The translations under genes were made by a program, and so were the position numbers. 64,000 bases of DNA from Pedobacter kyungheensis (lineage in GTDB: Bacteria > Bacteroidota > Bacteroidia > Sphingobacteriales > Sphingobacteriaceae), in assembly GCF_000812965.1 (NCBI RefSeq), contig NZ_JSYN01000019.1:62001-126000 (forward strand), given 5' to 3'. Positions 1-64,000 of this stretch are shown here, piece after piece. The notes under the pieces are model-generated. The model was given only the letters and a program-made list of their open reading frames with translations. It did no database searches and was not told the origin of the DNA. Numbering within the stretch: position 1 is the stretch's first letter; each line of letters begins with the position of its first letter.

Positions 1-864
1 GAGGTTAGCCAGATCAATTACATTAATACCACCGGTACGTCCTTGTGCGATCAGGCTTAAAGGGTCGTTAGTATCCCGGATTAAAACCTGCATCCAGTTT
101 GGACAGTTAAACACACCTTCACCCAAAGAATAAGCCTGCGAAAGCAGTTCAGTCATGCCATATTCACTGTGGATCGATTTTACGCCAAAACCTTTGGTTA
201 ACTGCTCATGTAATTCTTCACGTACCATTTCTTTGCGCTTGCCCTTCATGCCACCTGTTTCCATTACAATTAGCTCAGGGAAGTCGATATCGTACTGCTC
301 TATAAAATCGAGTAGGGCATAGGTTACGCCGATTAAAACCGTTTTTTGTTTTTTCGACTTCAGATCGAGCAGGGTTTGCAGCAAATCATCGTGATTATAT
401 AAAAAGTAACCACTTTGCGGGTGCCTGCTTTTTTCAATCAGGTCGTTAACCATGTAAATTAAAGATGAACCCGATCGCTGTTGATAGGAAGGTAAGAGTG
501 CAAGGAAACAATATTCCGTTACATCGCCATAAAATTGGGCAAAGGCCTGCAGGTAACTCTGTTCGTATAATTTAACATCGGTTACATGGTGGCTGCTTTG
601 AACCATACCCGTTGTACCCGAACTGCTAAAGGTAATTTCGATAGGCGCTTTACTACTTAAAATGGCATGGGTTTTAAAAAAACTGATGGGTAGAAAAGGA
701 ATCTGCTCAATTTCGGTAACATGTTCAACCTTAACACGCAAATGATGGATATACGCACTGTATACTTCACAGTTTTTAGCCTGAAACCTGAAAATGTTTA
801 AGGCTAATGTTTTAAACCCATCACCACGTTGTACAGAAAATATATCTTCAGCTGTTAAATTCAC
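1..864 (-). CDS. LuxE/PaaK-family acyl-protein synthetase (3' end cut by window edge)
   Basis: The 288 visible codons read without interruption to the window edge, so the C-terminus is missing. The protein carries the adenylate-forming P-loop SSGTTG near residues 81-86 and a later HSEYGMTE stretch near residue 240, the pattern of LuxE-like acyl-protein synthetases, which activate a carboxylate with ATP and pass it to a Cys or carrier protein. In Bacteroidota, stand-alone proteins of this type are common and their substrate is generally unknown; no luxCD partner is visible. The best start is GTG, because a stop lies ten codons upstream in frame and no ATG follows before the conserved region. 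The gene follows the small membrane protein by 19 nt, so it may be third in an operon with the acylase, but it also has its own -7-like box four bases before the GTG. Confidence 0.8.
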   Translation of the reverse strand, partial: MNLTAEDIFSVQRGDGFKTLALNIFRFQAKNCEVYSAYIHHLRVKVEHVTEIEQIPFLPISFFKTHAILSSKAPIEITFSSSGTTGMVQSSHHVTDVKLYEQSYLQAFAQFYGDVTEYCFLALLPSYQQRSGSSLIYMVNDLIEKSRHPQSGYFLYNHDDLLQTLLDLKSKKQKTVLIGVTYALLDFIEQYDIDFPELIVMETGGMKGKRKEMVREELHEQLTKGFGVKSIHSEYGMTELLSQAYSLGEGVFNCPNWMQVLIRDTNDPLSLIAQGRTGGINVIDLANL

Positions 865-868
865 GCCG

Positions 869-876
869 CAAAAGTA
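869..876 (-). promoter_or_regulatory. Bacteroidota -7 element before the LuxE-like gene
   Basis: The minus strand reads TACTTTTG, an exact match to the TAnnTTTG -7 box of Bacteroidota housekeeping promoters. It ends only four bases before the GTG start, so a transcript from it would be nearly leaderless. No TTG -33 box is found at the usual 19-bp distance, which keeps confidence low. Confidence 0.35.
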
Positions 877-883
877 CAAAGCA

Positions 884-1243
884 TTATGCTATTTTCTTGT
901 CAGTTTTTTTGGCCAGCATAGCCATTCTAAAATGATAACCACAATAACCGCTGATTCCGGCAACCAGGCCACTTAAAATACCGGTAAGCAAAAGCAATAT
1001 CCACCAGATTTTAACCCCGGTCATTACCGCTACGCGGCCGGCCAGCAAATTATCGTTGGGCAGGCTTTTAAATAAAGCATAACCAATCCACAATAAGAAT
1101 ATGGCGAGGAATGATTGCCAGAAAGCTATTTTCCCTGTTTTGCCAATAATGCCGCAAGTGGCAAAAGAAATTACAATAATTACCCACCATGGAGCGATCA
1201 TTTGTAAGAAAAAACAGATAACTGCGATAACGATGAAAACCAT
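884..1243 (-). CDS. Small four-helix membrane protein, function unknown
   Basis: The 119-residue product is almost entirely hydrophobic, with about four membrane segments: residues 1-17, 18-35, 40-60 and 78-103. It ends in a lysine-rich tail, which suggests a cytoplasmic C-terminus. No catalytic motif is visible and I do not recognise the family. It starts 6 nt after the stop of the acylase gene upstream, so the two are almost certainly co-transcribed. The tight coupling suggests an envelope role, but nothing in the sequence defines it. Confidence 0.7.
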   Translation of the reverse strand: MVFIVIAVICFFLQMIAPWWVIIVISFATCGIIGKTGKIAFWQSFLAIFLLWIGYALFKSLPNDNLLAGRVAVMTGVKIWWILLLLTGILSGLVAGISGYCGYHFRMAMLAKKTDKKIA

Positions 1244-1249
1244 TTTTGA

Positions 1250-3679
1250 TTATTTAGAAATTTTTAAACGTGAGATAACTGTGCCCGATTTATCATCGGC
1301 GCTTTGCATGTAAAACAGATCGTAAAGCTGGCCATTGGCCCAGGTATCGATCATGTTGTCATAAAATTTACTGCCCGGGTTACCCGATTGTCCGCCCGGA
1401 TAAACGCCATGTCCTTTGGGTTTTTTGCCCAATTCGATCACCATCCGCCATGATGGTCCGTTGGTTTCGCCTAAAGCATTAATGGTGCTTTTAGCTCCGC
1501 CTATTTGCAAAATTTTTGAACCAAAGCCAGGTATTTTGGCTAAATGAGGTACATTGCTTTGTTTTACATTGGCCCAGTTCCAGTCTTTATTGATTGGCCC
1601 AAATCTTCTCTCCAGACTATCGCAGCTGTATTTAAAAGATTCGTTTACCAAATCTGCCAGGCTTTCTTTTTTACTGGTGTGGATGTTATCATACCATTGG
1701 GCATTAGGCTCCTTTAAAATCATTTCTACCATGCGGTCCCTGGATGGATAACGCATCGGGATACCTTTTACCTCAAATTCATCTGCCCAAATATCAAAGC
1801 TTAAGCGTTTGGTCCATATTTCGAATACACTGGCTGCAATCTCATTAGCATCATAGTGCTTATTCCACTTGTTTACATAGCTTAATGCTTCTTTCTGCGT
1901 GGCGTTCAACTGTTCGTTATTTAGCAGTGGGAGTAAGGCCGGAAGGAGATTTTGCGCCAGAATACTGTAATTGTCGGTCTGCATCAGCCGAATGCTATCC
2001 ATAGTGGCTTTGCTCATGGCAGTTAAGCGGTCGTTAATCCTTTTTCCCCTTTCGTAAGGTGAAAATTCCCAGTTAATATAGTATGGATAGGTGGTATCGG
2101 TTGAAGATTGATTTGCCGAGCTCACAAAACCCCGTGGCGGGTTTTTAACGGTCGGGTTCTGGGCCGCCGGAATCCAGCCTTGCCAGTCGTAAGCCGGGTC
2201 GGTACCATCTAAAATAAACTTGCCCTGGTCTTTCCATTTGAGCGGGAATTTTCCGTTTGGCGTAATGGCGATATCATTATCTACACTGGCAAAAACAAAA
2301 TTCTGTGCCGGGGCGGTATAAAAAGTTAAAGCTTTACGGTAATCTGCATAGTTTTTACCCCGGTTCAGGTAATAAAAAGTCATCAGCTCGTTGGATTGAT
2401 CGTGTGCAATCCACCTTAAAGCATCGCCAACAGGTACATTATTTGCCCTGCTGTATTTTGGTTTCTGAAAATAAACTACAGGACCATGGTGCGTATAGTA
2501 AACGGTATCGATTTCATCTTTAGCACCGCGGATTTTAATCACCTCCATCCGTTTGGTTGTTGCTTTCCATTGGTTGTTGTACCAATATTCATTGTGGCTG
2601 CTGTCTTTAAATTTAATCTGGTAAAAATCGAGCACATCAGCTGCAACATTGGTTACGCCCCAGGCAATTTTCTGGTTAAAGCCAATAATTACGCCTGGTG
2701 CACCCGGTAAAGAAACGCCATAGGTATTTACACCCGGGGCATGTAATTGAATCTGATACCAGATAGAAGGCAAAGTTAAATCCAGGTGCGGATCGTTAGC
2801 CAGGATCGGGTATCCGGATGCGGTTTTTGTGCCCGATAGCGCCCAGTTGTTGCTGCCAATACCTTCAACTTTCTCTTTCGTTTTTACCTCACCCGTTAGT
2901 GCCTGAGTAAAACTTTCTGGTGTTTTTGGAATTGGTAGCGGAGTAAAATCCCACTTTGTGCCTACCGGTATAATCGGATCTTCACGGAAAGGATAATCCG
3001 GGAAAAGATTTTTGGTTACTTCCGGACCGAATTTTTTGAGGATGTTGGTCATGTAGAACTCGTCAGAACCCATGGCCAAAACAGCCGACATCTGTTTCAA
3101 CAGCAAAGCACATTTAACCGGAGTCCAGTTTTCGGGTTTAAAATCCAGTATTTTATATTCTAAGGGGTAATTGGCTTTAGATAAGGTTTTGATGTAAGCA
3201 TTAATCCCTTCGGTATAAGCCTCGATCATTTCTTTCGCTTTAGGATCGGCCATCATCCCTTTTAATGAGTTTTCTGCACCATAAACCATGCCCATGCGGC
3301 GCTGGTAGCGGTCTACTTCAATGGCTTTATCGCCAACTACTTCACTTATTCTCCCCGCAGCAAAACGGGTTTGGAAATCCATTTGCCAAAGGCGGTGCAT
3401 GGCGGTAACATAGCCCTGTGCGAGGTAAAGATCATGATCGTTTTGCGCAAAAATATGCGGGATCATGCGGTCGTCGAAAACGATTTCTATTTTATCGGTT
3501 GCGCCTTTAATTTTGGCTTTATGGTTAAACATAAAATGATTGTTTTCGGCATTTTGCCAAAAACCCATAAAAGGATCAAGGAATTTGAGAAGAGGTGGTG
3601 TATTGCCTAATTTGGTATTAAATAAAAAAGCTAATGCGATTGGCACAACGACGCAGAACAGGGCTTTAATTTTATTCAT
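1250..3679 (-). CDS. Penicillin acylase family protein (Ntn hydrolase)
   Basis: The 809-residue protein has the arrangement of penicillin-amidase precursors: an N-terminal alpha-chain region, a processing site, and a long beta-chain. The motif GSNNWALSG gives Ser276 as the expected autoproteolytic nucleophile that becomes the beta-chain N-terminus. Family members hydrolyse amides such as beta-lactam side chains or acyl-homoserine lactones; the substrate here cannot be told from sequence. The chosen ATG begins MNKIKALFCVVVP, a signal-anchor or signal peptide consistent with periplasmic maturation. A longer reading to position 3766 adds a non-conserved lead and is disfavoured. The gene heads a probable operon with the small membrane protein and possibly the LuxE-like gene. 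Confidence 0.9.
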   Translation of the reverse strand: MNKIKALFCVVVPIALAFLFNTKLGNTPPLLKFLDPFMGFWQNAENNHFMFNHKAKIKGATDKIEIVFDDRMIPHIFAQNDHDLYLAQGYVTAMHRLWQMDFQTRFAAGRISEVVGDKAIEVDRYQRRMGMVYGAENSLKGMMADPKAKEMIEAYTEGINAYIKTLSKANYPLEYKILDFKPENWTPVKCALLLKQMSAVLAMGSDEFYMTNILKKFGPEVTKNLFPDYPFREDPIIPVGTKWDFTPLPIPKTPESFTQALTGEVKTKEKVEGIGSNNWALSGTKTASGYPILANDPHLDLTLPSIWYQIQLHAPGVNTYGVSLPGAPGVIIGFNQKIAWGVTNVAADVLDFYQIKFKDSSHNEYWYNNQWKATTKRMEVIKIRGAKDEIDTVYYTHHGPVVYFQKPKYSRANNVPVGDALRWIAHDQSNELMTFYYLNRGKNYADYRKALTFYTAPAQNFVFASVDNDIAITPNGKFPLKWKDQGKFILDGTDPAYDWQGWIPAAQNPTVKNPPRGFVSSANQSSTDTTYPYYINWEFSPYERGKRINDRLTAMSKATMDSIRLMQTDNYSILAQNLLPALLPLLNNEQLNATQKEALSYVNKWNKHYDANEIAASVFEIWTKRLSFDIWADEFEVKGIPMRYPSRDRMVEMILKEPNAQWYDNIHTSKKESLADLVNESFKYSCDSLERRFGPINKDWNWANVKQSNVPHLAKIPGFGSKILQIGGAKSTINALGETNGPSWRMVIELGKKPKGHGVYPGGQSGNPGSKFYDNMIDTWANGQLYDLFYMQSADDKSGTVISRLKISK

Positions 3680-3874
3680 AATGGTTAGTAACAAGTCTTT
3701 TGCGAAGATAGGGCAAAATGACGGTTTATGTTTACTGCAAAATACAACAAACTGTATATCAATCAAAATTATAATTTGAATTGAAATTATTATGCTTACA
3801 TAATTTGTTTAATTCAAAAAAAGAATTTAAGTTTATGTAACTAATAATACAAACAACCAAATTAACAATCGCGT

Positions 3875-6784
3875 ATGAGCAGAATTTTTACACAGATCTT
3901 TTATGTGTTATTATTTGTGTTTGCTGGTAATTTAGCAGCACAGGCACAGAATACTACGGTAAGTGGAACCGTAAAAGACAAGCAATCTAAAGAAGGATTG
4001 GCAGGGGTAAGCATAACCATCAAAGGCCAGTCGGGCGGTACAGCCTCTACAAGCAATGGTAGTTTTACGTTTACGACATCGGCTAAAGTTCCTTTTACAC
4101 TAGTAGCTTCTTATGTAGGTTATGGTACGGTAGAACAGCAAATTACCGGAAGTACTACTGGTATTAATTTAGAGCTCGAAACTGCGGTTGTACTGGGTGG
4201 TGATGTGGTAGTTTCGGCTTCACGTACCCCTGAGCGTATTTTAGAATCGCCGGTTTCTATCGAGCGCATGAGCGCTGCAACCATTAAAGAAATTGCTGCC
4301 CCTTCGTTTTACGATGCACTGAATAACATGAAAGGGGTAGAAAGCAGTATGCAGAGTTTAACTTTTAAATCGATCAATACCCGTGGTTTTAATTCAAACG
4401 GTAATACGCGTTTTAACCAGTATATTGATGGAATGGATAACCAGGCGCCGGGATTGAATTTCTCGGTAGGTAATATTGTAGGTATAACCGAACTGGATGT
4501 AGATAACGTTGAGCTTTTGCCAGGTGCTTCATCGGCACTTTATGGTGCGGGTGGTATTAACGGTACATTGTTAATGACCTCGAAAGACCCGTTCAAATAC
4601 CCTGGAGCTAGTTTTCAATACAAAACAGGTGTAAACCATGTTAACGACGATAACAGCAATGTACAGCCATTTAATCAGCTGGATGTGCGCATGGCCAAAT
4701 CATGGAATAATAAATTTGGCGTAAAAGCAGCTTTCTCGTTTTTACAGGCCAAAGATTGGTATGGAAGTAACTATTCGAATTTCGACCGTATTGCAAGAAC
4801 AGCAAAAGCCGGAGATCGCAACAGTGATACCAATTACGATGGTATAAATGTGTATGGGGATGAGGTAAGCCAAAATATGCGAAACGTTGCTTTAAGCGTG
4901 CAGAATGCTACAATTTCGGGTATAAATGCCGGTTCAGGTGGTTTAATTCCTAATATTAAAGCAACCATGGATGGTGCATTTGGTGCAGTTATTCCAAATG
5001 CCGCACAACAAGCTGGTTTCCTTGCAAGCTTGCCTGCTGCGCTACGTCCGGCGGTACAAAATTATTTTCCATTTTATGTGGGTTTAAAAGCCAATTTAAT
5101 TCCTGATCAAAATGTATCGAGAACAGGTTATAATGAAGAAAACCTGGTTGATTACAATACCAAATCACTAAAAGCTTCGGGTGCCTTGTATTACAATATC
5201 AGCAACACTGTGCAAGCTGTAGCGCAAGCCAACTGGGGAACAGGTACTTCGGTTTATACCGGTTCTGACCGCTATTCTTTGCGTAATTTTAATATTGGCC
5301 AGTACAAACTGGAAATAAAAGGCGAAGATTTCTTTGTTAAAGCTTACACTACTCAGGAACGCTCTGGCGATTCGTATATTTCTTCTATTCTGGGTAGTTA
5401 TATTAACGAGCTTTCAAAACCTTCTACAACCTGGTTTCCGCAATATATTGGTAATTATGTAGGTGCAAGGGCTGCCGGTCAGAACGATGCTGCTGCACAT
5501 GCATTAGCCAGAGCTGCCGCTAATCAGGGCCGTTTTGAACCGGGTTCTCCTCAGTTTATACAGGCTAAAGATCAGATCATGAATACGACTATCAGTGCTT
5601 CAGATCCTTCAAAAGGTATTTATGGCGCTAAATTCGATGATAAATCAAACTTGTACCACTATGAGGGTATGTATAACTTTACCAATCTTTTTGATAAAGT
5701 AGTAGAGTTTCAGGTTGGTGCTTCTTACCGTCTTTATGATTTAAACTCTGCGGGAACAATTTTTAACGATTTACTTAACTCAATCGACATTAAAGAATAC
5801 GGTGCATTTGGACAGATTGGAAAGAAATTATTTAACGATAAAGTTAAATTTACTGTTGCCGGCCGTTACGATAAAAGCCAGAATTTTGAAGGTAGGTTTA
5901 CCCCAAGGATCACCGGTGTATTTACGGTAGCTAAAAACAACAACATCAGGGTTTCTTACCAAACCGGTTACCGCAATCCAACTACGCAGAATCAATACAT
6001 CGATTTATCTGTTGGTGGTGGTTCGCAACGTTTAATTGGTGGTTTGCCTGAAATTATGTTTAGCAAATATCATTTAGATACCAATAAACCCTATACTGAT
6101 GTAAGTTACCGTGCATTCTTAGCTTCAGCTGCCGCTACAGGAACGCCAAATCCGGCACTGCTGCAACAATATAATTTCGATGCCAAAGGTGTTCGCCCCG
6201 AAAGCGTACAATCTTACGAGTTAGGTTACAAAGGTTTATTGCTGCCAAACTTACTGGTTGATGCTTATGGCTATTATAACATCTATAAAGATTTTATCAC
6301 CGCGGTTGATGTTTACCAGAATGTAGGCGGAAGCTTTGTTAAATTTGGTGTTCCGGTTAATGCCGAAGGCGAAGTAACTTCTTACGGTGGTGCTTTAGGT
6401 CTTGATTACCTGGTAGGCAAATGGAATGTAAGTGGTAACGTTTCTTATAACCAGATTGGAGATTTACCTGCTAACTACATCAATGATTTCAATACGCCAA
6501 AAATCCGTTATAACCTGGGCTTGGGTAATAAAGAAATTATTAAAAACTTTGGTTTCAACGTTTCTTACCGTTGGCAAGATCAGTTTTACTGGAATTCATC
6601 TTTTGCCTCTGGTCAGGTACCTGCATACAGCTCTTTGGATGCGCAGGTAAGTTTGAGAATCCCGTCAGTAAACTCGGTAGTTAAATTAGGTGGTTCGAAC
6701 GTGTTGAATAAATATTATATCACTTCTTATGGTAACCCTATGGCTGGCGCGATCTACTACGTTGGATTGACCTTCAACCCATAG
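3875..6784 (+). CDS. TonB-dependent receptor with carboxypeptidase-regulatory-like domain
   Basis: The 969-residue outer-membrane protein has a signal peptide (about 1-24, ending AQAQ), then a carboxypeptidase-D-regulatory-like beta-sandwich (about 27-110) with the usual GVSITIKG pattern. A plug domain follows (about 118-235) and then a large barrel ending with the aromatic-rich C-terminal strand YYVGLTFNP. Such receptors import large or scarce ligands using energy from TonB-ExbBD. It is not a clear SusC/RagA protein and has no SusD partner, so I do not call a polysaccharide-utilisation locus, although the next two genes act on alpha-glucans. It is followed directly by a terminator and is therefore probably monocistronic. 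The ligand is unknown. Confidence 0.9.
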   Translation: MSRIFTQIFYVLLFVFAGNLAAQAQNTTVSGTVKDKQSKEGLAGVSITIKGQSGGTASTSNGSFTFTTSAKVPFTLVASYVGYGTVEQQITGSTTGINLELETAVVLGGDVVVSASRTPERILESPVSIERMSAATIKEIAAPSFYDALNNMKGVESSMQSLTFKSINTRGFNSNGNTRFNQYIDGMDNQAPGLNFSVGNIVGITELDVDNVELLPGASSALYGAGGINGTLLMTSKDPFKYPGASFQYKTGVNHVNDDNSNVQPFNQLDVRMAKSWNNKFGVKAAFSFLQAKDWYGSNYSNFDRIARTAKAGDRNSDTNYDGINVYGDEVSQNMRNVALSVQNATISGINAGSGGLIPNIKATMDGAFGAVIPNAAQQAGFLASLPAALRPAVQNYFPFYVGLKANLIPDQNVSRTGYNEENLVDYNTKSLKASGALYYNISNTVQAVAQANWGTGTSVYTGSDRYSLRNFNIGQYKLEIKGEDFFVKAYTTQERSGDSYISSILGSYINELSKPSTTWFPQYIGNYVGARAAGQNDAAAHALARAAANQGRFEPGSPQFIQAKDQIMNTTISASDPSKGIYGAKFDDKSNLYHYEGMYNFTNLFDKVVEFQVGASYRLYDLNSAGTIFNDLLNSIDIKEYGAFGQIGKKLFNDKVKFTVAGRYDKSQNFEGRFTPRITGVFTVAKNNNIRVSYQTGYRNPTTQNQYIDLSVGGGSQRLIGGLPEIMFSKYHLDTNKPYTDVSYRAFLASAAATGTPNPALLQQYNFDAKGVRPESVQSYELGYKGLLLPNLLVDAYGYYNIYKDFITAVDVYQNVGGSFVKFGVPVNAEGEVTSYGGALGLDYLVGKWNVSGNVSYNQIGDLPANYINDFNTPKIRYNLGLGNKEIIKNFGFNVSYRWQDQFYWNSSFASGQVPAYSSLDAQVSLRIPSVNSVVKLGGSNVLNKYYITSYGNPMAGAIYYVGLTFNP

Positions 6785-6805
6785 TAAATTTATTGAGTTT
6801 TGAGC

Positions 6806-6839
6806 GGCCCTCTGTATACAGATACAGGGGGCTTTTTTA
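6806..6839 (+). terminator. Rho-independent terminator after the TonB receptor
   Basis: A ten-base stem (CCCTCTGTAT with ATACAGGGGG, one mismatch) with a 4-nt loop is followed by CTTTTTT. It lies 23 nt after the receptor stop codon and separates it from the GH31 gene. Confidence 0.85.
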
Positions 6840-6889
6840 TGTTTTTTACCTTCGTTGTAAACAAAAAAACAGCATTTTGGTTAATAGTT

Positions 6890-6906
6890 AGTGTGAAAAA
6901 TACACT
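6890..6906 (+). promoter_or_regulatory. 17-bp palindromic operator, copy A (upstream of GH31)
   Basis: AGTGTGAAAAATACACT has arms AGTGT and ACACT around a 7-base A-rich centre and sits 118 nt before the GH31 start. It matches the sites near pfkA, the BadF-like kinase and position 21545, with one arm substitution (G for A at position 6). It is the likely site of a local regulator; I infer the Nudix-family protein encoded at 24897. Confidence 0.55.
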
Positions 6907-7024
6907 TTAATCAACAGGCCTTGAAAAAAAGCTTGATTTCTTTTAATAAAATATTTGTATTATAGTACTTTCTTAAGCACTATCCCAGTTTAAGAGCTAT
7001 TAATTTTAAATTATAGATATAAGG

Positions 7025-9487
7025 ATGGAAGCGCAAAATAACAAAACCAACGAAATTAATGAGCTGATTGAGAAGGAGCAAGAGATACAGCACCTCAACA
7101 ATCCAGTAGATATATCGGTAAAACCAATTGTAAAACAATATCTTGGTGCGGTAAAAAAAGTAAAGAAAGAGGGCAATCGTTTTTATTTCTCTGACGGTGA
7201 TGCAAGGGTAGAAGTTCGCGTGGTAAGCGACGACATTATCAGGGTGCGTTTGGCACCACATGGAGTTTTTTTAGATGATTTTTCTTACGCTGTACCTGAG
7301 GTAGACCAAAAGGTATCGGTATTTAAAATGCAGGAGCACGAAGATCATTACAGCATTTCCACCCATGCTGTAACCTGTAAAATCGACAAGGAGAACTTTC
7401 ATATTTCCTTTTCAGATAATATTACCAATATAGAAATGGTTGGCGATGCCAACGCGATGCACTGGGAAGAAAACGTAGATTTTGGAGGCTATTACATTTA
7501 TGCCACCAAAAAATGCCATCCCGAAGAAAACTTCTTTGGTTTAGGCGATAAATCAGGAAATTTTAACCTTCGTGGCCGCCGTTTCGAAAACTGGAATACC
7601 GATGCCTATTCTTTTGGCTGGAACCAGGACCCACTCTACCGTACCATACCATTTTATATCGGTTTGCACAATCAGGCTGCCTATGGTATCTTTTTCGATA
7701 ATACCTTTAAATCGTACTTCGATTTTGGATCAGAAGATGTAAATAAAACCAGTTTCTGGGCCGATGGTGGCGAATTGCAGTACTATTACATTCACGGGCC
7801 GCATATTATGGATGTGGTTAAACGTTATGCAACTTTAACCGGTACGCATCCAATGCCTCCAAAATGGACTTTGGGCTATCAGCAATGCCGCTGGAGCTAT
7901 TATCCCGAAACCAAGGTTAAAGAAATAGCCAGACAGTTCAGGGAACGTAAAATTCCATGCGATGCCATTTACCTGGATATCGATTACATGGATGGCTACC
8001 GCTGCTTTACCTGGAACAAAAAATATTTTCCGGATCCGAGGCGAATGATCAAAGAACTTTCTGATGATGGTTTTAAAACTGTGGTGATGATTGATCCGGG
8101 TATTAAAGTCGACGATGATTACTGGGTGTTTAAAGAAGGTAAAGAGAAAAGATTTTTCTGTCGCCGCAGCGACGATTATTATATGGAAGGGCACGTTTGG
8201 CCCGGCCGCTGCCAGTTTCCTGATTTTACCAACCCGAAGGTACGTACCTGGTGGGGTAATTTATACAAAGAACTGGTAGATATGGGCGTTGCTGGTTTCT
8301 GGAACGATATGAACGAACCTGCTGTGTTTGGTTCGGGCACTTTCCCGAACGATGTACGCCACAATTATGATGGTTACCGTGGTTCGCACCGTAAAGCGCA
8401 CAACGTTTATGGTATGCAAATGGTTCGTTCTACTTACGAAGGATTGAAAAAACTGATGCGCAACAAACGTCCGTTTACCATTACCAGAGCAGGTTATTCG
8501 GGTATGCAGCGTTATGCAAGTGTGTGGACTGGTGATAATATTGCTACCTGGGAGCATTTAAAGATCGGAAATATCCAGTGCCAGCGTTTATCGGTTTCTG
8601 GTGTGCCTTTCTGTGGAACAGATATTGGTGGCTTTAGCGGCGAGCCCGATGGCGAATTGTTTACCCGCTGGATTCAGCTGGGTACTTTCTCGCCGTTTAT
8701 GCGTGCACACTCTGCCGGAGATACTGCTGAGCGCGAACCCTGGAGCTTTGGCGAGTTTTTCGAAAATATTAACCGCAAGTTTATTGAATTAAGGTACCGT
8801 TTAATGCCTTATTTATATTCGGTTTTCTGGGAGCATCACCGCTATGGTTTCCCGATTTTAAGGCCACTGGTAATGCTCGAGCAGGAGAATATCAGCAACA
8901 GTTTCCGTCAGGATGAGTTTTGCTATGGCGATAAGCTTTTAATCTGTCCGGTATTGGAACAGGGAGCTATTTCGCGCAAAGTTTATCTGCCTAAAGGCAC
9001 CTGGTATAATTTCTGGACTAATGAGATTTTAGAGGGTGGCACCGAATACACTGTTGATGCCAAGATAGACAGTATGCCAATGTTTGTGCGTGCAGGTTCT
9101 GTTTTACCAGAATATCCGGTGATGCAGTACGTAGATGAAAAATCGATTACAGAAGTAGTATTAAATATCTACCATACCGATTACGAAGTAAACTCGTACA
9201 TGTATGAAGACCATGGCGATACTTTTGCCTACGAGCAGGATATTTACCTTGAAAAGAAATTTACCGTAAAAGGCGATACGCAAGCCATAAAAGTAAAGCA
9301 ACGTATTGAAGGATTGTATACGCCGAACTACGAGTTTTATGTTTGCAATATTATCGGGGTAAAATTCCAGGTAAGAAAAATCATTATCGATAACAAAGAG
9401 GTAACCGATTTTTATACTGATGATCAGCACGTATTGCATTTCAAATGCAATAAAAATTTCTCTGAGATTCAGATTTTAAGTCTGTAA
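7025..9487 (+). CDS. Glycoside hydrolase family 31 alpha-glucosidase
   Basis: The 820-residue enzyme has the GH31 layout: an N-terminal galactose-mutarotase-like beta-sandwich (about 60-270), a TIM barrel, and beta-sandwich C-terminal domains. The nucleophile is Asp428 in WNDMNEP and the acid/base is Asp504 in WTGDN; LDIDYMDGY near 317-325 shapes the substrate pocket. There is no signal peptide, so it acts in the cytoplasm, releasing glucose from alpha-glucosides or maltodextrins. The branching enzyme follows, and the pair fits glycogen or maltodextrin turnover. The ATG is preceded by an A-rich stretch with AAGG. A palindromic operator shared with glycolysis genes lies upstream. Confidence 0.93.
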   Translation: MEAQNNKTNEINELIEKEQEIQHLNNPVDISVKPIVKQYLGAVKKVKKEGNRFYFSDGDARVEVRVVSDDIIRVRLAPHGVFLDDFSYAVPEVDQKVSVFKMQEHEDHYSISTHAVTCKIDKENFHISFSDNITNIEMVGDANAMHWEENVDFGGYYIYATKKCHPEENFFGLGDKSGNFNLRGRRFENWNTDAYSFGWNQDPLYRTIPFYIGLHNQAAYGIFFDNTFKSYFDFGSEDVNKTSFWADGGELQYYYIHGPHIMDVVKRYATLTGTHPMPPKWTLGYQQCRWSYYPETKVKEIARQFRERKIPCDAIYLDIDYMDGYRCFTWNKKYFPDPRRMIKELSDDGFKTVVMIDPGIKVDDDYWVFKEGKEKRFFCRRSDDYYMEGHVWPGRCQFPDFTNPKVRTWWGNLYKELVDMGVAGFWNDMNEPAVFGSGTFPNDVRHNYDGYRGSHRKAHNVYGMQMVRSTYEGLKKLMRNKRPFTITRAGYSGMQRYASVWTGDNIATWEHLKIGNIQCQRLSVSGVPFCGTDIGGFSGEPDGELFTRWIQLGTFSPFMRAHSAGDTAEREPWSFGEFFENINRKFIELRYRLMPYLYSVFWEHHRYGFPILRPLVMLEQENISNSFRQDEFCYGDKLLICPVLEQGAISRKVYLPKGTWYNFWTNEILEGGTEYTVDAKIDSMPMFVRAGSVLPEYPVMQYVDEKSITEVVLNIYHTDYEVNSYMYEDHGDTFAYEQDIYLEKKFTVKGDTQAIKVKQRIEGLYTPNYEFYVCNIIGVKFQVRKIIIDNKEVTDFYTDDQHVLHFKCNKNFSEIQILSL

Positions 9488-9496
9488 AATTTTCAG

Positions 9497-9526
9497 CCCC
9501 AAATGTTGTTTAACATTTGGGGTTTT
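9497..9526 (+). terminator. Terminator or attenuator between GH31 and glgB
   Basis: A perfect 11-bp stem (CCCCAAATGTT with AACATTTGGGG) and GTTT loop are followed by TTTTA. It lies 10 nt after the GH31 stop and 22 nt before the glgB start, so it should uncouple the two genes or act as a partial terminator. Confidence 0.85.
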
Positions 9527-9548
9527 ATCTATCTAGCCAAAAACATCT

Positions 9549-11513
9549 ATGCCAGCAAACAAAAAAAACACTGCAAAAAAAGCAGCTTTAACCAAAACAG
9601 ACCACACGAAAGCGGTTTGGGTACACAGTTTATTTACCGATTACGATATTGATCTTTTTCTGGTCGGAAAGCATTTCAGGCTTTACGAGAAAATGGGGTC
9701 GCACATGATCAGTGTCGATAATACTGCCGGAACCTATTTTTCGGTATGGGCACCCAATGCCATCAATGTGGCTGTAACGGGTAACTTCAATGATTGGAAC
9801 AATGTTTCACACAGTTTGTACAAGCGATGGGATAAATCGGGTATTTGGGAGGGGTTTATTCCAGGTATTGCCAAAGGTGAGGTTTACAAGTATTTTGTAA
9901 AGGGATTTGATGAATCGGAACATTTAAAAGGCGATCCTTATGCTCGCAGGTGGGAGCATCCGCCGCAAACTGCTTCTATTGTCTGGGATACCGATTATAC
10001 CTGGAAAGATAAAACCTGGTTAAATAAAAGAGCCAAATTAAATGCTTTAGATCAGCCCATATCGGTATATGAAGTACATGTGGGCTCCTGGGAGCGCGAT
10101 CCGGATAATCCCGAACGTGTTTTAACCTGCCGGGAAGTTGCGAACAGGCTGGTGCCTTACGTAAAAGAAATGGGTTTTACGCATGTAGAGTTGATGCCGG
10201 TAATGGAATTTCCGTTTTTCCCGAGCTGGGGCTATCAGATTACGGGTTATTTTGGCGCAAGTTCGCGTTACGGCTCACCACAGGATTTAATGTATCTTAT
10301 TGATGCCTTGCATAAAGCCAATATTGCTGTAATACTCGATTGGGTGCCTTCACATTTTCCCGGCGACAGGCATGGCTTGTATGAATTTGATGGAACGCAC
10401 CTCTACGAGCATGCTGATATGCGCAAAGGATTCCATCCTGACTGGAAATCGTATATTTTTAATTACGACAGGAATGAGGTACGATCTTTCCTGATCAGTA
10501 ATGCGATGTTCTGGCTGGATCAGTACCATGCTGATGGGTTAAGGGTAGATGCAGTGGCTTCGATGTTGTATTTTGATTTTTCGCGCGAAGAAGGAGAATC
10601 GGCCACCAACGAGTACGGTGGAAGCGAAAATTTAGGTGCAATACAGTTTTTGCAAGACCTGAATGTTGCTGTTTATGGCAATTTTGAGGGGATACAAACT
10701 ATAGCCGAAGAAAGCAGTACTTATCCTGGTGTAACCCATCCGGTACATGCCGGAGGGCTGGGTTTTGGTATGAAATGGATGATGGGCTGGATGAACGATA
10801 CTTTAAAGTATTTTAAGGTAGATACCCTGGGTAGAAAGCATCACCATAACCAGTTGAGCTTTAGTATGACCTATGCCTTTACCGAAAATTTTATGCTTCC
10901 TTTTTCTCACGATGAGGTAGTGCATGGTAAATCGCCAATGTTGTATAAGATGCCGGGCGATGACTGGCAGAAATTTGCTAACCTGAGGGCCTTATATGCT
11001 TACATGTTTACCCATCCGGGCGCTAAACTGCTTTTCATGGGCAACGAGTTTGGTCAAACCAATGAGTGGAATTTTACCCAATCACTGGATTGGCATCTTT
11101 TGCAGTATGCACCGCACAAAGGGATGCAGGAAACTGTTAAGGCATTAAACTTCCTTTACAGAAAAGAGCCTGCCTTGTATCATTTTAATTTTAGTTACGA
11201 GGGTTTCGAATGGTTGGATGCCGATAATGCTAACGAATCGGTATTTGTGTACATGCGAAAAGGACCTAAAGCAAAAGATACTTTGGTAATTGCCATAAAC
11301 CTTACTCCGGTAGTGCGCGAGCACTATAGAATAGGTGTGCCTTTTAAAACAGGGTGGACTGAAATTTTTAATACCGACGATATTATCTACTACGGAAGTG
11401 GCATCAATAATAAAGGCGTTATTACGCCGCATGAGCAAGGGCATAATAACCAAAAATATGCCGTAGATGTTAACCTGCCGCCCCTTGCAGTAATTGTGCT
11501 AAAAAGCAAATAA
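9549..11513 (+). CDS. glgB: 1,4-alpha-glucan (glycogen) branching enzyme
   Basis: The 654-residue GH13 enzyme makes alpha-1,6 branches in glycogen by cutting and transferring alpha-1,4 chains. A CBM48-type N-terminal sandwich (about 60-150, with the NFNDW core) precedes the barrel. The catalytic residues are Asp334 in DGLRVDAVAS, the Glu pair 387-388 in IAEESS, and Asp455 in SHDEVVHG. It lacks the extra N1 module of the roughly 730-residue E. coli enzyme, as is usual for shorter bacterial GlgB. The N-terminus is lysine/alanine rich. It follows the GH31 alpha-glucosidase across a hairpin. No other glycogen synthesis gene is in the window. Confidence 0.94.
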   Translation: MPANKKNTAKKAALTKTDHTKAVWVHSLFTDYDIDLFLVGKHFRLYEKMGSHMISVDNTAGTYFSVWAPNAINVAVTGNFNDWNNVSHSLYKRWDKSGIWEGFIPGIAKGEVYKYFVKGFDESEHLKGDPYARRWEHPPQTASIVWDTDYTWKDKTWLNKRAKLNALDQPISVYEVHVGSWERDPDNPERVLTCREVANRLVPYVKEMGFTHVELMPVMEFPFFPSWGYQITGYFGASSRYGSPQDLMYLIDALHKANIAVILDWVPSHFPGDRHGLYEFDGTHLYEHADMRKGFHPDWKSYIFNYDRNEVRSFLISNAMFWLDQYHADGLRVDAVASMLYFDFSREEGESATNEYGGSENLGAIQFLQDLNVAVYGNFEGIQTIAEESSTYPGVTHPVHAGGLGFGMKWMMGWMNDTLKYFKVDTLGRKHHHNQLSFSMTYAFTENFMLPFSHDEVVHGKSPMLYKMPGDDWQKFANLRALYAYMFTHPGAKLLFMGNEFGQTNEWNFTQSLDWHLLQYAPHKGMQETVKALNFLYRKEPALYHFNFSYEGFEWLDADNANESVFVYMRKGPKAKDTLVIAINLTPVVREHYRIGVPFKTGWTEIFNTDDIIYYGSGINNKGVITPHEQGHNNQKYAVDVNLPPLAVIVLKSK

Positions 11514-11540
11514 CATTGCTTTTTGCCGGTAATTTGATTT

Positions 11541-11664
11541 TATATCACGCCAAAACCACTTATAAAAATACAGTTTTGGCGTGATATAGGTTTTTATATC
11601 ACGCCAAAACTACTCGTAAAAACATAGTTTTGGCGTGATATAGGTTTTTATATTGCGCCAAAAC
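11541..11664. repeat. 54-bp tandem hairpin repeat, 2.3 copies
   Basis: Two complete units each contain perfect 16-bp inverted arms (TATATCACGCCAAAAC and GTTTTGGCGTGATATA) around a 16-nt loop. The first left arm begins at 11541, the second at 11595, and a third, degenerate left arm (TATATTGCGCCAAAAC) at 11649, giving an exact 54-bp period. The third unit has no right arm. Arms are conserved while loops differ (CACTTATAAAAATACA and TACTCGTAAAAACATA), so the hairpin itself appears to be under selection. It lies 27 nt after glgB and may also stop its transcription. Confidence 0.9.
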
Positions 11665-11690
11665 TTATTTAATTCACTTCAAAATACCCT

Positions 11691-11755
11691 TAAATAAGAA
11701 AAGCCTCTCATTGCTGAAAGGCTTTCTTAACTCCGGAGTGGAAGCATCCGGAGCG
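11691..11755 (-). ncRNA. Candidate small RNA with its own promoter and terminator
   Basis: A Bacteroidota-type promoter on the minus strand would start a transcript near 11755. The predicted RNA of about 65 nt has a perfect 7-bp hairpin (CTCCGGA with TCCGGAG, 9-nt loop). A second stem follows (AAGCCTTTCA with TGAGAGGCTT, one mismatch, loop GCAA) and then TTCTTATTT, which looks like an intrinsic terminator. No ORF of useful length fits. The stem could also terminate glgB on the other strand. I do not recognise a known RNA family. Confidence 0.45.
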
Positions 11756-11759
11756 GCTG

Positions 11760-11789
11760 CAAAGGTACAATAATCTTGTGCACCTGCAA
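11760..11789 (-). promoter_or_regulatory. Promoter for the candidate small RNA
   Basis: On the minus strand TTG (11787-11789) is followed after exactly 19 bp by TACCTTTG (11760-11767), matching the TTG-N19-TAnnTTTG pattern of Bacteroidota sigma-ABfr promoters. It points away from the TonB-receptor remnant. Confidence 0.55.
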
Positions 11790-11813
11790 GTATTATTTTT
11801 TATTATTTCATTT

Positions 11814-12005
11814 TTAGAGCTTTAACTTTATACCTGCATTAAAAGTTCTGCCTTCTGTATGTGTCCAGATGTCGTCGAAAGTAGGGTTGAGGTGCGACCC
11901 GTTTACTACACTTTTATATTTGCTCTGCCGGGTGTCGGTAAAATTTTCAGTATTAAGAAATACCTGGATCTTACCCAAAACCGGCCAGGAATTGCACTTT
12001 TTTTA
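11814..12005 (-). pseudogene. Remnant of a TonB-dependent receptor (C-terminal about 60 codons)
   Basis: The minus strand reads open for about 60 codons to a stop at 11814. The reading includes LNTENFTDTRQSKY, GSHLNPTFDDIW and a final GRTFNAGIKLKL, the hallmark end of a TonB-dependent receptor barrel: the ENFTDTR turn, then the last strand ending in an aliphatic-basic pattern. Upstream the frame closes at once in AT-rich DNA with no receptor sequence, so about 90% of the gene is gone. There is no plausible start codon. It sits between glgB and the T9SS cluster, as if the cluster arrived by, or beside, a deletion. Confidence 0.7.
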
Positions 12006-12173
12006 ATTTTTTATAGTATACCAATCCCGGGTAAAGTGCTCTTTATCTTATATCTACTGGTAGATTTTGTTTTGCGGCGAAAAAAAATAATAAAATTCGC
12101 GTTTTAAAAAACCGTCCGTTTCTTTTTTACGTAAGGAAGAACAATAACCCTGAATTTTGCTCTCCCAAACAAA

Positions 12174-14312
12174 TTGAAGTGGTTTTTTAGTCTATTCTTA
12201 TTAATAGGGTTGTTTTTGGCCCTGCCAGGAGCTTCGTATGCACAATTGTGTACGAATCAAAGTCGCGTATACGCTGGTTTTCAGGATTCGCAGGAGGCGG
12301 CTGGCCCCCTTGGCTCTTCGGTTTCAGTAACCAATAACAATTTAGCAGTGGATACTGATCCATCTACTGCCGCTACCTTATCGATAAATAGTTTACTAAG
12401 TTCATCATCTGTTACGCAATACCTCGAATTTACCACCAACGGAACCCATTCAGGCAAAAGGGTAATAGCTGCAGGTACACCATTTGTGATAAAGGTTTCG
12501 ATACCAGCCGCTGCCTTAAGTGTAGCCGGTACCATAGAGATAGGGGCTTTTACGGGATTAAATACAAGTACTAAGGCAGCCGTAAGAACTTCGCTCTATT
12601 CGGCATCTACAGTGGGTTTGTTAAGTGGTGCCGGAGCCATCGAAATTACATTAACACCTGCACAAGCCTATGAAGGTGTTTATGTTAAGCTTTCTGCAAG
12701 TTTAACCATTGGGGTAAAGGCCGAAATTTATGGTGCTTATATTTTAGAAGATAACCCGCTTGATACAGACTGTGATAAACCTATAGATATACTAACAGGA
12801 GTAAATGGTGCGGGTTTGTTAAATGCCACTGCAACGGTTACCAATCCGTATGCAGCAATAGATACCGATCCACTTTATGCCACTTATGCTACGCTGAATG
12901 TTGGGTTACAGGCTGCAAATGAAGTTTATCTCACTGCTTTGTTTGCTAAGGCCGGTCAGCCGCTCGATTCGGTTAAAATCATTTACGATGGTGGCGGCGG
13001 ACTAAATCTGCTCAGTGGTTTTAGCATACAACCTTATTTAGGCACAGCTACTGCGGGTGGGGCTTTTAATAATGGAAATGTAACCATTAAACCTGTTGCC
13101 GGTACCACAAAATTCGAGGTTTCATTTCCGGTAGCGGCAGCATTTGACCGGGTTAAAATATCATGGGGTGGTTTGCTGGCCATAGGTGCCGAACTGCATA
13201 TTTATAATGTAACCAAGGTAATTCCAAAGCCTGATCCGCTTATTGATGGGGTGCCATTAAGTTTTAAAAATGTTTGCTCGGGTAATGCTACAACTTTATC
13301 CATCAATAACCTGCAGCAATGCACCACGTATAACTGGTATGCCGATAAAACAACAACAACCCCGCTATTTACCGGTAGCACCTATAGTTTAGGGGTGCTG
13401 GGGCTGGGCGATCATGTATATTATGTAGAATCGCGGCGCAATAACTGTATTTCATCCATTTCCGAACGTGTAAAAGTAACAATCCGTGTTAATCCACTCC
13501 CTGTTGTTTCGGTAAGCAATGTTACTTCCTGCAGTGGTTCTACAGTTAACTTAGCGGTAAATACTCCGCAGAGTGGCATTACTTATAACTGGTACGATGC
13601 TTCAACCAATGGTACTTTAATCAGTACCGGCAGCACCTATACTACACCTGTACTTACCTCGGGCACTACTTATTATGTTGAGGCAGTAGATCAGGTAACC
13701 GGCTGTGCCAGTAGTAGCCGGGCTGGGCTAGTGGTTAACGTAAATCCATTATCGGTAGTGCCTGCTTCTACAGGTTTAGCCAATATTTGTGTTGGAGAGG
13801 TTACCATGCTAAGCAATTTGGCTGCGGGCGGTACCTGGAGCAGTTTAAACCCATTAATTGCAGTTGTAAATGCCGCCACAGGTGAGGTAAGTGCATTAAC
13901 TGCAGGAACAACCCCAATCAGATACAGCATTCCCGACGGACCATCCCAATGTGCCAATGCTGTCGATTTTAATTTAACTGTAACCGGAAAGCCAGGCTTA
14001 ACCCTGGGTGCCGATCCAGAAATATGTTCGGGTTTTACCATGGCATCGCTCACATATAGTAATCCTGTTAATGACCCGGTTACTTACAGTATCAGCTGGA
14101 CTGACAGTGGCTTCACGGCTGTAACCGATCAGCCTTTACCCGCTGCAAGTATTCCACTCACTATTCCGGCTAATGCAGTTTCAGGTGTATACAATGGAAC
14201 TTTAAGCATTAAGAATGCTAATGGTTGCAGCAGTCAGTTCAATTTTAGTATTAAAATAAATCCAAAACCACCGGCACCGCATGTGCTGGTGCCTACAAAC
14301 TCACAATATTAA
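12174..14312 (+). CDS. Large secreted protein with duplicated N-terminal domains and Ig-like repeats
   Basis: The 712-residue product starts with a signal peptide (about 1-24) and probably uses TTG as start, as no ATG is near. Two related domains of about 155 residues follow (about 30-190 and 195-350), each with a VDTDP/IDTDP-xx-AT-x-ATL signature. Next come two Ig-like domains of the type found in CHU_C-containing proteins (about 365-440 and 445-530, each with YNWYxxxT and TYYVE or HVYYVE). A Big-2-like segment (about 535-605) and a further sandwich lead to a proline-rich linker at the C-terminus. There is no T9SS C-terminal domain in this protein. It heads a four-gene unit with two more secreted proteins and PorP/SprF, suggesting a surface adhesin assembly. 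Confidence 0.8.
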   Translation: MKWFFSLFLLIGLFLALPGASYAQLCTNQSRVYAGFQDSQEAAGPLGSSVSVTNNNLAVDTDPSTAATLSINSLLSSSSVTQYLEFTTNGTHSGKRVIAAGTPFVIKVSIPAAALSVAGTIEIGAFTGLNTSTKAAVRTSLYSASTVGLLSGAGAIEITLTPAQAYEGVYVKLSASLTIGVKAEIYGAYILEDNPLDTDCDKPIDILTGVNGAGLLNATATVTNPYAAIDTDPLYATYATLNVGLQAANEVYLTALFAKAGQPLDSVKIIYDGGGGLNLLSGFSIQPYLGTATAGGAFNNGNVTIKPVAGTTKFEVSFPVAAAFDRVKISWGGLLAIGAELHIYNVTKVIPKPDPLIDGVPLSFKNVCSGNATTLSINNLQQCTTYNWYADKTTTTPLFTGSTYSLGVLGLGDHVYYVESRRNNCISSISERVKVTIRVNPLPVVSVSNVTSCSGSTVNLAVNTPQSGITYNWYDASTNGTLISTGSTYTTPVLTSGTTYYVEAVDQVTGCASSSRAGLVVNVNPLSVVPASTGLANICVGEVTMLSNLAAGGTWSSLNPLIAVVNAATGEVSALTAGTTPIRYSIPDGPSQCANAVDFNLTVTGKPGLTLGADPEICSGFTMASLTYSNPVNDPVTYSISWTDSGFTAVTDQPLPAASIPLTIPANAVSGVYNGTLSIKNANGCSSQFNFSIKINPKPPAPHVLVPTNSQY

Positions 14313-14341
14313 CTCAAAAACAAAAATTAAATCCCATCCCC

Positions 14342-15031
14342 ATGAACAGTACCATTAAAAAAACAGTATTTGCCATTGCTATTCTGTTAACCTGCAGTTT
14401 TTTGCGTGCATCAGCGCAGGTTACACCAACTACCACTGATGTAAGTTTATTCTGTAAAGGATCTGACCTTACATTTCCTGCACCCGCACCAGGCGAAAAC
14501 TGGATTGTAAGGTTTAGCACAACAGCAACTACTACGCCATCAACGGTAATTACGCTGGTTGGCGGAAATAAAATTGCCGCTGCCGATTTACAAAACGGGT
14601 ATTATTACCTGAGCTCAAAAGCAACAGCAGCAGGATCCTGCGAATCGGAAATGCAGCAAATACCCGTATATGTGTTAAAACCGCTTGTGCCCGACTTTGC
14701 TGCCGCCAATTTTTGTGTGGAGGCACCTTTAACGCAGGTAGGAACAATTACCAATCCCGAAGATCCAACCATTACTACTTTAGCTTACCAATGGTACACC
14801 GTTACAGGTTCTGCTGAAACTGCAATCGCTGGCGCAACCAATAAAGATTATACACCGGTTTCGCCAACAGTAGGTACAACCAAATACCGGTTAAAAGTAG
14901 GTTATGTAATTGGTGGTAACAAATATTGCCCGCAAACAGTAGATCATGATGTTGTTGTTAGCGCTAAGCCAACCAAGCCAACGCTTACACCTGCACAAAT
15001 TTCAGGAACTGCCAATGCAGTTACCTTTTAA
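14342..15031 (+). CDS. Secreted Ig-like protein of the T9SS-associated cluster
   Basis: The 229-residue protein has a clear signal peptide (about 1-25, ending ASAQ), a Cys-containing Ig-like segment (about 28-115) and a second one with YQWYTV (about 120-210). It ends in a proline/threonine linker similar in style to the end of the preceding protein. No C-terminal sorting domain is visible. It begins 29 nt after the upstream stop and ends 30 nt before the next start, so it is in the operon. I do not recognise a specific family; the likely place is the cell surface. Confidence 0.75.
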   Translation: MNSTIKKTVFAIAILLTCSFLRASAQVTPTTTDVSLFCKGSDLTFPAPAPGENWIVRFSTTATTTPSTVITLVGGNKIAAADLQNGYYYLSSKATAAGSCESEMQQIPVYVLKPLVPDFAAANFCVEAPLTQVGTITNPEDPTITTLAYQWYTVTGSAETAIAGATNKDYTPVSPTVGTTKYRLKVGYVIGGNKYCPQTVDHDVVVSAKPTKPTLTPAQISGTANAVTF

Positions 15032-15061
15032 GTAATCGACATTTTATTTGTAATTCTATAA

Positions 15062-16006
15062 ATGAGGCTTAGGTTTTACACCTTCCTGTTTATGGCATCC
15101 CTGTTGTTTTTATCTGCAACAGGTTTTAGCCAGACCGTACCCAATGGACGGCAGAAAATCACGATCAAAAAAGGGTCGTCGGTTTCGTTGCGCGCAAATT
15201 CGGGAGGGGCCAGCACTTACATCTGGTTCAAAGATGGTGTGCTTATACCTGGTCAGAACAAGGCAAGCCTCATTACTGCCACTGCTGGTATTTACAAAGT
15301 AGCCTCTGTTAACAGTTTTGGATGTACTTCTGATCTCTCTGATGAAATAGAGGTCGAAGTTATAGCAGTTCCGGTTGCTGATGTGGCCATTACGAAACGA
15401 TCCGAAAGCCGGAATATACTCAGTAATCAGCTGTTCGATTATTACCTGAATGTATGCAACAACGGAGTCGACGATGCAACCTCGGTACAAGCAAAGGATG
15501 TACTGCCGGATAATCTGATTTTTGAAAGCCTGGGGCAGCCCACTGATGGAACAGCTGCCTACGATCCTGTTTCGAGAACCGTGCAATGGGATATTCAACT
15601 CCTGCCCAATGGAAGGTTTGCTGAGTTGATTATAAAAGTCAGGTCGAAGCAACCCGGCATGGTAACCAATACGGCTACTGTAAGGGCGTCAGAGCACGAT
15701 CCGTTGTTAGCAAATAACACTTCAACCGATTTAAAAGAAATTTCGGGCTTAAGGATTCCAAATGTATTTACACCCAATGGGGATGGGAAAAACGATACAT
15801 TTTATCTGGAAAACCTGGGTTCTTTTGAATTTAACGAAGTAACGGTAATTAACCGCTGGGGCAGTACAGTTTATCAGGCTAATGGTTACCTCAACGACTG
15901 GACGGCACCTGGTTTAAGCGATGGAACTTATTTCTACGTGGTTAAAGTTAAAAACGGCTCAGCCAGCTGGATAGAATACAAAGGCTATGTTACAATCATC
16001 AGGTAA
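15062..16006 (+). CDS. T9SS type-B sorting domain protein with Ig-like and DUF11 domains
   Basis: The 314-residue protein has a signal peptide (about 1-23), an Ig-like domain (about 28-100), and a DUF11-type repeat (about 108-222, starting VADVAITK and containing VCNNGVDDA). The final 85 residues (PNVFTPNGDGKNDTF ... RWGSTVYQ ... GTYFYVV) are the gliding-motility-associated C-terminal domain, CHU_C, known as a type-B T9SS sorting signal. It should therefore be exported across the outer membrane by T9SS and displayed or released. It is the only protein of the cluster with this signal, and the PorP/SprF gene follows by 21 nt, in line with type-B cargo needing a SprF-like partner. Confidence 0.9.
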   Translation: MRLRFYTFLFMASLLFLSATGFSQTVPNGRQKITIKKGSSVSLRANSGGASTYIWFKDGVLIPGQNKASLITATAGIYKVASVNSFGCTSDLSDEIEVEVIAVPVADVAITKRSESRNILSNQLFDYYLNVCNNGVDDATSVQAKDVLPDNLIFESLGQPTDGTAAYDPVSRTVQWDIQLLPNGRFAELIIKVRSKQPGMVTNTATVRASEHDPLLANNTSTDLKEISGLRIPNVFTPNGDGKNDTFYLENLGSFEFNEVTVINRWGSTVYQANGYLNDWTAPGLSDGTYFYVVKVKNGSASWIEYKGYVTIIR

Positions 16007-16027
16007 AATGGAAAACCATAAAGCGAT

Positions 16028-17008
16028 ATGATAAGGTTAAAAAAGATCAGCATTGTTTTAGTAATCTGTTTGGCATCGTTACGTACGTATAGCCAGCAGG
16101 ATGCGCAGTATGGGCAATATGTTTTTAACGGGATGTATATTAATCCAGCTTATACAGGATACAAAGAAGAGCTTTATTTGCAGGCATTTGCCCGCGCACA
16201 GTGGACAGGTGTAAAGGGGGCTCCACAGAGCTTATCAGTTTCTGCCGATGAAGCTATCAATGATGAAAGCCTGGGGATTGGTGGCATCATTACAAAAGAT
16301 AAAATAGGTGCGCAAAGTGCTTTAAACATTTCGGCAAATTTTGCCTATCGAATTAAGTTAGATCGTACCGAAACCAATGTACTCGCATTTGGCCTGGGGG
16401 TGGGCGTAATGCAGCTGGGGTTAAACGGCAGCTTGCTTGATCCGATTGAGCAGGGCGATAACCGCATCCCAACCGGGAATGTAAGTCAGATAATGCCCGA
16501 TATCCGTGCGGGTATCCATTATTCTAACGAAAAATTTTTTATAGGCTTTGCTGCAAACAACCTCTTGTCGAAAACCTTGTCCGTATTTTCTGATTACAGT
16601 ATGCTGAATGTAAAAGTGCAGCCGCATTTCTATTTAAGCTCAGGCCTTGCGCTGCCGCTTACCGATGATTTTGTTTTTAAACCAACATTTTTGATTAAAG
16701 ACGACCTGCATGGGCCAACATCTTTAGATTTAAATGCATTTCTTTTAGTAAAAGAGCGATTTTGGCTGGGGGCTGTTTATCGTACTTCAATAAAATTATA
16801 TCCCAAGCAGAATCTGGAAAGCAACACCAGAGATCGCGCAGCCATCGGTTTAATTTCAGAGCTTTTTGTACGTCAGAATTTACGTATAGGTTATGGCTAT
16901 GATTATAGCCTGAATAAACTCGGTAATTACGATTACGGATCGCACGAAATTTCAGTAGGATATTATTTAGTTACCAAAAAAAGCAGGAGGCCAAAATGTT
17001 ATTTTTAA
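16028..17008 (+). CDS. PorP/SprF family T9SS outer-membrane protein
   Basis: The 326-residue protein carries a signal peptide (about 1-22) and the PorP/SprF opening, QQDAQYGQYVFNGMYINPAY, then alternating beta-strands of an outer-membrane barrel ending SVGYYLVTKKSRRPKCYF. SprF in Flavobacterium johnsoniae is needed for secretion of the adhesin SprB, and paralogues usually lie directly after the type-B cargo gene they serve. That is the arrangement here, so I infer it is the dedicated partner of the preceding CHU_C protein. The core T9SS genes are not in the window. Confidence 0.92.
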   Translation: MIRLKKISIVLVICLASLRTYSQQDAQYGQYVFNGMYINPAYTGYKEELYLQAFARAQWTGVKGAPQSLSVSADEAINDESLGIGGIITKDKIGAQSALNISANFAYRIKLDRTETNVLAFGLGVGVMQLGLNGSLLDPIEQGDNRIPTGNVSQIMPDIRAGIHYSNEKFFIGFAANNLLSKTLSVFSDYSMLNVKVQPHFYLSSGLALPLTDDFVFKPTFLIKDDLHGPTSLDLNAFLLVKERFWLGAVYRTSIKLYPKQNLESNTRDRAAIGLISELFVRQNLRIGYGYDYSLNKLGNYDYGSHEISVGYYLVTKKSRRPKCYF

Positions 17009-17175
17009 TCATATGAATGGAGAAAAAGTTGTTTAATAAACAGAAATAGTCAAAACAAGGGAGGGTAATAATAATGATCCGTATGTTGCTTTAAACAGCC
17101 TGAATTGTGCCCCGAAAGTAAAATTGAAGCTTAGTTGTTGACTTTAATCAGCAAATCAGACGCTCCAATGTACTT

Positions 17176-17183
17176 TATTTTTG
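17176..17183 (+). promoter_or_regulatory. -7 element upstream of the Crp-like gene
   Basis: TATTTTTG matches TAnnTTTG exactly and is 54 nt before the ATG. No TTG is at the expected -33 spacing, so this is a tentative call. Confidence 0.35.
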
Positions 17184-17237
17184 TCGTTTAGTTTTATTCG
17201 CTATAATTAAAGGTCTAAAGTCTATCCCAGTTATCGT

Positions 17238-17846
17238 ATGCTCGAAACACGTAAAGTTTTTTTGGTAAACACCATGTTAAATTATCTCAGCAATTTAAAT
17301 CCTGTAACAGCTGGTTTTATTCAGGAGGTAAAGAAACATGCAGCGCCAATTTTGATTAAAAAGAATAAATATATCCTGTCGCCAATTGATAATAATGATT
17401 ATGTGTTTTTTATAGCCTCCGGACTTGTAAGGGGATTTGTAAAAGACGAGGGTAAAGAAATTACGACCTGGGTGAGCCTGGGTAACGAATTTATCGGTGC
17501 CATTCAGCATCCTGAAGATATTCAGCAACCTTCTATCGAATACCTGCAGGCCTTAGAAAAAACAGAAGTAGTGGCCATGTCAAATGCTTTCATCAATAAA
17601 CTTTACGAAAGCCATATGGAAACCAATATTATTGGCCGGAAAATTCTGGCGTTACAATATTATGCTGCAGCAGAACGTGCAATATTGGCACGCATTCCCT
17701 CGGCCGAAAGGCGTTACGAGAAATTTCTCGAACTAAATTCTTTCGAAATCAACAGGGTTCCCTTGCGTTGTGTAGCCAGTTACCTGGGTATGCGTTTAGA
17801 AACACTGAGCCGTATACGCAGCAAACTGATTAAGGAATTGGTTTAA
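17238..17846 (+). CDS. Crp/Fnr-family transcriptional regulator
   Basis: The 202-residue protein has the cyclic-nucleotide-binding-like fold at the N-terminus (about 30-130, with the YVFFIASGLVRGFV strand pair). A C-terminal helix-turn-helix follows (about 165-200, VPLRCVASYLGMRLETLSRIRSKL region, in which LGMRLETLSRIR is the recognition segment). The Gly-Glu-Arg set that binds cAMP in true CRP is not evident, so the effector is unknown. ATG at 17238 is taken; a second ATG 12 codons later is also possible. It stands alone, between the T9SS cluster and two candidate RNAs. Confidence 0.85.
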   Translation: MLETRKVFLVNTMLNYLSNLNPVTAGFIQEVKKHAAPILIKKNKYILSPIDNNDYVFFIASGLVRGFVKDEGKEITTWVSLGNEFIGAIQHPEDIQQPSIEYLQALEKTEVVAMSNAFINKLYESHMETNIIGRKILALQYYAAAERAILARIPSAERRYEKFLELNSFEINRVPLRCVASYLGMRLETLSRIRSKLIKELV

Positions 17847-17963
17847 CCTGCTGTTTCTGGTCATTTACAATAAGGTATTGTACATGTTGATCAGCTTTGA
17901 GACATTATGTTTACATAGCATTATACACATTTTACAAGTTGCTGTACAAGATCGTATTTCGGG

Positions 17964-17993
17964 TTGCACGTGCATAAATAGTGGCTATATTTG
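17964..17993 (+). promoter_or_regulatory. Promoter for candidate RNA 1 of the 18-kb locus
   Basis: TTG (17964-17966), 19 bp, then TATATTTG (17986-17993): both boxes and the spacing fit the Bacteroidota housekeeping promoter. No coding gene starts downstream before the first terminator. Confidence 0.6.
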
Positions 17994-17998
17994 GGTAA

Positions 17999-18069
17999 GT
18001 AAAAATTAAATCAACGGGACGATTTAGATTACACTCATAAGCCTCTCTTACAAGGGAGGCTTATTTTTT
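17999..18069 (+). ncRNA. Candidate small RNA 1 of a tandem RNA locus
   Basis: A transcript of about 70 nt is framed by a good promoter and an intrinsic terminator: stem AAGCCTCTCTT with AAGGGAGGCTT (one mismatch), 2-nt loop, followed by ATTTTTT. A short AAATC/GATTT stem precedes it. There is no ORF with a start codon of useful length. I do not recognise the family; a leader peptide or decayed gene end is possible but less likely. Confidence 0.5.
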
Positions 18070-18218
18070 GCCTCTTTAAAAAAAAAACATCACATATCAA
18101 ATCTTGCACAAAATTGCATAGCCGGTTAAAGCAGCTGAGGCACATCTCATTTCTTTTGAGAATTATCAAAGAAAAAAGTATTTCTTCATGAAATCTTAAT
18201 CTTTCTGCCGTAATATTG

Positions 18219-18310
18219 TAGGCATAAGGGGTGAGAGCCTTATATCAACTTCATAAGTTGAGAGCGTTAATTTAGATAGGGGATGTAACCAATGGTTGCA
18301 TCCTTTTTTT
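18219..18310 (+). ncRNA. Candidate small RNA 2: three stacked hairpins
   Basis: Three hairpins follow one another: ATAAGG/CCTTAT (18224-18243); a perfect TCAACTT-CAT-AAGTTGA (18245-18261); and GGATGTAACC-AAT-GGTTGCATCC (18281-18303), the last followed by seven T, an intrinsic terminator for the plus strand. Candidate RNA 1 already ends at 18069, so this terminator must serve another plus-strand transcript, and no ORF lies between. A box TAATATTG at 18211-18218 is one base off the -7 consensus; no clear -33 box is seen. Confidence 0.5.
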
Positions 18311-18324
18311 GTTCAGTACGGACG

Positions 18325-18885
18325 TTATGCTATGGCCAGGTTTTCCAGTTGCTCCTCTTCCAATCTTTTTAAGAGATCAGGTACTTCATTCCAATGGTTT
18401 ACCCTTTGATGATGATCTTTTTCCACGTTGTGAAATGCAGTAAACATTAAAGGTTTTCCTTTGCAGAAATCGAGGTTTTTGCAATGATCGTCAATTAAAT
18501 AATCGGTATCGATAATGCTTTTGTCGCCACAAAAAATAATATTTCTCCAGCCAATAAAAGGGAAGTGTTCTGCCAGCCATTCGCGTTTTTCAAATAACGA
18601 TAAGGGGAATTCCATTGCAGCCGAAACAATGTAAATTTCATAATCTTCCATTAGTTTCTTTACGGTTTCAACAGCACCTTCCATCAGGGGTAAGTTTCTG
18701 AAAAAGCCTGCTTTATTGCAGATTTTCATCACCATTTCGCGGTCTGGAAAAAGTTCTTCTTCCGATTTGCCTTTAATTTCATCGCGGCTAAGTACAATGC
18801 CGGTTTCAGCAGCATACGATTGTAATATGTGGTCTTCTATATCCGCGAGTACGCCATCCATATCAATGCCTATTGTTCTTTTCAT
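18325..18885 (-). CDS. 5'(3')-deoxyribonucleotidase (HAD superfamily)
   Basis: The 186-residue protein opens with the HAD motif I pattern DMDGVLAD (nucleophile Asp8, acid/base Asp10). It contains IVSAAMEFP (motif II Ser near 93) and DTDYLIDDH (motif IV), as in the NT5C family, which dephosphorylates deoxynucleoside monophosphates in the cytoplasm. Its length fits that family. It is divergent from a DeoR-type regulator, and three copies of a 16-bp palindrome fill the 96-bp gap, so it is very probably controlled by that regulator. The sequence does not fix the exact substrate. Confidence 0.88.
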   Translation of the reverse strand: MKRTIGIDMDGVLADIEDHILQSYAAETGIVLSRDEIKGKSEEELFPDREMVMKICNKAGFFRNLPLMEGAVETVKKLMEDYEIYIVSAAMEFPLSLFEKREWLAEHFPFIGWRNIIFCGDKSIIDTDYLIDDHCKNLDFCKGKPLMFTAFHNVEKDHHQRVNHWNEVPDLLKRLEEEQLENLAIA

Positions 18886-18904
18886 GATTTGCTATATTTT
18901 GCAA

Positions 18905-18936
18905 CAAAAATATTTAATATTGCAATATATTGCAAA
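18905..18936 (-). promoter_or_regulatory. Promoter of the deoxyribonucleotidase gene
   Basis: On the minus strand TTTG (18933-18936), 20 bp, then TATTTTTG (18905-18912). The outer operator begins right after the -7 box, so bound regulator would cover the start site. Confidence 0.55.
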
Positions 18937-18964
18937 TTTGTTTTCATTTAAAATGTTATATTTG
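18937..18964 (+). promoter_or_regulatory. Promoter of the DeoR-type regulator gene
   Basis: TTTG (18937-18940), 16 bp, then TATATTTG (18957-18964). The spacing is a little short of the usual 17-23 bp. The operator at 18962 overlaps the -7 box. Its -33 box is back to back with that of the divergent promoter (CAAATTTG). Confidence 0.5.
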
Positions 18965-18981
18965 CAGTATATTGCAATAAT

Positions 18982-19731
18982 ATGGTAAAAGAAGAACGCC
19001 TGCAGGTTATTATCGATACGCTTGAGAAAGACAATAAAGTACGCCTTGACCAATTGAGTAGTTTGCTCAATGTATCAGAAGATACGGTGCGGCGCGACAT
19101 TAAAGAGCTCGATACGCAAGGACTACTCAGGGCAGTTAGGGGAGGGGCTATTGTGCGCTCGCCAAGTCCACAGCATTACCGCGAAAGGGAGAAATATAAC
19201 CAGCAGCATAAACAGGCTATCGCCGCCAAGGCTTTGCAGTTTTTAAAAGACGGCCAGGTGGTGTTTTTTGATGGCGGAACCTCGGTTGTGGCACTCGCTG
19301 CAGCATTGCCAAAAGATTTAAAAATTACCATCATTACCAATAGCTTTCCGGTAGCCAATATTTTAGAAGATCACCCGAGTGCAGAAGTTATATTTGCCGG
19401 GGGAAAACTGCATAAAACTGCATTTACTACCATGGGGCAGGAAACGGTCGATACTTTTAGAAAAGTACGCGCAGATATTTGTATGCTTGGAATTTGCAGT
19501 TTGCACCATAGCATGGGCATTACTTCTATGATTTACGAAGATGCACAGCTGAACAATACGATGATTAGTCAGGCACAGAAAACCATTGCACTTTCTGCTT
19601 TAGAAAAAATTAATACCGTAGAGCCTTATTATGTGTGCCCTGTTACTGATGTGGATGTAATTATAACCGAAACCGAGCCGGATAATGCGGCATTGGATGC
19701 TTACAGGCATTTGGGGATTGAAGTAGTTTAA
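18982..19731 (+). CDS. DeoR/GlpR-family transcriptional regulator
   Basis: The 249-residue protein has the DeoR winged helix at residues 1-57 (ERLQVIIDTL ... VSEDTVRRDIKEL). A sugar-phosphate-sensing DeoRC domain follows (about 75-235) with FFDGGTSVVALAAAL and TNSFPVANIL, the ISOCOT-fold signature that binds a phosphorylated sugar. DeoR proteins usually repress catabolic genes until the phosphosugar accumulates. The divergent deoxyribonucleotidase suggests a nucleoside or deoxyribose-phosphate signal, but this is inference. The ATG lies four bases after the third operator. Confidence 0.9.
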   Translation: MVKEERLQVIIDTLEKDNKVRLDQLSSLLNVSEDTVRRDIKELDTQGLLRAVRGGAIVRSPSPQHYREREKYNQQHKQAIAAKALQFLKDGQVVFFDGGTSVVALAAALPKDLKITIITNSFPVANILEDHPSAEVIFAGGKLHKTAFTTMGQETVDTFRKVRADICMLGICSLHHSMGITSMIYEDAQLNNTMISQAQKTIALSALEKINTVEPYYVCPVTDVDVIITETEPDNAALDAYRHLGIEVV

Positions 19732-19750
19732 TTAATAATCTCTTTCTAAA

Positions 19751-19877
19751 CAACCAATCGTCACCCTGAATTCATTTCAGGGTCTTCCCCGTATTAAGAC
19801 CGATTTAATAGTTCTTAAGGGAGATGCAGAAACACCTGTCCGACCATCTGGGCGGAAGTTCAGCAGGATGATCAGCT
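19751..19877. repeat. Interspersed repeat with CACCCTGAA/TTTCAGGGT palindrome
   Basis: CACCCTGAATTCATTTCAGGGT forms an 8-bp inverted repeat, and the following DNA (GGGAGATGCAGAAACA ... GTTCAGCAGGATGATC) repeats the TGAA/CAG vocabulary. I recognise this style from scattered intergenic repeats in related genomes, but only one copy is in the window. It fills the space between the DeoR gene and the convergent histidine kinase. Confidence 0.45.
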
Positions 19878-19880
19878 ACG

Positions 19881-21104
19881 CTAATCTGTTACCGGCAGGC
19901 TTTCCCGTTTGGGTAATGAAATAAAAAACGAACTGCCCAAGTCTTTGCCGGCGCTGGTAGCCCAAACCTTACCGCCATGCAGCTGTACCAGTGTTTTAAC
20001 AATATAAAGGCCAATTCCGTTCGAGCGCTCCTTTGCAGTTGGCACAGATGATAGTCTGGCAAACTTGGTAAAAAGCCTGGTGATGTCTTCTGCCGTCATG
20101 CCTACGCCATTGTCTTTAAATTCAAAAACAATATCGTTTATTTGATCACTGCAATTTACGGTTATTTCTGCCCCAATGTGTGAGTACTTAATGGCATTGC
20201 TTAACAGGTTGGTTAAAGCATCGGTAATCCGTTCCTGGTCTACCTGGATATAGCCACCCGTTTGGCAATTTATTTTAAGGGTTTGTTGTTTTTGTTTTAA
20301 GGCAAAATCGAAAGTTGCGGCAACGGTATTGAGCAAATCGGTTACTTTAACGGTTTCGAATTTCAGATCAATTGAGGCATTCTCATTTTTGGCTTCGTTT
20401 AGCAGGTTATTCATCGTTTGTTCGATGTTCCGGCCCGTTTGTTCAATTTTGTTACCTAGTGATATAAGTTTTTCCTGGCTAAGCAAGCCTTTGCCTAAAA
20501 GTTGTCCGTAAGCAACCAGTGAGGTTGCGGGGTTTTTCATGTCGTGGGCAAGGCGATGCAGGCGGTCATCGTAAGCGCGTACCGATACACGGTTAATGAG
20601 GCGCGATTCGAGTTTTTCGAGCGTAATGCGCGCCAGCCATTTCAGTATGGTTAACTGCTCTTCTTCAATATCGTAGCGGGGTTTATCGTCCATTACACTT
20701 ACAGCTCCGATTACAAAACCTTCCATCGTGGTAATGGGTGCAGCAGCATAAAACCTGATTCCGTTATCCATTTCAACGTAGGGGCAATTTTTAGCCTCAA
20801 CAGAAGTTTCAGTATCTTCGATCAGGGTAATTTCTGCCGATTGTGAGGCGATGGTACATAAGCTGTCTTCTTTTTTAATAACAGTAATCTGTATAGGGCT
20901 GGTATTGGCTTTAAAATAAACCTGTTTGTCATCAATAAACGAAACAAATGATCCCGCTGCTTTAAAAGTGATCTTTGCAATTTCTGCAATCAGATCGAAA
21001 AGAAGTTCAGGTGGGGTGTCAATAATATCATAACGCCTGAGCTTATTAAGGCGCTGAGATTCGTAATAAGATGTAGTATTTGAGGGTTTGCTAAACTTAC
21101 TCAT
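19881..21104 (-). CDS. GAF-domain sensor histidine kinase
   Basis: The 407-residue protein has no membrane segment. An N-terminal GAF domain (about 25-165) is followed by a HisKA domain with phospho-acceptor His187 in RLAHDMKNP. The HATPase domain (about 285-402) shows the N-box NLLSNAIKYS, G1 DNGVGM and G2 GIGLYIVKTLVQLHGG. It is a soluble two-component kinase of the GAF-HisKA type common in Bacteroidota. No response regulator is adjacent, so it is an orphan. The signal is unknown. Its start is 258 nt downstream (minus sense) of a strong bidirectional hairpin. Confidence 0.9.
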   Translation of the reverse strand: MSKFSKPSNTTSYYESQRLNKLRRYDIIDTPPELLFDLIAEIAKITFKAAGSFVSFIDDKQVYFKANTSPIQITVIKKEDSLCTIASQSAEITLIEDTETSVEAKNCPYVEMDNGIRFYAAAPITTMEGFVIGAVSVMDDKPRYDIEEEQLTILKWLARITLEKLESRLINRVSVRAYDDRLHRLAHDMKNPATSLVAYGQLLGKGLLSQEKLISLGNKIEQTGRNIEQTMNNLLNEAKNENASIDLKFETVKVTDLLNTVAATFDFALKQKQQTLKINCQTGGYIQVDQERITDALTNLLSNAIKYSHIGAEITVNCSDQINDIVFEFKDNGVGMTAEDITRLFTKFARLSSVPTAKERSNGIGLYIVKTLVQLHGGKVWATSAGKDLGSSFFISLPKRESLPVTD

Positions 21105-21362
21105 GCACGGGTACTGTTTTAAAAATTTACTATAGCTAAGGTCTCTAACAAATATAAAACAAAGAAGTTTTGTTTGCCAAATTTAGCTTAGCCCGATGGG
21201 GAATGTGTCGGAATTGTTAATCCAGGTGTGAAGGTTTTACAGTTGGAGTGGCAGTGATATTGAGCAGTGTACAAATTTGGCCTATGTGTGTAAATGTATG
21301 GTGAGCTTGCGTTGTTCGCAGTTTAGGGTAATTATCTTCGAAAATAAAACCCCGTATAAAAG

Positions 21363-21395
21363 AAAAGAGATACTCCATCCAGACGTATCTCTTTT
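21363..21395. terminator. Strong bidirectional hairpin
   Basis: Arms AAAAGAGATAC and GTATCTCTTTT pair perfectly around an 11-nt loop, with T-runs on both strands. On the minus strand it would end a transcript begun at the -7 box near 21523. It lies outside any gene I accept. Confidence 0.75.
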
Positions 21396-21522
21396 TTCTA
21401 ACCAAATATAAACCTGTTATGAGCCAGGCTTTGTCTTTAACCTTCTTTCTAAACCTGGGTTTATCCAGAAAGTGATTTATCTTTTTCTATTGATAACAAA
21501 CATCGTTCCGTTTATTATGATA

Positions 21523-21530
21523 CAAATATA
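21523..21530 (-). promoter_or_regulatory. -7 element beside operator copy B
   Basis: The minus strand reads TATATTTG, an exact TAnnTTTG match, 13 bp downstream (minus sense) of the palindromic operator at 21544. No -33 TTG is present, so it may depend on an activator. A transcript from here would meet the hairpin at 21363-21395 after about 130-150 nt. Confidence 0.4.
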
Positions 21531-21543
21531 GGAAAAAATTTGA

Positions 21544-21562
21544 TAGTGTAAAAAATACACTA
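21544..21562. promoter_or_regulatory. 17-bp palindromic operator, copy B (most symmetrical)
   Basis: TAGTGTA-AAAAA-TACACTA has perfect 7-bp arms. It is the best of the four copies in the window. It is about 380 nt beyond the gapA stop and 440 nt before the histidine kinase start, so its target may be the kinase or an unannotated minus-strand RNA. Confidence 0.55.
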
Positions 21563-21876
21563 AGAAAATTTTAAGTATTTTTTTTGTCATTTTTTATTTC
21601 CTATTCCTTTTCTGTAAGCTTTTAGGATTTAAAATGATCGTACCACAAAGATAAGGCAAAAAAGTGTTAACTAATTGTTAAATATTGTCAATTTATAACG
21701 CGATTTTAGTCAAACGTTTGTTTAAACTTTAGTTAATGTTGTGTTTTATTGGAATTTCGGGCTTATTCTTAGTTTTATTTGGTGTGTAAGGTCGATTTCT
21801 GATTTTTAAATTAAATAAATTGCTTTTTTAGCTTGGTTTTGAAATAGAATTTATAGGTGAAAATGCTGTTTAAAAT
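21563..21876. other. AT-rich intergenic stretch, no gene seen
   Basis: Between operator copy B and the gapA terminator I find no ORF or structured RNA. One perfect 10-bp palindrome, CAAACGTTTG at 21711-21720, has the central CG seen in some LacI-family sites, but a single copy does not support a call. Confidence 0.5.
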
Positions 21877-21914
21877 AAAAAGGCAGCATTAAATTAATAA
21901 TGCTGCCTTTTTTT
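21877..21914. terminator. Terminator of the pfkA-gapA operon
   Basis: AAAAAGGCAGCATT and AATGCTGCCTTTTT form a perfect 14-bp stem with an 8-nt loop and T-runs on both strands. It is about 30 nt after the gapA stop codon in the minus direction. Confidence 0.85.
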
Positions 21915-21945
21915 AATATAATGCTGCGCTTAGCGCTTCTTTTTA

Positions 21946-23795
<1,850 letters not shown>

Positions 23796-23796
23796 A

Positions 23797-24786
23797 TTAT
23801 ATAGAAAGTACTTCGGTCATTTCCAATAAATCGGGTTCGAGTTTGAAGGAATGTGCCGTTAAAGCTTCCTTAATGCTGGTTAATTTAATTTCGTTTCCTT
23901 TTAGTCCTACCATTTGTTCAGTTTCTCCCGCAATTAACGCATTTACTGCGGCAAAACCTAACCTGCTGCCCAAAATACGATCATAACTGCTCGGACTACC
24001 GCCGCGTTGCAGGTGACCAAGGATGGTAACTTTGGTATCGTAGTGATCAAAAGTTTCTTTTACTTTCTTTGCAATATCGTAAGCACCGCCTTGTTTATGC
24101 CCTTCGGCAACAATTACAATGCTCGATGATTTTTTAGTTGCTGCACCCAGAGCAAGTTTATCAATCAGATCAGTTACACTGGTTTCTTTTTCTGGTAATA
24201 AAACAGCTTCAGCACCACTGGCAATCGAACTTCTTAAGGCAATACAGCCCGAATCGCGGCCCATTACTTCAATAAAGAATAAACGGTCGTGCGCATCGGC
24301 GGTATCCCTGATTTTATCAATGGCTTCAATTACAGTATTAATTGCCGTATCGTAACCCAGGGTAAAATCCGATCCTACAAGGTCGTTATCAATTGTGCCC
24401 GGTATACCGATTACCTTTACGCCAAAATTTTCAGAAAAACGTTTGGCACCAGTGAAGGTTCCATCTCCGCCAATCACAACTAAGGCATCGATATCATTTT
24501 TCTTTAAATTGTTGTAGGCAATCTGCTGACCTTCGTCTGTTTTAAACTCTAAACAGCGGGCAGTTTTTAATATGGTGCCGCCCAGGTGTAGTATATTACT
24601 TACCGAACGGGCATCCATTGGTTTTATGTTGTCGTTAATTAAACCCTGGTATCCTTGCATTACACCATACATGTTAATGCCATGGTAAATACCGGTACGA
24701 ACAACAGCTCTGATCGCAGCATTCATTCCGGGGGCATCACCACCAGAAGTTAATACAGCTATATTTTTAATATTTGGCTTCATCAT
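23797..24786 (-). CDS. pfkA: 6-phosphofructokinase
   Basis: The 329-residue ATP-dependent enzyme commits fructose-6-phosphate to glycolysis. It shows the nucleotide loop SGGDAPGMNAA (14-24), GGDGT (106-110), and catalytic Asp133 in TIDND (131-135). The glycine of GGDGT favours ATP over pyrophosphate use. It heads the pfkA - BadF-like - gap operon. The minus-strand -7-like box TATATTCG is just before the gene, and a copy of the 17-bp palindrome lies directly upstream of that box, so a bound regulator would block or recruit polymerase. Confidence 0.96.
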   Translation of the reverse strand: MMKPNIKNIAVLTSGGDAPGMNAAIRAVVRTGIYHGINMYGVMQGYQGLINDNIKPMDARSVSNILHLGGTILKTARCLEFKTDEGQQIAYNNLKKNDIDALVVIGGDGTFTGAKRFSENFGVKVIGIPGTIDNDLVGSDFTLGYDTAINTVIEAIDKIRDTADAHDRLFFIEVMGRDSGCIALRSSIASGAEAVLLPEKETSVTDLIDKLALGAATKKSSSIVIVAEGHKQGGAYDIAKKVKETFDHYDTKVTILGHLQRGGSPSSYDRILGSRLGFAAVNALIAGETEQMVGLKGNEIKLTSIKEALTAHSFKLEPDLLEMTEVLSI

Positions 24787-24804
24787 TATATTATACGAAT
24801 ATAG

Positions 24805-24821
24805 TGTGTAATTTTTACACT
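24805..24821. promoter_or_regulatory. 17-bp palindromic operator, copy C (pfkA / Nudix regulator)
   Basis: Read on the minus strand the site is AGTGTAAAAATTACACA, with arms GTGTA/TACAC. It lies 18 nt before pfkA and 75 nt before the divergent Nudix-regulator gene, directly before the pfkA -7-like box. Confidence 0.6.
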
Positions 24822-24896
24822 AAGTAATTTTTTTTATTTTTTTTACTTAATATTGAAAGTCATACCTTTATCTGCTTAAAATAATTAATTTTTACT

Positions 24897-25586
24897 TTGG
24901 AACAAATTTTACCTCACTTAGATTCTGTATTCTCGATAGATTGCGTTTTGTTTGGATTTGATGGTAAGGAATTAAAAATCCTGCTAATTGAAAGGAATGA
25001 AGAACCGTTTAAAGACTGGTGGGCCCTGCCCGGTAATATTGTTGGTCCAGACGAGAGTTTAGATCAGTCTGCCTCTCGGATTTTATACGAACTTACGGGT
25101 TTGCGCGGCATATATATGGAGCAATATTATGCTTTTGGCGATCCATACAGGCACCCGCAGGGTAGGGTAATTACCCTGGCTTATTATGCATTGATCCGTT
25201 TGGGAGGTGATAAAGAATTACGCCCGATCAGTACCTACGCCAAACGTGCCAACTGGTTGCCGATTACCGATTTGCCAAAACTGGCTTTCGATCATCAAAA
25301 GATATACGATAAAGGTTTAGAAAAAATAAAACGCCGGATTAAACACCAGCCGATTGCTTTTGAACTTTTGCCCGAAAAATTTACCCTTACCCAGTTACAG
25401 CATGTGTACGAACTGGTATTGGGCAAAAAATTAGATAAACGGAATTTCAGGAAGAAGATTGTAAGTTTCGGTGTGCTGAAAGAATTGGATGAGAAACAAA
25501 AAGGCGTATCGTACCGCGCAGCTACATTATACCGTTTCGATAAAAGAAAATATGCCAAGCTTTTTGGTAAGGAGATTTCGTTTTAA
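24897..25586 (+). CDS. Nudix-family transcriptional regulator (NrtR/AraR type)
   Basis: The 229-residue protein has an N-terminal Nudix fold (about 10-145) and a C-terminal winged-helix-like domain (about 155-225, with LTQLQHVYELVLGKKLDKRN). The Nudix box is degenerate: where the catalytic REUxEE is expected, it reads RILYEL, losing two of three glutamates, as in regulators that only bind a ligand. NrtR and the Bacteroides arabinose regulator AraR are established examples of this architecture. The start is TTG; no ATG is close. It is divergent from pfkA and flanked by two BadF-like kinase genes, so I infer it senses a sugar or sugar phosphate and binds the 17-bp palindrome found four times nearby. 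Confidence 0.85.
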   Translation: MEQILPHLDSVFSIDCVLFGFDGKELKILLIERNEEPFKDWWALPGNIVGPDESLDQSASRILYELTGLRGIYMEQYYAFGDPYRHPQGRVITLAYYALIRLGGDKELRPISTYAKRANWLPITDLPKLAFDHQKIYDKGLEKIKRRIKHQPIAFELLPEKFTLTQLQHVYELVLGKKLDKRNFRKKIVSFGVLKELDEKQKGVSYRAATLYRFDKRKYAKLFGKEISF

Positions 25587-25634
25587 GCTGAAAGACCAAA
25601 GCTAAAAGCCTAAAGCTTGAAATACTTATAAAAG

Positions 25635-25667
25635 AAAACCCGGATTTGAATTTCAAATCCGGGTTTT
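25635..25667. terminator. Bidirectional terminator between the convergent Nudix and BadF-like genes
   Basis: AAAACCCGGATTTG pairs perfectly with CAAATCCGGGTTTT (14 bp, 5-nt loop) and is followed by TTG and TTTTTT. It lies between two convergent genes and can serve both. Confidence 0.9.
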
Positions 25668-25723
25668 TTGTTTTTTCTGGTTTCAGTATTGTTAACTCCG
25701 AACTGAAAACTGCCAATGCAAAA

Positions 25724-26584
25724 CTAAGCCTTAGGCGCTAACTCCAGGTGGTAGTGTACCAAATCATCTATAGGTGAGCGGATAATTTTACCCACGCCCA
25801 TTTCGTAACGATCGGCAACAATACTTAAAATATCGCGGAAACTATAGCCTACAGAACCTACGCAGTTTAATTTGTGGTCTTTGTAGTTTGGATAGTGGAT
25901 AACCAAAGCTTCGAAAAATGCGGTAAATGCATAATCGATTGTGCTGAAAGCATAATCTTCGTAGTTATCTTTAAAATCGTATAAGAATTTACTAAAGCTT
26001 GCGCAAAAACGGTTTGGCAATGGCTTGTTGTAAATGTTATCAAAAATATCTTCGTTGGTTAATGCGTAATTATCGTAAAAAGCTTCACGTAAGCCTTTTG
26101 GCATGTAACCTTTCATGTAATCGCTTAAAATACGTTTACCAATGTACGAACCGCTACCTTCATCACCTAAGAAATAACCTAAAGAATCGATGTTCATGGT
26201 AATTTCGCTTCCATCATACAGGCATGAGTTGGTACCTGTACCTAAAATAGCAGCAAATCCCGGCTCGTTTCCAAGAAGTGCCCTGCAAGAGGCAAGTAAA
26301 TCATGACCTACAAAAACGCTCGCATTGGTGAAAACCTGTTTCATGGCATCGGCCACGATTTTTACATTTGCTGGTGTAGAACAGCCGGCACCGTAGTAAT
26401 AAACCGCTGTTAGTTTTTCTCTTTCCAAGTGGTCTGGAAGAGTCTCATTTAAAGACTTTACAATGTACTCTTCTTTGGAAAAATATGGATTGTAACCTTC
26501 AGTGTTAAAGTAAATTTTTCTGCCGGCCTCGTTAATCAGACACCAATTTGTTTTGGTCGATCCGCCGTCTGCAATTACTATCAT
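25724..26584 (-). CDS. BadF/BadG-type kinase (N-acetylglucosamine-kinase-like), intact
   Basis: The 286-residue ASKHA-fold protein keeps all motifs: phosphate-1 DGGSTKTNW (5-13), base Asp in VGHDLLASCRA, phosphate-2 LGTGTNSCLYDG, and LGDEGSGSYIG. Family members phosphorylate amino sugars such as N-acetylglucosamine or glucosamine with ATP in the cytoplasm. It is about the same length as the degenerate paralogue in the pfkA operon, pointing to a local duplication followed by divergence. A palindromic operator lies about 105 nt upstream. Its exact substrate cannot be read from the sequence. Confidence 0.88.
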   Translation of the reverse strand: MIVIADGGSTKTNWCLINEAGRKIYFNTEGYNPYFSKEEYIVKSLNETLPDHLEREKLTAVYYYGAGCSTPANVKIVADAMKQVFTNASVFVGHDLLASCRALLGNEPGFAAILGTGTNSCLYDGSEITMNIDSLGYFLGDEGSGSYIGKRILSDYMKGYMPKGLREAFYDNYALTNEDIFDNIYNKPLPNRFCASFSKFLYDFKDNYEDYAFSTIDYAFTAFFEALVIHYPNYKDHKLNCVGSVGYSFRDILSIVADRYEMGVGKIIRSPIDDLVHYHLELAPKA

Positions 26585-26689
26585 TTTTATTTATTTTTGG
26601 TTTTAGCACGATAAAAGTATAAAAAGTCTTATATTTTGTATCCTTTTTTTTAATAATTTTTTAACAATTTGTTGTTGCTGAAAATTAAG

Positions 26690-26706
26690 TGTGTAAAAAA
26701 TACACT
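26690..26706. promoter_or_regulatory. 17-bp palindromic operator, copy D (BadF-like kinase / threonine aldolase)
   Basis: TGTGTAAAAAATACACT has arms GTGTA/TACAC around five A. It lies between the divergent BadF-like kinase and threonine aldolase genes, about 105 and 100 nt from their starts, and could control either. Confidence 0.55.
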
Positions 26707-26806
26707 ATATAAGACGCTTAATGGCCGAAAAACCTTAAAATTATACCAGAAAAGGCATTGGTCTTTTTTTTGAACATCACGAATTTTTTTACAATCGAAT
26801 AGCGAA

Positions 26807-27829
26807 ATGAACAACAGATTTTTAGATTTCAGGAGTGATACCGTAACCAAACCAACAGCCGGAATGTTGGAAGCCATGATGACTGCGAAGGTGGGAGATG
26901 ATGTTTTTGGAGAAGACGAAACGGTGCATGCACTGGAGACCAAACTGGCTTCAACTTTTAACATGGAAGCCGGATTATTTTGTCCATCCGGAACGATGAC
27001 CAACCAGATTGCCATCAAGTGTTTTACCCAACCTATGGATGAGGTAATCTGCGATCAGACTGCACATGTTTATCGCTACGAAATTGGTGGTATTGCTTTT
27101 CACTCCGGCGCATCGGTAAGGTTGCTGCATGGCGAGCGTGGCATTTTAACTCCAGAGCTTATCGAACCTGAAATTAACGATGACAATATTCATTACCCCA
27201 ATTCGAGTTTGGTTGTTTTAGAAAATACGGTAAACAAAGGCGGTGGCAGCTGTTATACCTTGTCGCAAATTGCACCCATCCACCATTTGTGCAACATAAA
27301 AGGACTGAAACTGCATTTAGATGGTGCCCGCATTTTTAATGCTTTAGCGGCAACGGGCAATCATGCCAGTGAGTACGGTAAATATTTCGATGGCATTTCG
27401 GTGTGTCTCTCAAAAGGTTTAGGTGCTCCTGTTGGATCTGTGCTGCTAGGCACCAAACAAATGATCAATAAAGCGCGTAAAATAAGAAAGGCATTTGGTG
27501 GTGGGATGCGCCAGGCAGGTTTTTTGGCTGCAGCAGGTATTTATGCTTTAGATCATCATGTAACCAGGCTAAAAGAAGATCACGCCCATGCTAAAGCTTT
27601 GGCTATAGCCCTGGCGCGCACTTCTTATGTAAAATCGATTATGCCTGTAGAAACCAATATTGTGGTTTTTGAAGTAGAAAAAGGCACTGCAGAAAAAATT
27701 GTCCACCAGTTTAAAGAAAAAGGTCTTCATTGTAATACTACGAGTGATAGTACCATCCGTTTAGTTACGCATTTAGATCTTATTTCTACGATGATTGATC
27801 AGGCTATTGAAATAATATTACATTTGTAA
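26807..27829 (+). CDS. ltaE: Low-specificity L-threonine aldolase (PLP)
   Basis: The 340-residue fold-type I PLP enzyme cleaves L-threonine or allo-threonine to glycine and acetaldehyde. The N-terminal FRSDTVTKPT (8-17) is the family signature, LHLDGARIFNA carries the PLP-contacting Asp, and Lys203 in CLSKGLGAP is the Schiff-base lysine. Length is typical. It is divergent from the BadF-like kinase and is followed by a 110-nt gap before accC. Confidence 0.93.
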   Translation: MNNRFLDFRSDTVTKPTAGMLEAMMTAKVGDDVFGEDETVHALETKLASTFNMEAGLFCPSGTMTNQIAIKCFTQPMDEVICDQTAHVYRYEIGGIAFHSGASVRLLHGERGILTPELIEPEINDDNIHYPNSSLVVLENTVNKGGGSCYTLSQIAPIHHLCNIKGLKLHLDGARIFNALAATGNHASEYGKYFDGISVCLSKGLGAPVGSVLLGTKQMINKARKIRKAFGGGMRQAGFLAAAGIYALDHHVTRLKEDHAHAKALAIALARTSYVKSIMPVETNIVVFEVEKGTAEKIVHQFKEKGLHCNTTSDSTIRLVTHLDLISTMIDQAIEIILHL

Positions 27830-27939
27830 GGATAGTCGGAGGTCCGGAGACGGGAGTCCGATGTCAATAGTTTTATAGTTCATGGTCAATAGTCAGGCGG
27901 TTCAAATATCATCTGCATATCCATAAAGTCTAGCCAAAA

Positions 27940-29451
27940 ATGTATAATAACTCTAAATCCATAATGCCAATCTCCAAACTCTTAATTGCTAACCGTGGAG
28001 AGATTGCTTTACGTATTATGCGCTCGGCAAAAGAAATGGGCATTAAAACCGTTGCTGTTTTCTCGGAGGCTGATCGCAATGCTTTGCATGTTCGTTATGC
28101 CGATGAGGCAGTATGCATTGGACCAGCACCTTCTAACCAGAGCTATTTGGTAGGAGAAAAAATTATCGATGCCTGTAAATTAACCGGTGCCGAAGCTATC
28201 CATCCTGGTTATGGTTTTTTATCTGAAAATGCCGCTTTTGCCCAATTGGTAGCTGATGCTGGTTTAATTTTGGTTGGCCCTTCGCCACAAGCAATGGAAA
28301 CCATGGGCAATAAATTGTCTGCCAAGGCTGCTGCCCTAAAATATAACATCCCCATGGTACCCGGTACTGAAGAGGCCATAACCGATGTAGAAGAAGCCAA
28401 ACAGCGTGCCATTGAAGTCGGTTTTCCGATTTTGATTAAAGCTGCTGCCGGTGGTGGTGGCAAGGGGATGCGTATAGTAGAGAAGGCAGATGATTTTGAA
28501 GAACAAATGCAATTGGCTGTTAGCGAGGCGACCTCTGCTTTTGGCGATGGATCGGTTTTCATAGAGCGTTATGTTACCTCGCCTCGTCATATCGAGATTC
28601 AGGTGCTGGGCGATACGCATGGTAATATTGTGCACCTTTTTGAGCGTGAGTGCTCGGTGCAGCGCCGTCACCAGAAAGTGGTAGAAGAAGCACCTTCATC
28701 GGTATTAACAGCAGAAATCAGGGAGCAAATGGGCAAATGTGCAGTAGATGTAGCCCGTTCGGTTAATTACACCGGCGCTGGAACGGTTGAATTTATTCTC
28801 GATGAAAACCTCGATTTTTTCTTCCTCGAAATGAATACCCGTTTGCAGGTAGAGCACCCGGTTACCGAGCTGATTACCGGAATCGATCTGGTAAAAGAAC
28901 AGATTAAAATCGCTTCGGGAGAAAAATTAAGCTTTAGTCAGGACGATTTGAAAATTAGTGGTCACGCTATTGAGCTTAGGGTTTATGCCGAAGATCCCGC
29001 CAATAATTTTCTTCCGGATATTGGTACGCTTCAAACCTATATTACCCCGCAGGGAAATGGAGTAAGGGTTGATGATGGCTTTGAACAGGGAATGGAAATC
29101 CCCATTTATTACGACCCGTTGATTGCCAAACTGATTACTTATGGCAAGGATAGGGAAGAAGCAATGCTGCGTATGGTGCGGGCAATTGAAGAATATGATA
29201 TTACCGGGATAGAAACTACCTTAGGTTTTGGTAAATTTGTCATGCAACACGAAGCTTTCAAAACCGGAAATTTTGATACGCATTTTGTTGCTAAATATTT
29301 TAAACCCGAAAGTTTAAAGGTACAAGACCAAACCGAAGCTTTAATTGCTGCGGTAATGGCTGCTAAGCTGTTTCAAAAAAAGGATGTGCAGCTTAGCGAT
29401 ACTACAAAGCAAAGTACTTCTGACTGGAGGAAAAATAGATTGAAATATTAG
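27940..29451 (+). CDS. accC: Biotin carboxylase subunit of acetyl-/acyl-CoA carboxylase
   Basis: The 503-residue ATP-grasp enzyme carboxylates biotin on its carrier with bicarbonate and ATP, the first step of malonyl-CoA (or another acyl-CoA carboxylase) synthesis. It shows LIANRGEIALRIMRSA near the start, the glycine-rich loop AAAGGGGKGMR, FLEMNTRLQVEHPVTE in the active site, and the RVYAEDP C-terminal region. It is about 50 residues longer than E. coli AccC, with a polar C-terminal tail. No biotin carrier or carboxyltransferase gene is adjacent, so the complex is scattered. The ATG at 27964 (MPISKLLIANRGE) is an alternative and perhaps better start. Confidence 0.92.
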   Translation: MYNNSKSIMPISKLLIANRGEIALRIMRSAKEMGIKTVAVFSEADRNALHVRYADEAVCIGPAPSNQSYLVGEKIIDACKLTGAEAIHPGYGFLSENAAFAQLVADAGLILVGPSPQAMETMGNKLSAKAAALKYNIPMVPGTEEAITDVEEAKQRAIEVGFPILIKAAAGGGGKGMRIVEKADDFEEQMQLAVSEATSAFGDGSVFIERYVTSPRHIEIQVLGDTHGNIVHLFERECSVQRRHQKVVEEAPSSVLTAEIREQMGKCAVDVARSVNYTGAGTVEFILDENLDFFFLEMNTRLQVEHPVTELITGIDLVKEQIKIASGEKLSFSQDDLKISGHAIELRVYAEDPANNFLPDIGTLQTYITPQGNGVRVDDGFEQGMEIPIYYDPLIAKLITYGKDREEAMLRMVRAIEEYDITGIETTLGFGKFVMQHEAFKTGNFDTHFVAKYFKPESLKVQDQTEALIAAVMAAKLFQKKDVQLSDTTKQSTSDWRKNRLKY

Positions 29452-29494
29452 ATAATTTTGCGTGATCGTCATTGGCAGCTGAGCTCCTCCATAT

Positions 29495-29580
29495 CGTTAT
29501 TTCGAGCGGAGTGCAACGCAGCCGAGAAATCTATCTCGAGATAGATCTCTCCATTTCGCTTCGCTCCAGTCGAGATGACG
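29495..29580. repeat. Palindromic intergenic repeat (CGTTATTTCGAG ... GATGACG)
   Basis: The element opens with CGTTATTTCGAGCGGAG and closes with TCCAGTCGAGATGACG, roughly its reverse complement. At its centre, ATCTATCTCGAGATAGAT is a perfect 18-bp palindrome. It fills the gap between accC and ribE. The form resembles REP-like elements that I associate with Bacteroidota genomes. Confidence 0.6.
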
Positions 29581-29618
29581 GCGATTATGTAAAGACGATG
29601 CGATATAAATAAACACCC

Positions 29619-30203
29619 ATGTTCACAGGAATTATAGAAACCCTAGGCGAAGTTACCGCCATCAAAAACGATCATACCAATATCCATTTCACCATTTCAT
29701 CGGCCATTAGCGACGAGCTTAAAATAGACCAAAGTGTAGCACACAATGGTGTCTGCTTAACGGTTGTGGCTTTAAATGATGGTACACATACTGTTACTGC
29801 AATAGATGAAACATTGAATAAAACCAATCTGGATGCGCTAAAAGTAGGAAGTAAAGTAAATTTGGAGCGTTGTATGCAAATGAACGCCCGCCTGGATGGC
29901 CACATTGTGCAGGGGCATGTAGACCAAACCGCGGTTTGTGTTAAGCGCGAAGAATTGGATGGCAGCTGGGAATACCGCTTTAAATACGATGCCTCGGCTG
30001 GTAATGTAACGGTAGAAAAAGGCTCGGCCTGTGTAAACGGCATCAGCTTAACCGTGGTAAATTCTGCTGCTGATGAATTTTCGGTATTTATCATCCCTTA
30101 TACTTTCGAGCACACCAATTTACAGGAAGTAAATGTTGGCGATACCGTAAATCTGGAGTTCGATATCATTGGCAAATACGTGGCCCGCTTAATGAACAAA
30201 TAA
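29619..30203 (+). CDS. ribE: Riboflavin synthase (alpha subunit)
   Basis: The 194-residue enzyme dismutates two 6,7-dimethyl-8-ribityllumazine molecules into riboflavin and a pyrimidine. It begins with the invariant MFTGIIE and has two homologous lumazine-binding halves (about 1-90 and 95-190), each with the internal SVAHNGVCLTVV- or SACVNGISLTVV-like stretch and the GHIVQGHVD motif between. Length is typical. It is apparently monocistronic; no other rib gene is near and no FMN riboswitch is seen upstream. Confidence 0.95.
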   Translation: MFTGIIETLGEVTAIKNDHTNIHFTISSAISDELKIDQSVAHNGVCLTVVALNDGTHTVTAIDETLNKTNLDALKVGSKVNLERCMQMNARLDGHIVQGHVDQTAVCVKREELDGSWEYRFKYDASAGNVTVEKGSACVNGISLTVVNSAADEFSVFIIPYTFEHTNLQEVNVGDTVNLEFDIIGKYVARLMNK

Positions 30204-30370
30204 AATTATTTTCAAAGTATTGATTTTGTTTTAAGTGCTTGTTAATGAGTGTTTTGTTTTATTTTAGGCGTTGTTGTAACGCTTAATTTTTCATAACAGT
30301 GCAGGATAGTTGGGCGGATATAATTGCTGATTATTACTGTGAAACACAAAAAACCTAACACTAACCATTT

Positions 30371-33019
30371 ATGAACAAAATCCCGCGTATGCAAGGCATA
30401 GTCTGTACCCTTGCCTTACTATTTTCAATTGTTACCCATACCTTTGCACAGAAAATTTCGGTAAAAGATTTAACGGTAGAGCATTTGGTAAATCCTTTAA
30501 ATTTGGATACCCCCCAGCCTCGTTTTAGCTGGAAACTGGTTTCAGCAATTAAAAACACACATCAAAATAATTACGAAATCAGATTAGGTACTACGGCCAA
30601 AATTGATAAAGCAATTTGGAAAGCCAATGTAAGTGACGATCAATCAGTATTGGTTACTTACAAAGGCCCTCAACTCACATCTAAAACCAGGTATTACTGG
30701 CAGGTAAGGGTAAAAGATAACCATGGCAATACTTCGGTCTGGTCGCCGGTTCAGTATTTTCAAACGGGTTTAAAAGCAGAGGACTGGAGTGCTAAATGGA
30801 TTACGGTTGAAGGAAAAGATACAGCCCTGGCCAGTCCGATGTTCAGAAAGGAAATTAACCTGAAAAAAGCTGTCCGCTCGGCAATGGCCTACATTACGGC
30901 AAAAGGACTATATCAGGCCGAGTTAAATGGAAAGCGTATTAGCAATGCCTATTTTGCACCAGGCTGGACAAGCTATAAAAATCATATCCAGTATCAGGCT
31001 TACGAACTGGGCCAAACACTAAAAAAAGGTGCCAATGTAATCGGCGTATCGCTGGGGGATGGCTGGTATAAAGGTCGCATTGGTTTTGGCTGGCAAAAGC
31101 AGTTTTATGGCGATACACGCGCTTTGTTATTACAACTTGAAGTAGAATATACCGATGGAAGCAAAGAAACTTTTGTTAGCGATAATAGTTGGAAAAGCAA
31201 CTACGGGCCAATTCGTGCCGCAAATATTTACGATGGCGAAAATTACGATGCCAGATTAGAAATAGCTGGCTGGAATAATATTGGTTTTAAAGAAACGGCA
31301 GACTGGAAGCCTGTGCGCACACTCGAGAACGGACCTGAAAAACTGGTTGGTATGAGCGGGCCACAGGTAACCAAACACGAAGAATTTAAAGCTTTAAAGA
31401 TTTTTAAAACCCCTTTGGGTGAAACCGTTGTTGATTTCGGACAGAACCTGGTAGGCTGGGTAATGCTAAAAGCAAAAGGCCCTGAAGGCACTAAAATTGC
31501 CATCAGCCATGCCGAGGTTTTAACCAAGGACGGTAATTTTTACACCACCAACCTGCGTACTGCCAAACAGCAAAACAACTATATTTTAAAAGGAGATGCA
31601 GAGCAGGTTTTCGAGCCACATTTCACTTTTCAGGGTTTTAGATATGCTAAAATAGAAGGCTATCCGGGCGAATTGAAGCTGGAAGATTTAACAGCTGTTG
31701 CGGTTTACTCAGATATGCAAACCAGCGGAAAGTTTAGCACCTCTAACCCTTTGTTAAATCAATTGCAGCACAACATCAGCTGGGGTCAGAAAGGCAATTT
31801 CGTTGATGTACCTACTGATTGTCCGCAGCGCGATGAACGCCTGGGTTGGACAGGCGATGCGCAGGCTTTTGCCAATACTGCCGCCTATAACATGAATGTT
31901 TCGGGCTTTTTTACCAAATGGTTAAAAGATGTAGCGGCCGATCAGTTGCCGAGTGGTAGCGTACCTTTTGTAATACCTAATGTACTGGGTAACAACGACG
32001 CTGGTTCGGCAGGTTGGGCCGATGTGGCTACCATTATTCCATGGGATTTATATGTGGTTTACGCCGATAAAGGCTTGCTCGAAAACCAATACGGAAGCAT
32101 GAAAAAATGGGTCGACTATATTTCATCAGTCTCTAAAAATAATTTATGGAACAGTGGTTTCCATTTTGGCGACTGGTTATTTTATCGCCCTAACGATGAT
32201 AATGATGGTCGTGCGGCCGTGACAGACAAGTACATGATTGCGCAAACATTTTACGCGCACTCTACCCAGTTGCTTATTAATGCAGCAAAAGTTTTGGGTA
32301 AAACGGATGACGTAGCTAAATACAGCGATTTGCTGGCCAAAATAAAGGACGCATATATTAAAGAAAACATGACGCCAAGCGGCAAATTGATTTCGAATAC
32401 ACAAACAGCCTATGTATTGGCATTGCAATTTGATATGCTGCCCGAAAACCTGCGCGCGCAGGCGGCACAACGTTTGGTAGATAATGTGCGCGATTACGGG
32501 AATCATCTTACAACAGGTTTCCTGGGTACACCATACCTCTGCCATGTATTAAGCCGCTTTGGGCATGAAAATGTAGCTTACGATTTGTTAATGCAAGAAA
32601 AATATCCTTCGTGGCTTTACCCGGTAAAAATGGGTGCCACTACCATTTGGGAGCGTTGGGATGGAATTAAGCAGGATGGTTCTTTCCAAACCGCCGATAT
32701 GAATTCTTTTAACCACTATGCTTATGGCGCTATTGGCGATTGGATGTACAAAAACATTGCTGGCATTAACCCGGTTGTTGCGCAGCCAGGGTATAAAGCG
32801 ATTTTGATTGCGCCAAGACCTGGGGGTAAATTAACCAGTGCTTCAGCCGAACTGGAAACCGTTTACGGAACCATAAAATCTTCCTGGACTTTAACTGATG
32901 GAATCTTTAAGCTAGACGTAGTAGTTCCGGCCAATGCAACAGCTACGGTTATACTACCCAATGGAGGTAAAAAAGAAGAAATTGGCTCTGGAAGTTACCA
33001 TTTTGAAAGTAAGTATTAA
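30371..33019 (+). CDS. Secreted GH78 alpha-L-rhamnosidase
   Basis: The 882-residue enzyme has a signal peptide (about 1-26, ending HTFAQ), an N-terminal Fn3-like segment (about 30-135), and a Bac_rhamnosid_N sandwich (about 150-320). A concanavalin-like domain, the (alpha/alpha)6 catalytic barrel and a C-terminal sandwich complete it. The conserved catalytic stretch DVPTDCPQRDERLGWTGD is near residues 478-496. It removes terminal L-rhamnose from plant glycosides or polysaccharides in the periplasm or outside. No rhamnose catabolic or SusCD genes are adjacent, so it stands alone. Confidence 0.93.
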   Translation: MNKIPRMQGIVCTLALLFSIVTHTFAQKISVKDLTVEHLVNPLNLDTPQPRFSWKLVSAIKNTHQNNYEIRLGTTAKIDKAIWKANVSDDQSVLVTYKGPQLTSKTRYYWQVRVKDNHGNTSVWSPVQYFQTGLKAEDWSAKWITVEGKDTALASPMFRKEINLKKAVRSAMAYITAKGLYQAELNGKRISNAYFAPGWTSYKNHIQYQAYELGQTLKKGANVIGVSLGDGWYKGRIGFGWQKQFYGDTRALLLQLEVEYTDGSKETFVSDNSWKSNYGPIRAANIYDGENYDARLEIAGWNNIGFKETADWKPVRTLENGPEKLVGMSGPQVTKHEEFKALKIFKTPLGETVVDFGQNLVGWVMLKAKGPEGTKIAISHAEVLTKDGNFYTTNLRTAKQQNNYILKGDAEQVFEPHFTFQGFRYAKIEGYPGELKLEDLTAVAVYSDMQTSGKFSTSNPLLNQLQHNISWGQKGNFVDVPTDCPQRDERLGWTGDAQAFANTAAYNMNVSGFFTKWLKDVAADQLPSGSVPFVIPNVLGNNDAGSAGWADVATIIPWDLYVVYADKGLLENQYGSMKKWVDYISSVSKNNLWNSGFHFGDWLFYRPNDDNDGRAAVTDKYMIAQTFYAHSTQLLINAAKVLGKTDDVAKYSDLLAKIKDAYIKENMTPSGKLISNTQTAYVLALQFDMLPENLRAQAAQRLVDNVRDYGNHLTTGFLGTPYLCHVLSRFGHENVAYDLLMQEKYPSWLYPVKMGATTIWERWDGIKQDGSFQTADMNSFNHYAYGAIGDWMYKNIAGINPVVAQPGYKAILIAPRPGGKLTSASAELETVYGTIKSSWTLTDGIFKLDVVVPANATATVILPNGGKKEEIGSGSYHFESKY

Positions 33020-33050
33020 TCGCTTAATATTGCAGCACGGTTAAAAGGGT

Positions 33051-33134
33051 GGCTGTATCATTTATATTGTTTGTCATCCTGAGCCTGTCGAAGGAGTATA
33101 GTAAAATATATACCTAAAACATTTCGACAGGCTC
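33051..33134. repeat. Interspersed GCTGTATCAT ... CCTGAGCCTGTCGAAGGA repeat, partial copy
   Basis: GGCTGTATCATTTATATTG is followed by TGTCATCCTGAGCCTGTCG, shared with the element at 56196. Here GAGCCTGTCGAA (33081-33092) pairs with a perfect 12-bp inverse, TTCGACAGGCTC (33123-33134), but the right terminal repeat of the other copy is missing. It lies about 30 nt after the rhamnosidase stop. Confidence 0.7.
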
Positions 33135-33198
33135 AACCTGGCAGATATAAAAAGTTCGATTAAAAGAGTCAGTCTCCTGACCCGGGAGCCAATATTAC

Positions 33199-33660
33199 AT
33201 GTACAGCAAAGAAGAATCAGTAAGGTTACGCCAACAATTTTGGATCAGTTTCGGACAATATATGAAGCCGGTTCCCTCGGCCAGCGGGTCTACGGTAAAC
33301 TGGACCAATTATAAAACGGGCGTTAAAAATATCTTCTTTAAAATGGATGTAGACAAGAAGGAAGCCTTTATTAGTATTCAGCTTTCTCATCCCGATGCAG
33401 GCATACGTCATTTAATATTCGAGCAGTTCGAAGAGTTTAAAGCCATGTTCAGCAATGAAATGGGCGAAGAGTGGGACTGGATTAAGGATGCAACCGATGA
33501 TTTTGGTAAAACCGTGAGCCTGATTTCAACGAGGATTACTGGCGTAAGCATTTTTAATCAGCAGCACTGGCCCGAGCTCATTTCTTTTTTCAAACCCCGT
33601 ATCATTGCACTCGACGAGTTTTGGGACAATGTAAAACCGGTGTTCGAAAGCCTGGTTTAA
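33199..33660 (+). CDS. DUF4268 domain-containing protein
   Basis: The 153-residue protein begins YSKEESVRLRQQFWISFGQYM and contains WTNYKTGVKNIFFKMD, which I recognise as the DUF4268 pattern found as a short stand-alone protein in Bacteroidota and fused to nuclease-like modules elsewhere. It is soluble, acidic and rich in aromatics, and has no catalytic motif I can see. It overlaps the convergent TPR gene by four bases at the stop codons. Function unknown. Confidence 0.75.
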   Translation: MYSKEESVRLRQQFWISFGQYMKPVPSASGSTVNWTNYKTGVKNIFFKMDVDKKEAFISIQLSHPDAGIRHLIFEQFEEFKAMFSNEMGEEWDWIKDATDDFGKTVSLISTRITGVSIFNQQHWPELISFFKPRIIALDEFWDNVKPVFESLV

Positions 33661-34805
33661 TCGGCCAGGTTCAGTTGTGCTACCCGATCTTTGGCAAACT
33701 TAATTTCTTCCTTATCGTCTGTTGCATTTGGCTTGCTTTTTAAGTACAAGTTGTAATATTTTAAGGCATTACTGCTTTGCTTTAAGCGCGTATCGTAAAG
33801 TATAGCCAGCCGATAATACAGGCCAGGAGTGGCATCAAATTGCAGCCCTTTTTTGTAGGCGGTATTGGCCAGGCTAAACTGCTTGTTTTCTTCATATACC
33901 AATCCAAGCAGCGAGTAGTAATTTGGCGTATTGGGTGAAATGGCCTCATCAATTGTTTTTTTTGTATAAATGGCTGCTTGGGGATAGTTTTTTAAAGCCC
34001 GGTAACTTAATGCGGTATAATACAGAGTAGCCTCGTTTTGCATAACCATTTTCTCCAGCATTTTAAATAGATCAATCGCTTTCTGGTATTTTTTGGTGTA
34101 ATAGTAAGCTTTGGCTACATCTTTTACTACGCCGGCATCGGCACCATCTTTTAATAATTTTTCGCCTGCAGCAATTACTTCATTGTATTTTTTTAACTGA
34201 TTGGCTACCGGCAATTTTTCTTTTTGTAAAATCAGGTTATCGGAATCTGCTTTGCTGGCAATATCGAGCACTTCATAAGCTTTTTCGTAAGCTTGTTTCA
34301 GGGAGTAAATACCCGCCAGGTCTGAGGCAACATCACCTTCTGTTGGGTTAATTTTATTGGCTTTTAACAAATACAACAGCTTAAGCGAATCGGTAGGCAG
34401 GGGATAGAGATTGGCCAGGAGCTTATACACATTAAAATTATTACTGTCTATTTTTACTATTTCGCCATAGTACAAACGGGCTTTTTCGGTATTGCCCCGC
34501 CTGGTATTAATGCTGCCCAAACTAAACAATATGGGCAGGCTTAGCGGTTGCAGGGTGTAGGCTTTGCTGTAAAATTTTTCGGCCTCCACATTGTTCCCTG
34601 CCATTAGAAAGCAGTAACCCATTTGATTAAGTGCCTTAACATCGCTCACATTTTCGCCATAAACCGTTTTCAGGTATTGGCCGGCATCAGCATAGCGTTG
34701 GGTTTGGTATAAATCGAAAAGTTTTTCTTTATCTACAGTCACATCCTGACTGTAAGTTACCTTAACAAGGCAGCATAATAAGAATACTAAAAATAGCTTT
34801 TTCAT
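33657..34805 (-). CDS. Periplasmic tetratricopeptide-repeat protein
   Basis: The 382-residue protein has a signal peptide (about 1-19, ending TYSQ) followed by about eight to nine helical TPR-like units (for example AEKFYSKAYTLQPLS, ANTAYKKGLQFDATP). TPR proteins scaffold protein complexes; the partner is not evident. It is monocistronic, convergent with the DUF4268 gene and divergent from the small helical protein gene. Confidence 0.85.
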   Translation of the reverse strand: MKKLFLVFLLCCLVKVTYSQDVTVDKEKLFDLYQTQRYADAGQYLKTVYGENVSDVKALNQMGYCFLMAGNNVEAEKFYSKAYTLQPLSLPILFSLGSINTRRGNTEKARLYYGEIVKIDSNNFNVYKLLANLYPLPTDSLKLLYLLKANKINPTEGDVASDLAGIYSLKQAYEKAYEVLDIASKADSDNLILQKEKLPVANQLKKYNEVIAAGEKLLKDGADAGVVKDVAKAYYYTKKYQKAIDLFKMLEKMVMQNEATLYYTALSYRALKNYPQAAIYTKKTIDEAISPNTPNYYSLLGLVYEENKQFSLANTAYKKGLQFDATPGLYYRLAILYDTRLKQSSNALKYYNLYLKSKPNATDDKEEIKFAKDRVAQLNLAD

Positions 34806-34949
34806 AATAAGGAATTATAAAACTAATTTATTAGTTGTTTTTGTCAATTCCAAATTTGTTTTGAAATAAGGTATTGAAAAACCTGAAATAAAAACAAAAT
34901 AAAGCTTAATGGGTTTATAAGGAATAGTTTAACTTAAAAATAAGAACCT

Positions 34950-35246
34950 ATGAACACTTTAAAAAAGTTTGAATTAATGGAAAAGATTGTGCGTGAATTG
35001 GAAGATCTACAAAATTCTCAGCAGGCCCTTATTCAGAAAATTGGTAAAATTGAAGTAGATAACATCGAATTAGGCGATAGCCGTTTGGAAAAAGATTTAC
35101 CCGATATTCATCAAAATTTAGGCGATAACTTAGATACTATTTCGGGAATTTTAGATTACTTTGCAGGTAAAACACAAAACTTTGGTGATAAAAACAATGT
35201 GGAAGCCTTAAAAGAACAGGAAGCCATAAACAATGCCACCAGCTAA
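34950..35246 (+). CDS. Small helical protein, unknown function
   Basis: The 98-residue protein is predicted almost wholly helical and charged (MEKIVRELEDLQNSQQALIQ, then LEKDLPDIHQNLGDNLDTI), consistent with a short coiled coil or helical bundle. There is no signal peptide or membrane segment. It precedes an outer-membrane barrel gene by 12 nt, so the two are probably co-transcribed. I do not recognise the family. Confidence 0.65.
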   Translation: MNTLKKFELMEKIVRELEDLQNSQQALIQKIGKIEVDNIELGDSRLEKDLPDIHQNLGDNLDTISGILDYFAGKTQNFGDKNNVEALKEQEAINNATS

Positions 35247-35258
35247 ATTTAATCGCAT

Positions 35259-35846
35259 ATGAAATTTTTATCTTTAACCGTTGCTTTCTTACTTGTTGGC
35301 CTGTTCGCCAGTGCACAAGTATTACCTTCATTCCAGCTGGGCATTAAAGCTGGTGCAAATTTTTCGAAATTTGATAGTGAAAACACTTTTAACAGTGAAA
35401 ACCGCGCAGGTTTTTACGGCGGGCTATGGGCCAGGCTAGGGGCTGCAGGCATTTACTTTCAACCGGAGCTGTATGTTTCTGGTAAGAAAACAAGTTTGGT
35501 GAGCAATACGGGAGAGGTAAATAAAGTAACCTTTACCAGTTTAGATGTGCCTTTACTGGTAGGTACCAAGTTTGGTGCTGCAGGTGTTGGTTTACGTTTA
35601 AACACCGGACCTATGTTTTCGTTAATTTTAGATGAAAACCAAAGCTTTAGTCAGGCCGCAGGAAGCGTTTTCAGGGCCGATTTTAAAAATCAGGCAGTTG
35701 CCTGGCAATTTGGTGCAGGTTTAGACCTTAAAAAGTTAAGCTTCGATGCACGTTACGAACTTGGTTTATCTAAAATCAACAAAGCAGGTTATCCGGGCAC
35801 TAAGTTAAACTTATTTACAGTTGGCTTAGGGTATAGGATTTTGTAA
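35259..35846 (+). CDS. Outer-membrane beta-barrel protein (porin-like)
   Basis: The 195-residue protein has a signal peptide (about 1-20, ending FASAQ) and the pattern of eight-stranded outer-membrane barrels: LGIKAGANFSKF, GFYGGLWARL, YFQPELYVSGKK, LDVPLLVG and a C-terminal strand ending FTVGLGYRIL. This fits the OMP_b-brl_2 family, a structural membrane protein of unknown ligand. It follows the small helical gene by 12 nt and ends in a terminator. Confidence 0.88.
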   Translation: MKFLSLTVAFLLVGLFASAQVLPSFQLGIKAGANFSKFDSENTFNSENRAGFYGGLWARLGAAGIYFQPELYVSGKKTSLVSNTGEVNKVTFTSLDVPLLVGTKFGAAGVGLRLNTGPMFSLILDENQSFSQAAGSVFRADFKNQAVAWQFGAGLDLKKLSFDARYELGLSKINKAGYPGTKLNLFTVGLGYRIL

Positions 35847-35864
35847 TAAAAATTATCTAGATTT

Positions 35865-35901
35865 AAAGAGGTGTTTATTGTTAAAATGGACACCTCTTTT
35901 T
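35865..35901 (+). terminator. Terminator after the beta-barrel gene
   Basis: AAAGAGGTGT pairs with ACACCTCTTT (10 bp perfect, 15-nt loop) followed by TTG. It closes the two-gene unit, and the next gene begins just after it. Confidence 0.8.
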
Positions 35902-35905
35902 GTAT

Positions 35906-36658
35906 ATGCCTAAATCTATGTTAAATGTGAAAGCTAATTTCTTTTTGTTAATGGCTATTTGTGTGATGATTGCGTGCAATGCTCAACAAGAGCATGCCCG
36001 ACCCAAAAATTTGAATGAAGCCATATCATATTTAAAGGTAAACAATTCGAAGGCTGAATTGGATGATTTTAAAAAGACTGATGAGACGGAAGCTGTGTTA
36101 AGATTGCACTTTACCAAAGGGATGTGGATAAGAAATAAATGGCTTTGGGGAAATAGAAATCCTCCTTTGATTCTTTATTTTAAATCTATTGGGATCAGCC
36201 GTCCAGATGATATTTCGTCAATAATCTTAACATCATTGCACCGGGATTTAAATGGGAAAAAAATTGATCTCGAAAGTCAGGTAAAGGAATATTTGGATTA
36301 TACTAAAACCATATCCGATTGCGAGACCAGGCTTAGTAACAGGGCGCTTTCTGCCTTTGAAAAGTTTAAAGTTGGGGATATAATTTCTGTTTACATGCCT
36401 GTTCCGGATTATATTGAAGGCCGCAATGCAGTGTATTACATGTGCCCTAAGGAAGATTGGGATTTTAATCCAAAACAAGACTTGAAAATTAAAGGCATAC
36501 TCGTAAAAAAGTATAATATCAATTCAGTAAAAAATGTATTTTTCAAAATAAAAATAACATCACTCAACCGGACTGACACGCCAATTCTGATGGAAAAAGT
36601 TAATGTTGGAGATAAACATGATTTTTCACTACAAGGACTTAGAGTAGAAGCGCATTGA
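35906..36658 (+). CDS. Lipoprotein, DUF6794-like, unknown function
   Basis: The product of about 250 residues has a lipoprotein signal with lipobox-like VMIAC (Cys near 24), then an N-terminal segment LNEAISYLKVNNSK that resembles the DUF6794 opening, and no enzyme motif. The start could be the ATG at 35906 or at 35918 (MLNVKANFF); a still earlier TTG overlaps the terminator T-run and is unlikely. The gene is visibly richer in A and T than its neighbours. It stands alone. Confidence 0.7.
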   Translation: MPKSMLNVKANFFLLMAICVMIACNAQQEHARPKNLNEAISYLKVNNSKAELDDFKKTDETEAVLRLHFTKGMWIRNKWLWGNRNPPLILYFKSIGISRPDDISSIILTSLHRDLNGKKIDLESQVKEYLDYTKTISDCETRLSNRALSAFEKFKVGDIISVYMPVPDYIEGRNAVYYMCPKEDWDFNPKQDLKIKGILVKKYNINSVKNVFFKIKITSLNRTDTPILMEKVNVGDKHDFSLQGLRVEAH

Positions 36659-36699
36659 TGCTGCGAGCTGATAATAATTTATAAATCCCTTGCCACTTT

Positions 36700-37623
36700 C
36701 TATTCCCCTTTTTCCAGCTCCACCTCGGTAAGTTCGTAAGCAAACGATCCTTTTTTAGGTACAATAGGTGTTGCCCTGCCAATGCTGAGTGCTTTAATAA
36801 ACGAAGCACCAAAATAAAAAATCAGCGAAGAATAAAACACAAAAAGCATAATTACGATAATGGAACCAGCCGAGCCGTAAATATTGCTGATATTACTCAG
36901 TGGTAATAAAATTCTTAAAATATATTTACCAGCAGTAAATAAACAACCGGTTAACAAACCACCCGAAATGGCTGCGCGCCAGGTCGGCCTTCCATTTGTT
37001 AAAAACCTGAACAGCATGGTAAACCAGGTGGTTACAATAATTACAAAAACCAACTGGTTGATAATGGAAGTTAAAACCAGTCCGAAAGAAGGTGAATTTG
37101 TTTTTAAATATGCGCCAATAAGCGCCTGTACACTATCGGCCAGTAAGCCAATAAAAAACAAGATGCCCGCCAGCAGGATAATGATAACCGATATGGCCCG
37201 TGACTTAAGGGTATAAATAAGACCCTTTTTATCTTTCTTGCCAATGTTCCAGATTTGCTCTAAGGAGTTTTTAATTACGTTGAACAGGGTAGTGGCTACG
37301 AAAAGAAAAAATATAAAGCTGAACAGCGTAACATACCAGGCCTGATCAATCCCTCTGATGTTCCTTAAAGTAGTTCTGATTTGCGTAATGCTGTCGTTAT
37401 CCAAAATGTTGGCCAACCGTTCAAACAAATGGGTTACAAACAGCCTTCTATCCGTAAACATGCCAAATAACCTGATCAGGATAATGAGGATAGGGGGCAA
37501 AGCAAAATTGGTGAAAAAAGCAGTAGCGCCGGCTAAGCGTAGCGGATCATTTTGCTGAAATAAATTAAATGCTTTTCTTATGGTAGAGAAAAAAAACTTC
37601 AGGTCTTCTATTGTCGATGGCAT
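36700..37623 (-). CDS. YihY/BrkB family inner-membrane protein
   Basis: The 307-residue protein has about six membrane segments spread from residue 40 to 275 and the YihY patterns near the start (AFNLFQQNDPLRLAGATAFFTNFALPP) and middle (FRFLTNGRPTWRAAISGG). The family was once called RNase BN in error and includes proteins suggested to act in envelope or transport functions; the molecular function is unknown. It follows the META-domain gene in the same direction, 75 nt apart, with a -7 box inside the gap. Confidence 0.9.
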   Translation of the reverse strand: MPSTIEDLKFFFSTIRKAFNLFQQNDPLRLAGATAFFTNFALPPILIILIRLFGMFTDRRLFVTHLFERLANILDNDSITQIRTTLRNIRGIDQAWYVTLFSFIFFLFVATTLFNVIKNSLEQIWNIGKKDKKGLIYTLKSRAISVIIILLAGILFFIGLLADSVQALIGAYLKTNSPSFGLVLTSIINQLVFVIIVTTWFTMLFRFLTNGRPTWRAAISGGLLTGCLFTAGKYILRILLPLSNISNIYGSAGSIIVIMLFVFYSSLIFYFGASFIKALSIGRATPIVPKKGSFAYELTEVELEKGE

Positions 37624-37640
37624 CGCTACTGCGTTAAACT

Positions 37641-37682
37641 AAAAGGCGCGAAATTAGCAAAAATACTTTGTTGGCGCCTTTT
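37641..37682 (-). promoter_or_regulatory. Inverted repeat enclosing a -7 box before yihY-like gene
   Basis: Arms AAAAGGCGC and GCGCCTTTT (perfect 9 bp) enclose 24 nt that contain TATTTTTG on the minus strand (37658-37665), an exact TAnnTTTG match. The hairpin follows the META gene like a terminator and has the next gene's putative promoter in its loop. Confidence 0.4.
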
Positions 37683-37697
37683 GTATCGTTAAAGTTT

Positions 37698-38096
37698 CTA
37701 ATTTGTTTTGGTAAAAACAAGTAGTGTTTTTTCGCCATTTAACAGATAAAGCTTGTTATCAGTTACTTTTGCACTGTTTACCTGGTTTAATGCATGCAAA
37801 TAAGCCCGTTCTGCCGCATCAGTTTCCTGACAAAACATTTTGGTGCTGAAAACATTTTTTACCGAGATTTTATTGTCGGCAACTTCAGCCTGCCCGCCAT
37901 AACTATTGCAAAACGATTTTCCGCTAAGTTTTAAGCTATCAGCAAAATTTAGGGTTGCCTTTGCAGCTGCCGGAAGCGTTAATCCAGGTAATTCAGTTAA
38001 TTCCCATTGGGTATTTGTAAATTTTGCGGGATCTATTTTTTCGTTGCAGGCACTAAATAGCAAAAGGAACAGGCCAATAAAGATCAGATTTTTCAT
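37698..38096 (-). CDS. META-domain (HslJ-like) lipoprotein
   Basis: The 132-residue protein has a lipoprotein signal (LLLFSAC, Cys near 17) and the META/HslJ fold signature: NTQWELTEL near the start, SLKLSGKSFCNSYGG (the GxxxCN segment), then FSTKMFCQE and KLYLLNGEKTLLVF. META-domain proteins are linked to heat-induced or secreted functions but lack a known reaction. Size is typical of single-domain forms. Confidence 0.88.
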   Translation of the reverse strand: MKNLIFIGLFLLLFSACNEKIDPAKFTNTQWELTELPGLTLPAAAKATLNFADSLKLSGKSFCNSYGGQAEVADNKISVKNVFSTKMFCQETDAAERAYLHALNQVNSAKVTDNKLYLLNGEKTLLVFTKTN

Positions 38097-38151
38097 GTTT
38101 TCTAGTTTTTAATGATTTGCTTTTTAACATCAAAAACTAAACCAATTGTAT

Positions 38152-38676
38152 TTAAAAAGGATTTTTCATTTCCATCCAGTGGTGTTTTATCCCCTGATAA
38201 TCGAAAAGCGAAATGCGTTTTAGTCCTGTTTTTTCTAAAACATGGATGGAACCGAGGTTATTCACATCCGCTATGCCGATAATTTCTGATAGTTTTAAGA
38301 CATTGAAAGCGTAATCTCTCGCTGCCATAGCCGATTCGGTAGCATAGCCCTTTCCCCAGTATTTTTTGCTAAACCTGTAGCCCAAATCGTGATAATTAAC
38401 ACGGTTATTGATGGGCTCAGTAATCAGTTTCAAACCTGCCCAGCCTACAAAGTTTTGGCTTGCCTTTTCAATCACTGCCCAGCGGCCAATACCATTTGTT
38501 ACATATTGCCGGCGGATAAATTCGATATTGGCCTCGCTCTCTTCAATGGTATTGAAAGGTTTATTTCCCAGATAAAGGTGTACTTCCGGGTCGCTGTCCA
38601 TTTCGAACATGCCAGCAGCATCGGTAGGTAATAACTCTCTTAATATCAATCGTTCTGTTTCGGCAAAAATCTTCAT
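38152..38676 (-). CDS. GNAT-family N-acetyltransferase (RimJ/RimL-like)
   Basis: The 174-residue protein starts with TERLILRELLPTDA, the GNAT strand 1, and shows YRFSKKYWGKGYATESAMAARDYAF, where the GKGYATE loop binds the acetyl-CoA pyrophosphate. The C-terminal NLGSIHVLEKTGLKR is the usual final strand pair of the RimJ/RimL group. It acetylates a protein or small amine with acetyl-CoA in the cytoplasm; the substrate is unknown. Confidence 0.9.
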   Translation of the reverse strand: MKIFAETERLILRELLPTDAAGMFEMDSDPEVHLYLGNKPFNTIEESEANIEFIRRQYVTNGIGRWAVIEKASQNFVGWAGLKLITEPINNRVNYHDLGYRFSKKYWGKGYATESAMAARDYAFNVLKLSEIIGIADVNNLGSIHVLEKTGLKRISLFDYQGIKHHWMEMKNPF

Positions 38677-38724
38677 TGTCAGTTTAAAATTGTGGAGTTA
38701 ATCTACATATTTTCGATTAAAGTT

Positions 38725-38757
38725 GCCACAGATCTCCTAAATCTGTTAATCTGTGGC
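38725..38757. repeat. GCCACAGAT ... ATCTGTGGC inverted repeat, copy 1
   Basis: A perfect 9-bp inverted repeat, GCCACAGAT (38725-38733) and ATCTGTGGC (38749-38757), with an internal AAATCTGTTAATCTGTGGC run. It shares GCCACAGA/TCTGTGGC with the element at 47333. Confidence 0.6.
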
Positions 38758-38779
38758 TTAATGAGTTTAATAATCGTTA

Positions 38780-39322
38780 CTAAATTGCCTGTGCAGTGAA
38801 TGTTTGCTGCGGCTTCCTTTTTAGAATTAACGCCGCGATTAACGACACCAGAATGCCTACAGGTAAAATTTCCATGTAGGTAAACAAAATCACCATTATC
38901 GGGTTTTTGTACAGTTTCTGGTTGTAAGCCAGCTCTTTGGCTTGTTTGGCCAGCTCTGCAGCCGATGCACCACTATCTTTCGCTTCTTTTAGCATGTGGG
39001 CCACATACTTATCCATAAAATCGGGGATAAATACATAATAATCAACCAGCCAGGTTAAAACGTACATGGTCGAAGCAATTAAGCTAATGTAAAGTCCGGT
39101 TTTAAAGGCTTTACCAAAGGTAATTGAACCATTGTTATACTTATCGCGGTAGTTCTTTATGCCTACAAAAATAAAGGAGAAGGCCAGCACCATTGAAGCA
39201 TAGCCAATGAGCATGCTGTGCTCAAAATTGGCATCGCTGTTACATCTGGCCATCGAAATTACCATTAATACGGATGCTATTACGCCGGCAATTAATCCGA
39301 ATACAATTACATTCTTTTTCAT
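38780..39322 (-). CDS. DUF4199 integral membrane protein
   Basis: The 180-residue protein has four membrane segments (about 5-25, 35-55, 75-95 and 145-168) with a soluble helical loop rich in Ala, Lys and Glu (about 108-138, EAKDSGASAAELAKQAKEL) between the last two. This is the DUF4199 pattern, common in Bacteroidota with unknown role. It lies 114 nt after the membrane LuxR-type gene in the same direction, and the two may be functionally linked. Confidence 0.88.
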   Translation of the reverse strand: MKKNVIVFGLIAGVIASVLMVISMARCNSDANFEHSMLIGYASMVLAFSFIFVGIKNYRDKYNNGSITFGKAFKTGLYISLIASTMYVLTWLVDYYVFIPDFMDKYVAHMLKEAKDSGASAAELAKQAKELAYNQKLYKNPIMVILFTYMEILPVGILVSLIAALILKRKPQQTFTAQAI

Positions 39323-39436
39323 CTTTTTAAGTTTAAGGGTTTATGCCTCAAAGTTGGTTTGATTATTTGTTTTCCTCCTCATACTTTAGGGTGATTTTGA
39401 AATCAGGCCGTTTTTTAATACTAAAGTTGTATGCAA

Positions 39437-39910
39437 TTAGGGGATGAGGCTCAATCTCTTTGCGGTTTCTATAGCCTGTGTCCGGCGCTTTACTTCCAGT
39501 TTTTCGAAAAGCCTGGCATTGTGTGTTTTTATGGTGTTTAGCGAAACAAATAATTTTGTTGCAATTTCCTGATTGCTCAACCCTTCCGACATAAGCTGCA
39601 AAACTTCCAGTTCCCTTTTGCTGATGTTTAAATTGTTTAGTTCTTTTTCGTTTAATACAAAAGTTGACGGCTTTTCGGTAAAAATCTCTTTTTCGATCAG
39701 GATGGTTTTGGGTTTGCTTAATTTTAGTGCCAGCCAGATGCCCAGGGCTGTAAAAAGTACCGCTATTGCCCCTACATAAATTTCGAAAGCGTGGTTAATG
39801 ATGATGAAACGCAGTTCGAGCCATTTGAGTAAAAAAAGTAATGCCGCCAGGAAAACGCCATAAAGAATGGTGCTTTTATTCTTCACTAAAAAATTAACTG
39901 CGTTTGGCAT
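39437..39910 (-). CDS. Membrane-anchored LuxR-type regulator
   Basis: The 157-residue protein has two N-terminal membrane helices (about 13-30 and 43-63), a charged linker, and a LuxR-type helix-turn-helix (about 92-157) with ISKRELEVLQLMSEGLSNQEIATKL and VSLNTIKTHNARLFEKL. There is no receiver or autoinducer domain. Keeping a DNA-binding domain tethered at the membrane is unusual for LuxR proteins, and release by proteolysis is possible but not shown. The neighbouring gene for a DUF4199 membrane protein is a candidate partner. Confidence 0.88.
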   Translation of the reverse strand: MPNAVNFLVKNKSTILYGVFLAALLFLLKWLELRFIIINHAFEIYVGAIAVLFTALGIWLALKLSKPKTILIEKEIFTEKPSTFVLNEKELNNLNISKRELEVLQLMSEGLSNQEIATKLFVSLNTIKTHNARLFEKLEVKRRTQAIETAKRLSLIP

Positions 39911-40091
39911 GGAAATGATTCTTCAGATCAAAAATAAGGAATTAAGCCGTAAGTGCGGAAGTTCAGGCGAAACGTATTGGAAGCCATGCGATTAATAGTT
40001 AATTTTTAGTTAAAGTGGTAATTTTCTGGTGACTTTGATAAATTAAACGCCCGAAAGATTTTAAATTCGCAAAAAATAAATTGCTATATCT

Positions 40092-40886
40092 ATGAAAATT
40101 ACGCTTTATGCACTCTTTCTTACTGTTGTACTGTTTGGCTGTAAGACCGAAAATCCTGAAAAAACTTACAAAGCCAGATCAATTACTGCCAACGATGATT
40201 TTAATGTTTTTCCTGAATCGAAGAAAAATATTCTCAACATTGTAAAAACCGATTCGGGCGCCTTGGCCTACGCCGATCGTTTTGCCATTCGGTATAAAGA
40301 TACTACCATTAACATTGATGATGCACCAAACCCTGCCACCAAGAAATTTTTGGATGCCATCTACATCAATACGCAGAAAACTGCTGTTTTGGTGCAGGTA
40401 GCTAACGAAAAGGGAAGAAAAGCTCCTTTTTATATTATTGCGGTAAATAATGGTATAACTGAAGTGGTAAGCTTAAATAAACCTTCAAATGGAGCCAATG
40501 ATAAAAAAAATACCGTTGGTGCTGAGGCGATTAAACTGACCAGTTTGCTAATCAATAACGATTATTTTATCAATACAGTTAACTCGAAGGTTTACGAGGT
40601 TAAGCGCCAAAACGAAGCAGAACGCATTCAGGGTAGGTTTTTTATGTACTCAAGAGATAAAAGAACACTTGTTTTTTTAGTTAAAAGTACTTTGTATCAG
40701 GTTAATGTGGCCACAGGCGAAACTTTTATACAACCACTACCAGAAGGGCTTATCAACGAACCGGATACCTTAATTCGTACTGTACAAAGTGATTATAGCT
40801 GGGTGCCGAGCGCTAAAGGAACACTGTTTTTAAAGAAAAATGCCGATGATAACCGCATTGTAGATATTAAAGAATTTAAGCATTAA
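40092..40886 (+). CDS. Lipoprotein, unknown function
   Basis: The 264-residue protein has a lipoprotein signal (VVLFGC, Cys near 17) and a mostly beta body with repeated strand patterns such as KTAVLVQVANEKGRKAPFY and KRTLVFLVKSTLYQVNVAT, reminiscent of a beta-propeller fragment. No motif identifies an activity. It is followed 33 nt later by another unknown gene in the same direction. Confidence 0.7.
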   Translation: MKITLYALFLTVVLFGCKTENPEKTYKARSITANDDFNVFPESKKNILNIVKTDSGALAYADRFAIRYKDTTINIDDAPNPATKKFLDAIYINTQKTAVLVQVANEKGRKAPFYIIAVNNGITEVVSLNKPSNGANDKKNTVGAEAIKLTSLLINNDYFINTVNSKVYEVKRQNEAERIQGRFFMYSRDKRTLVFLVKSTLYQVNVATGETFIQPLPEGLINEPDTLIRTVQSDYSWVPSAKGTLFLKKNADDNRIVDIKEFKH

Positions 40887-40918
40887 ATTTTACTGCATTA
40901 TCTTCAATTTAGGTATTA

Positions 40919-41662
40919 ATGACCTTTTACGATAGGTATATAAGTGGCGAAACAGAAGGTGTTTACGCCGATATCGAAAAATTAGGAGAGGAAGCATTCT
41001 CTCCTGATTATTATGCTGATATTGAAAAGGTACTGACTGAGACATTTCATCGGGTAAAGTTTAATCTTGATATCATATACAAAGCACTGCTAGATATTGA
41101 TTACGTTTTTTGGAAGGATGAGTTTGGAAATGATGAAGCATATCAGCATCCGGTTTTGGATACTAAGGAATTATTAGGCATACTGGAACAGCAAATTAAT
41201 CCAATAGGAAAATTACCTATGTCAATCAGAATGTTTTATGAGATTGTAGGCTCTTGTAATTTGGCATGGAATTACAATGAGGATGCGAACATTCTATGGG
41301 AGATGGCTGATCCACTTCAAATTGCTCCTTTAACTGATTGTATTGCTCAGGTAACTGATGAATATTGGCCTGAAGAAATGGAAGATTATATCCAGGATCA
41401 GGATTTTGGATACGCTTTTCTGGAACTTTCGGCTGATAATCTTCATAAAGATAATATTAGTGGAGGCGCCCCCTATGCTTTACAATTAAAAAAAGAAAAA
41501 AGTATAGATAGTAATTTCTTAAATGAGCCAAATAATACCACATTTATTAATTATCTGAGAATATGCTTTGAACATTGCGGATTCCCAGGTATGTCTGAAA
41601 ATGACAACCCACGGTTTAAACAATTTTTTGATCGTGTAAAGCCCCAGTTGCAAAAGATCTAA
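40919..41662 (+). CDS. Unknown acidic protein, possibly SUKH/immunity-like
   Basis: The 247-residue protein is acidic and has no signal peptide. The segment IGKLPMSIRMFYEIVGSCNLAWNY (about 96-120) resembles the first conserved block of SUKH-type (SMI1/KNR4-like) proteins, which often serve as immunity proteins for toxins, but the remainder is not recognisable. No toxin gene is adjacent. The gene looks richer in A and T than its neighbours, which would fit acquisition. The family assignment is weak. Confidence 0.6.
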   Translation: MTFYDRYISGETEGVYADIEKLGEEAFSPDYYADIEKVLTETFHRVKFNLDIIYKALLDIDYVFWKDEFGNDEAYQHPVLDTKELLGILEQQINPIGKLPMSIRMFYEIVGSCNLAWNYNEDANILWEMADPLQIAPLTDCIAQVTDEYWPEEMEDYIQDQDFGYAFLELSADNLHKDNISGGAPYALQLKKEKSIDSNFLNEPNNTTFINYLRICFEHCGFPGMSENDNPRFKQFFDRVKPQLQKI

Positions 41663-41721
41663 GGTTAATTAACTTTAGATCTTTAGTAATATCTGAAGGA
41701 CATTTTATCCGCTTTTTTCTT

Positions 41722-42330
41722 CTAAACATCCATTGTCCTAAAAGTTAGGTTTACCCTTGGCCGCGTTATCTTTTTGGTTGGTGGTAGCCGGTGTAGCCAG
41801 TTTGTTTGGGTCTCATCCTTCATTACCAGTAAGCTGCCATGTTCTAAAAACAGGGTAACGGTTTCTTTGCTTTGTTTGTGTTTAAAAAGAAAGCGCCTTT
41901 CTGCTCCAAAACTTAACGAGGCTATGGCCGAATCTTTAGCTAAAGCTTTTTCATCATCACTGTGGTAAGCCATACCTTCGTCGCCATTGTGGTAAAGGTT
42001 AAGCAGGCACGAATTATAGCTGTGGCCCGTTTGCTTTTCGGCTATTGTTTTTAACTGCAGTAATTCCGGTGTCCAGGGTAAGGCCAGTTTAGAGCGGTTA
42101 GAATAGGTGTAAGAATAAGCTTCGTTACCATACCAGGCTACTTTTCTCTTGGTTATAATGTGTTTGCCCATAATAAAGGCCTCATCGTTTTTCCATTCAA
42201 TGGTATTCATTAATACCTCGAAGTAATTATCGGCTTCCTGCCTGCTAAATAATTTCCCATAATAATTTACAGTTCCGCCATAAGGAAGCAGGTTTTGGTC
42301 AATGTTAAGTTCTGTGCTGAATAAATCCAT
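41722..42330 (-). CDS. alkB: AlkB-type alpha-ketoglutarate-dependent dioxygenase
   Basis: The 202-residue Fe(II)/2-oxoglutarate enzyme repairs alkylated bases (1-methyladenine, 3-methylcytosine) by oxidative demethylation. The iron ligands are His123 and Asp125 (AYHSDDE) and His180 (NWLH); the oxoglutarate-binding arginines are in RPRVNLTFR near the end. It begins 6 nt after the ada-type gene and forms an alkylation-repair operon with it. Confidence 0.92.
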   Translation of the reverse strand: MDLFSTELNIDQNLLPYGGTVNYYGKLFSRQEADNYFEVLMNTIEWKNDEAFIMGKHIITKRKVAWYGNEAYSYTYSNRSKLALPWTPELLQLKTIAEKQTGHSYNSCLLNLYHNGDEGMAYHSDDEKALAKDSAIASLSFGAERRFLFKHKQSKETVTLFLEHGSLLVMKDETQTNWLHRLPPTKKITRPRVNLTFRTMDV

Positions 42331-42336
42331 GGTTAC

Positions 42337-43185
42337 TTATTTAAACTCTATATCCATTTTTGCTGCTTCCCAACCAATCATCGCCGTTTTTCTGTCAAGC
42401 CCCCAATGGTAACCGCCTAAAGCGCCGCTCGATTGGATTACGCGGTGACAAGGAATCAGGAAAGCCACGGGATTATCGCCAATAGCGGTGCCAACAGCCC
42501 TTGATGCATTAGGGTTTTGCATTTGTTTGGCCAGGTTGCCATAAGTAACCAGCTTTCCCATCGGGATTTTTAACAAGGCTTCCCAAACCTTTAGCTGAAA
42601 TTCGGTTCCCTTTAAATGCAGTTTAACCTGGCTGAGCTTGCTCCAGTCGTGGCTGAAAATGTATAAAGCATTCTGCTGCTGCATATCGAACATCTGCTGA
42701 TATCTCGCTGCCGGGAATTTGGCTTGCAAATTAGCCAGTGCAGCCGGTTGATCGTCGTAAAAAGCCATGTGGCAGATTCCTTTTGGTGTTGCTGCTACAA
42801 TAATATTCCCAAAAGGACTCTCTGCAAAGCTGTAATTGATCTGCAGGTGCTCGCCTCCGTTTTTATATTCGCCGGGAGTCATCCCTTCAATGTTTATAAA
42901 TAAATCGTGTAAACGACTGGTTCCCGATAAACCGGTTTCTAAAGCGGTGTTAAATAAACTCTGGTTATCTTTAAGCATTTCTTTGGCATGGCCAATGCTA
43001 ATGTATTGCAAAAAACGTTTTGGAGTAGTTCCTGCCCAATCGCTAAATAAACGCTGAAAATGGAAAGGACTTAAATTTACCGTTTCGGCAATTTCTTCTA
43101 AACCAGGCTGTTTTTTATAATTGGCCCTGATATAGCTTATCGCATCTGCTATGCGGTTGTAATTAATTTCTTCTTGTGCTTTCAT
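42337..43185 (-). CDS. ada: AraC-type regulator fused to O6-methylguanine-DNA methyltransferase (Ada-like)
   Basis: The 282-residue protein has an AraC-type helix-turn-helix pair (about 8-105) and a C-terminal methyltransferase (about 115-275) with the active-site IPCHRV (Cys246) and the helix-turn-helix-like IPMGKLVTYGNLAKQM. It lacks the N-terminal zinc-binding phosphotriester domain that switches E. coli Ada into an activator, so methyl-guanine repair and transcription control may be linked differently. It is the first gene of an operon with alkB and has a -7 box just upstream. Confidence 0.9.
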   Translation of the reverse strand: MKAQEEINYNRIADAISYIRANYKKQPGLEEIAETVNLSPFHFQRLFSDWAGTTPKRFLQYISIGHAKEMLKDNQSLFNTALETGLSGTSRLHDLFINIEGMTPGEYKNGGEHLQINYSFAESPFGNIIVAATPKGICHMAFYDDQPAALANLQAKFPAARYQQMFDMQQQNALYIFSHDWSKLSQVKLHLKGTEFQLKVWEALLKIPMGKLVTYGNLAKQMQNPNASRAVGTAIGDNPVAFLIPCHRVIQSSGALGGYHWGLDRKTAMIGWEAAKMDIEFK

Positions 43186-43204
43186 GGTTTTGAATAATTA
43201 TATC

Positions 43205-43232
43205 CAAAAGTACCTGGTAAAGAAAGGGCAAA
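43205..43232 (-). promoter_or_regulatory. Promoter of the ada-alkB operon
   Basis: The minus strand has TTTG (43229-43232), 16 bp, then TACTTTTG (43205-43212), 19 nt before the ATG. The -7 box is an exact match; the spacing is a little short. Confidence 0.45.
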
Positions 43233-43317
43233 CTACCCGAAACTTGCTGAGTTTAATTTATTGATCACGACAAAGATGGAGCTTTGCTGTAATTGTTAGT
43301 AGTTATAAGAGCAAAAC

Positions 43318-43857
43318 TTATGGAATTAAAAGTTTTTTCGCCGATGAAATAGCCAGAGGATGCTGATTTGAAACGAACAAAAAATAGGATGTTTGCCATT
43401 GCTGCGATTTCAGCGCCTGTTTGCTGGATACCATATCCCAGGGCGGATAAACCCTGATTCCTCTTTTTCCTGTATTTTTATCTTGGGTTACAATTTTTTG
43501 CGCAATCAAAACCTTTTTCGGGAAAATAAATTGGCCCTGTAGCTCTCCGTTACAGACAGAAATAATCAACAGATCGAAATCGTCTGAAGCATCGAAAGGT
43601 TCGGTAATTCCTTTTTCACTGCGTTTCCAGATGGTTACAAACTGCCCCGTTTTGGCTGGGGTAATTTTAGCCTGCCGGTGTTTAATCTTTAACTCGTTCA
43701 GCTCAAAAGTTGCGGCATAATATTCCTGACTTTCCGGTTCCTTCTGGTAGTTTTTAATCTGGTAGCCTGAAGGATGGTAGCAATTTTTTATTGCAGCCAG
43801 TAATACGGGTGGTATATCTGCTAAATTTTGAGGTAAAACTGTGGTTGATTCAGACAT
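43318..43857 (-). CDS. MepB family protein
   Basis: The protein of about 179 residues (from the ATG at 43857, MSESTTVLPQNL) has the MepB pattern: NYQKEPESQEYYAATFEL, KTGQFVTIWKRS, FDLLIISV and GIRVYPPWD. MepB is named from the Staphylococcus aureus mepRAB multidrug-resistance locus, where its function is unknown. The longer reading to 43950 overlaps the gene upstream and is disfavoured. It begins 10 nt after the stop of the preceding small gene, so the two form an operon. Confidence 0.85.
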   Translation of the reverse strand: MSESTTVLPQNLADIPPVLLAAIKNCYHPSGYQIKNYQKEPESQEYYAATFELNELKIKHRQAKITPAKTGQFVTIWKRSEKGITEPFDASDDFDLLIISVCNGELQGQFIFPKKVLIAQKIVTQDKNTGKRGIRVYPPWDMVSSKQALKSQQWQTSYFLFVSNQHPLAISSAKKLLIP

Positions 43858-43867
43858 CCCTGATTTT

Positions 43868-44206
43868 TTACTGCTCTTCAATAACAGATTCGCCTCTGGA
43901 TTGGTCGCCGGAAGTCCATTGCCAGGTTTCATGCAGCCTGATTTTACCATTTGGTAATTGCTCGGGTTTCGAATTGCAAATACCTGTCATTAATATACCC
44001 GCATCATTTATTTGATGATAACGCATATCAATATTCCCATGGTCATCAACCAAACCGATTAAATGGCCATAGTTAATCTTTCCTCCGCTATATTCGGCAG
44101 TTAACAGATTACCCTCTTGTTTGTATCTAAAGATAGTTTCATCCGATGTTTCGCCGTTTTCCGTATTGCTAACTGGTTTAAAAGTTTTATCGTTGTAGTT
44201 TATCAT
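43868..44206 (-). CDS. Small conserved beta-rich protein of unknown function
   Basis: The 112-residue soluble protein is rich in beta-strands (NLLTAEYSGGKINYGHLIGLV, then NIDMRYHQIN, and GKIRLHETWQW). Similar proteins are commonly labelled n-acetylglutamate synthase in databases, but it has no acetyltransferase motif, so that label should not be trusted. It is upstream of the MepB-like gene by 10 nt. Function unknown. Confidence 0.75.
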   Translation of the reverse strand: MINYNDKTFKPVSNTENGETSDETIFRYKQEGNLLTAEYSGGKINYGHLIGLVDDHGNIDMRYHQINDAGILMTGICNSKPEQLPNGKIRLHETWQWTSGDQSRGESVIEEQ

Positions 44207-44253
44207 AAGTTATAAAACTAGCAATCTCTTTCACAATAACGAAATTCAGTACA

Positions 44254-44619
44254 TCAGGACAGCCAAAGTTTCTCCTCCCGTTTTACGAGCAGGTAACTAT
44301 TTTCATTTAGCACCAGATAACCATATTCATAACAGAATACATACACATTCCCGTTCTGGGTAACGTAGCTAAAGGTATGGTAATCGAAATTAAAACCAGC
44401 ATTAATTAGCTTCTTCCTGCTAACTTTTGTTTTTCCTTTAGGGGTTAACTTTGCTAAAATTGACCTGTTTTTTCTTAAAATGCTGTTTATACGCCGAAGA
44501 ACAAAGTTTTCTTCAACTTTTAAACGGTTGTTGTGGTTGTTGCGACAAGAATCGTCGCAAAATTTTTTATCGGCTCTTCCCTTTATAGAATTGCCGCAAT
44601 CCAGGCATAAACGTTCCAT
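44254..44619 (-). CDS. Small zinc-ribbon protein
   Basis: The 121-residue protein opens with a zinc-finger-like CxxC ... CxxxC arrangement (Cys5, Cys8, then Cys21 and Cys25 in KFCDDSCRNN), then a lysine-rich basic region (about 45-70, ILAKLTPKGKTKVSRKK) and a beta-rich C-terminus with YVFCYEYGYLVLNEN. The charge and the ribbon are compatible with nucleic-acid binding. I know similar proteins in Bacteroidota, but not with a function. Confidence 0.75.
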   Translation of the reverse strand: MERLCLDCGNSIKGRADKKFCDDSCRNNHNNRLKVEENFVLRRINSILRKNRSILAKLTPKGKTKVSRKKLINAGFNFDYHTFSYVTQNGNVYVFCYEYGYLVLNENSYLLVKREEKLWLS

Positions 44620-44863
44620 AATAATTTTCTTCTTTTTATTATGGGATGATTGATCCTAATTTATAAAATAAATCGTGGGAACAAAAAAAATAAAAAATGC
44701 TGTTTGGAGGCGTTGAGCGCATATTATCCGTGTATAAACGTTTATAATCGACTATAAATATTTAGATTCCGACTAATTTTCCATTTCGACTGCAATTTTG
44801 TGTTGTCGGTTGCCGCGGTGGCAGCTGTTCGTTAAAAGATTAGAAACTTAAATTTTAAAGATC

Positions 44864-45211
44864 ATGGAAAATGTAATTAACAAAGTTGTATTGAGTGGCT
44901 ATGCTGGTGCTGATGCCGAGGTGAAAACATTTGGTAGCCAAAAATTAGCGAGAGTTAGTTTGGCTGTACACGATGCATATAAAAATGCAGCAGGAGAAGA
45001 GGTTAAAAATACCAACTGGTTTACTTTAACTTTTTGGAATGCGAATGCTGATCTTGCAGAAGAGCAGATTAAAAAGGGTACAGGCTTATCAATTGGAGGC
45101 CGGTTGCGTCAAAGCAGTTACGATGCTAAAGATGGTTCGAAACGTTATAGTACCGACATCATTGTAACAGAGCTGGCTATTAAAGACACAGGTGCAAAAA
45201 CTGCATTTTAA
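44864..45211 (+). CDS. ssb: Single-stranded DNA-binding protein, short form
   Basis: The 115-residue protein is an OB-fold SSB: it opens NKVVLSGYAGADAEVK, and NTNWFTLTFW (the strand with the DNA-stacking aromatics) and GLSIGGRLRQ follow. It ends at residue 115 without the usual flexible linker and acidic DDDIPF tip that recruits repair and replication proteins, so it is probably an accessory SSB. It is followed by a perfect hairpin terminator that abuts the convergent TonB gene. Confidence 0.92.
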   Translation: MENVINKVVLSGYAGADAEVKTFGSQKLARVSLAVHDAYKNAAGEEVKNTNWFTLTFWNANADLAEEQIKKGTGLSIGGRLRQSSYDAKDGSKRYSTDIIVTELAIKDTGAKTAF

Positions 45212-45224
45212 TCATGGATTTCCA

Positions 45225-45256
45225 ATTAGCATCATGTAGTGATACATGATGCTAAT
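45225..45256. terminator. Perfect bidirectional terminator hairpin, ssb / TonB receptor
   Basis: ATTAGCATCATGT and ACATGATGCTAAT form a perfect 13-bp stem with a 6-nt loop. The right arm ends one base before the stop codon of the convergent TonB gene. Confidence 0.8.
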
Positions 45257-47311
45257 TTATTGCAATTTTAAGGATAAACCCGTATAGAAGTTAATGCCAG
45301 CCGCTGGATTGAAATATCTTCCATTAGCGGCATTTAAGTCATTACCCAGGCTGTACTTTACATTTAGCAGGTTATTTACTCCGCCAAATACTTCAAAACG
45401 GGTTTTGCCTATCTTTAAATTTCTGATGCCTGCTTTTGTTTCAAGCAGGTGATACCTTTTTGCAAATACTGTATTGGCATCGTTTAAAGGAATAGCGGAA
45501 GTATAGTTGTGTTGCACAAAAAGATAAAATACTTTCGGAAAGTTAAGCTCCAGGCTGTTTATCAGGACATGCTCAGGTACACCTGTGAGTTTATTGTTGC
45601 TGTAATCTGATGTACCACTGATAAAATTTTCGAACCGGAAATGACTGAATGTATAATTGCTTCTGAGTTGTAAACCGCTTAAAAATGAAGTTTGGTTTTT
45701 GATTATCCAGATTGCTGTTTCCAATTCAATTCCCTGTTGTTTTGTACCACCGGCATTAATAAAGTATTCTGCATCGTTCTGGTTCAGCCTGCGCACAATT
45801 GCATCCTGTAATCGATAGCTGAAGATATTACCATTGGCATAAAAGCGGTTGTTTTTGGTTTGATAACGGAGGCCAAGCTCATAGTTCCAGCCACGTTCGG
45901 CCTGTAAGTCATTATTGATGTTATTGTCTGATGAGCGCACTTCTGCAATTGTGGGTGGCGAATAGCCCTTGCTAACCGAAGCCCGTGCAGAGAGGTTTTC
46001 GCTGATTAAGTAGGATAAAGCCAACTTAGGCATAAACTGCGGATCAAATTTCCGGCTTTTAGCTGCAATTGCTACAGGAAAATAACTTTCGTAATTGTAA
46101 TTGAAGAAATTTAAACTCGAAGCAAGCTCAAGCAATAATTTATTGTTGAGGTCGAAATTTAAGCGGAGGTAAGCAAAATCCTGATTTGCTTTTAACCGGT
46201 CGGAAGCTTGCATGGCAGCGGGTTCTCCGGCATTATTATTGAAATTTTTGATCTGGCTCTTTGTACCCGAACTTTCTAGTCCGATTTGCGCCCCGAATTT
46301 GAAATCTTGTTTTACCTTATCGTAAGCTAAAAAGGTTCTTAGCCCCAGGGTGCTTTCGTAACGTTGTTCGTAATTGGTAATAAACGGATTCTTAAAGTCG
46401 GTATAGGTGGTGAACAATGCGATTACATGTTTTAGTGCGGGTGTAATCTGGTAGGTATTAGACAGGCCTCCAAAAACTGTTTTGTTATATATGGCGGCTT
46501 GCTGGGTAATGGCTCCAGGTAGGGTAGGCGTTGCCGGCCGGGCCAGTTGAGGATCTTGTTCCAGTTGCGCAGCTGTTAAACCTCCGGGCGTTTTGTAGCT
46601 CAGATCGCTGTAAAAAATAAAAGCTTTTAAACTGCCAAAAGCATTATAATTCCACTGTTGTTGTGTTTGGATATATTTCCGGTTTAAGGCACTATTCTGT
46701 CGGAAACCGTTACTTTTTTGGTATCCTTCGCTAATACTAAAACTGTAATTTTTAAAGCGGTGCTGAATGGCTGCTGTTTGATGGAAAAGACCGTATGAGC
46801 CTGCCTGCACAGTAGCATTAATTTCGTTGGTTTTAATATCCGGAGGTGTAATGAGTAATGCACCGCCTGTATTTGCGCCAAATATGCTGGCCTCAGGACC
46901 TTTATAGATCTCCATGTTGCCTACAGCAGCTACATCCAGCGCATTTAAATAGGTATTGCCTCCAGCATCGGTTAAGGGAAAATCATCGACATAAATTTTA
47001 ATGTTGCGGATGCCGAATGGCGAACGGAGTAAACTACCGCGGAGTGATAAACGGTAGCTGCCGGGCGAGCGCTCTTCCATGCGTACACCTGTAACGGTAT
47101 TTAAGGTGCTTACCAGCGAATTTGCTGATTGATTTTTAATCAGGTTGCTGTCAATCAGGCTCACTGCCGATACAGATCTCAATAAAGGTTGGTGGTTGTA
47201 ATAACCTTTAACAGTTATTTCGTTAAGTTTTTGGCTTGTATCTGGTTTTAAGGTTTGTGCCAGGCTGGCAAAAGAAATTAAGCTTAGCAATAAGATAAGG
47301 TTCAGTTTCAA
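45257..47311 (-). CDS. TonB-dependent receptor
   Basis: The 684-residue outer-membrane receptor has a signal peptide (about 1-19), a plug (about 45-155: ANSLVSTLNTVTGVRMEERSPG, then a KIYVDDFPLTDAGG stretch and EIYKGPEASIFGANTGGALLI), and a 22-stranded-type barrel ending TGLSLKLQ. It lacks the N-terminal carboxypeptidase-like domain of the receptor at 3875. Barrel tracts such as FEVFGGVNNLLNVKYSLGND are typical of FepA/BtuB-like receptors. The ligand is unknown. A sorbosone-dehydrogenase-like lipoprotein gene lies upstream by 81 nt. Confidence 0.9.
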   Translation of the reverse strand: MKLNLILLLSLISFASLAQTLKPDTSQKLNEITVKGYYNHQPLLRSVSAVSLIDSNLIKNQSANSLVSTLNTVTGVRMEERSPGSYRLSLRGSLLRSPFGIRNIKIYVDDFPLTDAGGNTYLNALDVAAVGNMEIYKGPEASIFGANTGGALLITPPDIKTNEINATVQAGSYGLFHQTAAIQHRFKNYSFSISEGYQKSNGFRQNSALNRKYIQTQQQWNYNAFGSLKAFIFYSDLSYKTPGGLTAAQLEQDPQLARPATPTLPGAITQQAAIYNKTVFGGLSNTYQITPALKHVIALFTTYTDFKNPFITNYEQRYESTLGLRTFLAYDKVKQDFKFGAQIGLESSGTKSQIKNFNNNAGEPAAMQASDRLKANQDFAYLRLNFDLNNKLLLELASSLNFFNYNYESYFPVAIAAKSRKFDPQFMPKLALSYLISENLSARASVSKGYSPPTIAEVRSSDNNINNDLQAERGWNYELGLRYQTKNNRFYANGNIFSYRLQDAIVRRLNQNDAEYFINAGGTKQQGIELETAIWIIKNQTSFLSGLQLRSNYTFSHFRFENFISGTSDYSNNKLTGVPEHVLINSLELNFPKVFYLFVQHNYTSAIPLNDANTVFAKRYHLLETKAGIRNLKIGKTRFEVFGGVNNLLNVKYSLGNDLNAANGRYFNPAAGINFYTGLSLKLQ

Positions 47312-47332
47312 TGGGATCGTTGCTTGAATGTT

Positions 47333-47383
47333 TAGCCACAGAAGGCAGATAAATTTACGGCATATTCTGCTAATCTGTGGCTA
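47333..47383. repeat. GCCACAGA ... TCTGTGGC inverted repeat, copy 2
   Basis: TAGCCACAGA (47333-47342) and TCTGTGGCTA (47374-47383) form a perfect 10-bp inverted repeat with GCAGATAAATT and TTCTGCTAATCTGTG inside. It is related to the element at 38725 and lies between two genes of one direction. Confidence 0.6.
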
Positions 47384-47392
47384 TTTTATAAA

Positions 47393-48715
47393 CTATTTTG
47401 CAGCAACTCTCCAGATAATTCCGCTTACATCATCAGCTACGAGTAAGGCGCCATCGGGTGTTAAGGTAACCCCAACCGGACGACCATAAACTTCAGCTTT
47501 ATCGGAATCGGCTACAAAGCCAGTTAAAAAATCTTCTGGTTTTCCAGCCGGTTTTCCATCTTTAAAAGGTACAAATGCAACTTTATAACCCGAAATTACC
47601 GATCTGTTCCACGAACCATGCTGCCCGATAAACGCACCACCCTGATATTTTTGCGGGAACTTAGTGCCACTGTAAAAGGCCAATCCCAGCGAGGCGGTAT
47701 GTGCTCCAACTGCTACATCCGGAGCAATTGTTTTTTTAACCATTTCAGGGTTTTTCCCTTTTAAACGGGGATCTTCATTCTGACCGAAGTATGAAAAAGG
47801 CCAGCCATAAAATGCGCCTTGTTTTACACTGGTAATGTAATCGGGCACTAAATCATCGCCCAAACCATCGCGTTCATTTACGGCCGTCCATAAAATGTTG
47901 GTAACGGGTTCCCAATCTACTCCTACGGGGTTACGCAAGCCACTGGCATAAATTTTTTCACCTGTTCCATCCAAATTAACTTCTAAAATATTTGCCCTGC
48001 GCACTTCATTTTCCAGTCCATTTTCGCCAACATTACTGCCAGAACCAACGGTAATGTAAATTTTGCTTTTATTGGTATTGGTTGTCAGGTTTCTCGTCCA
48101 GTGGTTATTATAGCCTCCAGCTGGCAAGCTTAATATTTTCTTTCCGGTTGCTGTAATTTTGGTATCGCCCGTGTGGTAAGGATATTGCCATAAACCATCG
48201 GTATTGGCCACATAAAACGATTGGCCAATAATGAGCATGCCATATGGTTGGTTAAGCCCGCTTAAAAAAGTGGTAACACTTTCAGGTTTGCCATCGTGGT
48301 TTGCATCACGGTACAATAAAATGGTATTGGCACTTTTACCGGGTACTTCTGATTTGGCTTTACCGGTAACAGCATTGGCAACAGCTTCTACACTGCTTCT
48401 TTCTGAGTTTGAAAGTGCTACCAGCACATCGCCATTAGGAGCAATATAGGTATTGCGTGGACTTTTAATATTTGCAGCAAACCTGGTAACTACAAATCCT
48501 GCAGGCGCCGTTGGGGTTTTACCTTCAGGCCAGTCTATTACCTTACTGAATTTAGTTTTAGAAGCTGTAGTATCTGGTGCAGGCAGTTCTACTGCACCAT
48601 TTTGGGTTGTTACAGTACTGTCTGTACCTTGCGGTTGGTTTTTAGATGAATTAGACTGACAGCCTAAAAAAACGAAAGCAGCAAGTGTTGCGGTATAGAA
48701 AAATCTGTTTTTCAT
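47393..48715 (-). CDS. Sorbosone-dehydrogenase-like lipoprotein (six-bladed propeller)
   Basis: The 440-residue product starts at ATG 48715 with a lipoprotein signal (AAFVFLGC, Cys near 18) and continues as the six-bladed beta-propeller of the glucose/sorbosone dehydrogenase group: SPRNTYIAPNGDVLVAL, LNQPYGMLI, ITVGSGSNVGE and ASGLRNPVGVDWEP. Members oxidise sugars with PQQ or act as binding proteins; the histidine-arginine set needed for PQQ is not confirmed here. The reading to 48739 adds only a short lead. It is probably co-transcribed with the TonB receptor 81 nt downstream. Confidence 0.85.
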   Translation of the reverse strand: MKNRFFYTATLAAFVFLGCQSNSSKNQPQGTDSTVTTQNGAVELPAPDTTASKTKFSKVIDWPEGKTPTAPAGFVVTRFAANIKSPRNTYIAPNGDVLVALSNSERSSVEAVANAVTGKAKSEVPGKSANTILLYRDANHDGKPESVTTFLSGLNQPYGMLIIGQSFYVANTDGLWQYPYHTGDTKITATGKKILSLPAGGYNNHWTRNLTTNTNKSKIYITVGSGSNVGENGLENEVRRANILEVNLDGTGEKIYASGLRNPVGVDWEPVTNILWTAVNERDGLGDDLVPDYITSVKQGAFYGWPFSYFGQNEDPRLKGKNPEMVKKTIAPDVAVGAHTASLGLAFYSGTKFPQKYQGGAFIGQHGSWNRSVISGYKVAFVPFKDGKPAGKPEDFLTGFVADSDKAEVYGRPVGVTLTPDGALLVADDVSGIIWRVAAK

Positions 48716-49032
48716 GTTAACTGGTTTTTGGTGTAGCAAATCCTTTCAGGAAAATATAACATCAAAAACAGACAGAAGTTTTCAATAACCCTGTAAACAA
48801 AAAAGGAAAGCATCGTGAGATACCTTCCTGTGAGCGCGTATTTATAGTATTTAGATATGGTTTGTACGAATAAACTAACTATTTACTGGTGTATTATAAC
48901 TCAAAACGGCTGAATTGATTGACTGTTCAGGTGCGTAAACGATTAGTTAAACTAAATTATGGCTTATAAACCAAATATTTAGTTAACGAAATGTTAAAAC
49001 TCCAATTTTAGTTTAAATACCAGAAACTTATG
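48716..49032. other. Intergenic stretch, no gene or clear signal
   Basis: Between the sorbosone-dehydrogenase-like gene and the lipoprotein at 49033 the DNA is AT-rich. I see only a weak AGGAA ... TTCCT inverted repeat near 48820 and no ORF, promoter or repeat worth calling. Confidence 0.5.
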
Positions 49033-49596
49033 TTATTTCACCAGGTTTTCGAGCACTTTTTTTTCTATATCCTTATCGTTTAGTAAAAGTGCCGAAAACT
49101 GCGGATCGGATTTCACCAGCAGGAATTTTCCGGTAGGAAGGATAATGGCAGAGGTACCGCAGGTTGTTACCTCTTTAAAGAACATCTTTTTTAAAAAGCC
49201 TGAATCGGTTTCTATTTCGAGGCCTTTCGATTTTACCTGACTAAAGTTTTCGCCCACCTGGCGGTATTGGTATATGGCCACTTTAGGCCTGGCCTGTGCT
49301 TTTTCCTGGATGTTTTTTTGGAAAGTCCACCTTACATTGTTTAAAAACTCGGCATTTTGGTAACTCAAATCTCTCCAACAGGCATCATTATTAAAATCGT
49401 ATTTAATAATGATGGTGTCTTTAAGGGCTACACGCTGGTTTTCTTTAAGGTAAAGGTGTAGTGAATCTACCTGAGCATCGGTTAATGATCCGGCTTCGTA
49501 ACGTTTACTTTCATCTACATAGAGCTTGGGTGAACAGCTGTAGATAAACGTAAGCAGAGAAAAAAATACAAATATCGACGATTTTAAGGATTTCAT
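49033..49596 (-). CDS. Lipoprotein downstream of a TPR gene
   Basis: The 187-residue product starts at ATG 49596 (MKSLKSSIFVFFS) and has a lipobox-like FIYSC with Cys near 21. The remaining part is unfamiliar: an N-terminal strand and helix, then VRWTFQKNIQEKAQARPKVAIYQYRQVGE and ILPTGKFLLVKSDPQF. The database-style longer reading to 49668 overlaps the gene upstream. It lies 31 nt after the TPR gene, so they form an operon. Function unknown. Confidence 0.7.
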   Translation of the reverse strand: MKSLKSSIFVFFSLLTFIYSCSPKLYVDESKRYEAGSLTDAQVDSLHLYLKENQRVALKDTIIIKYDFNNDACWRDLSYQNAEFLNNVRWTFQKNIQEKAQARPKVAIYQYRQVGENFSQVKSKGLEIETDSGFLKKMFFKEVTTCGTSAIILPTGKFLLVKSDPQFSALLLNDKDIEKKVLENLVK

Positions 49597-49627
49597 TGAT
49601 GTGGGTTTAAAGATTATGGAAATTATT

Positions 49628-50719
49628 TTATTGGTATTGCAGGCGATAAAATTTATGGCCATCGTCAATTAAAAGGGCATTACCACTAAACCATTTTAAA
49701 AAGTTGTTCCAGCTGGCAGTATTTGCAAGTTTCCATTTATTAAAAGCTATTTCATCTCCCTTCATTAAGATCCAGTAATTGTAAGGTTCCAAAAAGTCTA
49801 AACTGCTTAACTTCTGCTGGTAATCGAAAAGGATATTGGGATATTTTTTTTCATTCCCAGCTCCTAAAAAAGCCTGGAGGAACTTGGTTCGGATATCATT
49901 TACAGCACTCAGTGTTATTTCTTTTTGCCCTGCCGATGCTAATGTGAGATCCAATTCATAAACCATTGTAAAGGGCAGTTTAAAATTCTTTGGGTCTTTA
50001 ATAGCATCTATAGAAAGATTATGGTTCTTTGCAAAAGAGAGCTTAACCGAATCTCCTTTGATCTGGATTCCGTTCTGATACGTGTCAAACAGAAGTTTGC
50101 TGATTTCGGCAGTGCGTTTGGAGTTTCTTTCCAGGTTCATGAAGATTTCACCATAGAGCATTCCCCATACTTTTTCTGAAGAGCCTAGATAGAGTTTAGC
50201 TGCGCGGTAATAATTTGAAGAAAAAGTTGGCTCTACTTCTATACCTTTTTCGTAGTATTTGATGGCATTGTCAAAGTCTTTTTTATTCAATTGCATATTT
50301 CCTAACTCCACATAGATTTTTCCTGAATTGGGGAATTTTTTTATCCCCTTTTCGTATGCTTCTATTGCTTTGTCGGGCTTGCCCATGTAATCGTAAGCAT
50401 TGCCAAGTGCCTGAAAAACCAAATCATAAACAGCTTTGTGTTTTGTGAGTTTTTCTAAAATTTCAACTGCTTTACCATAATCTTTTTTGGCGGTGTAAGA
50501 GTAGGCAATTTCGTAAGTATAAGCGATGTTTTCAGGATCTAATTTTTGCGATTCTTCCAGTAATTTAATGGCTTCGTCGTATTTTCCTTCTTCATCTTCA
50601 AGTTTAAATGCTTCTTTTGCTTTAGTTTTTGCCAGCGCTTTATCTTCATTGCTTTGAGCAAAAGCAGTGTGGGTGAAGCAAAATAAGAGGATTACGAATA
50701 ATTTAGAAATAGTTTTCAT
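49628..50719 (-). CDS. Periplasmic tetratricopeptide-repeat protein
   Basis: The 363-residue protein has a signal peptide (about 1-21, ending AFAQ) and TPR units in the first 200 residues (KYDEAIKLLEESQKLDPENIAYTY; KPDKAIEAYEKGIKKFPNSG; DFDNAIKYYEKGIEVEP), then a different C-terminal half that I cannot assign. The repeats suggest a scaffold. It precedes the lipoprotein at 49033 by 31 nt, and the two probably act together. Confidence 0.85.
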   Translation of the reverse strand: MKTISKLFVILLFCFTHTAFAQSNEDKALAKTKAKEAFKLEDEEGKYDEAIKLLEESQKLDPENIAYTYEIAYSYTAKKDYGKAVEILEKLTKHKAVYDLVFQALGNAYDYMGKPDKAIEAYEKGIKKFPNSGKIYVELGNMQLNKKDFDNAIKYYEKGIEVEPTFSSNYYRAAKLYLGSSEKVWGMLYGEIFMNLERNSKRTAEISKLLFDTYQNGIQIKGDSVKLSFAKNHNLSIDAIKDPKNFKLPFTMVYELDLTLASAGQKEITLSAVNDIRTKFLQAFLGAGNEKKYPNILFDYQQKLSSLDFLEPYNYWILMKGDEIAFNKWKLANTASWNNFLKWFSGNALLIDDGHKFYRLQYQ

Positions 50720-50846
50720 TTGATTAGCGTTTTTATGGTACTACCTCAAGATGCAGAACTAGAGCCGAATCCATAGATAATACCATAAAAATAGAACTAA
50801 AAACTTAAGCACTTGCTATTCCATGAAATTTTTACCTGAAATGTGT

Positions 50847-52199
50847 TTAGCTTTTTAAAATTTTGGCTTTTTCAGTATCAAACTCCTCCTGCGATAAAAT
50901 CCCTGCATCAAGCAGATCTTTTAAATCCAGTAAGGCCTGTTTTTTCGTGGCGATATCATTTTGCGGAGCAGCAAGGGTTGCTGTTGGTGGGGTATTTGCC
51001 TGACTGCTTTGACTGGTTTGGTTTGAAGACCCAAATTTGAGCAAAAGCTCCGTAATTTCGTTATAACCTTTAATGTTGGAATAATCTATAGCTTTCTGCT
51101 CTTTCACATTCACAATGTTAGCATCGGCTGATTTTTCAAGCAGGAACTTTACCGCATCTTTTTTCCCATTCGCAGCAGCATAATGCAGGGCAGTATTACC
51201 ACTTTCATCCTGAACATTCACGTTTGCGCCCTTTTCCAGCAGCATTTTCAGCATACTTAAATGCCCGCTTTTTGCAGCCACATGCAACATGCTTTCGCCG
51301 CCATAATTGTAACTGTTATCGAAAGAGAAACTGGCCGAAATGGAAATGTTATTGGCGGTTTCAACCCATTCCAGGTACGAATACATAGAATCGTCTTTAC
51401 CTGAAAGCGGCTTGGCATAATTTACATCTACGCCGTTTGCTAAAAATAAATCAACAATTTCTTTCTGGTTATTGGCGCAGGCATACCATACCGGCGATAA
51501 ACCATCTTTTGATGAAACTAACACATCGGCACCTTTTTCGACTAAAGTTTTGGTAAGCATGCGGTTGGCATCGTAGCAGGCAATGAGCAGTGCCGATTCT
51601 CCTGCATGGTTAATGTGGTTAATGTTGGCACCCTTATCCAAAATGAGCTCAACCATAGGGCTGTTTTTAGATTTAACAGCAAAAATCAACGGTGAATCGC
51701 CGTGTTTATTGGTGGTATTGACATTGGCCCCAAATTCGATTAATTTTTCTACCACTTCCTTGTTTCTCCAGCCGGCAGCAATTAATAAAGGGGTTTCGGC
51801 TTCGTTATTTTCGCCATCTACTTCCAATCCTTTCTCCAGCAATTTTTCAAGTACTTCAATTTGCCCGTTTTGCGCAGTTAAGTGTAGGAGGCTATTGCCC
51901 TTAAAATCTTTAATGTCGGTTCGGGCACCTTTATTTAACAGAAATAGCGCGGTTTGTTTTTGCTTTTGCAAACAGGCAAAATAAAACGGGGTTTCGCCGG
52001 CATGGTCTTCATAATCCAGATCGGCACCTTTATCAATTAATATTTCTACAAGATCCAAATAACCCCGGTGCGCAGCATAATGTAATGCAGTGCGTCCCTT
52101 TTCATCGGTATAACCTACTTCTACTTCCTGGTTGGCCAGCAACAGCTCGGCTATTTTCCGTTTGCCGCTTTCGCAGGCAATTATAAATGACATCGACAT
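50847..52199 (-). CDS. Ankyrin-repeat protein with a C-terminal SHOCT domain
   Basis: The 450-residue protein has about eleven ankyrin repeats (TALHYAAHRGYLDLVEILIDKGADL; SLLHLTAQNGQIEVLEKLLEKG; SMLHVAAKSGHLSMLKMLLEKGANVN) to about residue 385. A polar linker and a short SHOCT domain (about 418-450, KKQALLDLKDLLDAGILSQEEF) follow. SHOCT is a small helical domain often found at protein C-termini and thought to aid oligomerisation. No signal peptide, so cytoplasmic. It starts 2 nt after the stop of the ankyrin gene upstream and is in one operon with it. Confidence 0.88.
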   Translation of the reverse strand: MSMSFIIACESGKRKIAELLLANQEVEVGYTDEKGRTALHYAAHRGYLDLVEILIDKGADLDYEDHAGETPFYFACLQKQKQTALFLLNKGARTDIKDFKGNSLLHLTAQNGQIEVLEKLLEKGLEVDGENNEAETPLLIAAGWRNKEVVEKLIEFGANVNTTNKHGDSPLIFAVKSKNSPMVELILDKGANINHINHAGESALLIACYDANRMLTKTLVEKGADVLVSSKDGLSPVWYACANNQKEIVDLFLANGVDVNYAKPLSGKDDSMYSYLEWVETANNISISASFSFDNSYNYGGESMLHVAAKSGHLSMLKMLLEKGANVNVQDESGNTALHYAAANGKKDAVKFLLEKSADANIVNVKEQKAIDYSNIKGYNEITELLLKFGSSNQTSQSSQANTPPTATLAAPQNDIATKKQALLDLKDLLDAGILSQEEFDTEKAKILKS

Positions 52200-52201
52200 A
52201 T

Positions 52202-53404
52202 TTAAGCGTTTTTCATCAAAAGTTCAACAGTTTTTATTTTCAGGTTATCGTCTGATGCGAGCATTAAAGCAGTCTGGTCCTTATCGTTCGTAGCAGCAAG
52301 GTCTGCTCCGTTTTCGATCAGCAGTTTTACCTTCCTGTAGGTTTCTTTAGCTTTATTGGCTTCGTAGTTTACATTATAGGCACATACTTTATGCAGCAGG
52401 GTATTGCCCTGGTCGTCTGGCCGGTTTACATCTATTTGTCCGGTAGCCAGAACGGCTTCCAGAATGTCGGCATCCTTTTCAGCAATTAAATCTAAGGGAG
52501 TAACCTGCCGACTGTACCATTCGCTACCTTCGTATAGGTCGGCACCATCTTCAATGAGTTTTTTAAGAAAATTAATGCCTTTTTCACTATTAGACATCAT
52601 GCGTACATATTCGAATAAAAGCGTGCTGCGGTCTTTACTGAGCTGATCGAATTGTGGAGCGGCAAAATTGCGTAGGGCATCATATATTTCTTCGCTTTGC
52701 AGGTTTGCTACTGCATAAAAAAAGGCCGATTTCCCCGTGCGGTCGGTATGGTTCGGGTCTGCGCCATTTTCGAGTAAGTGGGTAATTAAATTTTTCTTGT
52801 TAAAGTTTATGGCCATAATTAAAGGCGTTTCGGCTACAATGTTGCCCTCATTAATATCAACACCTTCATTTACGAGGATATCGATATAACTTTTTAACAG
52901 GTTGGTAGTTTGTTCGTCATTTAAATTATACCGCCGGAAATTACTTTTAACCACCCGGTGGATGTAATTCTCGTCTGCATTATTTTTAAAATTAGTAGTG
53001 CAACCGGCATCAATACAGGCTTTAATGGTAGCTAAATCTACCCCGTTTTCGAAAAGATAACCCAGTAGCGTTTGGGTATTAACCTCATCATTCAGGTTAT
53101 CGAAACGGGTAATAAATTCGTTAAAGAAACTGATGTCGGCATCTTCATTACCAAGGTTTCGAACAATGCTTTGAAATATACTTTTGTCAAAACTGTCGAA
53201 TTCGTAAATGTCGGTTTCGATGGTTTTATCTTTCACCATCATGTTGATAATTTCGTATTGTTTTTCCCTAACCAGGTTATCCAAAATCGATGATTTTTGA
53301 TGTTCCTGAATGTTTTTCGAGAGTTTTTCGCCGTTCAGCATGGCATTTTTGGCATCATCGAACTGGCGGGCGCTTAACTGTTGATCTAAGGTAGTTTCGG
53401 TCAT
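52202..53404 (-). CDS. Ankyrin-repeat protein
   Basis: The 400-residue product (ATG 53404, MTETTLDQQLSARQFD) is a cytoplasmic ankyrin-repeat protein. The clear repeats are TPLIMAINFNKKNLITHLLENGADPN, SAFFYAVANLQSEEIYD, TPLDLIAEKDADILEAVL and NTLLHKVCAYNVNYEANKA; the N-terminal part (about 1-150) is more divergent. It is coupled by 2 nt to the ankyrin-SHOCT gene. The function and binding partner are unknown; nothing adjacent is a toxin or secretion gene. Confidence 0.85.
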   Translation of the reverse strand: MTETTLDQQLSARQFDDAKNAMLNGEKLSKNIQEHQKSSILDNLVREKQYEIINMMVKDKTIETDIYEFDSFDKSIFQSIVRNLGNEDADISFFNEFITRFDNLNDEVNTQTLLGYLFENGVDLATIKACIDAGCTTNFKNNADENYIHRVVKSNFRRYNLNDEQTTNLLKSYIDILVNEGVDINEGNIVAETPLIMAINFNKKNLITHLLENGADPNHTDRTGKSAFFYAVANLQSEEIYDALRNFAAPQFDQLSKDRSTLLFEYVRMMSNSEKGINFLKKLIEDGADLYEGSEWYSRQVTPLDLIAEKDADILEAVLATGQIDVNRPDDQGNTLLHKVCAYNVNYEANKAKETYRKVKLLIENGADLAATNDKDQTALMLASDDNLKIKTVELLMKNA

Positions 53405-53530
53405 TTCAATTAAAATATTTAAGATAGATATATGCATTTCCCGCAACAAAAGTTTAGCCAAAGAATAAACTTAATTGAAAATTATCCGGAATGTTGCAAT
53501 AAACCAAGTGATAAAATAGTGTCTTTTTAT

Positions 53531-53625
53531 CGTCCTGATTTTTGGAAAGCAATTGCAGTATTCCGTTGGTTAATTTCTTCCTGCTCTACCTTCTGCCATG
53601 AAAAATGGCATCCGTTCGATCAGGT
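53531..53625 (-). repeat. Long interspersed repeat, copy 1 (inverted)
   Basis: Read on the minus strand it begins CCTGATCGAACGG, contains a GCCAT/ATGGC stem and GAGCAGGAAGAAATTAAC, and ends near GCAATTGCTTTCCAAAAATCAGG. This matches copy 2 at 53687 along about 95 bases, with a variable stem-loop sequence but the same order of blocks. Confidence 0.7.
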
Positions 53626-53686
53626 TTATTTGGGTTATTTTTCTGCAATCAAGCCGGTTTTCCGTGCCACAGGCCTAAGTTTATAG

Positions 53687-53786
53687 CCCTGATCGGAGCG
53701 TCATCCCCGATATTTCATCGGGATAAAGCGGAGAGCAGGAGTAACGTTAAAAGAAGCGTATAGCATTGCGCTCCAAAAACAGCCGG
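53687..53786 (+). repeat. Long interspersed repeat, copy 2
   Basis: It begins CCCTGATCGGAGCG, contains the ATCCCCGAT ... ATCGGGAT stem and GGAGAGCAGGAGTAACG, and ends GCATTGCGCTCCAAAAACAG, in the same order as copy 1 on the opposite strand. The two copies are head to head with about 60 bp between. Confidence 0.7.
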
Positions 53787-53875
53787 CAATCTTATTATTT
53801 ACTTTATGTAGTATAAACCTGCATGACAAATAACATTACGATGTTCCTTAATTCGGCTGATTATTTTATCTTTAG

Positions 53876-56173
<2,298 letters not shown>

Positions 56174-56195
56174 GCATTGTAAATAGCTAAAAACA

Positions 56196-56274
56196 AAGCT
56201 GTATCATAATGTGAGTGTCATCCTGAGCCTGTCGAAGGACTTAGGTTGCTCTTTATCACTTTATGATACAGCTT
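56196..56274. repeat. 79-bp element with 14-bp terminal inverted repeats
   Basis: AAGCTGTATCATAA (56196-56209) and TTATGATACAGCTT (56261-56274) are perfect 14-bp inverted ends. Between them is TGTCATCCTGAGCCTGTCG, shared with the partial copy at 33051. It lies 22 nt after the icd stop. The ends resemble a miniature inverted-repeat element, and the hairpin with TCTTTTG after it may also work as a terminator. Confidence 0.7.
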
Positions 56275-56312
56275 CTTTTGTTTAAAAGGGGATTGTTGCC
56301 ACAATAACAAGT

Positions 56313-56738
56313 TTATTCAAACCACGCTCTCCCCTTATCCAATCGTGTTAGGAAATCGAAAAATGATATGCCAATTTCGATATGATATTGTTTATCTAAA
56401 TCTATAAATGGTGATAATACAATACGATATTGATCATTTTCATCTCTTTCAATAGCGATAAATTCACCGCCACCGTTTCCTCCGATTGCCAATGTATTTG
56501 GTAAGTTTTCAAAGATACCATAATCAAGGTTTTGATCCAGTAACTCATCTAAATCCCATAGTATCACAAACTCTTTTCCAATGTTTACCTCAAATCCTGA
56601 ATAACTATTGAGATAATGCCTGTAATCCTGTGGTATTTGAAAATTTGTAATCCGTTCTATTTCGGCAATCGCTTCTGGTGATGGAATTGATCTTTTGGGC
56701 CAATTATATTTATTGAGTATCTCTTCAAATCTTTTCAT
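56313..56738 (-). CDS. SMI1/KNR4 family (SUKH) protein
   Basis: The 141-residue protein has the SUKH layout: an N-terminal helix, then EIERITNFQIPQDYRHYLNSYSGFEV (the conserved P-x-xY ... G block), ILWDLDELL, and a C-terminal FDFL helix. SUKH proteins are widespread immunity proteins against polymorphic toxins, though some have other roles. No toxin or secretion gene is adjacent, so it is an orphan. Its DNA is visibly richer in A and T than icd or dnaX, which would fit acquisition. Confidence 0.85.
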   Translation of the reverse strand: MKRFEEILNKYNWPKRSIPSPEAIAEIERITNFQIPQDYRHYLNSYSGFEVNIGKEFVILWDLDELLDQNLDYGIFENLPNTLAIGGNGGGEFIAIERDENDQYRIVLSPFIDLDKQYHIEIGISFFDFLTRLDKGRAWFE

Positions 56739-56931
56739 TAAGGGGCATTTTATTCTAAAATATAGAAAAGATGTATTGCTGACAAATTAAAGATTTCTGT
56801 GTGCAGGCATCTAAAATTACCGGCTTTCCCGGTTGTATGTTAATCAAATATTTTCAATATTGTGCAGGCATTCACAAACCAAAGTCCTGTCAATTTGTTA
56901 TATTCATATTAAATTATAGGAGATTCATCAC

Positions 56932-57333
56932 ATGGCAAATAATAAACCTTCACGCGATAAACTGCACAGTACCACCGAAAATGGTGGCATTAATAAAGAA
57001 AATTTATCATACAACGAAAGCAAGCAGAGTTATGAACTTGATGTAAAAGGTACAGATGAAGATTACGATCACCCGATGGGCTACGAAACAGTGGCCGCAG
57101 GTGCCCGCGACGATGATTCTACTTATGATGAAGCCAACCCATACGTAGGCGACGAATACGCACGGAATGAAGAAATTGCAAACGATGATTTGGAGGAATT
57201 AGGTATGCACGTAGATAATGGTGAAAGTGTAAAGCTAAGTGCTGAAGATGAGATTCTGGCCCGCACGCCTGAAGATAACCGCGATGATTTGGATGAAGAA
57301 GGTTATCCGGTTAATGATACGCCCCAAAAATAG
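56932..57333 (+). CDS. Small acidic, probably disordered protein
   Basis: The 133-residue protein is highly acidic and poor in hydrophobic residues (GTDEDYDHPMGYETVAAGARDDDST, then NDDLEELGMHVDNGESVKLSAEDEIL), indicating disorder. There is no signal, membrane segment or catalytic motif. Such proteins in Bacteroidota are sometimes linked to stress, but nothing here proves it. The ATG is preceded by TAGGAGATTC, an AGGAG Shine-Dalgarno-like stretch that is unusual in this window. Confidence 0.7.
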   Translation: MANNKPSRDKLHSTTENGGINKENLSYNESKQSYELDVKGTDEDYDHPMGYETVAAGARDDDSTYDEANPYVGDEYARNEEIANDDLEELGMHVDNGESVKLSAEDEILARTPEDNRDDLDEEGYPVNDTPQK

Positions 57334-57448
57334 TCAATAGCACACCGTCGGGAAGATGGTGATTTGACGAAACAATCATATAAATGGAAAAGCAGGGTTA
57401 CATTCGGTGTAGTCCTGCTTTTGTTTTATACCTTAATTTTAATTGCTT

Positions 57449-59275
57449 TTATGGGTTGATATCCAGGTTAAATCTCCTGCGCAGCTCATCCAGTTTCGGA
57501 TTTTTGTTTACCAGGTAATCGTATTTTTCGCGGTTACCATACAACCTGTTTTCCAGTTTACGCTCTACCTGTTTATAAGTTACCAGTACCCCGAAATTTT
57601 TAAGTTCGTTTCTTAAGTAATTTAAAAGTTCAACAGATTCCTGCTGAATGAGGTGTTCCTGGGTTTTACTTTCTACTGAAATTTCAATCAGCTCGGGCTT
57701 TAAAAGTACCGGTGCAAAGTTGTTCAGGATGGTAAACAGGTTAATTTTATCGGCAGCTTTAAGAATTTGCACATAATTGCTCCACACCTCAAGCAAACGG
57801 TCATAACTAAAAACTTCACGTGCTTCGCCGGTTATAGCTTTTGGCTTACCGTCGTCGTCGCTATCTGCATTTCGTTCAAAATCGTTTAACGAAGGAATTA
57901 AGGTGCCCGCTGTTTTTTTGGGGATATTGATACTGATAGAAGTAGCCGTAGGCATGCTTACAGGCCTTGGCGCTTCGCTCGATGTATTTAAAGGTATACT
58001 CGCCGGAACTTCAGTCTTTGGGATATTTACTGTTGCCGGTGCAGCGTTTTCACTTTCAGCTTTTGGCTTTATGCTTTCGGCCTGCACTGCCTTTTCGGCT
58101 ACGACATTAGTTTTTTTTTTATCCTGATCTCCGTCAGTTGCTGTGTTATTGGTATTTAAAGGCTGTTGTGCTAAATTGACGACGGACCGGATATGGCACA
58201 TTTTAATCAGCGCCAGCTCTACCTGTAAACGTTGGTTTTTAGAGTTTTTATAGTTTAAATCGCAGGTATTGGCCAAATTTAAGGCCGTTAACAGGAATGA
58301 TAATTCTGTTTGCCTGCACTGCTCTAAATATTTTTGTTTGATGTTTTCGCTTACCTCTAAGAGCTTAATGGTTGCATTGTCTTTACCTACCAGTAAATTA
58401 CGGAAGTGACTCGCCAAACCATTGATAAAGTTGTTGCCATCGAAACCATTGTTCAATATTTCATCAAACAGGAGCAGGGTTTGGCTAACTTCGGCAGCAG
58501 TTAAAAAAGAGGTGAGTTTAAAAAAGTAATCGTAATCTAAAATGTTAAGGTTATCGATTACCGCTTTATAGGTAATGTTCTTATTGGCATAACTGGCAAT
58601 CTGATCGAACATCGAAAGGGCATCACGCAAACCTCCGTCAGCTTTTTGCGCAATAATGTGCAAACCATCACTTTCAAAAGCAATGTTCTCGCGGTTGGCA
58701 ATGGTCGAAAGATGATTGGCAATATCTTCTACCTGGATCCGGTTGAAATCGAAAATCTGGCAACGCGATAAAATGGTTGGCAGGATTTTGTGTTTCTCGG
58801 TAGTAGCCAGAATAAAAATAGCATATGAAGGTGGTTCCTCAAGGGTTTTCAGAAAGGCATTAAATGCACTTTGCGATAACATGTGAACCTCATCAATGAT
58901 ATAGATCTTGTATTTTCCGGCTTGTGGCGGTATGCGCACCTGCTCAATTAAACTACGGATATCATCAACCGAGTTGTTTGATGCCGCATCGAGCTCGTGC
59001 ACGTTAAAAGAATGCCCGTTCTGAAATGACTGGCAATTGTCACAGGTACCACAGGCTTCCATATCGGCTGTAGGGTTAGTACAGTTAATGGTTTTGGCCA
59101 GGATACGCGCGCAAGTGGTTTTACCCACACCCCGCGGACCGCAAAACAAAAATGCCTGTGCAAGCTGGTTGTTTTTGATGGCGTTTTTTAAAGTACCCGT
59201 AATGTGCTGCTGACCAACCACAGTTTCGAACGTGGCCGGGCGGTATTTGCGGGCAGAAACAATAAAATTTTCCAT
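57449..59275 (-). CDS. dnaX: DNA polymerase III subunits gamma and tau
   Basis: The 608-residue clamp-loader ATPase starts at ATG 59275 (MENFIVSARKYRP). Walker A is GPRGVGKTT (46-54), the zinc-binding cysteines are 65, 75, 78 and 81, and Walker B IIDEVH is near 126-131. The AAA+ lid and helical collar follow to about residue 370, then a disordered linker and a C-terminal tau-like domain (about 480-600). A GTG start two codons earlier is possible. No frameshift signal for a separate gamma is obvious. A TATTTTCG near-match to the -7 box is a few bases before the start. Confidence 0.95.
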   Translation of the reverse strand: MENFIVSARKYRPATFETVVGQQHITGTLKNAIKNNQLAQAFLFCGPRGVGKTTCARILAKTINCTNPTADMEACGTCDNCQSFQNGHSFNVHELDAASNNSVDDIRSLIEQVRIPPQAGKYKIYIIDEVHMLSQSAFNAFLKTLEEPPSYAIFILATTEKHKILPTILSRCQIFDFNRIQVEDIANHLSTIANRENIAFESDGLHIIAQKADGGLRDALSMFDQIASYANKNITYKAVIDNLNILDYDYFFKLTSFLTAAEVSQTLLLFDEILNNGFDGNNFINGLASHFRNLLVGKDNATIKLLEVSENIKQKYLEQCRQTELSFLLTALNLANTCDLNYKNSKNQRLQVELALIKMCHIRSVVNLAQQPLNTNNTATDGDQDKKKTNVVAEKAVQAESIKPKAESENAAPATVNIPKTEVPASIPLNTSSEAPRPVSMPTATSISINIPKKTAGTLIPSLNDFERNADSDDDGKPKAITGEAREVFSYDRLLEVWSNYVQILKAADKINLFTILNNFAPVLLKPELIEISVESKTQEHLIQQESVELLNYLRNELKNFGVLVTYKQVERKLENRLYGNREKYDYLVNKNPKLDELRRRFNLDINP

Positions 59276-59386
59276 CGGCACGAAAATAGGAATTTTTTAC
59301 GAGTTGAGACTTGAAGCAACTGGAATGTGGAAAAGTTATAAATTGTATAACAAAACCGTTAAAATCAAAATAATGAAATTAAACCA

Positions 59387-60145
59387 TTAGTGATGGTAGT
59401 TGTAAAATAGCTTATAGCTTTGCTCAAAGGATTCAAAACTACCAAAAACCTGCGTTATGGCTTTTTCTGTATCATAGCCCTGATTGGTAAGCCTGATGAT
59501 TTGTTTTAAATTTTCGGTTCTTTTGCCTTTGATAAAAAAGTAAATTACACTGTAAGCGGTGTTATAATTGTCTTGTACCTCATGGCCATAAAATGAACCA
59601 TTGTAAATGCCGAAGAATTTTTTTAACCGTTCAGCATCCTTTAAATCAATACCTGCTTTTATACTTTTAATGCGAAAGTCTTGCGGAGCAGCATATAAAT
59701 TGCCTTCGCTATCAAAATCGAGTGTTTCGAAAAACTCTGCCAGTCCTTCATTTAGCCACCTTGGCGATTGTTTAAAATTAAACTGAAAAATACTGTGACT
59801 TGCCTCGTGTAAGGTAATGGCAATGAAATCGCGGTTTTTGTATACAAAAGCCTGGTTAATGTTGTCAATATAAAAGCCGTCGCTACTTGCTGGTGCATTA
59901 TATTTTTTCTGCTCCAACCGGTAATCTTTGTTTTTGCCGTACAAGTTTATTTTCACCGGAGCGGTAATGTTCTCCCGGGTTTCGAAAATTTCGTTGCAAA
60001 ACATGCGCTCGTAAGCAATTAGCTTTTCGATTTTCTTTTGCTCCGTATCGCTTATTTTGCAGTTTATAGTATTAATCTCTACATACTGGGCATAGGAAGC
60101 AAGACTAATCAAGTTAATCAATAAACATATCAAGCGCTTTTTCAT
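59387..60145 (-). CDS. Secreted gluzincin-type metallopeptidase-like protein
   Basis: The 252-residue protein has a signal peptide (about 1-20, ending SYAQ) and a zinc-peptidase core: LHEASHSIF (His113, Glu114, His117) and LNEGLAEFFE 16 residues later, where Glu133 would be the third ligand. This fits the peptidase-MA/DUF1570 type. Substrate unknown. It lies between dnaX and an AraC regulator without clear operon links. Confidence 0.85.
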   Translation of the reverse strand: MKKRLICLLINLISLASYAQYVEINTINCKISDTEQKKIEKLIAYERMFCNEIFETRENITAPVKINLYGKNKDYRLEQKKYNAPASSDGFYIDNINQAFVYKNRDFIAITLHEASHSIFQFNFKQSPRWLNEGLAEFFETLDFDSEGNLYAAPQDFRIKSIKAGIDLKDAERLKKFFGIYNGSFYGHEVQDNYNTAYSVIYFFIKGKRTENLKQIIRLTNQGYDTEKAITQVFGSFESFEQSYKLFYNYHH

Positions 60146-60180
60146 ATTGCAATATACCTTGTTTAAGGGTTATTTTGGGC

Positions 60181-61044
60181 TTATTTCATAATTGCTTTCA
60201 GTTCGTGCCTGTACTCTGATGCACTTTTACCAGTAAACTCCTTAAACAGCTTATTAAAATGACTAAAATTATTGAAACCGCTTTCGTAAGCAATATTGGC
60301 AATGCTGATCGGTTTTTCGGCCAGCAGTTTTGAAGCATGTACCACGCGATACTCGTTTACGAAATGCGTAAAGGTTTTTTTAGTAATCTTTTTAAAATAC
60401 CGGCAAAAAGAAGGTACGGTCATACTCGACATTTCTGCAATATCATGCAGACTAATTGGTTCCTGGAAGTGATCTTTCACAAAGTTGAAGATCATGTTAA
60501 TGCGGTCGTTATCCTGCACCTGCATTTCCATTGAAAAACCCCTGGCATTTAAAATTTTATAATCCCTGGCGTTTTCGAGTACCTTTAATACATATAATAA
60601 GGATAGCAAGCGCTCAAAAGGAGGCTGGTCATCCATCATTTCTATTTTGTCACCAATCAGGGCCTTGGTTTGGTTGCCAAATGCAATACCACCTTTTGCT
60701 TTATCGAACAATTCCTGTATGCCTTTAGTCTCCTGCAAGCTTAAAAAACCGGTACCCAAAAAATCGGGTTTCATCTGGATTACGGTTTCATTTTTATTAC
60801 CGGTATTGGTATCAGTAAACCCGCAATGAGGCAAATTACTACCAATTAAAATCAAATCGCCTTCGGTATAATAAGAAACGTGACTACCAATTTGCCTTTT
60901 ACCTGTACCGCCGTTTACAAAAACCATTTCAATCTCGGGATGGTAATGCCAAAGGTGCGCCATGTTATTTTCGTTGGCAATGTATTTCGAGTAATAAAAA
61001 GAGCTGCCGAAAGAGGGCTCTACTACTTCAAAACTTGGCTTCAT
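60181..61044 (-). CDS. AraC-family regulator with cupin domain
   Basis: The 287-residue protein has an N-terminal cupin sensing domain (about 20-140, with HLWHYHPEIEMVFVNGGTGKRQIGSH and GDLILIGSNLPHC) and a C-terminal pair of helix-turn-helix motifs (about 185-285, ISLHDIAEMSSMTVPSFCRYFKKITKKTF and ISIANIAYESGFNNFSHFNKLFKEFTG). Family members sense sugars and activate catabolic genes. It is divergent from the small secreted protein at 61226 but no sugar gene is adjacent. The effector is unknown. Confidence 0.9.
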   Translation of the reverse strand: MKPSFEVVEPSFGSSFYYSKYIANENNMAHLWHYHPEIEMVFVNGGTGKRQIGSHVSYYTEGDLILIGSNLPHCGFTDTNTGNKNETVIQMKPDFLGTGFLSLQETKGIQELFDKAKGGIAFGNQTKALIGDKIEMMDDQPPFERLLSLLYVLKVLENARDYKILNARGFSMEMQVQDNDRINMIFNFVKDHFQEPISLHDIAEMSSMTVPSFCRYFKKITKKTFTHFVNEYRVVHASKLLAEKPISIANIAYESGFNNFSHFNKLFKEFTGKSASEYRHELKAIMK

Positions 61045-61225
61045 GTTGATTAATTTTATATGCTAAAATAGGTTAAAAATATGTTAAATTATGTGTTTTA
61101 CCGAAATATGACTGAATTAGGGGTAATATAGCATAGATATTGGCCAATATGCAATCGTCTGGGTATTTAAGCTTTGCCTACCTTAGTACCATCATAAAGT
61201 AATTAACTCTTTAAAATATTTGGTT

Positions 61226-61819
61226 ATGAAAAAGTTCTTAAAAATCGGTTTAATAGCAGCGTTATTTTTTACTGCTACGGGTGTACACGCTAACGATGAT
61301 GATTTTACTTTAAAAGTAAAAGGTGAAAAAGAAAAGTTTATCCGTTTTTCTGCAGATAAAGCAGAAGATCTAAATTTATCATTAGTAGGTGCTGATGATG
61401 AAGTATTGTTCGAAGAAACCATCCATGCTTCTGCTACAACAAGCAAAGTATATGATTTAAATGCACTTCCTGACGGAAAATATGTGCTAAAGGTAGAATC
61501 GGAAGCTAAACTTGCAAAATATAATGTAGTAATTGAAAATGGTGAGGCAATTGTTTCTGAGCCAAAAATTGCTAACGTTTTTAAACCAGTTTATACTAAA
61601 ACTGATGATGTGGTGACCCTGAGCTTAAACAACCTGGATAAAAGCCCGATCGAAGTAAAAGTTTACAACGAATATAACGATGAGGTTTATGCAGAATCGT
61701 TTAAAGACAAAGCACAGTTAACTAAGAAATTCAACATCAGTAAAACAGATTCAAGATCGTTAACTTTCGTAGTAAAGTTTAAAGATGAGAGTTTTGTTAA
61801 AACGATCGAAACTTACTAA
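61226..61819 (+). CDS. Small secreted beta-rich protein, unknown function
   Basis: The 197-residue product starts at ATG 61226 and has a signal peptide (about 1-22, ending GVHAN). The mature part has repeated beta-sandwich-like stretches: IRFSADKAEDLNLSLVGADDEVLFEE, LPDGKYVLKVESEAKLAKYN and SPIEVKVYNEYNDEVYAES. Such secreted Ig-like proteins are frequent in Pedobacter-type genomes. It is divergent from the AraC regulator gene and ends in a terminator. Confidence 0.8.
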   Translation: MKKFLKIGLIAALFFTATGVHANDDDFTLKVKGEKEKFIRFSADKAEDLNLSLVGADDEVLFEETIHASATTSKVYDLNALPDGKYVLKVESEAKLAKYNVVIENGEAIVSEPKIANVFKPVYTKTDDVVTLSLNNLDKSPIEVKVYNEYNDEVYAESFKDKAQLTKKFNISKTDSRSLTFVVKFKDESFVKTIETY

Positions 61820-61840
61820 AAACTAACAGCTAATTGATTA

Positions 61841-61873
61841 GGGAGATTATCGGATAGATAATCTCCCTTTTTT
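61841..61873 (+). terminator. Terminator after the small secreted protein gene
   Basis: GGGAGATTATC and GATAATCTCCC form a perfect 11-bp stem with a 5-nt loop, followed by TTTTTTG. Confidence 0.9.
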
Positions 61874-61981
61874 GTTTGCAGTAAAAGGGTAGATGTAAGA
61901 CGGAAGATGTAGCTTTTCGTTATTATCTTCCATTTGTCATTTCCCATTTTACATTATTCATTAATATATTCTGATTAATCG

Positions 61982-62012
61982 TTTGATTTTAAGAAATATA
62001 TTGTTACTTTTG
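61982..62012 (+). promoter_or_regulatory. Promoter of the rpsF-rpsR-rplI operon
   Basis: TTTG (61982-61985), exactly 19 bp, then TACTTTTG (62005-62012): a near-ideal Bacteroidota housekeeping promoter, 52 nt before the rpsF start. Confidence 0.75.
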
Positions 62013-62013
62013 C

Positions 62014-62036
62014 ATCCCCGTAATATACCTCGGGAT
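62014..62036 (+). promoter_or_regulatory. Candidate S6:S18 autoregulatory leader
   Basis: AUCCC and GGGAU pair around CGUAAUAUACCUC, placing a CCG next to a stem-loop in the rpsF leader. Known S6:S18 leader motifs have a CCG-containing stem-loop here, bound by the S6-S18 complex to repress its own mRNA. The match is by eye only. Confidence 0.45.
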
Positions 62037-62064
62037 TAAAAAATTAAAAACATAATTAATAACA

Positions 62065-62421
62065 ATGAATCAGTACGAAACTGTTATCGTTCTAACCCCG
62101 TTGTTATCTGAAGACGCAGCGAAAGAGGCATTAGCTAAATTCAAAGCAGTTCTTACTGATAACGGAGCCGAAATTATCCAGGAGGATAATTGGGGTTTGA
62201 GAAAATTAGCGTATCCAATTGACAAAAAGTCAAATGGTTTCTTCAACTTAACTGAATACAAAGCTTCAGGTGATTTGATCGCAAAATTAGAGCTTCAATT
62301 AAAACGCGATGAGCGTGTGTTACGTTTCTTAACTATCCGTTTAGACAGACACGCTGTTGCTTACAATGAGAAAAAGCGTAGTGGTGCTTTTAACAAAAAA
62401 ACTAAGGAGGTTGCAGCGTAA
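62065..62421 (+). CDS. rpsF: 30S ribosomal protein S6
   Basis: The 118-residue protein begins [17 protein letters not shown] and contains [19 protein letters not shown] and [16 protein letters not shown], the S6 signatures. It binds S18 and the central domain of 16S rRNA. It is the first gene of the S6-S18-L9 operon, and its stop codon overlaps the rpsR start (TAATG). A promoter and possible S6:S18 leader lie upstream. Confidence 0.97.
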
Positions 62422-62684
62422 TGGCAAGAGAACAAATTCAATACGTAACTGCCCCTAAAGTAGAGGATAACCGTAAAAAATATTGCCGTTTCAAGAAAAA
62501 CGGAATTAAATATATCGATTACAAGGATGCAAACTTCTTGTTGAAATTCATTAACGATCAAGGTAAATTATTACCAAGACGCCTTACTGGTACTTCGTTA
62601 AAATTCCAACGTAAAGTGGCTCAGGCTGTTAAACGTGCCCGTCACATCGGTTTGTTACCTTTCGTTGCTGATCAATTAAAATAG
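62421..62684 (+). CDS. rpsR: 30S ribosomal protein S18
   Basis: The 87-residue protein shows the S18 core [38 protein letters not shown] and [19 protein letters not shown]. It overlaps rpsF by one base, and partners S6 on the small-subunit platform. It is translated in step with rpsF. Confidence 0.97.
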
Positions 62685-62696
62685 GAGGCTAGAGAT

Positions 62697-63140
62697 ATGG
62701 AAATTATTTTAAAACAAGATATTAAAGGCCTTGGTGAGAAAGATGATGTAGTTACAGTAAAGCCAGGTTTTGGCCGTAACTATTTAATCCCTCAAGGATT
62801 TGCTGCATTAGCTACTTCTTCTGCTAAAAAAGTATTGGCAGAAAACTTAAAGCAAGCTGCTTTTAAACAAGATAAAATTAAGAAAGATGCTGAAGGTGTT
62901 GCTGAGCGTTTAACTGCTGTTAAACTTTCAATTGGCGCTAAAGCTGGCGAAAGCGGAAAAATCTTCGGAGCGGTTAACACCATCCAGATTGCTGAAGCAT
63001 TAAAAGCTCAAGGCTTTGATGTAGACCGTCGTCGTATTACTTTCGAAACTGAACCAAAATTTGTTGGCGAATATGTTGCTAACTTAAACTTACACAAAGA
63101 AGTTAAAGTTCAGGTTCCTTTCGAAGTAGTTGCTGAATAA
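62697..63140 (+). CDS. rplI: 50S ribosomal protein L9
   Basis: The 147-residue protein opens MEIILKQDIKGLGEKDDVVTVKPGFGRNYLIPQG, the invariant N-terminal L9 domain, followed by the long connecting helix and the C-terminal domain with GKIFGAVNTIQIAEAL. It is last in the S6-S18-L9 operon, 12 nt after rpsR, with a GGAGG Shine-Dalgarno-like stretch before the ATG, and is followed by a terminator. Confidence 0.97.
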   Translation: MEIILKQDIKGLGEKDDVVTVKPGFGRNYLIPQGFAALATSSAKKVLAENLKQAAFKQDKIKKDAEGVAERLTAVKLSIGAKAGESGKIFGAVNTIQIAEALKAQGFDVDRRRITFETEPKFVGEYVANLNLHKEVKVQVPFEVVAE

Positions 63141-63160
63141 GCATTCTTTAAGAATCATAA

Positions 63161-63197
63161 AAAAAGTCCTTTCAGTTTTCTGAAAGGACTTTTTTTA
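63161..63197 (+). terminator. Terminator of the S6-S18-L9 operon
   Basis: AAAAAGTCCTTTCAG and CTGAAAGGACTTTTT form a perfect 15-bp stem with a TTTT loop and further T, 20 nt after the rplI stop. Confidence 0.9.
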
Positions 63198-63204
63198 TGA
63201 AATA

Positions 63205-63263
63205 GATTTGAGACGTGAGACATGCGAAATGCAAACTAAATCTCACATCTAATGTCTCAAATC
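63205..63263. repeat. Degenerate GAGAC-type intergenic repeat
   Basis: GATTTGAGAC (63205-63214) and GTCTCAAATC (63254-63263) are perfect 10-bp inverted repeats inside a low-complexity run of GAGAC, GTGAG and CTCA words. It lies between the L9 terminator and the convergent SDR gene. Confidence 0.5.
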
Positions 63264-63274
63264 TCAGATCTTTC

Positions 63275-63973
63275 CTATCCCTTCGGAGTGGTTGGTCTGA
63301 TTTCTACCTTGCTTGGCAGTGTTCTTGCCGGCATGGCTAATAAATCTACCAGCAGTTTGCCCATATCTTCTGGCTGAATTTTCCAGGCATCTGCCTCGGC
63401 ATCAGGATTGTGATCGTTAAAATGACTGGCTACCGAACCCGGCATAATGGTACTTACTTTTACACCATATTTTCTTAAATCTAACATTACCGCCTGAGTA
63501 AAACCGGTTAAACCAAATTTACTGGCATTATAAGCCGAGCCTCCGGCAAAAAAGTTAGTGCCTGCCAGACTAGAAATGGTGAAAATATGCCCTTTCGTTT
63601 TTTTGATCTCTTCTACAGTAGCTTTAATGCTGTAAAAAACACCGGTTAAATTGGTATCGATGATTTCGTTCCATGAATTAATATCCAGCTCATCAATTGG
63701 TGCGAAATGCCCCACACCTGCATTGGCAATCAGTACATCAAGCTGTCCCCATTTCTGAATAATCAGGTCTACTGCTTCCTGCTGCGATTTAAAATCTTTA
63801 ACATCCGCTTCAATGGCCAAAACATCGCCATGCGCTACTAAACCGGCAGCGGCCTGATTGGCTGCGTCAATCGTTCTGCTGGTGATGGCTACTTTATAAC
63901 CGTCTTTTAAAAGGGCTTCGGCAACACCGAGCCCAATTCCTTTACTTCCTCCTGTAATTAGTGCAACTTTCAT
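63275..63973 (-). CDS. SDR-family oxidoreductase
   Basis: The 232-residue short-chain dehydrogenase/reductase has the nucleotide motif TGGSKGIG (residues 7-14), NAG in IANAGVGHF (about 83-91), catalytic Ser134/135 (TISSL), and Tyr148-Lys152 (YNASK). It fits FabG-like or related NAD(P)-dependent alcohol/ketone enzymes; the substrate cannot be read. The stop is about 10 nt from the degenerate repeat, and it is convergent with the L9 operon. Confidence 0.93.
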   Translation of the reverse strand: MKVALITGGSKGIGLGVAEALLKDGYKVAITSRTIDAANQAAAGLVAHGDVLAIEADVKDFKSQQEAVDLIIQKWGQLDVLIANAGVGHFAPIDELDINSWNEIIDTNLTGVFYSIKATVEEIKKTKGHIFTISSLAGTNFFAGGSAYNASKFGLTGFTQAVMLDLRKYGVKVSTIMPGSVASHFNDHNPDAEADAWKIQPEDMGKLLVDLLAMPARTLPSKVEIRPTTPKG

Positions 63974-64000
63974 GTTCTCTTAACGTATATCTGTCAAAAA

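Follow-up and report, generated by a model that had tools for sequence, protein, structure and literature searches.

The 96-bp gap between the divergent start codons of deoR and nt5c (positions 18886-18981) carries six TTGCAA-like units, and we think it probable that it is a local autoregulatory array, in which the adjacent DeoR-type protein would bind the turn-phased units and repress both genes until a metabolite releases it. The units, their helical phase, their conservation, the synteny and the overlap with promoter elements are observed directly. Positions refer to the window, that is, the whole stretch of 64,000 nucleotides that was analyzed.

Results

Array layout and chance expectation

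The earlier note on this DNA had described three 16-bp operators in the gap. The three copies are indeed there, 31 and 42 bp apart as claimed, and only the centre one matches TTGCAATATATTGCAA exactly (Table 1). TTGCAA is its own reverse complement, and the 16-bp palindrome is therefore nothing more than two TTGCAA units placed 10 bp apart. In other words, the copies are real, but the elementary unit is TTGCAA and the 16-bp operator is divisible. The six units in the gap follow each other in steps of 10, 21, 10, 32 and 10 bp.

Table 1. Coordinates of the genes, operator copies and promoter boxes at the deoR/nt5c locus
Feature	Position	Strand	Description
nt5c	18325..18885	-	NT5C-type (5'(3')-deoxyribonucleotidase) HAD phosphatase, 186 aa; proposed target
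Left copy	18889..18904	.	TTGCTATATTTTGCAA, 2 mismatches to TTGCAATATATTGCAA; units 18889 TTGCTA and 18899 TTGCAA
nt5c -7 box	18905..18912	-	TATTTTTG; -33 TTG at 18933-18935, spacer 20 bp
Centre copy	18920..18935	.	TTGCAATATATTGCAA, 0 mismatches, perfect palindrome; units 18920 and 18930
deoR -7 box	18957..18964	+	TATATTTG; 19 close relatives all share its first 5 bp
Right copy	18962..18977	.	TTGCAGTATATTGCAA, 1 mismatch to TTGCAATATATTGCAA; units 18962 TTGCAG and 18972 TTGCAA
deoR	18982..19731	+	DeoR/GlpR-family regulator, 249 aa; proposed array binder

A chance origin of the array is ruled out by Markov simulations and by the density of units across the window. Per Mb, sites with ≤2 mismatches number 1.5 in Markov sequence matching the composition of the window and 82 in one matching that of the gap; a triple within 96 bp did not occur in 2 Mb of Markov sequence of either composition. 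The densest other spot in the 64-kb window has ≤3 TTGCAA-like units per same span, compared with six in the gap.

Conservation and helical phase

The nearest locus is that of P. soli DSM 18609, whose DeoR is 99.6% identical. Among the 19 close relatives (DeoR identity >80%, window included), 17 have exactly the same set of steps, and in the remaining two a single unit falls under the detection threshold while the rest stay in register. No indels were found inside the array in these 19 sequences; the gap of 95 bp seen in some of them results from a one-base length change beside the nt5c start, outside the array. Letters are conserved at ~96-98% in the copies and at 74% in the linker 18936-18956, the length of which is constant across all 19 despite its variable letters. 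Loss of the copies or of their spacing in close relatives had been named as evidence that would speak against the operators; no copy and neither spacing has been lost there.

The divergent deoR-nt5c pair extends across Sphingobacteriaceae and Flavobacterium, down to ~44% DeoR identity, and the array accompanies it in nearly all relatives; homologues with no clear array are few (it is weak in L044 and absent from L084). We compiled a non-redundant set of 33 deoR-nt5c regions, mostly from Sphingobacteriaceae and with Flavobacterium included. Their gaps hold on average 4.9 units each, against 0.24 in shuffles, and 63 of the 73 steps between adjacent units measure exactly 10 bp, in keeping with DeoR-family operators that repeat at one turn (10-11 bp).

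The larger gaps between units, up to 60 bp (n=54), measure 18-23 bp in 39 cases, 28-33 bp in 13 and 42-43 bp in two, with clusters at 19-23, 30-33 and 42-43 bp. They are strongly phased (Rayleigh R=0.76 at 10.5 bp, phase +0.3 bp), with a p value of ~3e-14 that overstates independence, since the loci are related; none of 20,000 control sets, in which the 54 gaps were shifted by up to 5 bp, reached this R. For the gaps above 25 bp alone, which are 15 in number and likewise come from related loci, R=0.72 (p ~5e-4), and 15 of 20,000 jittered sets were as high. Much of the phase signal stems from the two-turn class of 19-23 bp, which dominates the larger gaps, and gaps of 28, 29, 30 and 31 bp form a minority that fits whole turns less well. 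The periodogram by itself does not fix the period, since the predominance of gaps of about two turns produces a broad peak near 11 bp. On the DeoR tree, distances of ~21, ~32 and ~42 bp alternate between several branches, i.e. they change by about one turn. Thus, the suggested check of phasing in orthologous regions came out as expected: distant relatives have changed the distances and mostly kept the whole-turn phase.

Gene neighbourhoods

At one locus (L118), a different HAD phosphatase takes the place of nt5c, and the array still lies beside deoR. Two others (L058 and L060) have an extra reading frame, DUF1569-like by eye, between nt5c and the array; since this frame starts at the array, what the array accompanies is the divergent promoter, not nt5c. 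DeoR homologues of 42-47% identity at L119, L120 and L121 are divergent from a gene for a beta-lactamase-family hydrolase (Pfam match on L119), without nt5c, and show GCA repeats at ~10, 20 and 31-43 bp; in L119 the homologue also lies upstream of a glucosamine-6-phosphate-isomerase-like gene. A DeoR-family paralogue from the same genome (35% identity; L066:1400-1535, contig C10 ~49,150-49,234) is divergent from a SusC-like gene and has tandem GCAA repeats upstream in 10-bp steps (TTGCAAAAACACGCAAAAACACGCAA). Whole-turn GCA repeats were not seen at the distant GlpR-like paralogue L067.

Dyads or direct repeats

The units might also be read in another way, namely as GCAA/TGCA direct repeats rather than palindromes, each 10-bp unit being contacted by one winged helix, so that the protein would line one face of the DNA as a filament-like assembly. 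Such a reading is a version of our main model, compatible with both phase and autoregulation, and we regard it as a real, although not the leading, possibility. The wider DeoR relatives and the same-genome paralogue speak for it, as both have GCA repeated directly at 10-11, 20-21 and 31 bp and no good palindromes. So do the motifs of the DeoR-family regulator RhaR, which are two direct repeats (PMC3870299), and the tandem runs of three to four units at 10 bp that, along with single units, occur in our relatives. A strict model of one dimer per 16 bp accommodates neither such runs nor single units. On the other hand, conservation in isolated pairs from the 33 non-redundant loci is symmetric about the centre: the outer letters (TTGC..GCAA) are kept in 188/204 cases and the inner ones in 163/204 (p=0.0005), and the 5' TT and 3' AA do not clearly differ (p=0.09). 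This pattern fits a dyad that may be read by a dimer. Given symmetric pairs in some places and single units or longer runs in others, we keep both models, with the dyad being favoured for P. soli.

Promoter elements

The Bacteroidota -7 box, TAnnTTTG, occupies -12 to -5 (PMC9723704), and from this placement we infer transcription starts near 18969 for deoR and near 18900 for nt5c. The outer copies had been said to meet the two -7 boxes. The first 3 bp of the right copy are the end of the deoR box, and the copy also spans the predicted deoR start. The left copy abuts the nt5c box on its downstream side, from about -4 to +12 relative to the start predicted for nt5c. In many of the 33 non-redundant relatives, a CAAAnnTA box is again accompanied by a unit at an identical offset. 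Two back-to-back -33 boxes separated by the centre copy had been described as well. The nt5c -33 TTG (minus strand) in fact lies inside the right end of the centre copy, and the candidate deoR TTG (18938-18940) is weak and not conserved; the description is only half right, because the spacer of the latter is short (16) and its position falls within the variable linker.

This arrangement invites a simpler explanation, in which three independent, non-cooperative 16-bp operators each block a separate promoter element and the phase arises incidentally from the positions of the -7 and -33 elements. Two copies touch -7 boxes, one holds the nt5c -33, and the units contain TTG/TTTG, which are promoter letters too, a fact that counts against the array explanation. 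However, the offset between the -33 and -7 TTG of nt5c is 28 bp and not the whole-turn 31/32, and promoter spacing is thereby rejected as the sole cause of the phase. Moreover, gaps between units vary among relatives (10/21/32/42 bp) and yet keep the phase, and extra runs of units occur outside the promoter boxes. We therefore consider independent operators unlikely and retain the phased array.

Genome-wide search

The earlier note had also proposed a genome search for the palindrome. Every other site with ≤2 mismatches falls within an ORF, and no intergenic site at this level was found elsewhere in the genome. The TTGCAATATATTGCAA cluster is thus unique in the genome, and its control appears to be local, since no other such site is intergenic; a dispersed regulon is rejected at the same threshold. 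A looser search (≤3 mismatches) returned 85 places, compared with 34 for a reversed control pattern. Three copies of the 15-mer TTGCAATAAATGCAA are present in the genome (C6:53752, C14:2493 and C20:150080), and it is perhaps part of a dispersed repeat.

Because the array is beside deoR and other intergenic sites are lacking, the adjacent DeoR-type protein is the obvious putative binder. The genome does encode further DeoR-family proteins, and binding by the adjacent one is a prediction from sequence, but a different regulator is very improbable, as the units travel with deoR across genera and intergenic copies with ≤2 mismatches are absent elsewhere in the genome.

The regulator and the phosphatase

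The deoR product combines an N-terminal HTH_DeoR domain (PF08220, E 5.4e-15) with a C-terminal DeoRC sensor domain (PF00455, E 1.4e-40), both above cut-off, which places it in the DeoR/GlpR family. It scores 105.7 bits against the model of E. coli DeoR orthologues (NCBIfam NF007961), for which the equivalog cut-off is 244, and so the regulator of the window is not DeoR in the strict sense. Its predicted fold (mean pLDDT 90.5) has E. coli DeoR (7l6l) as the best PDB match, and the sensor domain of this predicted structure matches both E. coli DeoR and ribose-5-phosphate isomerase; a phosphosugar ligand is therefore likely. The nt5c product matches PF06941 (E 2.8e-36), the NT5C domain.

Discussion

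The binder, repression, cooperativity and ligand are what we infer from these sequences. The DeoR-type protein would bind the TTGCAA units, which the whole-turn distances of the array bring to a single face of the helix. It would do so as dimers on the 16-bp pairs, which would probably be joined into a higher oligomer through their phosphosugar-sensing C-terminal domains. The bound protein would cover the nt5c start and -33 region together with the deoR -7/start region. With both promoters covered, nt5c and deoR are proposed to be repressed together. A (deoxy)ribose phosphate or a related phosphosugar would most likely release the repressor and so induce the phosphatase.

One may tentatively extend this to a clade of Bacteroidota DeoR proteins, although we hold the extension with some doubt. 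Its operators would be arrays of short, self-complementary units at integral turns, in which the number of units and of turns evolves freely through gain, loss and whole-turn shifts; in other words, they would follow a phase-constrained grammar with no fixed site. Dozens of orthologous promoters with varied spacing and kept phase provide a natural test set for the classical view that repressors cooperate only from sites on the same face. In addition, the locus links an uncharacterised conserved Bacteroidota DeoR-type regulator to a nucleotide phosphatase, which suggests that the levels of (deoxy)nucleotides or phosphosugars are regulated.

In the open-access literature we found neither a report of this pairing of deoR with a nucleotidase gene nor one of a DeoR operator with the sequence TTGCAA. 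DeoR-family operators built of direct repeats at 10-11 bp are already known, and the array is a variation on them. Operators of RhaR from Chloroflexales, Rhizobiales and others consist of two imperfect direct repeats with 10-11 bp periodicity and serve local regulons (PMC3870299). The periodicity and the local regulon are shared, whereas the arrays described here usually have 3-7 palindromic units, two promoters and whole-turn gaps. The SorC-family DeoR and CggR of Bacillus subtilis have two half-operators joined by a tetramer via sensor domains (PMC11229326), but SorC is another protein family, with operators of 39-45 bp and other sequences. In E. coli, a single DeoR oligomer of 6 to 8 subunits bridges three operators, deoO1, O2 and OE (PMC4217526, PMC8053113). 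The locus resembles this system in protein family, sensor-domain fold (7l6l), three operators and a relation to deoxynucleoside metabolism. It differs in that the E. coli sites are separated by ~300 and 600 bp and work through looping, whereas the present array fits within 96 bp of a divergent, presumably autoregulated promoter and uses hexamer units of another sequence. The locus thus joins a RhaR-like periodicity to the three-operator theme of E. coli DeoR at short range.
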